Positions 1 through 64,000 of a stretch of DNA of 64,000 nt are shown one piece after another. The DNA is from Tubulanus polymorphus (taxonomy: Eukaryota > Nemertea > Palaeonemertea > Tubulaniformes > Tubulanidae), in assembly GCF_964204645.1 (NCBI RefSeq), contig NC_134026.1, positions 4,340,001 to 4,404,000 on the forward strand. The letters are read 5' to 3'. The stretch's first letter is position 1. Each line of letters starts with the position of its first letter. Under the pieces are notes generated by a model. It made no database searches, had not been told where the DNA came from, and saw nothing but the letters and a program-made list of their open reading frames with translations. Made by a program: the position numbers and the translations under genes.

Positions 1-37
1 CCTGCGCGCGTCTTCTGTAGATCGTGACGTCACTAGA

Positions 38-1522
38 TCAGGATTCTGCGCTGTCAGTGTTGTGCGAAACGACCTTGCTTTGGTAAACGTTATATCGGAA
101 TCCGGCTGGTTTTCGTTGATCATCTTTCTTCCTGTGGCCGCAACGTAGTAATTTCCTGAAAGCGTAGCGAAAGTCCTTCGAGAAAAGGGCATATATAATC
201 GGGTTTAGTAGACTGTTACAGTAGCCCAGCCAGAAAAATATACTGAAAATCACGTAATGCGACAGATTGTAGAATGCGCTTATGAAATAAATGGTGAAAA
301 ATGGCAACCAACAACAAATGAAGCAACCGACTACTATAGCTAAAGTTTTGGCTGCTTTCATGTTACTGTCGTGGTGCCAAGCTTTTTTATATTCACTATT
401 ACTTCGCTTGAAATTGTGACGGTTTTCTTTGACGCCCGCGTTGGGTACAGGTACGCTGAGAGAGGCGTTGCTGCCCTTTTTCTTGACTGTCGCGGGAATT
501 TGAATCAGACATAGCCTATTTTTTCCGTTATTCTCGACGGTAACGTTACTAGCGATGAACGGCTCCCAGTCCGATTTGTCTCGGCTGCTGACAACAGAAC
601 TTCGCGCCGTCGATAATCGGTCTTCGATAAGCAAAGTATCATTGTTTGTCAATTTGTCTGTATTATTTCCTATATTTGTTGCAGCTAATTTGTTTGCCTC
701 GTATTTGCCTGTACGTGCATTGATCGTACTGCCACCCTGGTGAATTCCCATGGCACCGTCGCCCGTCAACAGTTTCCCGCGACCGATCGAGTTGCGAACA
801 CGTTTCGCTATGAAATATATCTTTATATAAAACCCCACCATAACGGCCGTCGGTACGAAAAACGAGCCGATAGCGGAATAAATCACGTAACCCCTGTGGT
901 CGTTCAATTCACAGAAATGTATAGTTTGTATACAATCATCAACCGTTTCGTTAAGGTTCAACGAAAATTGGGCGTTTTCGGTAGTATTTTTCGACGAAGC
1001 ACTTGTACCGGTGCTATCGTCTTCTTGCCACCCGATTAAGGGCGGAAAACTTATCATGAACGAAACGATCCACACGCTGGCGATTAAAATCCATCCTTTT
1101 TTCGCCGTGCTGAAATGCGTCTTGTATTTCATCGGCTGCGAAATGGCCAGGTATCTATCGAAACTGATGGCGCATAAATTCAAAATGGACGACGTACAAA
1201 GCCACACGTCAATAACTAGCCAAATCTCGCACCAGAACGGCTGGAAAACCCAATAACCCATAACTTCATTAGCATTTGAGAACGGTAGCACAAACACACC
1301 CAGGCTAAAGTCCGCGACGCCGAGTGACAAAATTAGATTATTGGTCACAGATCGCGACGTATATCTTTTCATGACAGCTAATATCACTAGCAAGTTCCCG
1401 AACAGTACGGCAACATTTATGAAAGCTAATACAGTCGATATAGACACGATCACTGCGATTTTTCCATCTTCGAAACGTTCATCATATTTCGAGCAATTTT
1501 CATTCACGTCCCGGATCCCCAT
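38..1522 (-). CDS. Aminergic rhodopsin-class GPCR, octopamine/alpha1-adrenergic-like
   Basis: Complete 494-residue seven-helix receptor in one coding exon, predicted to sit in the plasma membrane and signal through G proteins to a biogenic amine. Seen: TM1 with GNLLV (about 42-46), TM2 Asp71 in ADFSLG, Cys98 for the TM3-ECL2 disulfide (partner probably Cys204), the amine-binding Asp105 in IDVWLCTSS, DRY at 122-124, TM4 Trp151, TM5 serines at 216 and 220 (positions 5.42 and 5.46) followed by Pro224, a third intracellular loop of roughly 130 residues, CWLPFF from 404, NPIIY from 440 and an amphipathic helix 8. The TM5 pattern YSAIGSFF and TM4 FPPLIGW most resemble octopamine alpha/alpha1-adrenergic receptors; a dopamine- or 5-HT-like assignment cannot be excluded. 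This ATG is the first in frame and gives a short extracellular N-terminus with an N-C-S sequon at residue 9. No signal peptide, as usual for the family. Confident of an aminergic GPCR, moderate on subtype. Confidence 0.93.
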   Translation of the reverse strand: MGIRDVNENCSKYDERFEDGKIAVIVSISTVLAFINVAVLFGNLLVILAVMKRYTSRSVTNNLILSLGVADFSLGVFVLPFSNANEVMGYWVFQPFWCEIWLVIDVWLCTSSILNLCAISFDRYLAISQPMKYKTHFSTAKKGWILIASVWIVSFMISFPPLIGWQEDDSTGTSASSKNTTENAQFSLNLNETVDDCIQTIHFCELNDHRGYVIYSAIGSFFVPTAVMVGFYIKIYFIAKRVRNSIGRGKLLTGDGAMGIHQGGSTINARTGKYEANKLAATNIGNNTDKLTNNDTLLIEDRLSTARSSVVSSRDKSDWEPFIASNVTVENNGKNRLCLIQIPATVKKKGSNASLSVPVPNAGVKENRHNFKRSNSEYKKAWHHDSNMKAAKTLAIVVGCFICCWLPFFTIYFISAFYNLSHYVIFSIFFWLGYCNSLLNPIIYALFSKDFRYAFRKLLRCGHRKKDDQRKPAGFRYNVYQSKVVSHNTDSAES

Positions 1523-1535
1523 GTTGCGTGTAACT
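1523..1535 (-). promoter_or_regulatory. Probable 5' UTR splice acceptor of the GPCR gene
   Basis: On the minus strand, 11 bases before the start codon lies a pyrimidine-rich stretch ending in TTTCTCTCAG (AG at plus positions 1535-1534). This fits a 3' splice site joining a distal non-coding first exon to the single coding exon, a common arrangement in invertebrate aminergic receptors. The promoter would then lie further right. No donor was identified. Confidence 0.45.
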
Positions 1536-4500
1536 GAGAGAAACTGACATAGTCTAATTGCACGGTGTCCTTCGAAAAAGTGTCAATGACATCATTCACC
1601 GTAGTTGTTTCGGAATATTTTCATCCACCAGTGTGCGCTTTTTTTTCTCGCTAGCGTAGTAAAGCGGTGCCTAAGTGAATCTGAAAATGGGAAAAAAAGT
1701 ACGAATCAATGACGTTGTATTATACAGTGTAACTATGATTGCGGAGCGTGCATAGATGACGGTCGTTGGCCGAAAAAAAACCCAGATGCCAAAATGGTTT
1801 GATGGATGTGGTCATTTTTGTTCAACTCGGATCAATTGCCAGACCCAGAGGCGATTGTAATATTCGGAGAGAAAGCGCGAAATATGAAGGTGCGGTCAAT
1901 AGATGAGATTGTGATAATAAGCGTTGGGCCAAACTGCGACGGTTGCCGGAATAATTTTGTTTGATTCGCTCTCGATATCGCTGTTATAGTGCGCTCGTTA
2001 GCCATATCGATTCACAAACCCAAAATGCTGGATGAGATCGCAGATATTCGCATTGAGGCAGTTTTAAAAATTTCGTCCATTCACAGAAATGCGTCCAGTG
2101 ACCATTTCTTACGTTCAGAACGCGTATACTTTCATCGTACCAATTGTATTTTGTTTGTTCCTAATTTATGATCATTTATCTCTGACTAAAGAGGATAATT
2201 GGGAATTAACGAATTTGCTTAATTCCACATGACAATGGCCAAAATATTGCGGCTGTTCAATCGATAAAAGATTATGTAAGTATCCAATACGGGGTGGCTC
2301 TAATGGGTATATTTCTGGGGGTCTAGATCCCTGCCTTCCATTTTGCCCATTAGATACCAAGACAGATCGTTAAAATCTGCAAATTTGACACTCTCTCGAA
2401 AATTGCATTGCTTCGGATATATTCCTTCATAATATCTCTAACACCTAGAATAGGACTCTGCTTGGACTACAGGGTAGCTGCTTTATCCAAAGAATGCCAA
2501 TTTTCCTAGATCCGCCCCCGCGAAACATTTTTTGACAGTCGTTTTTTGTCATGTCGTTCGTTACTGCGACAAAATAAATCCGATGTACCGGTAAATCTAA
2601 CATGCGTGTTGTATACCAGAAATATTTAGTAGAACATATCAGTGCGGGTTAGCTAGAAACTGACCGCGAGCGCATTGCACGACGTCCTGCTCGATTCTTT
2701 AAAGAAGGTTTCGCGTGGTACGAAATAAGACTGGACTCTCAGGCAGTTGAATAATATCAATTCTTAAGAAGTCGTGTCGAGATATTTTTTTAGAATAAAT
2801 ATTTATTCGTCTTACGAATAATTTAGTGCTTTCAAAGGTGCAGATGCCTTCAGGTGTAAATATGGCAATCACGTGGAATTTATGTACATATTATAAGGAC
2901 GATTCCCGCATTAAAGCGTGAATGTATTTGCATTTAATTTTCTATAGCCAATCCCCTGTGTCGCCATTGTTGCTATTTCGCTGAGCCATCCATCCTCTGC
3001 GTGACGGGTATGACATCAGACACGACACGAACCGAGAGAAACAACCGAACGATTATTAACTTGCGCGATAGGTCGACGTGTGACGAAAAGACACTGGCGC
3101 GAATTCCGCTTTCGGCGAATCGAGGGTGACATGAATGCCTAAATAAGATATGACCGAGTTATACTGAAAGATGATGCTAAGCTTTCCGGGTTCGACTAGC
3201 ATTATCTAAACAGCTTTTATGTACATTTGATTTGTATTCAATTATGTGCTTCTCGCGTGGAAGGCCTTTTAGTTAATTGACGTCGTAATTTTACTCTGTT
3301 ATGCATATAATTAGCGAGATTAAACTGTACATTGACAGGGCACTTTGTCATCTGATGACATTGGGGACCGAAATGTTATTTTTTAGATATTTTTGAAATT
3401 CAGTATTTTCATGTCTGTAGCGGTCATCGTCATACGGGTCAGGGTCAACTAAGCATCAAATAAGCGCCCGCGATGCTGTAGTGAATGTATACCAGTTTCT
3501 TGTTAAAAACATATTGACGAATGGCCGGTAAACTAATTTCGAAACGAATATTCCGATGATAGGAAGCGATAATCAAATCGCCAGATAACACGTTTAAGCG
3601 TCGTGTTACGAATATATACAGTTATGGAAAGTATTGACAAAATGATAACTTTCATAGACTGATACACGCGTGGGTTGTTATATAATATATATTCGTCGAT
3701 GTACAATTTACCGACGTGAACGGTAACATCATTTTCCCGATCCTAAGACGCTTCCATGTGAATGTTTTTCTTTAAAAAATCGATGAAAAAGTTTGCCGCT
3801 AACGTAAGCGCCGGGAAGTGTAGGCAGATATGGTCTAAAGGATTGCGTAGATTTCAGCTTTTGAATATGTATGATTTCTACGAAGCTTTCAAAAGCAGGA
3901 ATGCAGGGGCTAATAGCATCTCCCCGACAGCCGGCGAAACTCGGTTTCGTTGTTCGGCGTCGAAGAAACGCGCTGCGGATCGTTTACCCGCGGCCAAAAA
4001 CAAATTAAGATTTTACCTCGACTCCGTCATCATTTAATAGAGTATTTCATCGTAAACAAATTCAGCTCGCAACGACAGTGATTAGTTAAACCGCGTCGAA
4101 ACACACTCAACCACGATGAAAAGCTGCGCAAAATTGAGATTTCCACGCTGTCCTCCTCTGATCTCGCGGCGCTTGCAAATTTATTCAGCTCCCAGGTAAA
4201 ATAGGCAACTAATTTCTCCTCAATTCAAGCGCGATTCCAATTTCTCATCACTCTTCTTAACCGCGTATACCGCGCGGCATCGTGGCTTTTTATCACTTCG
4301 TACAAATTTAATGATTAGTTATACCTGTGGATCTAAAAGCGCGGTTTGAATTGATGTGACTGACGAGCGCTTGGGAATTTGTGCCGGGCCACAATCTTAA
4401 CTGAAAATGCAAACAGTCGATTAACCATATGGCGTATACGCTCGCTGAGATCGCTGACTAGACCTAGCTTGAAATAGAACCGCGTAAAACGTGTTAAACC

Positions 4501-7500
4501 GAATAAGAATTAAAACTCTTGATTTGGACATAAAACGGACAAATTGTTTTATGACTCGGAAAAGTAAGAATATATAATATGCCAGTCTCTTTCTGAAATG
4601 TTTTCCATGATTGAAACATACCATATTCCACATCTTTCAATCCAGGATGATCGGTGATCTGGGACCCTAGGACAACTTATGCGCTGCGGTCATTGACTTT
4701 GCATTATCGAGGAACAGGTACACGGCCATTGAGACATGTAGAAAGTGTGATATGATGATGATTGTCAAAAATAATGCTTGCACGATGATAGATCACATGC
4801 CGGGCAACAGTCATTCTCTCGAGCGAAATTCGTTTTATTCGTCGTTTTTTCTGCATCAGCGCGCGCGCCGCCGATAGCACAGGTTTTCCCGGTGCTGGGT
4901 ATTTTTCGCGTATTCAGACTAGAACGATGAGTTCACCGTTCACCGCGCGCGAGTATAGGAGCGCTCCAGAAACGTTCAGTCGACCGATGCGTGCTGTAAT
5001 TGATCTCGGTCGGTATAGGTTTACGCGCGACGACGCCGGAAACGCATGCGCATTAGGAAACCGCCGAGGAAATTTCAATCTTTCTAAGAAACGAAGTAAC
5101 GAGGAAAATCTCGAAGCTGATTCGCCTGTGTGTGTATAAATGACATTGATTGAAGACACAAAGACACGAGAGACTTGTAATTCTGATCAAAATGAAGAGA
5201 CTGGATCGTCAAGAGTCATCAATGACTGATCCAACTTTTCGTATACGGCTTGATTTTCCTCACCAATTATCGAACTAGTCCTGACGATTCTAGGCGCTTA
5301 CTAGCCAACGGTAATGAACGAAGTCACTAACGTTAAAGAAAGTTTAATCTAAACATGACATACCAATCCTTACAGAATATATATGATATGAATGAATGAA
5401 CCACCAACAACTCTCAAATCAAACTTCTAAATCTTACAAGATTCTATTTTGTGTCGTTGTGTCTTCGTCGGTGAACTTCAGCCGTTCCCACATCAGTCGC
5501 AAGCTTTGCTAAATCTAATGAGTAAAACCGACACGAGCGACAAAGAATCCGTTGCAGTTAACTTCATAAAATGGAAAATTTGATTTCGAAATCCGGAAAA
5601 AAAGTTTTATCAGCGGGAGCTTGTGGAAAAATTGCAACGCTTTTAAGTGGCACCGTATCATTGGAGTGAAAAAACTTTGATGTTTTTTCTTCACCGTTTT
5701 TGAAATAGTTTCAATGATAAGAACCCCACAGTTGTTCAAAAATCTTGTCTCAGTATTCTACGCTGACAGACGTCGGCGATAGAGAAACGACGAAGGAATA
5801 CGATGTTCCGAATTTGATCATATTGATGAAACAGTAGATAATTTCGAACCCAACACATCCTCCCTCGCAAGGGATTCGAATCCGATGTCGTCGCGAGGTT
5901 CTGTCGTGGTATGCGAAACCCTATATCTGCATAGCCCCAGTGCGCACTTACGTGTTATGCAGCTTTTAAATCGTGTGAAAGTCTTGAAATGAAAGATATT
6001 TATAAATCTAACGTTTCTAATTTCACGTACTGTTATAACAATGAAGATACTCCCCCAAATCTTCACAGAATTTTTCTCAAGCAACCCTAAATCAACTTAC
6101 AGAACCCGTGATAGTCTTAGTTCAAACATAATTCCAGTACGATACAGCCTTTATCTAAAAAAGTACAGTCTAAGAATCCAAGGTCCTATGAATGCATATC
6201 CCTTTCATCTTAAATCTGTACGTTCAATACCAATATTGATATAAAACATCCGAAAGTTACTTATAGCTGTCTATTGATTTATCGAACAGTCCATGTCATT
6301 CATCATTTATATCTTTTTACTCAAGGTACTGCAACAAATTATTTCTCTTTTGTGTCTAAAGACCATCGTATATATTACTCCTCGCTTATAGATAGATAAT
6401 GCATTCATGATGTTTACACATTTTGTCATGATATTTTTCATTATTTCTCGTTGTTTGTGTTTTAATTTTCATTTTTTTTACTCGCAGCTTTCTTTGTACG
6501 ATCCTCGCTGGCTTGTTCTTGCATTCTATATTTCCATTATTGTCAAATTAACAGCACAATCAATGTACATGTATATTTAAATTCCATTGTATGGATATAT
6601 AATGTAAAAACAATTAAAGTGAAATGAAGTATTTAATGATAATAAGTGTTAACCGTTAAATGTAAAGCCTCCAGTTGCTACAACATGCACGCCGTCAACT
6701 CGGTTCTATGCCGCCATGTTACCTTTCGAAGAGCGACGGATTAAAAACGTTAAATATTTCCTATCGTTGTTTGCATCGTTCGCTACTAATGAGATAGTAT
6801 TTAGCTGACACTTGAAATAGTGGCTGTCTCGATCAATGCGCGCGAATACCAAGAAAGGCATTTGTCTGATACTTAAAAATCATTAGAACGAGCGACGGTC
6901 TCGTATTCCAAGCTTACAAAGCATCCGAAGACACCCGAGTAAAATACAATAGACCTTCGCGGCGTCGACTCCGTACAACAGCTTCTTTAAAAATAGAGTT
7001 CATATCTTGTCTGGAATCATATCGACATAAAACGAATGTATTGTGCCAGCAGAAAAATGCACACAAGCGCCCGCAGCTCTCCAATTTATAAGTAATGGAT
7101 GGAGTATTAATCTAAAATTGACAGAAATCAGACTTTTCGTCCGTAGAACCTTGATAATGAAGCTGGACACATATTGTGACTCTACACGTTAAGATATGTC
7201 TGATTTTGTATTTTGGATTTAAACGCTTATTACTTGAAAATTTTGAATTGCGAATACGTCACTATAGGTTAAGGGGTTAGCTTTGCTCAATCAGATCTTC
7301 AGACATTTTAGTCTAATTAAAAAAGAATAGACGAAGAAAGTTATACAATCTCCTGTTTGGGTGTGACGCCGGGACTGGAGATTTAAGTCAAGTCAGCACT
7401 CAACGTTGACACGATTTGACACCGAATAAACGACTGATCTTTGACGATGATTGGCATTTATTAGAAAAAGATCCGTGTTGCCGTGTGAAATTACATGTGC

Positions 7501-10500
7501 CTCGGGTGTCGATGTAAGTTACAAGTTGACGGAGTGAGAGACACGTTGACTCTCTAAACCTGACGTCCCGTTGGGCCTGCTTGCTCGTTTGTCGATGTGA
7601 TATTTGATTCCGGTCGTCAACAGCCATATGTCGTCGATCAAATTTGAAAAATCACACCCGACAGTCTATCGGGGAGATACATACCTGCTCGCTATCGAGA
7701 AATATGATAAAGCTTTATTTATGTAGTAAGGTGCTTGCGAGGAATAGAAATTTCTAGATTAACGCCGCGTTTCTGGGGATAAGACGCGAACACGCAATGT
7801 TTCGGAAATTTGTTTTCCCTGTACAAACGGGTGAATATTTGATGAAGGTATAAGACCTCTGGCCAGTGTATAATTCTATTTCTTATACACGTGTACACCA
7901 TTTATTCAGTGGCTGTAATGATTCGAAGATTTTTATGAGCCAGGGACCAGCTTTAATATCCCTGGATAAGTGAAGCTACCGGGCAGCATCAATTCGTATA
8001 CTGAAATTGATTAAACGCAATTTGATTAAACGACGCTGCATGAACCACGAAGACCGCTCCGCCATCACAAAGAAACAACTAAGAAGTCGAATCTTAATTC
8101 ATAGATTCACCTCATACAGTTACCTGACACGTAACAAACTACGGCGTTGTTTAATTCTCCGAAATCTACCAACATTGATAAAGAATGCTTCCCCGTTTTC
8201 GAGCAAATCCTTCGCGATGAAACGTGAATATACTGCTGTTTGTGAACTGTTGGAAGATTCATAGCGTGGATATAATATGCCTTTTAGCGTATCATCCATC
8301 AAAACTCGAAGATTTAATCCATCATTTCGATAGGATATAAATACTGCGTGAATAATCAACAAATTAAAAAAAAAGATTAGGTCACTCACACTTTGCACAC
8401 GTAATTTTGTTATTGGTCAACAAAGATCGGCCATCAATTTTGCCTATGAAGAATAGACGTAAGTCGCTGGTCGTGACAGAAATGATCTACAGCAGGTGAT
8501 TATTACATGCAGACCGGATATGACCATCATCGTAAATAATATCTTTCGACTTCTGATTGCCAGTTAATTCATGTGCTTAGCTTTTATTTGTTGTCCAATT
8601 TATGCCCGCATTCGCGGATAATAAATAACGCGGACAACCTACGCTACCATCCACAGGGAGATATCATCCCTGGTACTAGGCCATACGATCTTATCTCATA
8701 GGTTCACGATCGAGTCCTGTGGATGGTCCATTGCGGACTAAATGAATATTTTACTCTCACCGTTCATCTTCCGGTTGCCCGATATGAGAAAAGTCATTCG
8801 ATGGTTTAAACCGCGAAACGTCATCCCCTTCAAAGTATTACTCGGTATTTGGTTTTTTATGTGATCCGAATCATCCACCTCATAGAACAACCCCTACTAT
8901 AAGCGATATATTTCCATGCGATATTTTCGAGTTGGATTAAAGAAAGTAACAGCGGCAAAACTATCATTTATTATTACCTGACAACCATGCATACGTGTGA
9001 CTAGAGACATTCATCCCCGAAATCAGCCTGTATATGTGTTCCCTTGAACATCAGATAAAACACGGGGTGGCTAAGGACATTCCTGCAAACCAATATTTTC
9101 ATAAAGAGGTGAACAAATAATTTCGTGCTTACCTAGTTTTCGTCATTGGCAAGGTCTAACACGAACAACCGAGAGTCGTAAAATGTTCCCGCACGAATTT
9201 TCGAGTTCGCCGGAATGACTTTTACGAGCGATTCATTTCACGCTACGGCCGCTAGAAAACGCGCAGAGTGGAAGGATATCCCTGTCAGTAGATCGCGGGC
9301 TTTACTGATATTCTTGAATAAATACGTAAATATTTTTTCGCAGCTCAACAACTTTCCGGGGGTGAAAAGATAAACGACTAAACTATTTGCTTGACTGCGT
9401 TCTTCACGAGGGTCACCATTGGCGTGTTCTTTTTTCACTCGTTGGCCACAAAAAATTACGTATTTCGAGCGTCGTATACTTCTATTTGTATGTTTGTATA
9501 TCTGGTGCAAAGCGTGACCAAATCTTTTGTAGGCCTCATAAAGAATAAAACGGCGTTGAAATTATAAACACCTAAGCAAGGGTTGTATATCCAGCTATCC
9601 TCGTATTTAGCATAGGCCAATTTTGTTACCGCTTTGTTATTTATTAGAAATAATACGAGCAACTGGGCTTGAAATTGGTGCTTTGCGGTTTCGAATTAGA
9701 TTTCAGGTAAATACAATTGATCACCAGGGACGTACTGCTGTAGCTGATTTCACACCCGAGCCATTAATCTTTGAACAGTTATAATATACGGAGCATTATA
9801 CTGCCAATGAAATTGAAATGAAATTGTATGTATACCACGCGTTAAACGCAAATCCGAAGATGTCAACCCGCGGTCTGCTGGTCTTGTTGGAATTATCGTG
9901 TTTGCTGAAAATGAGATACTCTCATTTAAAATCTAATCAGAAAGTAACTAATTTGAGCAATAAATCCACGATAACTATTCGAAAATTTCAGGATTTGAAC
10001 ATGGATCGTACCACGCAATTAAAAACTGTCCAACGGAGAGAGCTTTCATAATTAATCGTTGTTGATATAGTTATTATTGTCCGGCTTCTTTTCGGAGAAG
10101 GCCAAACAACAAGTCGTGCGAGGAAAACGTGGAAATGGCACCGCCCACCGCTTTTACCTTCAAATCTCTTGGTACGGGGGATCGATTTAGTACCTCTGAA
10201 TATCCTTGGAGGAAATGACGGGAGATTCAAGTACATATCTATCACGCTCTTACAGATGAACAATCTGTCAGCAAAGAATCGTTAACGATAGATATACACA
10301 GTTGCGAATGACGCCGGTTATGTACATATATGTGTAACAGATTTTGAAAATCGAGACTTTCGATCAATAATTTGTAAGCTGTGTTAATAATGAGCCAATA
10401 TCTGGCTGGAAAATTCCGGTAAATATTCGAATAGTCCAGTAACCAACAATCAGGCGGACTCAGCATCTCACGTTACGTTAAGTTAATGGAATTTTAGATT

Positions 10501-13500
10501 TTCTCAAAAGTTCTGTTTACGCAAGTGACAAAACTAATCAAATTCGGTATTCTGTTATAGCGAGGCTTTTTGTATTTTCACGAATATGATTTGCTGAACT
10601 GAACAGAGTAGAGAAAGAAAGAGAGAAATTATTTTGTTAGTTCGAATGCGTGGTTCTGGGGTGAAGCGATTAAAAGCCCCGTGTGGTGCAATGCACAGCA
10701 GGGCACATTAATAACGGGCTTTGAACTTTTTCAATGAATTAACGCCACGTCGCTGAAACCTTTAATTAAAAGTTTGATTTCTGCATTAGCCGTCTGCGCG
10801 AAATGGATATTCTTTAGAACAGAGTTGACAAGCGGTCAAGTTTTGACAAACGATAAAATTGCGGTCACACTTACTAGATTATGAAAAGAATGGGAATTTT
10901 TACCTTCGAAAATCTGGTTGATTTCTTAGAAACTAATTCGTTTACGTGTTGTCCAACGGTTGAAATGAAAAAGAAATGACAGAGATTACGGCTGGGATTT
11001 CCGCGAGTTACCGATGTGAGCTCCAGCATGCCACTTCCAGTCTCGAGTACAGAATATATAGGAAAATAAGTTCATTCTGCCATGGGATAAGTGATAAGTG
11101 ATGCTAGAGAATATAGTTATTCTATGTCGATGAAACCGGCCCCTGATGTGTAAGGAAATTGATGCAACGGTTATGTTATTTTCTCTCGGTGGGAGTGCAT
11201 ATAGTCGTTCTTCCCGTTAGCTAGGGAAACGACATCGGTTCGACCTCTTCAAGTCAACGATTAATCTGTCAGTAGTTTATACTTCAAATCGATGTTTATC
11301 GATAAGGAGTATTTAGTTCCGATAACAAGTTGTTAATGCAGTCCTCGGTTAAGTTAGCGTTTAGCACGTCCATCATGCGCTCCTTAACCACAGATTAACG
11401 ATCTCGATGTAAATTGAATCTGTACAGTTTATGTCAGATAGACTGATGAATTCAACAGCCCCTGCTACTCTTTATAAGTCCCAAGAAAACATGAAAATCC
11501 ATTGGTCAATGCCCAAAGTAACGCATTTCTCAGCGTCGGCCATCTTGGAACTAGGTCCGAACTACAGTGACCATGCTCAATCCCGTGGTCGACTATATCC
11601 GGACTATAGTTTCGTCTAACCGACATTCCGTTTCACTCAGTTTGCAGTCGACAAACTCCTATTACCGAAGTTCGCCAAGCCGGGGAAGAATGTTAAGCCA
11701 TCTGCCAGATCCGGACACGATGAGATTTGCTCACATGGACTAGGGGGTAAAATGCCTCACAATAACCTGAAATTGAGGCAATCATGGTATCACCTTTTCA
11801 GGAAAATACCTGTTCCACCCACCATAAAGATATGTAGTATGGTATGTTTTGATTATTAAGTTTTTGTCGACTACGAATTCTGCAAAGTATTACAAAGGAT
11901 TATACGCGAGCTAAGTATCCCCCATCGTGACGGATTATCCGTGATCTAAAAATCATCGGCGCATCGCCTCTCAACGCAAATGAAATATGTCGTTGTCGGG
12001 GATGTTCTTTTATTGAATCTTTTATATATATATCAATAATCCTGCCCTTGAGAAGCAGTAAATGCTACTCGAAAATATTGAAATGATATGATCATTTTTA
12101 GTCTCCGAACCGCGTCGGTTGAACATCATAAAATCGTATACATTCAATTATGAATACCCTCGAGTGAAGATTGGTAGAAAGGAATTTTTAATGTCGAATA
12201 CATGCCGAATGAAAGACTATACGGAACCTTAAGACTACAGCCTACAGCCTACATATCGCTAAGATGAGAATTTCAATGTGGTGTTCACTTGCAACGGATG
12301 TCTCAGGCGGCGAAGACGAATGGCCACTGTTGTCGCTTGAGTTTAAGCTTACGGTACACACGAGACAGGCGTTAGGTCTTAATTATAGTATTTCGATGTA
12401 AATGCGTGTAATGTAGGCCCCCATCTTACTAGAACAACATTCTTAAGACCGGGAACTAACGACAAGCCAATTCATCATTTACACGCGGGGTGTTGTTGCA
12501 ATACGTCGATCAGAATTCATTTAACATTAATCAATTATCTAAGATAAGTGACCATGAGGTGTCACATACGACCAAATCTTCTGAGAACAACGTTTATCAG
12601 TGAAATCGAGAATTATTCAATTAGCAACGTGAACCCCATAGCCTAATTGGCTAAATGACCAGGCCGGCAGGGGGGTTCCCAGGGGCGTAAAACTGATTAG
12701 GTGGGTTGATCGAAGGGCCCCGCTGTAATTTCATTTCGATCTAATGATTCATTCAGTCACTACATATTACGTCTCACATTTTCCAATACCAACATATATC
12801 TATGACGAAGAGTCAATGGAACGCGAAAACAAGTGATAGATTCCTAATGTTGTTGGTTTAGCATTAAATTCTGATATCAGCAAAATTCCACAGCCTCCGT
12901 GGTGATAAGAACTACTTATGAATTAATAGATTATGACATACAGTAACGTGGAAGAAACACTTTGGGTGGCTACGATATCGGAATTCGCTAATAGCAAATC
13001 ATACTTCATGGTTGAGCCGTCGCGGAAGGGTCGGTGGCTCATCTCTAATCGTTCAATTAAGAACTCGATACCCGCGGCAACATCTTGTCCTCGAACTTCC
13101 CTCATCCTAACTTCCGTTATCATCAAACTAATCGGTTCGCTTTTCAATGTCGATGTTTTCCTTTTGAAGGTATTTGTCGGTATGAAAACCATGCTTTTAC
13201 TTGATTCAGGCAATTTTCCATGCTTGGAATAGTCGGTCAATATTTCTTACTAAAACTTACCGATACGTGAAGTAAAAAGAAAGCAGTACCTGCTATGAAC
13301 TGCGCTATTATTTCTGTTATGAGTGAACACGCGAATGTTTTTTCCTGTTAAACCTCGCGTAGTGCTTAACGGATCGATGGATAAAAGTTGTAGTTTGCCC
13401 TGAAGCTGTTACAGTAGTGAGTTAATTACAACTATAACCCGCCCCGCTTCCATGGTGGTTGTTCTTATTGAATATGTGATCAAAATGTACAGCCACTACA

Positions 13501-13800
13501 TGCAGTTGAAGAACTTCAGCATGACCGATTATAGCTGAAGGATGTGTAACCGATATTTCTGTGTCAACGTTTGGCCTTCATCCGTTTTAAAGAGACGATC
13601 ATTCAACGAACAAACACAGGAACAGAATCAGTGCGTGGTCTAAGGGGTCCGGACTCCTGCCTTCCAATTAAAGTCGCAATTTTTGTTAATAAGGCAACGA
13701 TCGTTAACTCATCCTTCTGGAAAAAACATCTTTTTCTGATATGTATTTCATCATTTCTTCAAAGATGTCTTACCATAGAGGGACCCCACAAGTTGCCTTA
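1536..13800. other. Long non-coding interval upstream of the GPCR
   Basis: No gene can be supported here. The open frames are short, unrelated to families I recognise and often mirrored on the other strand. The stretch at about 4850-5060 is CpG-rich and could be a promoter or first-exon region, but nothing proves it. A mirrored pair of about 100-codon frames lies at 12923-13240 (see findings). The rest looks like ordinary intergenic or 5' intron DNA. Confidence 0.5.
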
Positions 13801-13926
13801 GACATAATGATAATAATAATAATAATAATTTTATTTTTCCATTTTGAATTATAATAATCGTACAAAGTAATACAAATACAAAAATTCAAGATGGCCGTAA
13901 TACAAATACAAAAATTCAAGATGGCC
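13801..13926. repeat. ATA-rich tail followed by a 30-bp tandem duplication
   Basis: A (ATA)n-type low-complexity run near 13806-13830 is followed by two adjacent 30-bp copies (13867-13896 and 13897-13926), each starting GTAATACAAATAC and ending AAGATGGCC. The A/T-rich tail next to a short duplicated block looks like the end of an old retroposed element, but no body of such an element was recognised. Confidence 0.55.
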
Positions 13927-16900
13927 GCTTTATCCGAAAAATATCTTTTCTTTTCTTCCTAGAACCTGGCCTTGCAATTTTCCTTCAACCTGTGAAACGG
14001 TCCAATCTTCATATATAACCTTTTTAATTGATGAAGCGAGCATTGCGTTTGAATTGAGTACTGAAGACATAGGAACCGCGAGACCTCTCACGCCGACTCC
14101 TGAATGAACCAGTTCTACGAGGCAGCTGCGTCTCGCAACAAGTTAATCGGAAGTAGATGCTTTTCCTAGATAGAATTTTAATTAAGCTGACCAACGATAA
14201 GTTCCACTTACCGCAATTACATAATTGTACTACACTTACTGACTGTTGCGCTCAATCACTATGGCAGTCACGTCTGCAGTCGACATAGCTATAGTAAACT
14301 GGTTATTCAGATGGAATTCTAATTATGTTATTTTCGATCTTTTAGAAATGATCTACCGGACAGAAAACCTAACCAGCTATAGGTGACAACGAAAGCTATT
14401 CTACAACCATACACAGCGTTTTCCCCTGCCTTGAAATAAACATCGATTCCAATCACTAATTCTTCCAAATTGATTATCTTGTACTGCGTATACACAAGTA
14501 TCGTGCATTCAATCGAAATTATATATGTAAGAAGCACTTTCGATAGGAAGAATGTATGAGGACAGATATTATTAACATTCTCGACTCGTTACAACACGAT
14601 AGAGGCCCGAGGACAGTGAAACCCTGACTAGGAAGCAAATTAAAGCGAGTAAGCTATTATCTTCGTTCGACTTGTGTGCGAATTGGAAATATCTCATTCC
14701 ATTTGATAACTCATTGTCACCTATTAGACAGTCTTGAACACGGTGCAGCTGGGTCAATTTCAAATGGATTATACGGTCGTGTGGTCTAGAGCTTCGGAGA
14801 TCATTTGACGCCATAACGTTAAAGCCCTCAGATTTACCATCTGAGGCGACTATAGATTTCTTTGAAGTACTGAATGAACTTTGCGATGTACTGTCTAAAC
14901 ACATCATTCTGTACTATTCATTCTACTATTATTTCTTTTACGACGAAAGGCTATACCTTGATTAATATCCTATCCTCATTAACGTGTTCGCCGTTAAATA
15001 AGATTCTTCACAATATAATCGTCGTTCATCTACCGATATAAATTACCTTCCATCGCAATCACAACTCCCAATCATCGTTTACGAACAGGGTGAAAGATGT
15101 TTCTATGCAATCTGTAGCAGACACGCTGTTTTAGCTTTTCATTAAAATTCACTCCCTTATTTCTGTAACTGAAAAACAGCTTTTGTTCATACAAACATTT
15201 TCATTCAAGGAATCTTCTAATTACACCTTTATTCATAAGGGTATCTAATGAGAGCCGACCATTCAACCCGCGGTATGCTATTGCACGAGATTGTCTTTTT
15301 AAGGGTCTACATTTCGCAATAGCGCAAAAATATATCTTCCCATACTCAACAGCGTAACAGGTACTGGTCAATCAGTCCGAAGACACGCCTACTATCAATT
15401 CCGACTAATTTTCTGGAATCGCTGCTTCCTACACAGTAGGATTTGACATCTGAAATGTGCCATAAGGCTCGACGAAATTTCGTCGATATAATCATAAATG
15501 TTTCATCTAATATTTTATCTCATGCAGAAAATTTTACTGACGTCACTGTAATCAGTTCACCGAGCACAGATACAACATGAATAACTGCGAGAATGCCTTG
15601 GCATTGAAGTCAGTTATGCATTATTCATTCGGCAGTTTCTTCATCAAGATAATACAGTTTTAATTGTGGATCGATTGTAATGAATTATTATTAACACAAT
15701 ACGCAATATCACAGTAATCGCGTTTAAACGGATCACGATGACCACACGTATCTAAACACCCCCCCCCCCCCAGCGTTTTAGGTTATTGTTTTCAACTTCA
15801 TATAATGCATTACTGATAGGCTGGTTGGCTATATATCGACAATGGCTATAAGCAACGATCGCGTGAAAACCAAACGATTGGAAAATTTTCCAAAAATGAT
15901 TAAGAAATCCACCGTCGGACCAGGCCTGAGCCAATTCATTGCGTTTGAATGTGGACTGGTTACCGGTGTGACTAGCCTCGCTTTGTCGCAGCATTCGGTT
16001 TAGTGTCGCTCTCTGTGTAGGCACGGGCCAAATTTGACTCGGGTTTGATCCGGTTCAAATCGTCTCCGTGTGATCGCGGCTAATGACTCGTGGATTATGG
16101 TTCACGATGCTGTCAAGTCAAATAAACTGCAAGATTGAATACATTTCGTTTTAAGTGACCTGAATATTAGGCTACAGTATGCGACCGGCGAAAAGCTAAT
16201 CGTTTTTTTTTTATAGAAGATTTAGACTACTTTCATCTAGACCTAGCTATAGTTTGTAATCATCAGGAATGCCCGAATCGACAGTAGAAAAACCATCAAA
16301 AATCGTGGGAGCGCTCCGTGGGTGTACGTTCAGTCGGCTTTGAACGCATAACGCATTCTGTGAAAGATCATCTTAAACATTCACCCAATTCTAGACAAAT
16401 TCGATTCCGGTGCGTGGGCTCCTCACATGTATACACATATATATATATATACGTCTGACTCCGTAGTCAATATTCCCAAACGGTAATCGCATACGACTCG
16501 ATGTTCTTTTTCATAGTGGGGTTTTTCTGATAGACGTCATGAATTTTTCCTTTTGTGTGTTCGTTTCGCGGAATTGATTGATTTTAGCTTAATATACAAA
16601 TGAAAGGCATGAGTGAACATTATTTCTCATTTTCGGACAAACACCGATACAGCTACAAAAGCCTGCACATTGACATAAATGACCCCCTGAACATATTTAT
16701 ACATATCTAGAATCATGGTTCATTATTGTCTGTATGGATTCGATGCGCAGATGTTTCTTTTTTCATAGCATGAATTTCACATTATTTCAAAATAGCGATT
16801 CGAAATACCACTGAAGTGCTGGTTCGTGTGGGTGAATGTATATGCAGAGAGACAAGCACAAAATTGCAGAAGGAAAACTTTCGTGACCGTAGACCGCAAA

Positions 16901-19900
16901 TTCCATTCCATCAACTTATTGTTTGCTTTGCGAAATACCGGCCGAGTCCACGTCTATAGTTAATGGCCGCGCGCAGACGGCGATTTGTAGATTGAAATCG
17001 GAAGTTACCTGCGTATACCACCGATGAAACTAATGATGTATACTGATAAACCCCTGAATCGCAAGCTCACCGTTATATGTAATAGACAATCTGTTAATTT
17101 GCCAACGATGTTAGATGAGATTGGTTTTGGCGTGAACAACAGCTCAACCCCCCGATCTGTTGATGCGCCGCATGTTAAATCGGGTTCAATCTAAAGCGAT
17201 TAAAAGGTTATCTCTTGTACAGGGGCACTAAACTTCCGGTAAGACATTTCTATCTTACACGTTCACCCGTGTTGGGCTGGTTTTAACATGTTTATCGATG
17301 ACCAGTCAAGAAATCTTTGATCCGATATTGGAAAGCGGAATGGCGTTTTGAGTAATATTATGATTCTCATGCGAATGGCATCGTTTTATGAAAGTACAGT
17401 GGTATATTTATGCGTCTCAATGGATTTTCGAAAGACTATTCAAATGCAGTATACATTCCTACAGAGTCCTTAGACAGATTATTATAAAGACAGACAAAAT
17501 GTGGAGGTTTTAAGGAAAATTAGTTTGAGTAAAGTATCAACCTAAAACGACGAGTGAAAAGTAGAGATTAGTCGTTCAAAACTGAAAAGGAAGGATTAGA
17601 ACAATTAATCCTTGATTTGGGATAAGTACTGTTAACTATACTTGGCTTTCATTACATGAGATCTTTACAGCACTTTCCAGTCATTTTCTATTCCAACTTA
17701 CCGTTTTCACGCCCGAAAATCATTCAATAGTTTCAATCATTGTCTTGCTTGTAAGAAGAGCTTTTGATGGGATTACGGAAATGTAAAGAACGTAAAATTT
17801 CATAACATATATTCCATTTTCATTTGTACACAACTCACCTTTTTCTACCAAATTCCTTTTTTAAATGAATATGTTAATCCATTACCATTGAGCCTCTAAA
17901 AGTAGCAGATGGTGAGATGTATCACCATTTACTAATCCGGCGATTGGTTCACGCGACGGACGGGAGAAACTTTTAATCCATTTCCAAGCGATAATACCTA
18001 AACACCATTCGGCACCGGCGGTGCTTTCAACGCAAATATTGATGTCGGCCTGACTTCACTGCGGGGAATGCGTCGCTATGCCATCAGATGTAGCGGTTGA
18101 TCTAACAATTTATAGTATATGGACAATTACTAAGGACGTGGCAGAATGTTTAGTTTGTGATGTGCAAAAGTTCAGATTTTATTCGATTCCGTCCCGATCT
18201 TTCTCGCTACTGTTGATACAGCGCACGCAACGCGGCAACGCGTCGTTAGGTCTTCATTGGTTGCGATAATGTAGTCCTCGAAGACGTCCGCGCAATTTGT
18301 CGTTACAACGAACTGCTTTCACACCAACTCAACAACTGGGTCCCGCTTCTCAGATCGGTTCGATCTACAGCCTGTTATGAAATATGATACGGTCCGATGC
18401 TTCTTCCTTCGATGTGTTCATCAATGGATTCATCAATAAATGTGACATAAAATGATACCACTAATGCACAAAATATTCACCCGTTTCAATCTTCAGACGA
18501 AAAAGCTTTTTGCAGTGGACGATGTGAATAACAATCTATACAGTTATGTATGATCCGTCGTTTCATTATTGAACTCAATTATTTGCATATGCATTTTTTA
18601 TCCGTATGTCGTCATATCGTTTACAATTACTTGTAATATGTAGAAGACACTATGCGACTGTGAGACATAAGGCTACATTATGATCTATATAGGTATGTGC
18701 GTATTGTTAACGAGTGAATTCCAAGGATAGTTCATTATATAAGAATGAAGGGTCGATGTTGCAATTAATCACAACGCACATACAATATTTACGTATACGC
18801 GCAGGCTATACAAACATGACCAAAAGGTCAATGCAACCTCGTTTGAAAAGTAGTGGAGACTCTTCGTTAGTTTTATGTTCGAGTCTAGTTAAAGTCTCAG
18901 TGTGTGTGAGAAAACTAGTCATTCCGATACATTTTCCTCATCTTCTCGACAGGAATCATCAATGCATTAGCGCACTACACCAGACGGCTTTGAGTCAGAT
19001 AATTCTAGTTTGAAAACAGAGCGCAGCTCATTATAACTACGGTTTTGTTGGTATATCCCATTCCGTCAGCTGAATCTTTATTGATAAAAACGCGGTCGCA
19101 TCTGAGTTTCTGTGAATCTATTCGCGTCGTTTATTATTATTGAATGCGGTATACAGTGTCGGGGTTTAGACAGCGTATTTTGCGTACCTGGTTTGAATAT
19201 AGATTCATTCGTTCGGCAAATATAAAATCCACCGCGAGTCTTCACCATCTCATTTACACTTCATAAATTTCCATAGCAATTATCACTTACCGCCAGTCGC
19301 TACTGATCTATATACGAACACATCATTGTTTTGTGTCCCTGGACGTCGAGGGATTACACAGGCTGATCGTCTGTTACCGGTTATGAGCGCAGCGCCCGTA
19401 GTAATTTGTCGCTACGAGCTCCAGACTGTTGCCTGCCCTGCTTGCCCCTTTGGAATAATCTAACCGCATACACCCGGGGTTGGAGGTTTTATAGTTTTAT
19501 AATCTGAGTTTTACTATGTCGTAAAAATAGTTTACTATCTATAATTTGCTGTAATTGTTCGTGTATGGTAGCTGAAAAACCATACCATATTTGTGGTTCG
19601 AACAGTAACTGTAGATTGGAATATCTTAAATCTATTGGGAAATTAATCATCTTATTCCACATTTCAATCTTGATTATACCCTATAAGACTGGGCCCTTGA
19701 CATTCTTTATTACTGTTGAAAAAGACTTTAGAAACACCAATGTCCCCGTGTATTCGCGGAGACACAAACCGACGAACTAAAATACACAAAAGATGAAGTT
19801 CATTCTCATTTTCCCAAAATTAAGTCTGTCCTTGGCTAATTCGAAATTCTAACTGCATAAGCTGGAACGAAAGTACGATCAAATTCAATTACTCGTACAA

Positions 19901-22190
19901 ATAGATCCACGATGGATTTCTGCAACCCAACAACGTTTGGTTCTGTCGAGTCTGTATCACATTTTTCTTTCGTTTAACCAGATTGTCTTTCAAAACGTAT
20001 TTCTACGCGTATTAGAGACTTATGTATTTGAAGATGCTTCGATGATTCGTGCGCGATGCATTATCAGGAATTTGTACTACGGCATTTCCAGGAGAAAATC
20101 ACTGTGAGATTTGTTTTTTGTTTATAGTTGGTCGAATATAGATTTATTTTTAAAAAATGATTTTGATATTCTATAATTGTCTAACAATTTAAAACTTAGA
20201 AGACTCTTGTCAAATTGCGGACTGGTTTGCTGGTCGATCGCCTGAACAAATATAACCTTTGATGGCTAATACATTTATCAACTTCGGGATTAGCCTCTAT
20301 CAAGGTAGTTCCCAAAGAACGGAAATTACTGTAATTTTTCATGGGGTACTTTATCTCAAATGAAATATTCAGTCTCCAGAATAATGACTGATGTATTAAT
20401 ATCTTCGTATACCAACGTGTCTCACCATCTTAGTATCTGTTATTCGGAGAGTAATAACGATTTATTTGGTCTCAATCCGCATATCTCAGGTTGATTTAAG
20501 TAAGTTCCGTTGCTTCTGACGGGAATAAAAAAAGATCAACGAATCTACAAAAAAGCTCCTTATCCTCAAACTATATTCCGTCGTATGTAAAATCGTTCAG
20601 TCGAATTTGTTACCCTTTTGGGCAGTGTTGAATGCGATGGTGCTGCGCGATCGTTGGAACTGATCGGGTCATATTTTTCACTTTATAGTCATTCGACTAA
20701 ATGATATCGTGAAGGATATCGGGATTTAGCCTTGAATACATTTCGGATGTAGGGAAAACCTATTAGAACCAAATTGGGCAATTGATATTCTTACCAATCC
20801 GCTTACTTTATTGCTGGCATGAATCTTTCGGTCGCATTGGAAATACCTACGTATAAGTTTGCCGTGTACTCGGATGAGTCGGACTAGTGGCTGTACTTAA
20901 TTATTTAGGATCTGCCGCAGATATCGGAAAGACTTCAAATATAAGACGAATGCTTTATTGTAGACACGCCATAGCGGTCTGATACTGTCAGCCGCGTTCA
21001 AGTTTTAAATCGGATGTAATACGAATTATCTGTAATTCAGATTATTATCTGTAATTTTCTAATGTAATTTAATTCGTAAATAAAGAATAATAATGATAAT
21101 GATAATAATGAAAAATCATAATGTATCAATGGGTTCAAAACCATGAACTGAAAGATTTTTACCATTCAGAAAAAAAGACAATTTTCGACAAGATAACGAT
21201 GGTCTTAAGCTCGTAAACATCGACTACGATTTCTCCGAAGGATATTCGGACGCGGCAATATGTATAATATTGGCATAACCGGGTAAGGAAAACAGCGGGT
21301 ATGTGTTGGTCCTGCGGGCAAATGTTGGCTAATTAAGTTCCAGATAGAATCGTCAAACGCCGCAGATCAAGGTTAATGGACACGACGAAGAGGACACGAT
21401 CAGACAATGTTTCTTGACGTACGTCAGCGAATCACGAGACAACTTGGTAGTTTTTCGGTGGATAGGTAATTGCCTCATCTGCTGCAAAATACGGCTTTCA
21501 GCTTGTCAAGTCGAATGAAGAAGCTAATCCTTTACGGATTAATTAGTTTGCAGTTCGGTTTAGATATTGCAGCGACCACGTTCGTCAAATACTTTCAGTA
21601 AATTCGTATAGATGGCGACTTGGTAGTGCGCTGTCGAGATTTGCCGAATGTAGCTCACAGAAAACATATCAACCATTCACGAGACACATAAAACGAGAAA
21701 AGCTCATAAATTCGATTTTAGATACAACGAACTGTCGTAACGAACCACCAGTCTCCTGAAGTTCGTTTTGTACTAAAACATACCTGTTTCGCTATTTGCT
21801 TTCAAAGCAGTCGAGAAATGTTATGAACGCGAAGTGAATTTTATTGCGAACCTCTCACCGCGGAAAAATTAAAGTAGCTCTTAAAGTGTCAAAACTTACC
21901 TCGAAGGCTATAAATTCATACATACAATGAATCGAAGTCGAGCTATAAATTACTAAATAATTGTAACACAGTTGTAATAAATGCCATTTACTTGATGAGT
22001 TATAGAAGGTAATAATAACCGTTCGTTACATTTCCCGAACTCAGTAAATTATTTAGTTTTTCGTAAAGATTCGGGGATAATATCTATTTCCCATAGACTA
22101 TGACTAAGATTTGATTTGAGGATCTTATTAGTCAAGCAAAAACGTGAAAAACTATAGTGAATATTTTGATTCCGACAGTTCGTAGCTTAC
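13927..22190. other. Non-coding interval, possibly containing later kringle-gene introns/exons
   Basis: No exon was recognised with confidence. The interval lies downstream of the two kringle exons on their strand, so missing exons of that gene may be in it. A serine-rich minus-strand frame at 14572-14907 starts near an acceptor-like site and is a weak candidate. A run of about 14 cytosines occurs near 15758-15771, a short (TA)n near 16437-16451, and an (ATA/ATG)-rich tail at about 21080-21115. Confidence 0.4.
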
Positions 22191-23397
22191 CACAAAATGG
22201 TATGTCGCAGAGTTCGTATCGAACGTTGGGATCTTTCGTGTAACACCAAGGACCTGTACTGTCGTCTAAATTTCTACAGAAGTTTTTTGCATCTGCGACT
22301 GTTTCGTCTGGGAATATATTTGGCTCGTTACTGTACATGTGACCATGAGGGCTCTGAGATGTCCATGTTTGACACGGGTAGCCACTCTTAGTTACTGCGA
22401 CTGTTCCGCGGTATTCGAACCCTTTCACGGTTACCTTGCATTCTCTAAACGGCACTGCAGTAGAAACAAAACAATACTAGATGAAGCAAGGAATAACCCG
22501 ATTCGGACTTATACGTAAATCTTAAATATACTTAGATATCAACATGATATATAGACATCACTACAGCATGTACTGTGCCTTGTAGGGTGATGAATGGGGT
22601 ATGAATGTGCGGGCGACTGGGCCTTTCAGGTAATATGTTTTCTTCTTAACTTCACCAGTTGTCAAGCGCCTTTTTCCCAATATTTTGTATTTCCCTATTT
22701 TCTTTCGTATATGAAAGACTATTATTGCTTTATTCATGATGTGGCATACCAATCGTTCTCGTGCTTGCCCTCCCCACCCGGTGCAACGTAAATTCAAAAT
22801 ATCTGAGTTTTATAACCATACATTACCCGGGCATCTTACAACGGTGCAAATTTCTGTTACGACGTTTCCCATTGTGTAGCACCAGGGATGATCAGCCCGA
22901 GCGTTGGCGGGATTCCTACAGAAGTTAGAAGCCTTCGCTACAGTCGTATCTACAAACTCAGAAGCGGTCGTGTATTTCGAGTGAGCGTGAGGGGTCTGAG
23001 AACTCCACGACTGACACGCTAGGCCACTCCTTGTGACATTCAGATATCCGGCGTAATCTCTTCCTTGAGGTGTTTGCCTGCATTCAAGTGGGGCTGGAAT
23101 TAACGAAAGGACTTGATAATCCAAAATACTATTAGCATATTAGCATAGTCCAAATTGGAGATGTTTAATTCACTGTCACTGCGTATGCGATCGCTTGTTC
23201 GGCATTCCACAAGAATTGACAAAAAGTATTGAAATAAATCAGTTGCGGGCAAACACCTCGAAAAAAGCATCGTTAATTGATATTGTTATATTTTGCGAAT
23301 AATGATAATTCATAATTTGAAATTGTTTACAATTCATCGTATACTTACCACTCAATCCACGATGAATCATGAACAGAATCTGAAACACAAGAGCCAT
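22191..23397 (-). CDS. Kringle-domain secreted/receptor protein, 5' part (signal peptide plus two kringles)
   Basis: Three exons chain in phase 1 on the minus strand. Exon 1 (23349-23397) encodes MALVFQILFMIHRGLSG, a plausible signal peptide start, and ends at a GTAAGT donor. Exon 2 (22827-23093, 267 bp) follows a TTCCAG acceptor and encodes kringle 1, ending at a GTAATG donor. Exon 3 (22191-22454, 264 bp) follows a CTGCAG acceptor and encodes kringle 2, ending at a GTAAGC donor. Each kringle has all six cysteines in the expected spacing, including the NFCRN and PWCYT motifs. Symmetric 1-1 modules are typical of extracellular shuffled domains. Kringles usually bind protein ligands, as in plasminogen-type proteases, ROR kinases and Kremen. 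No stop or further domain was found before 22191, so the product's C-terminal half is unknown and the call stays at kringle protein. Confidence 0.88.
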
Positions 23398-25138
23398 ATA
23401 CAGTAGGTGTGATACGTAGTTCTAACTAACTGAGGCATCATAGTTTATATCTTCTTTTAAGAGAATCATTTCAAGATTTGATATCGGATTTTCGTCATCA
23501 ATCATCGATGGCCTGCATTAAGTAGTGACACGATTTATACACCCAATCGCTTCATAGAACAGATAAAAATTGATTAAGAACTTAACTCAAATTTCCAAAG
23601 CTTTAATTGATGTTTTGAAACGCCAATATTGATGACGTAATGCGTATCTACTCATTAAACAGTACCCCTTGAATAACGCATAGTACTTATCAATAAACAT
23701 GTGTAGTCCGTAACGCAGAATTTTTCAACATTTCCGTAACGGTTTTTACGACTTCAAAAAATCGTTTGTGTATAAAATTCAAAACCTGAATGGAATTTTT
23801 CGAATGGCAGTAAAATTACCATCGTGTGATTAATTTACGGTGTTTTAATGAATTTTTCTAATCCAACGCGCAATAAACAATCATTATTTTGCCATATATT
23901 TTGACGAACGGACTTAGCAGAGGCGGTGGAGAAATAACGATGCTTCTTTATTGGACGAGTTATGACGTGGTATTGTTCTCTCCGCTATTGCCTGAAGGCC
24001 ATTTCACGCCGATATCATATAAAACATCTTTACCTTAGACGAGGGAAGGAGGAAGGGAATGATGGAGAGAAGGAGATTTCTGCTCTTATATCTAAGTTAT
24101 AATCAATAGTCTTTATCATTCCGAGTATACGGTCTTGATGATAATGGAAATGAGTAGTAAGCATTAAGTAGGCATAAAAGACTTCATATAAAACTAGTCG
24201 ATAGTCTGCTTATATAGAACTTAATGACACGTAAATCGTCGTTTTATGTCCTATCATTGAAAGTTTATTTCCTGGTTGTTATTTTACAGCTTTGATACGA
24301 ATGACAAATCTAGATCGAAATGAGTCACCTTTTCTGTCACCTAGAGCTGGTTCCATAGTCCAGACTTTAGCAAAAGTGGTTTTAATTCTTCGGACTGGTA
24401 TTAAATTGTTAAATTGGCTATCCAGATGATCTTAGACTGGTCTCAAGTCTAAGCCGTGACTATAAAACCGGTCCTAAACTACGTTTTGCGCTATTATTTA
24501 GGTTTCTCATATAGGTTTTTCTCAAGACTTTTTGATTGATTTTGTCAAATGATCCAATAACAGGTTTAAATGAAACTTGGACGTATCGATATATCTGATC
24601 GGTGTATAGAGTCAGGATGAATTCTAGTATTTTTTGTATGATCTTCCTTTCTTATCCATTCATCCGTTTTTCTTATCGAATGAAAATGAAAATGAAATTT
24701 CCACTTGATTGTCGCTGTGCCTGTATATCGGGTGTAGATGATGAAAAATAGCGTGGTGTCGTAAAGTTCTTTGATAGAAGTCGTAAATAAAGGTATGCGA
24801 GGAGACTAGAGCCGTAGATAATGGTATCATCAATAGTGACTTTATCAGATAATCGCCCATCAGAACTAATATGAATAATCATTACATTAATTGTCGTGAT
24901 TAATTGTAAGAACAGTCTCTCTTACCCTCGTGTAGCACTACGTGTGCTTGAGATAAATGTTTGGTAAGCAGGATAAATGATCGAAACAATAAATTATCTA
25001 TACCAGCGAAATACGACTAACTAATTACTATAATCGAACTCCATGGACCAGGAAAATGATATCCAAAATCATGGTATATTCTTCTGTTTCAAATGAGACG
25101 GAAAGGTTAGAACAAACAATAGGCCTATTGAATGACCG
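23398..25138. other. Intergenic region between the kringle gene and the receptor array
   Basis: No coding feature seen. It should hold the 5' flank of the minus-strand kringle gene. A purine-rich GA tract lies at about 24038-24083. The right edge (25139) is where similarity to the tandem units begins. Confidence 0.4.
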
Positions 25139-26552
25139 GTTTTTAGACGTAACTTGAAAGTTAGGGCCATCGAACGAAGTTGGGGCCATACATACATCTG
25201 CCAAAAATATTTTCACGAGCGGTATCCAGCCACCCAGCGATTTCTCTCTACTTTAGGATCCTATATTGAAATGCTTATTTATTTTGGTACACAATGAAAT
25301 AAAAGGTTTGATACGTCTTCCAAAATAGAAATGTTTTGCAACCGCAGAGATAATTATAGAAAAATACATACCAATAAGAAAAACTCAAGAACATCGTCCA
25401 TTATCATCAATCCGTCGTTATAACCCCTGAATTTGACCAGTCGTTGCTTCGGCATAAGATTTCTAAAAGCTGGGCAGATTTAACGCGATAGCTGTGACAA
25501 AACCCGTTTTAACGATTGAGAACATTTGACTTGAGCTGCGCTCGCAGCGAATCCTTTCAATAATCTGCTGAAACATTAAACTACTGCCGCGGAGTTCTCA
25601 GTTTTTATCCTTAAGAATGACGCATGAATAAAATAGCGCACAACGAATCACGCAAGGCCAATGCAGTCTCCCATACCGAGTACCATTGTCATTCAAGTTA
25701 GAATTTAATTAAAAAATAATTCGATTTCTTATCTTGGGATTGAAATTTTGGTTCGTCGGTGATAAAACGGACGAGTGTACCCATATAAGTGGGCTTAGAT
25801 TTATAACACTGTTTCTGGTTTGAGGTAAGGCTCGAAGATGCCAGGCATCCATTATCCACTACTATACCTGATCGTGCGATATTATCATAGAAAATGACAT
25901 TTTAATGTTTTTTTCTGTTGAATTATCATCGCGATTGGCAACGCTAGCTGCGCTGTATTCTAACGTAATCGTGGGTGAAATTACAATGCAACTGCGAGTC
26001 ATCAAAAAATCATCAGTCAAAATACATTTTAATTCTGTGCACCATGAGTGATGAGTACGCACTGCGGCAATTCATACGAATTTAAATGGGAACTAAATCA
26101 GGCAATAACTACAGGTTCAAAGAAACTGTTCACTTTATTGATATGATTCATTAAAATGTGATAAGCTAGAATTAGATACAATAGAAATAGAAATACTAGT
26201 GAAGGCGATAGTAATATGGTTGAGACAAGTCACAATGAGTATGATCGTTTTGCGGTTATATACTATTAGACCTTGAAGCCCACCAAACTGTTTATTAGGT
26301 GTGCTTTTTTATTTGAACCAGAAATGGAATTTCCGATTGAAATATTGTAGAATGCCAGTAGTGCATGTCGATGAGCTCGTGTGGATCACGAGTGGATTCT
26401 AGAGTAGAAATATTGTATTTGATTGGAATGCATTGAAGAAAAATTAAAAACCACATTTAACGCATTAAAATGGTATTGGTTCGATGAACTCAGATTTGTA
26501 TTTTTCTGTTGCTCCCCATCCACCATTATACCGCTGAGCTGGAACACTGACC

Positions 26553-26594
<42 letters not shown>

Positions 26595-26715
26595 CAGTCC
26601 AAATTCTGTAAAATTTCTTCCCAGCGATTTCTGATAAATAGAAACGAGTAGCAAGGACGTAGCATTGTTGGCTTTAAGCCTAACTCAAAATTTAGCGGTC
26701 AGCTGTCGACCTGGG

Positions 26716-26739
26716 CGCTCTTATTGGACAATAAGAGCG
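26716..26739. repeat. Perfect 10-bp hairpin upstream of receptor copy 1
   Basis: CGCTCTTATT and AATAAGAGCG form a perfect inverted repeat around a 4-base GGAC loop. The same hairpin occurs at 35906-35929 and 45261-45284, about 0.8 kb before each start codon. Confidence 0.8.
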
Positions 26740-26975
26740 TTCCTTACCCTTTTGTTTTACCCTTAACGTTGAATTGCTACATTACGACATAACACGTGCT
26801 AAATATCTAACTTTGAGATATGAATATATTTGTGATTTTTCAGTAAAATACGCTTTTCATAATCTGTAAAACATTTCTACAAAACATATATTTGTTTATC
26901 CGATAAACAACTTATCTTCGATGGGATTTTTTCTTAGTGTTGCGACTCGATTGATACCGACACAACTGGGATTTC

Positions 26976-27020
26976 GGCAACTGGTGAGAACTGGTGGTTT
27001 ACGGTTTGCCACCAGTTGCC
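26976..27020. repeat. Nested inverted repeats with E-box cores upstream of copy 1
   Basis: GGCAACTGGTG (26976-26986) pairs with CACCAGTTGCC (27010-27020). An inner pair AACTGGTGG / CCACCAGTT (26989-26997 and 27009-27017) competes for the same right arm. The arms contain CAACTG/CAGTTG. Copies 2 and 3 have substitutions that weaken the inner pair. Confidence 0.7.
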
Positions 27021-27222
27021 TTTATATCCGCTCAAAATAATATAACGAATACATACATCATATTCGAATGATTATCAATCGGGAAGTTATGCAAATATCC
27101 GGCAACGATTTTTATATGAATTTGTTTTCATTTGTTTTCTCAATAAATATTAAATTGTGTGCATACTTACAATACAAAGCGTCAGATTTTAGGGGATGGT
27201 TTCAGCTCAAACTTCCTCCTAC

Positions 27223-27418
<196 letters not shown>

Positions 27419-27496
27419 CGCATCTGCGCATTGGCGCATTGTAGCTGTTTAGACGCTGAACTGGTGGGACACGAACTGGGTGCGTCCGATAACAGA

Positions 27497-30400
27497 ATGA
27501 AGTCTAGTTCGTTAGGATTTCTGATTTTTTTGACATTCGCCGTTCGAACCACTGTAACAAGTAAGCTATGCCAGACCAATATGGAAAGCCAGAAAAAGCA
27601 TTGAAATAATATTTCGCACTAAGATGATATTGAAGCAAAATTTCAATGCCTTATAAGAATATTTCTTCGTGCCCACGAGCTATGTTTACAATATTACAAT
27701 AGGCATTATGGGCTTTCGAAGATTAGTGCATATCTATGAATTGGGATAATACTTCAACATATTTCTAAACATGTAATTGGAAAGTTTTATTTGCTAATTC
27801 TAAGTATAAATAGATAATCAATACGTTAGTATTTTGTTAACTGACTATTTTGCTAGATGTTTGCGAAGACAATGCGTTCGGTCCAAACTGTCAAACAGAA
27901 TGTCACTGCAAAAATGCCTCTAAGTGCGGAGAAAATCTGGCATGCGTATGCAAAGACAAATGGAGTGGACCGAGATGTCAAATCAGTAAGAGTAACCTTC
28001 TAGAAAAAATCATTAACACGCGACAAGTTTTTACCGAGCTTTAAATTGGCATTTTCTTATGAAACGTTATCGAATTCTGACATTCGTATCGTTGAATTTT
28101 GCAGAGAATGTAGCATTTAAAAAAGAGGTGAATTCATCTCCGATGTATTCAGTGTACACGCGAGGAATGTTAGTCGATGGAAAAGTCAATGAAAAACATA
28201 ATATTTTTCACACAATAGACGTCCTCAAAGCTTGGGCTGTAATTGATCTACTAGAACCACACGTCGTTTCTAGAGTCATTGTTCATGACAGACCTGATGC
28301 TCATTTTACCGATGAGAATGCACCATCACCAGAAGGAGATGAATGGAGTATGTTTGAAAATATCTGGATTCTTAAACAAAGCGTTTACTTCAATAATAAT
28401 TCTGATATTATGTGTTTGCTTTATTTATCAGAAAATAGGTCTCGTGAATTAGATATACGAGTTGGTAATACTAGCGCTATCTCTGCGAGCAGTTCACGAT
28501 GTTTCTACATCAAAGAACCGTTATTTGGAAAATCCACAAATAACGGGACCTGTATGAATGGTCCGATTGTAGGGAGATACGTGAGTGTGCAACACAATCT
28601 CGAACAACCAGAATACATGAATTTGGCAGAAGTTGAAGTTTTTGGCTATCCATTCACTCGTATGTATAATTTTGCTTCACGTTTATCGTGGCATTCCTTG
28701 ATTATAATATTAAAAGTAGTCGTGAAAATCATACTTTTTAATTCATCTTTGACTAGCAAATTGTTCTGTAAAGAACACTTACGGCTGCTTAGCGAAATGT
28801 AACTGTTTGGGGAATTCTACATGTGATTATTTGACTGGCAGTTGCCAAAAAGGTTGTGCAAACAGCCACATCGGAAAGAATTGCTTTTCAGGTATGTTAT
28901 ATTTAGAAGTACTCACTGGATAGTTTCATTATCTTTCAATCAATTAACCAAGATTTGTCAAACAGATTTCAGAGTACCTGGGCTCCCACGTTTGGTGAAT
29001 AAAACGGAGACCTCGTTGAGCATCGAATGGAATAATTACAACGGACCTAGAGACGACTCCGGCCGCGGTGAAATAAGAAATCTGAAATATAGAGTGAAAA
29101 TAAGATCATCTGACGGAATGAAGCCATCAGTCGAACTGAACGCGATAGGCTACACATTTAAAGGGCTGAATCATTCGACAAAATATAACATTTCAATGTC
29201 GATTGTGGCAGATATAGGTGATAGTACCAAAGAAGGGCCAGACGGACCGGAAGTACCTTTCGTGACAGTCTGCCAACGAAAGTGTGAGTGAAGTAAATGC
29301 TAACATTTGAACGAAATAATCTATAATATGCTATTATTTCTGATTATTTCCATCCAAAGCGGTGCCTTTTCAGCCAAAGGTGAAGGAAAAAAATGCATCG
29401 ACAATCCTATTGGAATGGAAGGTACATCTATAGATTTCGATTTTTTTTTATTTGGAGACATAAACTGTATTGTATTTTATTCCATTGTTTAGGTGGTTAG
29501 TTGTTCAATTCTGACTCATCAATTCCAATCTGTTTATAGGACAACGGTTGCCAATATGAATATCTAGTCAGCTACCGAAAAGAATCCGAAAACACTTGGA
29601 CAAATGTCTCGATTTCCCACAACGATTCCAAGATGATCTTACCGAAACCAGTCCCTTATACTTACTACACAATAAAGGTGATAGGAATATTGAATTACAA
29701 TGATGTATGAAAAATTCAATTAACTTGCCTTGTTTCTGACGTTTTAATACAAAATGAAGGCCGATAATTAGAAAATTTCCAATTAAGTACTTCGATTAAG
29801 ATTTAAAAAAATTCTTTTAATACGATACAAATCATCCAACTCAACTGTACGTCGACATCCTTCGACTTCAAAATAATCGGGTTTGTAAGGGACACCAAAT
29901 CAAATCTTTCAATCAAATACGCAAATAAGAGAAAATAGGCTTAATAGTAATACACGAATGGCTGTATATAGTAGTCTAAGTAATTTACCGTTTTGCAGGT
30001 GACGTCTGTAGGAAAGAAAGGTCGAGGTCGACCGAGCAATAAAGCTGTTTTCACCACTGAAGTCGGATGTAGGCATCAAATATCGTCTAACGAAATATCT
30101 GTATAGGCCGTCTTCTCTAATTTCTACAGCCATCATTCTATTTATATACGTATCATTTCAGTTCCCAGTGAGGTGGTCAATTTCACAAAAAGCGTCGATT
30201 CAAACCATCCCATCCGGCTTGAGTGGTCACCGCCAACGCGGCCGAATGGAAGGATAGAGGGTTACCACGTGAGATGATGAATTCTGAATGATCCGTATAC
30301 TTGAATCCGGCTATATCAATTTATAAACGTTAATTCATTAACAAATTCAGCTGACGTGCACATGGTTGAAAACACTATTTTCCGATAGTTCAAACAAAAA

Positions 30401-31592
30401 GCACCAAAAAGTGACTAAGTCTACGTTGGAAAGGAAGATGATTTTACCAGAGCTCGAGCCATCTACATGTTATGAGTGTACAATCAAAGCTAATACTAGC
30501 GTTGGTTACGGGCAAGAAATCACTCGACGATTTTGGACGTACCCGCATAGTGAGTGTCATTAACTTGAGTATAGATGATAATTCTGTTCATCCTATTAAT
30601 GCAATATCTCAGGTAACGAACATCATTCTTATCATTACCCTTGCAGAACCACAACTATTTGGCAAACCTAAAATCCGCTCGGAAGATACAAGTGACATCA
30701 GTGTAACGCTAAGTTTGCAAGAAATCGAAATCAGGGCTGGAAACATAAGGTAAGTAATCCATTGTCGATTCAGACTACTTTTCTGAAAGCCTTATTTCAA
30801 TATCAGAAATGATTTGTATTTTGTAATTCTATACATGCAGTGAATACCAGATCGTAGTGCAGCATGTACAAGGTGGCCAGACTGGCATCAATGCGAGTGT
30901 CAACAGGAAGGACGTGAAATGTGCCCGCGAAAGTCCCCATTTCTATTTGGCTGCAAGTTTCATCAATAAGTTACCGGAAACATTCACAGTCGGAGATGGA
31001 AGCGAACATGGACCATGTCCCAATAGACAGCTCAAAAAGGGCGAGACCTATGTTATTTGTATCCGGGCAATCAACGAGATCGATAGGGTATGGATTTGAA
31101 ACATACTGATAACTTGCAAAAATGCTAGAATAATTTCCGACATTTCTAGCCCTATCCAACATGAATTCACCATGAGATTGCACTATTTCAATCTTAAAAT
31201 ATTGTGAAATATTTTTCGTTTAGAACAAAGAAATCAATGCGATCTGTACAGATAAAGTTACCGGTAAGCCGAGATCAATTCAGGGAAATAAATGACTTAT
31301 AATCTGAAGGGTCATGGTAAAAAAAATCAAGATTGTCAAAAATTAAAAGAGACATTCCAATACATTTCATATTTCGTTCATCATTTCGTGTTTACAAAAC
31401 TCAAAAAGATTTTCGAGTCTTGTAACCAAAGAAGCCACGCTTATTATTTCGTAAACGAGTCGATAGCGCGTGTTGGATAACATTTTACATTTCTAGTGAA
31501 GAAACATGAATCGTATCTTCTGGTTATCATTGTTGCACTTGGATTTACTTTGATCATACTTGTTATCATCATCGTTGGCGTTTACAGGTATA

Positions 31593-31627
<35 letters not shown>

Positions 31628-32623
31628 ATATATATATATATAATATCGTAATACGATTCGATAAAAACTAGTTCGATATTCATCGATGATTTCTTTGAAT
31701 TCAGGTACATTAAACGTCGTTCCCAGCAAGAAGGTTCGGGTTCTCATGCAGGTACAATCTTTCTTTATTTGTCACGGTTCTTTTATACGGTACATCATTG
31801 TAATAATTTGGCACTTAATGATATTCTCGATATATTATTGATTTTTCAACAAATAGAATATATTCCAGAGAGTATCTAAGAAGTGGAGACGATCGGGATT
31901 ATTTCAGGATCAGAGAGCTCTTTTAGTATAAATCCACGTAATATTCTTATATCGAGTGTATTTTTTGATTGTTTAGCTAACAGCACGGCCCATCCCGGGG
32001 AAATTTACCTTCAGGTTTGTAAATATAAATACATCTTATTTTTTTGAATATTTAGATTTGTGAATCTTAACTACCTGTAGTTTTTTAATTATCTATAGCC
32101 TACACCTGCTGATCATGGTGACAGAATCTATTCTACGCAAGAGGATGTATACGAAGACATAGATGACCACGATGACGTAGATATCGTAGATGTCGTCGAT
32201 GTGGCAGATGTCACGAACGCTACAGTCCCAGAGGAAGACGTTGATATCAGGAACCCCACAGAAGATGACTACGTTAATACAAATATCAGAAAAGCTACCG
32301 AAGATACCTACGTAGTAGCAGATGTCATGAACCCCACGGAAGATGACTACGTTAATACAAATATCAGAAAAGCTACCGAAGATACCTACATAGTAGCAGA
32401 TGTCATGAACCCCACAGAAGATGACTACGTTAATACAAATATCAGAAAAGCTACCGAAGATACCTACGTAGTAGCAGATGTCATGAACCCCACAGAAGAT
32501 GACTACGTTAATACAAATATCAGAAAAGCTACCGAAGATACCTACGTAGTAGCAGATGTCATGAACCCCACAGAAGATGACTACGTTAATATAAATATCA
32601 CAAAAGCTAACTATAAAAGATAA
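27497..32623 (+). CDS. Receptor copy 1: EGF / F-type lectin / EGF / 4xFN3 / TM / tyrosine-repeat tail
   Basis: Seventeen exons join into 943 codons plus stop: 27497-27560, 27857-27985, 28105-28659, 28793-28891, 28966-29283, 29360-29421, 29540-29677, 29999-30068, 30162-30268, 30351-30549, 30647-30749, 30841-31087, 31224-31263, 31497-31587, 31705-31751, 31977-32014, 32099-32623. All have GT-AG borders and compatible phases. Domains: signal peptide 1-21; EGF-like 22-64; F-type lectin 65-249; EGF-like 250-282; FN3-type 283-388, 389-478, 479-580 and a membrane-proximal one about 581-697 with FTVGDG; one TM helix about 713-740; cytoplasmic tail to 943 with 26-residue repeats from 821. No kinase or phosphatase domain. 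Predicted type I surface receptor that binds a glycan or protein and recruits SH2 adaptors once its tail is phosphorylated; that role is inferred. FN3 domain 2 is a chimera relative to copy 3. Confidence 0.9.
28116..28235 (+). other. Hypervariable start of the lectin domain, copy 1
   Basis: 120 bases (40 codons) at the N-terminal side of the F-type lectin exon that differ strongly from the equivalent segments of copies 2 and 3, while the preceding intron and following exon sequence are nearly identical. It includes the FHT histidine that sits 27 residues before the Arg of RPD. Confidence 0.85.
31588..31642. repeat. (TATC)n/(TA)n microsatellite at the TM-exon donor, copy 1
   Basis: Tetranucleotide repeats begin about five bases inside the intron that follows the transmembrane exon (donor GT at 31588) and grade into (TA)n. 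Short here, very long in copy 2, replaced largely by (TA)n in copy 3. Confidence 0.93.
32252..32623 (+). repeat. Coding 78-bp repeats of the cytoplasmic tail, copy 1
   Basis: Four full 78-bp (26-residue) repeats start at 32252, 32330, 32408 and 32486, with a partial fifth from 32564. Each contains [11 protein letters not shown], a Tyr-x-Asn site, and a second tyrosine in DTYVVAD or DTYIVAD. The order of V/I variants is V, I, V, V. Upstream in the same exon is VYEDI, and the previous exon ends EIYLQ, making YLQP across the junction. Confidence 0.95.
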
Positions 32624-32684
32624 CTACGTAGTAGCAGATATCAGGAACCCTACCGAGGTTACCGCCGCTGCTGATTTTAAATAA
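32624..32684 (+). pseudogene. Out-of-frame remnant of a tail repeat after the stop, copy 1
   Basis: Directly after the stop the DNA still resembles the second half of a tail repeat (ACTACGTAGTAGCAGAT then AGGAACCC) but in another frame, ending at its own TAA. A net 4-base gain compared with the repeat consensus, just before the stop, explains the shift. The same break is present in copies 2 and 3. Confidence 0.7.
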
Positions 32685-32756
32685 ATTCCTACTCTTCATC
32701 CGAGTAGGGTTTTATACAAATAATCTGTATAAAATTCTGCTTGGATGAAGAGTAGG
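32680..32756 (+). promoter_or_regulatory. Poly(A) hexamer and nested hairpin in the 3' UTR, copy 1
   Basis: AATAAA at 32680-32685 is followed by a 14-bp inverted repeat, CCTACTCTTCATCC (32688-32701) with GGATGAAGAGTAGG (32743-32756). Inside it TTTTATACA (32710-32718) pairs with TGTATAAAA (32726-32734). A second AATAAA is at 32934-32939. The stem could shape the mRNA 3' end, or be a short inverted-repeat element. Confidence 0.6.
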
Positions 32757-32757
32757 T

Positions 32758-34358
32758 CGATGATTTGTTTTAAGATTCAATTTTAAAAGAATTTTATCAT
32801 TTTTTAGATGATGATAATTGTAAATAAGTATTGACTTGTTAGACTGCTATTTGTATGTTTAATGTATTGAGTCCAAACGAGAATTCCAGGATCCACTTTC
32901 GCTTTCCCAGGTTGATTTTTGAAAATAAACTTCAAACGTCTAATTCAATTCTCAGAATAGACCCACTATGGAACTGGATACATATTTTTATCATGGCAAC
33001 TACGTGTTTAGAAAGATAGAATTTTTCATTCATATAATGTATAAACAAAAGGACATATAACAGAATTTAAATATAACAATTAAACAGTCGTTTGTGTTGA
33101 TGATGTTTGGTATACCTCGCAGTCTAACTCGGTGATGGCCAACTCAAGCTTTCCTGTAAATAAGAACTCAAAAACTTAACATCTTCGGCTGAAACTATCG
33201 TGGGACTTCTTTCGTAATCACTGCGAATTCAAAATTCGAATCAAACTGCACGTCTTGGTCCCCTCCACTCCACTCCCCAAGTACGATGACTCGCTAGATT
33301 CCGGATACATCCTCGCCTGCCAGGGCTCGGTTGCCTCCTCTGTAGTTCACTACAGCAGTCAGTTCTCTAAATAAGAGTTCGTCCATATTTTAGAATATAG
33401 GCATCAAGACTACTCAGTGTAAGTAATTACTGGGTTCGAACCCGGGACACCTACCCTGTACATCCTTTATTCAGCCCCAGGAGCACTCGGAATCAGTGTC
33501 AGAAATTACTGGGTTCGAATATCGGACTCCCAACATTAGACACACATTCTTCTTTCTTCCGCACCTGGGTGTTAATAGAATATTCCGGTAGATGGCTCTC
33601 ATGCTTATTCTCTACTTAACGTTATGTTTGACGTAAATACTTCTTGATGTCCCTCAATCTCTCGTTTTGGTGATGAGTGTAAATAAATTTCATTTCAATT
33701 TCAATTTCATTGTACCGGTATCAACAATCCATGGCTTACCCTAACAAACACTTTATACGTCCATCAGCATCAGGGTCACTCTGAGTTCGAGTCAGTTACT
33801 TACAGCTACTACTGTACTTTCGAGAAAGCCATAACTCGAGGAAGAAGATCTCGCCGTGGACTTACACCCGCTACGACGAGTTGGCGACATCGATACCCTT
33901 TACATAAATATTAGAATGTTATTTTATGAAGAAGATTCCGACGATTCTTCACATGTGTATATCGCAAATATTCCAAAATTGGTGGGATCGACAATGGTCA
34001 AAGCGAAGTATTTATTACTGGTCTCAATGTTGTTCCCGGAAATTTTCTGCGGAGTTCAATTATCAATCAATATTGACATTTCCATTAAATTTTTCAGAAG
34101 GTTATTTCGTTTCAATCGGAATAATCATTCTACTTAATTAAAACGGCACGAACGAGACGATACACGACTGATAGACAAACGCCGATGGCGGAACGCGTAG
34201 ACCAACAGGGTCGTTCAATAGCAGATCAATTCGATTTATAGAATTTCTTAAACATCCGATATTATAGTATCGATAATATACATAAACGATAAGGGGAAAG
34301 ATCACTTAAATTGAATGGCAAGAACAGGGAGAAATGTTCCGTAAAAATGAATATCTCG
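32758..34358. other. Downstream flank of receptor copy 1 with a 93-codon open frame
   Basis: Non-coding apart from an open frame at 33856-34137 (93 codons) that is also open at 43200-43481 and 53891-54172. An acceptor-like TTACTTACAG precedes it. Persistence in three recent duplicates is weak evidence for coding. No family recognised. Confidence 0.4.
33420..33720. mobile_element. SINE-like retroposon remnant, unit 1
   Basis: Two GGGTTCGAA tRNA B-box-like motifs about 80 bp apart (near 33430 and 33510) lie in similar 40-bp contexts. A body with CACCTGGGTGTTAAT follows, then an AT-rich tail of ATTTCA-type repeats near 33690-33715. Equivalent copies lie at about 42770-43065 and 53455-53755, so insertion predates the triplication. 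Limits are approximate. Confidence 0.45.
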
Positions 34359-36423
34359 TGAAAAATGAATATCTTGTTTTTAGACGAAACTTGAAAGTTG
34401 GGGCCATCGAACGAAGTTGGGGCCATACATACATCTGCCAAAAATATTTTCACGAGCGGTATCCAGCCACCCAGCGATTTCTCTCTACTTTAGGATCCTA
34501 TATCGAAATGCTTATTTATTTTGGTACACAATGAAATAAAAGGTTTGATACGTCTTCCAAAATAGAAATGTTTTGCAACCGCAGAAATAATTATAGAAAA
34601 ATACATACCAATAAGAAAAACTCAATAACATCGTCCATTATCATCAATCCGTCGTTATAACTCCTGAATTTGACCAGTCGTTGCTTCGGCATAAGATTTC
34701 TAAAAGCTGAGCAGATTTAACGCGATAGCTGTGACAAAACCCGTTTTAACGATTGAGAACATTTGACTTGAGCTGCGCTCGCAGCAAATCCTTTCAATAA
34801 TCTGCTGAAACATTAAACTACTGCCGCGGAGTTCTCAGTTTTTATCCTTAAGAATGACGCATGAATAAAATAGCGCCCAACGAATCACGCAAGGCCAATG
34901 CAGTCTCCCATACCGAGTACCATTGTCATTCAAGTTAGAATTTAATTAAAAAATAATTCGATTTCTTATCTTGGGATTGAAATTTCGGTTCGTCGGTGAT
35001 AAAAAGGACGAGTGTACCCATATAAGTGGGCTTAGATTTATGACACTGTTTCTGGTTTGAGGTAAGGCTCGAAGATGCCAGGCATCCATTATCCACTACT
35101 ATACCTGATCGTGCGATATTATCATAGAAAATGACATTTTAATGTTTTTTTCTGTTGAATTATCATCGCGATTGGCAACGCTAGTCGGCTGTATTCTAAC
35201 GTAATCGTGGGTGAAATTACAATGCAACTGCGAGTCATCAAAAAATCATCAGTCAAAATACATTTTAATTCTGTGCACCATGAGTGATGAGTACACACTG
35301 CGGCAATTCATACGAATTTAAATGGAAACTAAATCAGGCAATAACTACAGGTCCAAAGAAACTGTTCACTTTATTGATATGATTCATTAAAATGTGATAA
35401 GCTAGAATTAGATACAATAGAAATAGAAATACTAGTGAAGGCGATAGTAATATGGTTGAGACAATTCATTAATGAGTATGATCGTTTTGCGGTTATATAC
35501 TATTAGACCTTGAAGCCCACCAAACTGTTTATTAGGTGTGCTTTTTTATTTGAACCAGAAATGGAATTTCCGATTGAAATATTGTAGAATGCCAGTATTG
35601 AGTAGTGCATGTCGATGAGCTCGTGTGGATCATGAGTGGATGCAGAAAAATTAAAAACCACATTTAACGCATTAAATGGTATTGGTTCGGTGAACTCAGA
35701 TTTGTTGTTTTCTGTTGCTCCCCATCCACCATTATACCGCTGAGCTGGAACACTGACCTGTGTGTATATATATATATATATGCCCAGTCCAAATTCTGTA
35801 AAATTTCTTCCCAGCGATTTCTGATAAATAGCAACGAGTAGCAAGGACGTAGCATTGTTGGCTTTAAACCTAACTCAAAATTTAGCGGTCAGCTGTCGAC
35901 CTGGGCGCTCTTATTGGACAATAAGAGCGTTCCTTACCCTTTTGTTTTACCCTTAACGTTGAATTGCTACATTACGACATAACACGTGCTAAATATCTAA
36001 CTTTGAGATATGAATATATTTGTGATTTTTGAGTAAAATACGCTTTTCATAATCTGTAAAACATTTCTACAAAACATATATTTGTTTATCCGAGAAACAA
36101 CTTATCTTTGATGGGATTTTTTCTAAAAGTGTTGCGACTCGATGGATACCGACACAACTGGGATTTCGGCAACTGGTGAGAACTGGTAGTTTACGGTTTG
36201 CCACCAGTTACCTTTATATCCGCTCAAAATAATATAACGAAACTATATATAATACATACATCACATTCGAATGATTATCAATCGGGAAGTTATACAAATA
36301 TCCGGCAACGATTTTTATATGAATTTGTTTTCATTTGTTTTCTCAATAAATATTAAATTGTGCATACTTACAATACAAAGCATCAGATTTTAGGGGATGG
36401 TTTCAGCTCAAACTTCCTCCTAC

Positions 36424-36659
<236 letters not shown>

Positions 36660-36712
36660 CGCATCTGCGCATTGGCGCATTGGGACACGAACTGGGTGCG
36701 TCCGATAACAGA

Positions 36713-41964
<5,252 letters not shown>

Positions 41965-42020
41965 CTACGTAGTCGCAGATATCAGGAACCCTACCGAGGT
42001 TACCGCCGCTGCTGATTTTA

Positions 42021-42097
42021 AATAAATTCCTACTCTTCATCCGAGTAGGGTTTTATACAAATAATCTGTATAAAATTCTGCTTGGATGAAGAGTTGG
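42021..42097 (+). promoter_or_regulatory. Poly(A) hexamer and nested hairpin in the 3' UTR, copy 2
   Basis: Same arrangement as copy 1: AATAAA at 42021-42026, then arms at 42029-42042 and 42084-42097. The right arm reads GAGTTGG instead of GAGTAGG, giving one mismatch in the stem. Confidence 0.6.
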
Positions 42098-42769
42098 TCG
42101 ATGATTTGTTTTAAGATTCAATTTTAAAAGAATTTTATCATTTTTTAGATGATGATAATTGTAAATAAGTATTGACTTGTTAGACTGCTATTTGTATGTT
42201 TAATGTATTGAGTCCAAACGAGAATTCAAGGATCCACTTTCGCTTTCCCAGGTTGATTTTTGAAAATAAACTTCAAACGTCTAATTCAATTCTCAGAATA
42301 GACCCACTATGGAACTGGATACATATTTTTATCATGGCAACTACGTGTTTAGAAAGATAGAATTTTTCATTCATATAATGTATAAACAAAAGGACATAAA
42401 AAAACAGAATTTAAATATAACAATTAAACAGTCGTTTGTGTTGATGATGTTTGGTATACCTCGCAGTCTAACTCGGTGATGGCCAACTCAAGCTTTCCTG
42501 TAAATAAGAACTCAAAAACTTAACATCTTCGGCTGAAACTATCGTGGGACTTCTTTCGTAATCACTGCGAATTCAAAATTCGAATCAAACTGCACGTCCT
42601 GGTCCCCTCCACTCCACTCCCCAAGTACGATGACTCGCTAGATTCTGGATACATCCTCGCCTGCCAGGGCTCGGTTGCCTCCTCTGTAGTTCACTACAGC
42701 AGTCAGTTCTCTAAATAAGAGTTCGTCCATATTTTAGAATATAGGCATCAAGACTACTCAGTGTAAGTA

Positions 42770-43065
42770 ATTACTGGGTTCGAACCCGGGACACCTACCC
42801 TGTACATCCTTTATTCAGCCCCAGGAGCACTCGGAATCAGTGTCAGAAATTACTGGGTTCGAATATCGGACTCCCAACATTAGACACACATTCTTCTTTC
42901 TTCCGCACCTGGGTGTTAATAGAATATTCCGGTAGATGGCTCTCATGCTTATTCTCTACTTACCGTTATGTTTGACGTAAATACTTCTTGATGTCCCTCA
43001 ATCTCTCGTTTTGGTGATGAGTGTAAATAAATTTCATTTCAATTTCAATTTCATTGTACCGGTAT
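42770..43065. mobile_element. SINE-like retroposon remnant, unit 2
   Basis: Copy of the element in unit 1, with both GGGTTCGAA motifs and the ATTTCA-type tail, differing at scattered sites. Confidence 0.45.
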
Positions 43066-45097
43066 CAACAATCCATGGCTTACCCTAACAAACACTTTAT
43101 ACGTCCATCAGCATCAGGGTCACTCTGAGTTCGAGTCAGTTACTTACAGCTACTACTGTACTTTCGAGAAAGCCATAACTCGAGGAAGAAGATCTCGCCG
43201 TGGACTTACACCCGCTACGAAGAGTTGGCGACATCGATACCCTTTACATAAATATTAGAATGTTATTTTATGAAGAAGATTCCGACGATTCTTCACATGT
43301 GTATATCGCAAATATTCCAAAATTGGTGGGATCGACAATGGTCAAAGCGAAGTATTTATTACTGGTCTCAATGTTGTTCCCGGAAATTTTCTGCGGAGTT
43401 CAATTATCAATCAATATTGACATTTCCATTAAATTTTTCAGAAGGTTATTTCGTTTCAATCGGAATAATCATTCTACTTAATTAAAACGGCACGAACGAG
43501 ACGATACACGACTGATAGACAAACGCCGATGGCGGAACGCGTAGACCAACAGGGCCGTTCAATAGCAGATCAATTCGATTTATAGAATTTCTTAAACATC
43601 CGATATTATAGTATCGATAATATACATAAACGATAAGGGGAAAGATCACTTAAATTGAATGGCAAGAACAGGGAGAAATGTTCCGTAAAAATGAATATCT
43701 CGTGAAAAATGAATATCTTGTTTTTAGACGAAACTTGAAAGTTGGGGCCATCGAACGAAGTTGGGGCCATACATACATCTGCCAAAAATATTTTCACGAG
43801 CGGTATCCAGCCACCCAGCGATTTCTCTCTACTTTAGGATCCTATATCGAAATGCTTATTTATTTTGGTACACAATGAAATAAAAGGTTTGATACGTCTT
43901 CCAAAATAGAAATGTTTTGCAACCGCAGAAATAATTATAGAAAAATACATACCAATAAGAAAAACTCAATAACATCGTCCATTATCATCAATCCGTCGTT
44001 ATAACTCCTGAATTTGACCAGTCGTTGCTTCGGCATAAGATTTCTAAAAGCTGAGCAGATTTAACGCGATAGCTGTGACAAAACCCGTTTTAACGATTGA
44101 GAACATTTGACTTGAGCTGCGCTCGCAGCAAATCCTTTCAATAATCTGCTGAAACATTAAACTACTGCCGCGGAGTTCTCAGTTTTTATCCTTAAGAATG
44201 ACGCATGAATAAAATAGCGCCCAACGAATCACGCAAGGCCAATGCAGTCTCCCATACCGAGTACCATTGTCATTCAAGTTAGAATTTAATTAAAAAATAA
44301 TTCGATTTCTTATCTTGGGATTGAAATTTCGGTTCGTCGGTGATAAAAAGGACGAGTGTACCCATATAAGTGGGCTTAGATTTATGACACTGTTTCTGGT
44401 TTGAGGTAAGGCTCGAAGATGCCAGGCATCCATTATCCACTACTCTACCTGATCGTGCGATATTATCATAGAAAATGACATTTTAATGTTTTTTTCTGTT
44501 GAATTATCATCGCGATTGGCAACGCTAGTCGGCTGTATTCTAACGTAATCGTGGGTGAAATTACAATGCAACTGCGAGTCATCAAAAAATCATCAGTCAA
44601 AATACATTTTAATTCTGTGCACCATGAGTGATGAGTACACACTGCGGCAATTCATACGAATTTAAATGGAAACTAAATCAGGCAATAACTACAGGTCCAA
44701 AGAAACTGTTCACTGATATGGTTCATTAAAATGTGATAAGCTAGAATTAGATACAATAGAAATAGAAATACTAGTGAAGGCGATAGTAATATGGTTGAGA
44801 CAAGTCATTAATGAGTATGATCGTTTTGCGGTTATATACTATTAGACCTTGAAGCCCACCAAACTGTTTATTACGTGTGCTTTTTTATTTGAACCAGAAA
44901 TGGAATTTCCGATTGAAATATTGTAGAATGCCAGTACTGAGTAGTGCATGTCGATGAGCTCGTGTGGATCATGAGTGGATGCAGAAAAATTAAAAACCAC
45001 ATTTAACGCATTAAATGGTATTGGTTCGGTGAACTCAGATTTGTTGTTTTCTGTTGCTCCCCATCCACCATTATACCGCAGAGCTGGAACACTGACC

Positions 45098-45139
<42 letters not shown>

Positions 45140-45780
45140 CAGTCCAAATTCTGTAAAATTTCTTCCCAGCGATTTCTGATAAATAGCAACGAGTAGCAAG
45201 GACGTAGCATTGTTGGCTTTAAGCCTAACTCAAAATTTAGCGGTCAGCTGTCGACCTGGGCGCTCTTATTGGACAATAAGAGCGTTCCTTACCCTTTTGT
45301 TTTACCCTTAACGTTGAATTGCTACATTACGACATAACACGTGCTAAATATCTAACTTTGAGATATGAATATATTTGTGATTTTTGAGTAAAATACGCTT
45401 TTCATAATCTGTAAAACATTTCTACAAAACATATATTTGTTTATCCGAGAAACAACTTATCTTTGATGGGATTTTTTCTAAAAGTGTTGCGACTCGATGG
45501 ATACCGACACAACTGGGATTTCGGCAACTGGTGAGAACTGGTAGTTTACGGTTTGCCACCAGTTGCCTTTATATCCGCTCAAAATAATATAACGAAACTA
45601 TATATAATACATACATCACATTCGAATGATTATCAATCGGGAAGTTATACAAATATCCGGCAACGATTGTTATATGAATTTGTTTTCATTTGTTTTCTCA
45701 ATAAATATTAAATTGTGTGCATACTTACAATACAAAGCATCAGATTTTAGGGGATGGTTTCAGCTCAAACTTCCTCCTAC

Positions 45781-45977
<197 letters not shown>

Positions 45978-46062
45978 TTTTTGTCGCATCTGCGCATTGG
46001 CGCATTGTAGCTGTTTAGACGCTGAACTGGTGGGACACGAACTGGGTGCGTCCGATAACAGA

Positions 46063-49000
46063 ATGAAGTCTAGTTCGTTAGGATTTCTGATCTTTTTGAC
46101 ATTTGCCGTTCGAACCACTGTAACAAGTAAGCTATGCCAGACCAATATGGAAAGCCAGAAAAAGCATTGAAATAATATTTCGCACTAAGATGATATTGAA
46201 GCAAAATTTCAATGCCTTTTAAGAATATTTCCTCGTGCCCACGAGCTATGTTTACAATATTACAATAGGCATTATGGGCTTTCGAAGATTAGTGCATTTT
46301 TGTAAATTGGGATAATACTTTAACATATTTCTAAACATGTAATTGGAAAGTTTTATTTGCTAATTCTAAGAATAAATAGATAATCAATACGTTAGTATTT
46401 TGTTAACTGACTATTTTGCTAGGTGTTTGCGATGACAATGCGTTCGGTCCAAACTGTCGAACAGAATGTCACTGCAAAAATGCCTCTAAGTGCGGAGAAA
46501 ATCTGGCATGCGTATGCAAAGACAAATGGAGTGGACCGAGATGTCAAATCAGTAAGAGTAACCTTCTAGAAAAAATCATTAACACGCGACAAGTTTTTAC
46601 CAAGCTTTAAATTGGCATTTTCTTATGAAACGTTATCGAATTCTGACATTCGTATCGTTGAATTTTGCAGAGAATGTAGCATTACATAGGACGGTACATA
46701 CAAGTAAAATCTGGAGCACAATGACGGGAGAAAAGTTGGTAGATGGAGTCAAGAATAATTATTTTAACACGGACAAAGTCCCTAATGCTTCGGCTGTAAT
46801 TGATCTACAAAAACCATACGTCGTTTCTAGAGTCATTGTTCATGACAGACCTGATGCTCGTGTTACCGATGAGAATGCACCATTGCCAGAAGGAGCTAAA
46901 TGGAGTATGTTTGAAAATATCCGGATTCTTAAAAAAAGCGTTTACTTCAATAATAATTCTGATATTATGTGTTTGCTTTATTTATCAGAAAATAGGTCTC
47001 GTGAATTAGATATACGAGTTGGTAATACTAGCGCTATCCCTGGGAGCAGTTCACGATGTTTCTACATCAAAAAACCGTTATTTGGAAAATCCACAAACGG
47101 GACCTGTATGAATGGTCCGATTATAGGGAGATACGTGAGTGTGCAACACAATCTCAAACAACCCGAATACATGAATTTGGCAGAAGTTGAAGTTTTTGGC
47201 TATCCATTCACTCGTATGTATAATTTTGCTTCACGTTTATCGTGGCATTCCTTGATTATAATATTAAAAGTAGTCGTGAAAATCATACTTTTTAATTCAT
47301 CTTTGACTAGGAAATTGTTCTGTAAAGAACACTTACGGCTGCTTAGCGAAATGTAACTGTTTGAGGAATTCTACATGTGATTATTTGACTGGCAGTTGTC
47401 AAAAAGGTTGTGCAAACAGCCACATCGGAAAGAATTGCTTTTCAGGTATGTTATATTTATAAGTACTCACTGGATAGTTTCATTATCTTTTAATCAATTA
47501 ACCAAGATTTGTCGAACAGATTTCAGAGTACCTGGGCTCCCACGCTTGGTGAATAAAACGGAGACCTCGTTGAGCATTGAATGGAATAATTACAACGGAC
47601 CTAGAGACGACTCCGGCCGCGGTGAAATAAGAAATCTGAAATATAGAGTGAAAATAAGATCATCTGACGGAATGAAGCCATCAGTCGAACTGAACGCGAT
47701 TAAAGGGCTGAAACATTCGACAAAATATAACATTTCAATGTCGATTGTGGCAGATATAGGTGATAGTACCAAAGAAGGGCCATACGGACCGGAAGTATCT
47801 TTCGTGACGGTCTGCCAACGTAAGTGTGAATGAAGTAAATGCTAACATTTGAACGAAAATATCTATAATGCTATTATTTCTGATTATTTCCATCCAAAGC
47901 GGTGCCTGTTCAGCCAAATGTGAAGGAAGACAATGCAACGACAATCCTATTGGCATGGAAGGTATCATATAGATTTTATATTCCTGACAATTGTGCTTAT
48001 TTGAAATCTTTTTCTTGTAAACATAAACACGTTTGTATTTTATTCCATATATTAAGGCGATTAGTTTTCTTGATGAAGCTGCTGTGCATTTTCGGGTTCA
48101 TTGTTGTCATTAAGTAATTATGTCTTTACTCGTCAATCTCAATCTGCTTATAGGACAACGGTTGTCAATATGAATACCTAGTCCGCTATCGAAGAAAATC
48201 CGAAAACCCTTGGAGAAATATCTCAACTCGCGCTTCGGAGGTGATTTTACAAAATCTAGTCCCTTATACTGACTACATGATAAAGGTATTGACATGGAAT
48301 GGGTCAGAATGGGCACTCATGGATAAAGAATTAGAATATAGAACCGCTGAAGGAGGTAATAACCATTCAACCACTTATATAGCGGGCAGTAGCTCACGGC
48401 TCAAAAAAAAAGTTAAACCCCACATCACTTCGTCTTTTTCCAATCTGATTTTATGATACACATCCGTTTCAGTTCCGGCGAAGGTTCAAAATCTTACAGT
48501 TACGTTTTCAAACGCAACCTCTTTGGAACTTTCATGGAAACCGCCAACTACCGCGAATGGGATACTATCAGGATACATTATTTCGAAGAAATTGATACGT
48601 TATCAGGCATGTTCTGGGAATAGTGCCGAAAATAGTACGACTTCTCATTTGAATAGAACAAACAGTAGACTAGGTAACTTGCAGCCGTTTGCTGAATACA
48701 ATATCACGGTACAAGCAAAAACTAAAGTTGGACCGGGCGAAAACGTGCATCTTAGCCACTCAACAAATGAAACAAGTTAGTACAAATAAACCGAAACTCG
48801 GCTACGGGATAAACACTATAAAGGTGAATTAAAATGATGACCAATAACATTCTTGAATTTTCATATATTTTCAGCGCCACACCCGACAACACGCCCGCCT
48901 GTGGTAAATATTAACGCCGGGGAAATGGTGTTCAGCAACATAAGTTGTAAAAAGATGAATGGACATTGGGAAAACTTCGTACTCAAATATAAGAATCTTT

Positions 49001-51605
49001 GGAACAACACCGAAATTGGGCCTATACCAATGAATCGGTCAAGATACGCAATCTCGATGCTTGGTTTGGAACCTAACATGCTCTATGAGATACGGTATGC
49101 GTGGAAAAACGGTTTTGGTAGCAGTGAATTTTCGGATCCTTTGATCTATCTAACAGAAGAAACGGGTAATCACGTTTGTAATTTTTTCCAGTCGTAAATA
49201 TCATTGAGTGAAAACCCTGAAATAATTCAAACAACTGCTATTGTTTGTTTCCTTACGTTTCGGGTGGAAGCATCGTCAGAGTTTATTTGAAAATGAACAT
49301 TTTCCGGGTATTTACTCTCAAGGGTAATCACATTTCTATTTCATTTTCGTATCAATCTATTTAATTAATTTACAATCTGATGGTTGTACGTTATTTCGTG
49401 GCTATCAACCTACTAAGATAGCTACACAAGTATTAATGTCGTCTTCTTCCTCGTGATTTAAGGACTAATTAAGCATTTAACTCAATTTAAAGCACCCTAT
49501 CTTGTTTTTTTTCCTTCCAAATCTCAGTTCCAGATGCGCCTATCTTATCCAGCGAGACGTCCGTAGACTCGTCGTCGATAAAAGTCAACTGGACACAACC
49601 AGTGCCGCCACGCGGAAACGTCACCGCTTACACAATCAGTTGTACAGCAACCGATGTAAAAGAAACTATAGAGACTTTGAATGTCAGCTCCCTGGAATTT
49701 ACTCCGGCAAAAAAGCCCGGCGGCAAATGGTTCAAATATCGAATGCGAAATCTTACTTCACATGTCAACTACACTTGCCAAGTATGCATTTGAGGAATTA
49801 ATGGAGATAAAGAACCCTACGTTTTTTCCCGGTTATTTACAAATCAAATGCAATATTCGATTAACCGTATTCGAAATTGTTTGTGACGTTTTAATAGAGG
49901 ATGAGCTCTGCAGCGATAATCTGAGTTTATGTGAGAAACGGAACCGAAATTTCCAATAATGTACTTCGATTTAGATAAAGTAGAAATAATACGAGAGAAA
50001 AATAGGCTGATGTCGAAGAATTTATATATGATGAATGGCTATATATGGTTTAAAAACAAGTTACCGTTTTGCAGGTGATTGCTAAAGGAAAGAAAGGACA
50101 AAGTCGACCGAGCAATACAGCTGTTTTTATCACTAAAGTCGGATGTAGGCATCAAATATCGTCTAACGGAATATCTGTATAGGCCGTCGTGTCTAATATC
50201 TACAGCCATCATTCTATTTATATACGTATCATTTCAGTTCCCAGTGAGGTGGTCAATTTCACAAAAAGCGTCGATTCAAACCATCCCATCCAGCTTCAGT
50301 GGTCACCGCCAACGCGGCCGAATGGAAAGATAGAGGGTTACCACGTGAGATGATGAATTCTGAATGATCCGTATACTTGAATCCGGCTATATCAATTTAT
50401 AAACGTTAATTCATTAACAAATTCAGCTGACGTGCACATGGAAGGAAACATTTTCCGATAGTTCAAACAAAAAGCTTCAAAAAGTGACTAAGTCTACGTT
50501 GGAAAGGAAGATGATTTTACCAGAGCTCGAGCCATCTACATGTTATGAGTGTACAATCAAAGCTAATACTAGCATTGGTTACGGGCAAGAAATCACTCGG
50601 CGATTTTGGACGTACCCGCATAGTGAGTGTCATTTACTTGAGTATAGATGATAATTCTGTTCATCCTATTAATACAATATCTCAGGTAACGAATTTCATT
50701 CTTATCATTACCCTTGCAGAACCACAACTATTTGGCAAACCTAAAATCCGCTCGGAAGATACAAGTGACATCAGTGTAACGCTAAGTTTGCAAGAAATCG
50801 AAATCAGGGTTGGAAACATAAGGTAAGTAATCCATTGTTGATTCAGACTACTTTTCTGAAAGTCTTATTTCAATATCATAAATGATTTGTATTTTGTAAT
50901 TCTATACATGCAGTGAATACCAGATCGTAGTGCAGCATGTACAAGGTGGCCAGACTGGCATCAATGCGAGTGTCAACAGGAAGGACGTGAAATGTGCCCG
51001 CGAAAGTCCCCATTTCTATTTGGCTGCAAGTTTCATCAATAAGTTACCGGAAACATTCACAGTCGGAGATGGAAGCGAACATGGACCATGTCACAATAGA
51101 CAGCTCAAAAAGGACGAGACCTATGTTATTTGTATCCGGGCAATCAACGAGATCGATAGGGTATGGATTTGAAACATACTGATAACTTGCAAAAATGCTA
51201 GAATAATTTCCGATATTTCTAGCCCTATCCAACATGAATTCACCATGAGATTGCACTATTTCAATCTTAAAATATTGTGAAATATTTTTCGTTTAGAACA
51301 AAGAAATCAATGCGATCTGTACAGATAAAGTTACCGGTAAGCCGAGTTCAATTCAGGGAAATAAATGACTTATAATCTGAAGGGTCATGGTAAAAAAAAT
51401 CAAGATTGTCAAAAATTAAAAGAGACATTCCAATACATTTCATATTTCGTTCATCATTTCGTGTTTACATCATTTCGTGTTGGATAACATTTTACATTTC
51501 TAGTGAAGAAACATGAATCGTATCTTCTGGTTATCATTGTTGCACTTGGATTTACTTTGATCATACTTGTTATCATCATCGTTGGCGTTTACAGGTATAT
51601 ATCTA

Positions 51606-51691
<86 letters not shown>

Positions 51692-52640
51692 TCGATATTC
51701 ATCGATGATTTCTTTGAATTCAGGTACATTAAACGTCGTTCCCAGCAAGAAGGTTCAGGTTCTGATGCAGGTACAATCTTTCTTTATTTGTCACGGTTCT
51801 TTTATACGGTACATCATTGTAATAATTTGGCACTTAATAATATTCTCGATATATTATTGATTTTTCAACAAATAGAATATATTCCAGAGAGTATCTAAGA
51901 AGTGGAGACGATCGGGATTATTTCAGGATCAGAGAGCTCTTTTAGTATAAATCCATGGATTATTCTTATATCGAGTGTATTTTATGATTTTAGCTAACAG
52001 CACGGCCCGTCCCGGGGAAATTTACCTTCAGGTTTGTAAATATAAATACATCTTATTTTTTTCAATATTTAGATTTGTGAATCTTTACTACGTGTAGTTT
52101 TTTAATTATCTATAGCCTATACCTGCTGTTCATGGTGACAGAATCTGTTCTACGCAAGAGGATGTATACGAAGACATAGATGACCACGATGACGTAGATA
52201 TCGTAGATGTCGTCCATGTGGCAGATGTCACGAACGCTACAGTCCCAGAGGAAGACGTAGATATCAGGAACCCCACAGAAGATGACTACGTTAATACAAA
52301 TATCAGAAAAGCTACCGAAGATACCTACGTAGTAGCAGATGTCATGAACCCCACAGAAGATGACTACGTTAATACAAATATCAGAAAAGCTACCGAAGAT
52401 ACCTACGTAGTAGCAGATGTCATGAACCCCACAGAAGATGACTACGTTAATACAAATATCAGAAAAGCTACCGAAGATACCTACATAGTAGCAGATGTCA
52501 TGAACCCCACAGAAGATGACTACGTTAATACAAATATCAGAAAAGCTACCGAAGATACCTACATAGTAGCAGATGTCATGAACCCCACAGAAGATGACTA
52601 CGTTAATATAAATATCACAAAAGCTAACTATAAAAGATAA
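46063..52640 (+). CDS. Receptor copy 3 (long form): EGF / F-type lectin / EGF / 7xFN3 / TM / tyrosine-repeat tail
   Basis: Twenty exons join into 1236 codons plus stop: 46063-46126, 46423-46551, 46671-47213, 47347-47445, 47520-47819, 47900-47961, 48154-48355, 48473-48775, 48875-49165, 49528-49781, 50075-50144, 50238-50344, 50427-50622, 50720-50822, 50914-51160, 51297-51336, 51504-51594, 51724-51770, 51994-52031, 52116-52640. Domains: signal peptide 1-21, EGF 22-64, F-type lectin 65-245, EGF 246-278, FN3-type 279-378, 379-466, 467-567, 568-664, 665-772, 773-873 and membrane-proximal about 874-990, TM about 1006-1033, tail repeats to 1236. FN3 domains 3, 4 and most of 5 have no counterpart in copies 1 and 2. 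The donor after exon 8 is GTTAGT, weaker than the rest. FN3 domain 1 lacks 4 residues relative to the others. This copy probably shows the ancestral architecture. Confidence 0.88.
46682..46792 (+). other. Hypervariable start of the lectin domain, copy 3
   Basis: 111 bases (37 codons), the most divergent of the three segments. The histidine of FHT is Asn here (FNT). Confidence 0.85.
48290..50074 (+). other. FN3 block present only in copy 3
   Basis: The 3' part of exon 7, exons 8 to 10 and their introns. In copies 1 and 2 the sequence passes from the IK codons of exon 7 straight into an intron like the one after exon 10, and then into the exon 11 equivalent. Confidence 0.8.
51595..51688. repeat. 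(TA)n microsatellite at the TM-exon donor, copy 3
   Basis: Two or three TATC units directly after the donor, then about 75 bp of (TA)n; part of the intron after the tract present in copies 1 and 2 is missing. Confidence 0.93.
52269..52640 (+). repeat. Coding 78-bp repeats of the cytoplasmic tail, copy 3
   Basis: Four full 26-residue repeats and a partial fifth. Variant order V, V, I, I differs from copies 1 and 2, showing exchange or drift within the array without loss of any tyrosine. Confidence 0.95.
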
Positions 52641-52696
52641 CTACGTAGTAGCAGATATCAGGAACCCTACCGAGGTTACCGCCACTGCTGATTTTA

Positions 52697-52773
52697 AATA
52701 AATTCCTACTCTTCATCCGAGTAGGGTTTTATACAAATAATCTGTATAAAATTCTGCTTGGATGAAGAGTAGG
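52697..52773 (+). promoter_or_regulatory. Poly(A) hexamer and nested hairpin in the 3' UTR, copy 3
   Basis: Arms at 52705-52718 and 52760-52773 pair perfectly, and AATAAA immediately precedes the left arm, as in copy 1. Confidence 0.6.
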
Positions 52774-53454
52774 TCGATGATTTGTTTTAAGATTCAATTT
52801 TAAAAGAATTTTATCATTTTTTAGATGATGATAATTGTAAATAAGTATTGACTTGTTAGACTGCTATTTGTATGTTTAATGTATTGAGTCCAAAACGAGA
52901 ATTCCAGGATCCACTTTCGCTTTCCCAGGTTGATTTTTGAAAATAAACTTCAAACGTCTAATTCAATTCTCAGAATAGACCCACTATGGAACTGGATACA
53001 GATTTTTATCATGGCAACTACGTGTTTAGAAAGATAGAATTTTTCATTCATATAATGTATAAACAAAAGGACATATAACAGAATTTAAATATAACAATTA
53101 AACAGTCGTTTGTGTTGATGATGTTTGGTATACCTCGCAGTCTAACTCGGTGATGGCCAACTCGAGCTTTCTTGTAAAAAGAACTCAAAAACTTAACATC
53201 TTCGGCTGAAACTATCGTGGGACTTCTTTCGTAATCGCTGCGAATTACTTTCGGGGAAATCCAAAATCTGAATCAAACTGCACGTCTTGGTCCCCGCCAC
53301 TCCACTCCCCAAGTACGATGACTCGCTAGATTCCGGATACATCCTCGCCTGCCAGGGCTCGGTTGCCTCCTCTGTAGTTCACTACACCAGTCAGTTCTCT
53401 AAATAAGAGTTCGTCCATATTTTAGAATATAGGCATCAAGACTACTCAGTGTAA

Positions 53455-53755
53455 GTAATTACTGGGTTCGACCCGGGACACCTACCCTGTACATCCTTTA
53501 TTCAGCCCCAGGAGCACTCGGAATCAGTGTCAGAAATTACTGGGTTCGAATATCGGACTCCCAACATTAGACACACATTCTTCTTTCTTCCGCACCTGGG
53601 TGTTAATAGAATATTCCGGTAGATGGCTCTCATGCTTATTCTCTACTTAACGTTATGTTTGACAATTGTAAATACTTCTTGATGTCCCTCAATCTCTCGT
53701 TTTGGTGATGAGTGTAAATAAATTTCATTTCAATTTCAATTTCATTGTACCGGTA
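53455..53755. mobile_element. SINE-like retroposon remnant, unit 3
   Basis: Third copy of the tRNA-like element; the first B-box-like motif has lost a base (GGGTTCGACCC). Confidence 0.45.
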
Positions 53756-54393
53756 TAAACAATCCATGGCTTACCCTAACAAACACTTTGTACGTCCATC
53801 AGCATCAGGGTCACTCTGAGTTCGAGTCAGTTACTTACAGCTACTACTGTACTTTCGAGAAAGCCATAACTCGAGGAAGAAGATCTCGCCGTGGACTTAC
53901 ACCCGCTACGACGAGTTGGCGACATCGATACCCTTTACATAAATATTAGAATGTTATTTTATGAAGAAGATTCCGACGATTCTTCACATGTGTATATCGC
54001 AAATATTCCAAAATTGGTGGGATCGACAATGGTCAAAGCGAAGTATTTATTACTGGTCTCAATGTTGTATCCGGAAATTTTCTGCGGAGTTCAAATATCA
54101 ATCAATATTGACATTTCCATTAAATTTTTCAGAAGGCTATTTCGTTTCAATCGGAATAATCATTCTACTTAATTAAAACGGCACGAACGAGACGATACAC
54201 GACTGATAGACAAACGCCGATGGCGGAACGCGTAGATCAACAGGGCCGTTCAATAGCAGATCAATTCGATTTATAGAATTTCTTAAACATCCGATATTGT
54301 AGTATCGATAATATACATAAACGATAAGGGGAAAGATCACTAAAATTGAATGGCAAGAACAGGGAGAAATGTTCCGTAAAAATGAATATCTCG

Positions 54394-57300
54394 GACATAT
54401 TTATATACACACAGCGTGTAATTGAACGTAATGAAAAGCACGTAGTAACCCTTCATGTCAATATCGTCTGCATTTATGAAGAGTGGAGACTTTTATCATT
54501 CGTAAATTGGATGCTAGGTGCACGCGGGATTCAATTTACCGAGGGGTGATCGATACTTTTTTTCCGGAGACTCGACTTTCTTCTGCCTCCGACAGGGATC
54601 GGCATTTACATTTAGATTGGGGCTTTCTAACGCATCGAAACTGACACCAACTTCCCGTCTATGTCAGCAAAATTATCCCCCCCGTACACGGCGAAGTCGG
54701 TGACAGATGCCGGCATTAGAAAGGTTTTACGCTCCGTTTATTCCGTGCCGGTGGAATTAGAAAACGCCGGTCAACACAAGAAATCGTACGTCGCAAGGAA
54801 TACCAACGGAGAGCAACCAGGAAACGATTCCATGTATTTTCCGGCAGCGGTCTACGTGTTCTGACTGCTACTAATAACAAGTGGGCGACGCAAATGAGCT
54901 CGAAGTGGAAAGTTGGCCTAATCGGCACATAATGAAATTAGCCACTGAATTCGTTTTTGTCCGTCTTACGTATACGGTTAATGGGGTGACTGGAATATCG
55001 GTAATCTCTAGGTTACCTCGTCGATTATCCCAAACCTCCGGTCGATAACCCAGAGCGGTTTTTGCAGTAAGAAAAGAATTTACTCGGATTTCTAAGCCAA
55101 CTGCTCGTTGCGTATATACATCTCCTGTCTGCTCGTTTTGCATGTAACACACATAACGAGCATTGAACAATTTATTTTGAATCAATCACTCCGCATCCTA
55201 AAAGCTAACGTTGCATAATATTCGACTCTGTTAATCTTCTGAACGTCTTAAATGATTCCAATGATTTCTAGACCCACTAAAACTAACTTAAGATGTAAAT
55301 AGACGAGCGATTGTTATCAAATCTGTCTACGAGGTGTTAAACAGGGGGGAAACTAAACCCGCGTATACAACGAACGGATATGCCGAATAGACAGTCGCAC
55401 CGGTGACACTTTTACAGCGAATTAAGACCTAGGTGTTTAACGTTCAGGATTATTTGCAAACTAGATCTGATTTATTCGTAGATTATTCATGATCCTCGCC
55501 TGACTTTCGAGCCTCTGCGAACATAACGTATACCCGCAGCGGTAGCGGCCGGCCGGCGCGAAGATGCATCGGATATTCACAAACTATTAAAACGGCTGCC
55601 AATTTCTTCGCCCCGGGTTGGTGATATATGATAAATAGTGGCGCGTTGATACTGTTTAGTATGGATAGGTCCTATCGCGCAATTTTACACTGATCACCGC
55701 GTAAGCTCTTATATAAATTGCAGGAATTTTGTCAGATTACACTAGCAATGAATATATCCATCATTTACTGGATTCATTGATCGCTGTCACATTCATTTTC
55801 TCTTCGTACCCCCGTTCATTTTACCGAGATCCTGGTCGTTTGGTATATCGTCGCTGATAATTCAATGGGGGTATAGAATTACAAATCTTAACCATTGCTC
55901 ATCTCCAATAACAAGGCTTTTCTATAATTTGTCTCGGACGTCGTCGTCCGCATCTAGCCCGTAACACAACACCTATAGCGCAAGTTTTTGATCTTTTGTA
56001 TTAGACATTACGCTTCCTCGAACGGCAATAGAGACACGGATTACATCAGTAAGTTTATTGTAATATAACACGTTTTGTCTTTTTTAATATGAATATAAAG
56101 TGTGATGTGTAGGCCTAGTAAACAAAGAAGCCCGAGATGATTTTCTTCGATGATGTTATTCGTAGCAAATTACAGCACAAAAAAACCATCATACTAGCTA
56201 ATCGAGATGTACAGGCCCACGTGGTGAACAGGAATAGATGCAGGAACGACTGAAATATAATCTAAAGATTCGTTCACTTTACTTTAGTCCGTGCGCCGTA
56301 TAAATAGCAACCACGTTGAACATATTCTTGTTACATCACGGAGATCACGTGCTTCGAATATCATTGACAGCAGAGCGCTGATTGAGCGGGAATCATTCGA
56401 AATTTCTACCATTTTTCTCGATGACGAGTAGAGAAGCACCCGAAAGATTTAGATAATATCTTCCCACGTCTTTAGATGTATGTCTGGTTGATGAATTGTC
56501 GCTAGTTTGAAAAACAGTAAGAGAATGTGGTTTGGCCGTCAATAGGCATATTATATATCAAATTATCATTAAGATGTGTCAGCAAACCGCGAACTAAGAA
56601 TGCCTGTTTATAGCCGAATATACTTGACAATCTGATGGTGACAATGATAGGAGCCTTCTCCGTGTATTTCTACGCGCGAAAAGTAATTGTATCTTCTTAA
56701 CTAGTATCCGCGTGCAACTTCTGTGTACGACGTGGACAATCAAATTAGTACTTATAAAGATTCCATCTCTAATATCGGCAGATGCGGAACTCATAATTAA
56801 TCGCCGAATATTTGATTACGTTTTCATCGAATACGATTGATTACACGCGTTGAGATTTCGATCGCCTATTGATTTCTGGTGAACAATCGGAATCCGTGCA
56901 TGCTATATAGTAGAAAAATGTATCATGTATTATTTGATACCCTGATACTATTGCGAGAACAATACACTTAAAGGCGTTACATTTTAAACATTCGCGAGAA
57001 AATAAAAGGGAATTTCAGTTCGATAATAGAATGCAGTACTGATGGACAAATCGAAATTCTGATATATTTCTATCTCTCTGTTTTGATCCAATCGATTCGA
57101 TCCACTCGGTGATAACATTCGAGCTAGAAAATTGAGGATTTTATATATAATTTGGCATGGTCGTTGTAAGTAAGGTCTTTGAATTACTTACAGAGAACTT
57201 GGAGTAATCTGTTGAAGTGTTTAATATGAGGTATTATCCGACGTATAGTTTAAGTTCGGACACACACAAACAAACCGTTGTCAATATCGTACGCGCGTTG

Positions 57301-58125
57301 TCAATATAGTTCTATTATAAATAGGGATAGTTTGTCGGTTTTGCTCCATCGGGTCATCCCGCGTCCAGACAATCTAGACTTGGTGACTGCACGATCGGAA
57401 CTAGCGATACAGATATATCGATAAAACGATATCAATGTTTGCTGCATTATTTTTTCATCGCTATGAAGTATGTTGGTGGATATTGGGGACTCGAACCCAC
57501 GCGACGATCTCGCTCCCACTTTTCTCCTTAAACCTGCAACAGTTTGAATATTACTTTATATATTCTATGCTTTGTAAGGACATTTTTTCCGACAATATTC
57601 CCTCCGAAGAGCTCACATAATCGCATATAAAGTAGGCCTATACATCCTTTCAGAGAACAAGGATGAGGCTTTATCGTATTACTCGTGCTTTATATCCTTC
57701 TGCGATGCTTTCCAGTTACGCGTTTATCGTAGGTTCTGCATTAGAAATCCGACTCCGGCTAAAGCCGGGCTATCAAGGATTACGCTCTTGTGTCTCTGTT
57801 TGGCAAATATACACAGATTACGGTGGCAGGTGAACAAGAAATCCTGTTGAATTCTACGCAGCAAACCAAAATGCCTCATCGATTTCCAAACCCAGTATTT
57901 TCTTTAGGAACTGCGGGGTACATGTTATCGATAAACGGTCAAAACGTCTGATGCCGTAATCTAAACATTCAGGGGCCATTTGGTCGATATCCAACTAGTC
58001 AGCGATATCAACCATAAGAACTGCTTGGATTTCTATTTGTTGCATAGTGGGCCATATCTATCTTAAGCGCGTGATTTTCTTAATTTCCCCGTTTTGCTTT
58101 AGTTTGTGTTGCCCGTTGAGTATAC
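54394..58125. other. Non-coding interval right of the receptor array
   Basis: No gene recognised. Short frames at 54346-54928 overlap on both strands and do not resemble known proteins. A small GC-rich patch lies at about 55535-55570. Confidence 0.45.
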
Positions 58126-58572
58126 CTATATGAAGATCTTTCGACCGGGTCCTGGAGCAGTATTGGGTTCAATTTCGCGGGATGAAATGTATTCTAATTG
58201 TTTTTCTTGGACAGAACGATCCGTGTTATGGATTTCACTCAAGCGTCGATATAGCAGACGCTGACACCGTCTACATGTTGATCGAGTAAACATTCCTAAT
58301 ATACCCCTCCGGTATTCGGAACCGGCAAAATAAATGTTACGATTGTGCGGATCTTTGCTCTGTTCAGACCTTCGGGTCTTGATCAAACTGTCGGTTGTGT
58401 ACGCGACAATGTCGTGTTTCAACAGCAGCGTTAGTTTGAAGATGGAAAGTGAAAACCATTGCGGTGATAATCTCCGAGATTCGAATATTATGTATAGATA
58501 ATTCATATCAAAATCCAACGTTAACACTATTACGTCCATGACAACGTGACACAAACCAGAGCCGGATACCAA
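58126..58572 (-). other. Unassigned 148-codon open frame
   Basis: The longest non-repeat open frame outside the recognised genes. Its second half is basic (SEYRRGILGMF, then a CRRC cluster) and looks like a cytoplasmic segment. No splice sites, family match or conserved domain could be established, so it may be a terminal exon or chance. Confidence 0.2.
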
Positions 58573-61320
58573 GTCGGTAATACCGTCGTTTAAGCCTGCA
58601 GTGAATTGACATGTAGTTAGTATAGGTTTTTTGTCATCGGATGATACAAGAAACAGCGAAGGGTTTTGGAAAAAATTTTGAAATTAGATCTACGTATATA
58701 CGAATGACAGACGTAAGGCAATATAAACGACAGATTAGAGAATTGGATAGCTGTTTTATGAGTTACGACGACAATGACTATCCAATTACTAAAACGGAAT
58801 AAAAAGACGGCTGGACGAAATGTTTGTTAAACGTATTGCTTTATTTTTACAAAATATATAGAAAGCAATGTATTTCATACACTATTGCATATTACTTTAT
58901 AATATAACCACTGATTACATAATAACAAGCTTTCTAAAACAAAACAAGGATAAAAAGTCTGTCAGCTTAGCTGTCAGGCATCAATGTTCATAATAAAACT
59001 AATTCAGGAACTTTTCGAGTGCGAAAGAATTTGCTAAGATTTCCATTACACGCATGTGTCAAGGGGAGGGGAGCAAAACGTCCTGCACAACATCATTAAT
59101 ACGTGAAGCGCGCAATGTTGGTTTATCCCAGTTGTTACGCCTAACTGGCCTTGAAAATGTTGCATGAAATATTTCGAGTTACCGCATTCGCGGCTAATAT
59201 CTGGATCAGCAACTATAACTGAACCTTTCCGTAGAATAGTGCCGGGTATAACCCCCCTTTTATAAGCATCAACATCAATATACATTGATTTATACATTTC
59301 CAAACATTCCATGTTAAATATCACCTCGGTTTGAACGATGCTTCTTTGCAATGTTCAGACGTCAATGAGACGCAGTTCAAACCATTTTGGATTTTCCATA
59401 TGGACACAAATTGTTAACCTTTTAGCACTTCGTTATCCAATCACACGCTGTCGAAGAGGTAAAATAAATATGGAGAGAAAATTATGAAGTTTAAAGTAAG
59501 GATATAAAATGCCAATCAGCGGAATGACTGAAATGACTTGATTTTGACTTTTGACGAGATCAGAGAAGGTCGCACCATAAAGATTATCTTACCAAACAGG
59601 AATGATTTTCTATCAATTGGAATGATGCAAAATCACTGGGATGGTCGATTTTATACAAACAAAATATTCTAGATAATTCATCCCTTCAAAATTTGAATAT
59701 CAAGGATTATGTAAAGGCTAATGCAGCATTTGACTCACAAGTGGTGAAAGGATGCTCTGCAGGCACAAATTGAAAATTCTTTAAGCAGCCATGCGTGTAA
59801 TGGAAAATTTTCCGGAATAAATGGATTCGATTGTTGAGCAATATGATAACAAGTGCAACCGGGCAGGTTCGGACATAAATAGTAGCGCAGAAAGAAAATG
59901 TTCGGGCGGCTAAACGATTTGCTAACATATATGAACTCGTTAAATGTATTGAGCTATTTACTAACACGAATTCAAGTAAATACGACGATGTTTTATATAG
60001 ATAAAATAAATATACGCGGGTGACAAGTTTCTTATGGTTATGAAAGGTCGGGGTAGATTTGTAATCAACATTTTCGTTTACATTGAACAATGAAATAAAT
60101 ATCGCTGGTCAGCTCTCGCAGTCAGACGTGCGAACGGAAGTTTTGTTATCTATGCGTAACAATTTTCTAAAAACGCCTATTATACTTTACGAAGAAACGA
60201 CTCTACACGAAGGTCTATCGAGTCTATCTATAACCGGTATGCACTGATTTTTTTTGTGTAGAATTTGGCACTCTAAAAACTTTACGAAACTACGCGTGTA
60301 TAACAGCGGTGTGTTCAACCGACAGTTGAAGAAACAGTACCAACCGACAACGGTAGCTGAAAATAATTCATTCACGATCGTTGTTCGAGCTGGCATACGT
60401 AACTTGAAGAACTGTACTAAAAAAATAAAATGGTAAACAAACGTTAAGGGTCCTTACGTAAAAAATAAATCTATTTTCTAAATATTCCTGGTTGAAGCCC
60501 GTATAACATATATAAATGAATGGACGACTGGATAATAACGATGAACTTGGCACAAGTGGATAGCTAGCCACGTTTAAAATTCGTAAAATGAATTGTCGTA
60601 GGTCATAATAAACTTAAAACATATACTATGATTTACTAAAATAACATGGTACATTTCGAATGGTGCGTATTTAGTGTTGTACATCGTTTGAAATCTGGAC
60701 AGAAACTGTAAATTCTACGTGTTAGCACGCACCGAATGTTTCGCATGCTTACTTTATCTTTGACGAAGTCTTGTAAAGAATGAAATTAACGCTCAGAATT
60801 TAGAAGGCTATCGAATAAAAGGGCTGATGCTCGAAGCGTATTTTAACCAGGCCATTTAAGTTTCTTTGTGTTATTTTTCTACTCTCTACAGGATAATGTG
60901 GATACTGTAAGAAAATGAATAATGACGATGATGCGATGTATGTTGCTTTAACGATGTTAAAGGAATGTTTCAAGGACAGGGTATCTCTACAGTTACGCAA
61001 TGTTCCACTATATTGCGAATCCATTCCCGTTTTACTACGGCTACTAATGACGCCCTTTAAAATGATAGGAATCCATTTATTCCGCGTCAGGAATTTGATC
61101 AATTGAACACTAAAAATACCCAGTAAATGTACTGCAACGCAATAAAACGCTTAATCAATTAATTAACAAATAACGTAGTAATTAATTTAACACGCCTAAT
61201 TCTCGAACCAAAAAACGTCTGCGAACATATATAACTAATGAACATTATGACCACTTATTTGGCAGAAACGAAATACGCCTCGAAATACAATTCGATATAG
61301 ATATATATTTATATATATAA

Positions 61321-61372
<52 letters not shown>

Positions 61373-63473
61373 CTCTATATTCATATTTATATATTATGAC
61401 TGTTTTCCCTGACTCAGGTATTTTTCTCGATATTTATTCAAAACATCGTCCTTGAAAAAGACTCTCCTATAGTAACACGAATAATTAACAGCACATATTT
61501 ATACATTTAATTAACATTACGTACAACAGTATTTTTGGACAGACTAAATTATCATGCCTTGTGTTTTAATTTTCGTTCGGTATAGACGCAGTCTCATTGC
61601 CTACACGGGGAATATTATATTTACAATGAAAAGGGCCTCCCCTCGCTAGGAGCGCCCGCGTCGTTTTAAGAATCCGTTTCGTTGTTCGACTCGTTGTAGA
61701 ATCAGAATTCGACCAAAATAAGTCATCCGGATATGATTGTCAAAATTTACTTTGTTTAGTTGAACGTCAATAGTCTTTGTGCATTTTTTCTTCGGGTGTC
61801 GTCTTCAAGGATGATTCGTTGTGTGACTTCATCAAGATTATTGTCTTTGCACGCCCTCACGCATTCCATTTTATGATAAACATTTGATAGTTTTTTCCTG
61901 TACACACGTTCACATAACTATTTACAAAAACTATACACTATTAACATTTACACCTTTCGTCATATATCTTTTCTGTACAGTGAATTAATTCAGAGTTAAT
62001 TAATCGATAATTAATTGTAATTTACATTGGATTGTTTGATAAGAATCATGTGCAAACGCTAATTATAACACATTTTTATCTTATAGCACACAGGATTGTT
62101 CACGCTCATGTATATCATCCATACATTTTATTTTGTTTTTTTCCTAGGAAACATGCAGGAGTCATTTTAGCACCACTTGATTCGTACAAATCGCACCAAT
62201 GACACACATAACGGCAAAGTCACAGACAAAGTAAAACAAGCACGCAAGCTAATAATGGGATATATTTTTCACTGTTTAGGACCGTGAAACGGACAATTTT
62301 ATGCGTTCGATATTAACGAAAACCACCGTTACAATATCAAAAAACTTAAAACAAAATATAACGTGACCGTATAGTCAGAGCGATAGCGCACGATGTTGCG
62401 AGGGTTGGGTGTAAATTTGGACGTAGCAGAAACAGATTCTAGTTACGCGTGTAGTTGAGTTTTTATCGGATATCAGTCCGATGTGGGCCAGCGAGCTGTT
62501 ATGAAATTAATATTCAATATCGAAGAAATAAGAACCGATAGCGATGCATAGGCCGTCCATAAACATATGACATGAATATAATATTTTTTTTCATATGTTC
62601 CCCCAGGATACACGTATATGTACAATATCATTAAACATGTTTTTATTATAACACGTTGGCCTAGTAAACAGTGGTACAACCCACTTGCCTTCCTTTCATG
62701 GCGACTATACTTGAGAGTCGAGTTGTGCAAATAACTAGCGATATGTATTCCAATGAAACGTTCTTTTTTCATCGTGGAAAGGCTTTCAAACCAAAGATAT
62801 CGGCTGGCATGCAATGGGCCATCCCGAAATAAGTAGCTGTTCATATGTCTCGATGTAAAAGATAGGCCTCCTTCGATAACGCTAATAGAAAATATAAACG
62901 AAAAATGCATTCGGTGACATCACAAATAAGCATTCAATGTTAAGTATTTCGAAATGATTTAAAACTCTGAGATAGAGAAACGAACCGATTCGAATGAAGC
63001 CGCGTTGAAAATGGCCCAATCGAAATCGTCTCATTTACAGTGATATCGATATCGTCACGACGCTTGGTGCGTTTTAAATACATCGTTGCATAAACGAAAT
63101 AGAAGAAAACAATTAAACTATAGCGAAACCCTATGATTATGCTAATCTGAATAGTAGAGTTGGCTCACATTGGATTAGCTCATTATGATAGAGCGCACAA
63201 AATAATAAGTATTTAAAACAGGTAGAATAAGTATCCATAATGGCTGGGTGGACATTCCTTTAGGTTTTCCATATACATATATCCATATATCCATGTATAT
63301 GATTACATATATGATAATATATAAGTATATGAATGAATTGGCACAGATGAACAATTATTTACAAGCCCTTGTTACGATGGGCATATCGGATCACAACTAT
63401 GAGCTAGGCAGGAATAAAGCAATAATCGATTGATTTTGATGATGGTTTTTAGATTAATTGGCTTCTTTCACTG
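58573..63473. other. Non-coding interval, probably including 3' sequence of the right-hand GPCR
   Basis: No further gene recognised. A (TA)n tract of about 50 bp lies at 61322-61371. Minus-strand frames at 59046-59351, 59707-60090 and 62473-62910 show no family signature. The part next to 63473 should be 3' UTR of the receptor gene. Confidence 0.45.
61322..61371. repeat. (TA)n microsatellite
   Basis: About 50 bp of alternating TA within a longer AT-rich patch; unrelated to the tandem units. Confidence 0.95.
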
Positions 63474-64000
63474 CTATACAGTTTCTTCGGTAGCAGTCTG
63501 AGGAGTACCGTTACCTAGATGGACTGAAGTCTCTCCTTGGTTATTGCAACGCACGACGGACTCGGCAGTGCGGTAATTGTCCCGATTAGCGCTCTCGCGT
63601 CTGCCAACCCCCAAGCTGTCTCTTCGTAAACTGTCTCTAAGATGGACCGGGATACCGTATTGTTCGGCATAGCTTTCCGTGCGCAACCGGCTATTAATAC
63701 TTTTGCATCTGAATAAGAGGATTTCTTTGAACGGTGTTCGGAATTCTCGATTGAATTTAGCATAAATGATTGGGTTCATTAACGAATTGAGGTAACCTAA
63801 CCACAGTAATAAACTTGTGACCCACGGCGGAATCTCCAACCTCAACGTTCCCGCGAAAGGTCTTATAATTGCTAGTATAAAAAACGGAAGCCAACACGCT
63901 ATGAAACAACCCATAATTACTCCGAGCGTTTTAATCGCTTTTGAATCGGATGATTTGTTTGATCGACCAAGACCTTTGAACCCAATTTTACGTCTCGATC
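63474..64000 (-). CDS. 5-HT7-like serotonin receptor, C-terminal part (runs off the window)
   Basis: An open frame continues to the window edge: 28 codons upstream of 63914 read without a stop and supply the end of intracellular loop 3 and the base of TM6 (KAIKTLGVIMG). Visible: TM6 CWLPFF, then AIIRPFAG, TM7 WLGYLNSLMNPIIYAKF, and helix 8 followed by LLFRCKSINSRLRTESYAEQYG. The TM6-ARPF-type exit, the NREFRTPFKEI helix 8 and the RCKSIN stretch are characteristic of invertebrate 5-HT7-type receptors, which usually couple to Gs. The C-terminus ends E-E-T-V, which might bind a PDZ domain (class III-like; speculative). TM1-TM5 lie outside the window. Like the GPCR at the other end of the window, it is on the minus strand. 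Confidence 0.88.
   Translation of the reverse strand, partial: SRRKIGFKGLGRSNKSSDSKAIKTLGVIMGCFIACWLPFFILAIIRPFAGTLRLEIPPWVTSLLLWLGYLNSLMNPIIYAKFNREFRTPFKEILLFRCKSINSRLRTESYAEQYGIPVHLRDSLRRDSLGVGRRESANRDNYRTAESVVRCNNQGETSVHLGNGTPQTATEETV

Follow-up and report, generated by a model that had tools for sequence, protein, structure and literature searches.

A hypervariable loop segment bounded by near-identical sequence in putative F-type lectin receptor genes of the ribbon worm Tubulanus polymorphus

We identified three tandem genes of the palaeonemertean ribbon worm Tubulanus polymorphus in which a sharply bounded block of some 120 bases at the start of a lectin exon differs strongly between copies, within surroundings that are nearly the same in all of them. 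We consider it probable that gene conversion homogenises these genes while selection maintains diversity in the loop segment, with short exchanges reshuffling the loops of a surface receptor. The genes lie in the window, by which we mean the whole 64,000-nucleotide stretch analysed here (C2:4340001-4404000 of the 268-Mb genome), and occupy 27.5-32.6 kb (gene A), 36.7-42.0 kb (gene B) and 46.1-52.6 kb (gene C). All of the evidence comes from one individual's assembly.

Results

Splice sites and RefSeq models gave genes A, B and C a common plan, consisting of a signal-peptide-like start, an EGF domain, an F-type lectin domain in two exons, another EGF domain, fibronectin III domains, a transmembrane-like stretch (recognized by eye) and a cytoplasmic tail. 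On the forward strand of gene A these are exon 1 (27497..27560; signal-peptide-like by eye, from the splice model and translation, with the start as in RefSeq P0003), the EGF-like exon 2 (27857..27985), which differs little in an alignment with B, C and a fourth copy, D, lectin exon 1 (28105..28347; alignment and RefSeq models), lectin exon 2 (28432..28659; conserved in the alignment of A-D) and, from the exon model, the second EGF and fibronectin III exons (28757..31087) and the transmembrane-like exon (31497..31587; by eye). Gene B (36713..41964, forward strand) is RefSeq P0001, isoform X3 of LOC141898814, and the C-terminal part of gene C (46063..52640, forward strand) is present in RefSeq P0002. 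The lectin copy of gene D lies on the reverse strand at C2:4157508-4158044, about 210 kb from A-C and in reverse orientation. RefSeq protein models exist for B, for D (P0003) and for a B/C hybrid (P0002), and none was seen for A alone.

The two lectin exons are divided by an 84-nt intron (28348..28431, forward strand, in A; further copies at 37561-37644 and 46905-46988) of equal position and length in A-D, which RefSeq skips in its models for both B and D. As this intron is in frame and stop-free in all four copies, its retention would add 28 residues to the lectin. Further downstream, the fibronectin stretch (29300-30100 in A, 47900-50075 in C) exists in one version in A and B and in a second version in C and D, the latter exceeding the former by about 1.5 kb and including extra fibronectin exons (48286..50074 in C, forward strand, common to D; 321 bases in A). 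C is strongly unlike A and B there, so that the description of these units in the first-pass annotation as nearly identical even in introns holds for the introns near the variable segment and fails for C at about 29300-30100.

Several side observations concern the gene models and their surroundings. In RefSeq P0002, exon 6 of B (38570-38631) is spliced to exon 7 of C (48154-48285), which gives a protein with its N-terminal half from B and its C-terminal half from C; this hybrid reflects either read mis-mapping or genuine splicing across units, and the latter would add combinations. In B exon 1 (36713-36776), an A in place of T in the word CTAGTACGTTAG creates a GTACGT donor, which P0001 seems to use, hence its lack of a signal peptide. 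A long TA microsatellite stands directly upstream of each gene start (27223-27415 for A, likewise for B and C). Elsewhere the window holds a rhodopsin-type GPCR open frame (41-1582, reverse strand; PF00001, E 1.9e-63) and a kringle domain (22135-22476, reverse strand; PF00051, E 3.4e-22), and Rfam at gathering scores gave no match in the window.

According to sliding counts of differences along the alignment of A-D, the copies are nearly identical through the first three codons of the lectin exon and then diverge abruptly over a well-defined block, beyond which near-identity resumes. This segment lies at 28116..28235 in A, 37332..37448 in B and 46682..46792 in C (all on the forward strand) and is flanked by AGAATGTAGCA and GCTGTAATTGATCT, in agreement with the first-pass annotation as to coordinates, lengths (120, 117 and 111 bases) and boundary words. 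The lengths differ by whole codons in A-C, as had also been claimed, and the reading frame is intact in the segment of all four copies. The annotation had placed the segment at the start of the lectin domain, and it does comprise ~40 codons at the start of the lectin exon, but the domain consists of two exons split by the 84-nt intron. With that intron spliced out, as RefSeq models B and D, the segment makes up the first half of an exon of its own.

The high divergence claimed for the segment among the window genes was borne out, with A-B, A-C and B-C differing at 29-46% of positions there versus 1.5-2.6% in the introns, for which parts of five introns near the segment were compared. The counts were 34/118 in the segment versus 9/609 in the introns for A-B (Fisher p 2.9e-21), 51/112 versus 13/609 for A-C (p 1.6e-34) and 48/112 versus 16/609 for B-C (p 5.1e-30), a 16-21-fold excess of divergence among these three genes. 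The segment of D is close to that of A, and A-D was the weakest pair (11/121 versus 21/607, p 0.0097); B-D gave 36/118 versus 26/607 and C-D 50/112 versus 25/607. Loops that merely tolerate change, whether constraint is relaxed or the site is a local hotspot of mutation, would fit the loop dN/dS values reported below, which lie near the neutral value of 1. However, the frame is kept in every copy, and because the nearby introns of A, B and C are so much less diverged, neutrality would need a hotspot confined between the exon start and the far edge of the loop block, and we regard this explanation as very unlikely. Assembly is difficult where tandem units are near-identical and TA runs occur, so that haplotypes or chimeric joins could mislead, and the first-pass annotation had itself raised an assembly artefact; but A-C lie in one 31.9-Mb contig, their introns differ, RefSeq protein models cover B, the B/C hybrid and D, and a like pattern recurs in 27 exons on other contigs, so that an artefact is barely credible.

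The identity of the domain as an F-type lectin, also part of the first-pass annotation, was confirmed by Pfam F5_F8_type_C_2 in the protein of B and by a lectin profile, built from nine sequences of which one was a first exon only, that matched FBP32 (3cqo, E 3.8e-27) and the eel lectin AAA (1k12, E 1.8e-10). All six PDB sequences matched by this profile at E <= 0.01, AAA and FBP32 included, align over the F-type domain. PF22633 scored above its cut-off in P0001, P0008 and P0013, and D (P0003) reached 24.0 bits, under the cut-off of 27.8. The annotation had read the segment as loops around the ligand site, and the profile alignment agrees, mapping it on CDR1 and CDR2 of AAA together with the fucose-contact histidine. 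In gene A (forward strand), loop 1 (28140..28169) corresponds to Glu26-His27 of AAA (CDR1), loop 2 (28182..28205) to Phe45-Tyr46 (CDR2) and loop 3 (28293..28343), which is alike in A-C and replaced in D (DAVLPVADW), to the Arg79-Arg86 loop (CDR4). The loop names are those of PMC5712786, which places Arg79 and Asp81 of AAA in CDR4.

At the spacing found in AAA, His-52 of the fucose motif was present in 29 of 31 lectins, Asp-81 in 29/31 and Arg-79 in 31/31, the Arg being the anchor of the count. His-52 is replaced by Asn in C and by Leu in L059, one of the related loci. None of the 31 lectins has a basic residue at the motif spacing of Arg-86; in the profile alignment, this position of AAA is matched by an Arg that directly follows the longer loop 3, and the exon 2 match begins with Arg in all 25 of the C12-type loci described below (27 in total) for which exon 2 was found. 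The motif His-52/Arg-79/Asp-81 is kept, and on this sequence evidence fucose binding is putative. Structure prediction for P0001 with 14 relatives gave a mean pLDDT of 43.7, too poor for use.

Informative sites grouped the four copies differently along the gene. All 10 in the segment supported AD|BC and all 31 in the FN3-2 exons supported AB|CD; a wider count at 29301-30100 gave 172 AB|CD sites but includes intron bases of A that do not properly align to C and D, and the exon count is preferred. Elsewhere we counted 3 AB|CD, 2 AC|BD and 1 AD|BC at 27441-27860; 2 AD|BC and 1 AB|CD in the remainder of lectin exon 1; 1 AC|BD and 1 AD|BC in lectin exon 2; 5 AB|CD in FN3-1; and 2 AD|BC, 1 AB|CD and 1 AC|BD in FN3-3. 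Gene D, being A-like in the loop segment and C-like in the FN3-2 exons, is therefore a recombinant. When the 61 differences between A and B outside the segment were placed at random 20,000 times, in a test that assumes evenly spread mutations, no placement produced an identical run as long as the 884 bp that these two genes share.

Genome searches with the segment of B matched only B itself, A and D, and those with the segment of C matched C alone, giving no donor for either; because very common words are skipped in this DNA search, a missing donor is not proof of absence. The visible sequence sources are other full genes of the family. These search results, and the old look of C at synonymous sites, are what a donor pool beyond this assembly would leave, whether it consisted of diverse alleles in other individuals or of unassembled silent cassettes. 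We nevertheless think such a pool unlikely, as near-identical loops of the C12 group occur in other full exons, which makes separate cassettes unnecessary there.

Segment dN/dS by the Nei-Gojobori method was 1.46 for A-B, 0.91 for A-C, 0.93 for A-D, 1.05 for B-C, 1.42 for B-D and 0.88 for C-D, with dS of 0.10-0.78 over the six pairs. Because multiply changed codons can inflate the counted synonymous steps, we used a conservative test that considers only codons with unchanged amino acid and compares the segment with the rest of the lectin, the 84-nt intron excluded. Changed same-residue codons were in excess in the segment of C relative to A (7/14 versus 1/96, p 8e-7), B (3/12 versus 2/102, p 8e-3) and D (6/13 versus 2/91, p 3e-5), and the test was not significant for A-B (2/18 versus 2/98, p 0.11), A-D (1/30 versus 2/92) and B-D (2/15 versus 3/92). 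By this synonymous excess, the segment of C, at least, either predates its flanks by far or derives from a diverged source, and its genealogy is older or separate.

The segment of C is not explained by a simple acceleration of substitution; for A versus B, strong amino-acid selection alone is possible. With dN/dS of only 0.88-1.46 and strongly raised synonymous sites in C, recent point mutation plus selection does not suffice. Positive selection on new point mutations only, by which recent duplicates would have changed fast in their loops and exchanged no blocks, does draw support from loops full of nonsynonymous changes and from the three non-significant pairs. Against it stand the same-residue changes of C relative to each other copy, the switch of D from A-like to C-like and the raised loop pS of the C12-type group (below), and we judge it improbable. 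The first-pass annotation had proposed diversifying selection or donor-cassette conversion, and had named dN/dS near or below 1, coupled with equal divergence at synonymous and intronic sites, as adverse to this. Conversion-like mosaics are indeed present, but the assembly yielded no donor for B or C, and the ratios lie near that adverse value; synonymous divergence, however, is not equal, being far higher in the segment when C is compared.

A like pattern was seen in related lectin exons elsewhere in the genome. A search with the lectin of A gave 52 exon-level matches at E <= 1, of which 34 were on contig C12, and with a C12-type first exon as query 50 matches were obtained at E <= 0.1, of which 27 were close full exons (25 on C12, 1 on C9 and 1 on C10). 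Each of the 27 can be read as the framework NVARGKTVTMSS, with minor variation, followed by loop 1 (6-13 residues), KCTDGQ, loop 2 (5-14), CHT..DQNAWIRIDLGTQYVVHEVTLWDR, loop 3 (9-13) and W, that is, as three hypervariable loops on a conserved framework. In 23 of the 27 (four near-duplicates dropped), pN/pS was 0.59 for the framework and 1.19, 1.21 and 1.40 for loops 1-3, the loop values being rough because loop alignments are heavily gapped, and pS was 0.12 for the framework versus 0.43, 0.35 and 0.21 for the loops, or 1.7-3.5 times as high. Exon 2 had a pN/pS of 0.60 (21 loci).

In a pairwise loop table covering 10 of the 27 loci, picked for similar upstream introns, L052 and L055 were identical in loop 3 (0/27) and in the framework between loops (0/18) and differed in loop 1 (10/18) and loop 2 (13/27), and L038 and L040 had loop 1 in common (1/27) and not loop 2 (12/24). 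The upstream intron of L041 differs at 5/239 positions from that of L064 and at 33/239 from that of L040, yet its loops are near those of L040 (3/27, 2/24 and 1/27). Among 21 loci, 18 of 22 near-identical loop pairs (<=12% different) had another loop that was >=30% different (2/3, 6/8 and 10/11), L040/L041, which share all three loops, being counted three times among the 22. Since loop 3 has few types, part of its identity may be shared ancestry. Mantel tests on 21 of the 27 loci (four near-duplicates and two without a found exon 2 dropped) showed no significant loop-to-loop correlation (r 0.06, 0.00 and 0.09) and a weak correlation of loop 1 with the upstream intron (r 0.20, p 0.043), the downstream intron (0.27, p 0.010) and exon 2 (0.28, p 0.015); the test is low in power, as framework pieces barely correlate with anything.

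One C12 gene, assembled from open frames and tblastn pieces and represented by RefSeq P0008, resembles D in its lectin, EGF and fibronectin matches and in both phosphatase parts. RefSeq names in this group are mostly 'RPTP T-like' or 'kappa-like', and because some models (P0004-P0006) contain two lectins with exons ~3-4 kb apart, there are fewer genes than exons. Lectin-exon peptides are identical within L038/L039 and within L061-L063 (C12 1.37-1.46 Mb), in copies 3-90 kb apart, which represent either very recent duplication or assembly duplicates. Remoter F-type-lectin-like exon matches, some of them arrayed, were seen on C12 (8.28, 9.21 and 10.65 Mb), C4 (27.37 Mb), C6 (3.8 and 9.45-9.57 Mb), C55 and C57. 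Word-based protein searches, which remote relatives could escape, found none outside Tubulanus at E <= 1e-3 (3, 12 and 3 matches, all Tubulanus).

The ectodomain occurs with different cytoplasmic parts. P0003 joins the D ectodomain to two phosphatase domains (PF00102, two stretches), P0008 likewise has PF00102 in two stretches, and both contain the loop SAGAGRTG (HCSAGxGRTG criterion). A Pfam scan found no PF00102 in P0001 (gene B). When searched against the window, the cytoplasmic part of D matched nothing at E <= 10 and that of P0008 gave only four matches, at E 2.7 or worse. The tails of A-C (32099-32623, 41440-41964 and 52116-52640, forward strand in A) instead consist of tyrosine repeats of 26 residues (78 nt), near-identical between units and, in A, carrying YVNT and TYVVA tyrosines; this tail was matched once each in A, B and C and was not found in 30 kb around D (best E 0.79). 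One ectodomain is thus joined to two tail types, and YVNT fits the pYxN docking motif of Grb2. P0013 (the lectin of L056, C12 0.318 Mb) has a short tyrosine tail without phosphatase, but because P0013 is an isoform X2, this tail may be a splice form and not a separate gene type. The membrane-proximal fibronectin III domain of B resembles that of RPTP-U (PF23144) below threshold (21.8 versus 24.7 bits), and a PTPRU-like membrane-proximal domain exceeded the Pfam cut-off in P0008 and P0013 among the four proteins scanned.

Discussion

According to the model that we prefer, the segment would encode the loops that face the ligand in a surface receptor, comprising CDR1, CDR2 and part of the pocket. 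Gene conversion among paralogs would keep introns and framework uniform, diversifying or balancing selection would preserve old loop differences, and short exchanges would carry loop blocks between genes, with the outcome that each gene would present a different recognition surface on a common scaffold. More speculatively, the receptors may bind glycans or glycoproteins and take part in self/non-self or microbe recognition, and the phosphatase and tyrosine-tail forms might act as opposing partners. Uniform receptors with variable loops are the pattern expected if they evolved to distinguish many targets or individuals. The family would also be a clean case of conversion and selection jointly holding diversity in ~120 bases.

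Several known systems share part of this pattern. Like the receptor phosphatases PTPRK/T/U, the Tubulanus proteins have a fibronectin III ectodomain and, in P0003 and P0008, tandem cytoplasmic phosphatase domains; unlike them, they carry an N-terminal F-type lectin with hypervariable loops, and A-C and P0013 are without phosphatase. MHC class I and II genes combine a diverse ligand-contact exon with a uniform background, and paired activating and inhibitory receptors combine one ectodomain with varied tails, but the Tubulanus genes have no homology to either, and it is paralogs of one genome that are compared here. Clustered variable receptors are known from Hydractinia alr and also from Botryllus fuhc. 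According to a review of the latter (PMC12065747), Botryllus FcoR proteins have tyrosine motifs, CD45-like receptor phosphatases are among the expressed signalling parts, and fuhc genes are described as having no hypervariable regions found. Unlike both allorecognition loci, the Tubulanus family has other domains, and its variation is confined to loops and known from sequence alone. A vent snail shows a fucolectin expansion, and PTPRK is spelled out in the legend for its expanded families, the two not being joined in the excerpt of that report (PMC7895826). We found no title or abstract start naming hypervariable lectin-phosphatase receptors, in a search whose coverage mostly excluded subscription literature.

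In the nemertean Lineus, grafts are reportedly rejected with specificity and memory (PMC2248247), and this might be a phenotype that such a family serves. No molecular candidate for nemertean graft rejection was found by title or abstract start, although one may exist. As clustered surface receptors with two tail forms on one ectodomain and diverse loops on a homogenised background, the Tubulanus genes are testable candidates. A bolder scheme, which we advance tentatively and think rather unlikely to hold in full, is a nemertean system of combinatorial recognition in which a standing set of lectin-phosphatase receptors with matching tyrosine-tail partners, highly polymorphic among individuals and with three binding loops independently shuffled by germ-line conversion, would underlie the specific graft rejection with memory of Lineus.

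The nearest precedent is oyster bindin, an acrosomal protein of Crassostrea gigas with F-type lectin repeats, in which selection acts at the fucose face and recombination occurs in an intron (PMC5712786). The two share the F-type lectin, selection at the face of the fucose pocket, recombination yielding new lectins and an intron in mid-domain. Bindin is encoded by few single-copy genes and is diverse between individuals, whereas in Tubulanus the lectin belongs to numerous paralogous receptors of transmembrane type, their tails being phosphatase or tyrosine tails, and loops are exchanged within one exon; the transmembrane-like segment and long tail of the gene model speak against a tail-less sperm acrosomal protein of the bindin type.
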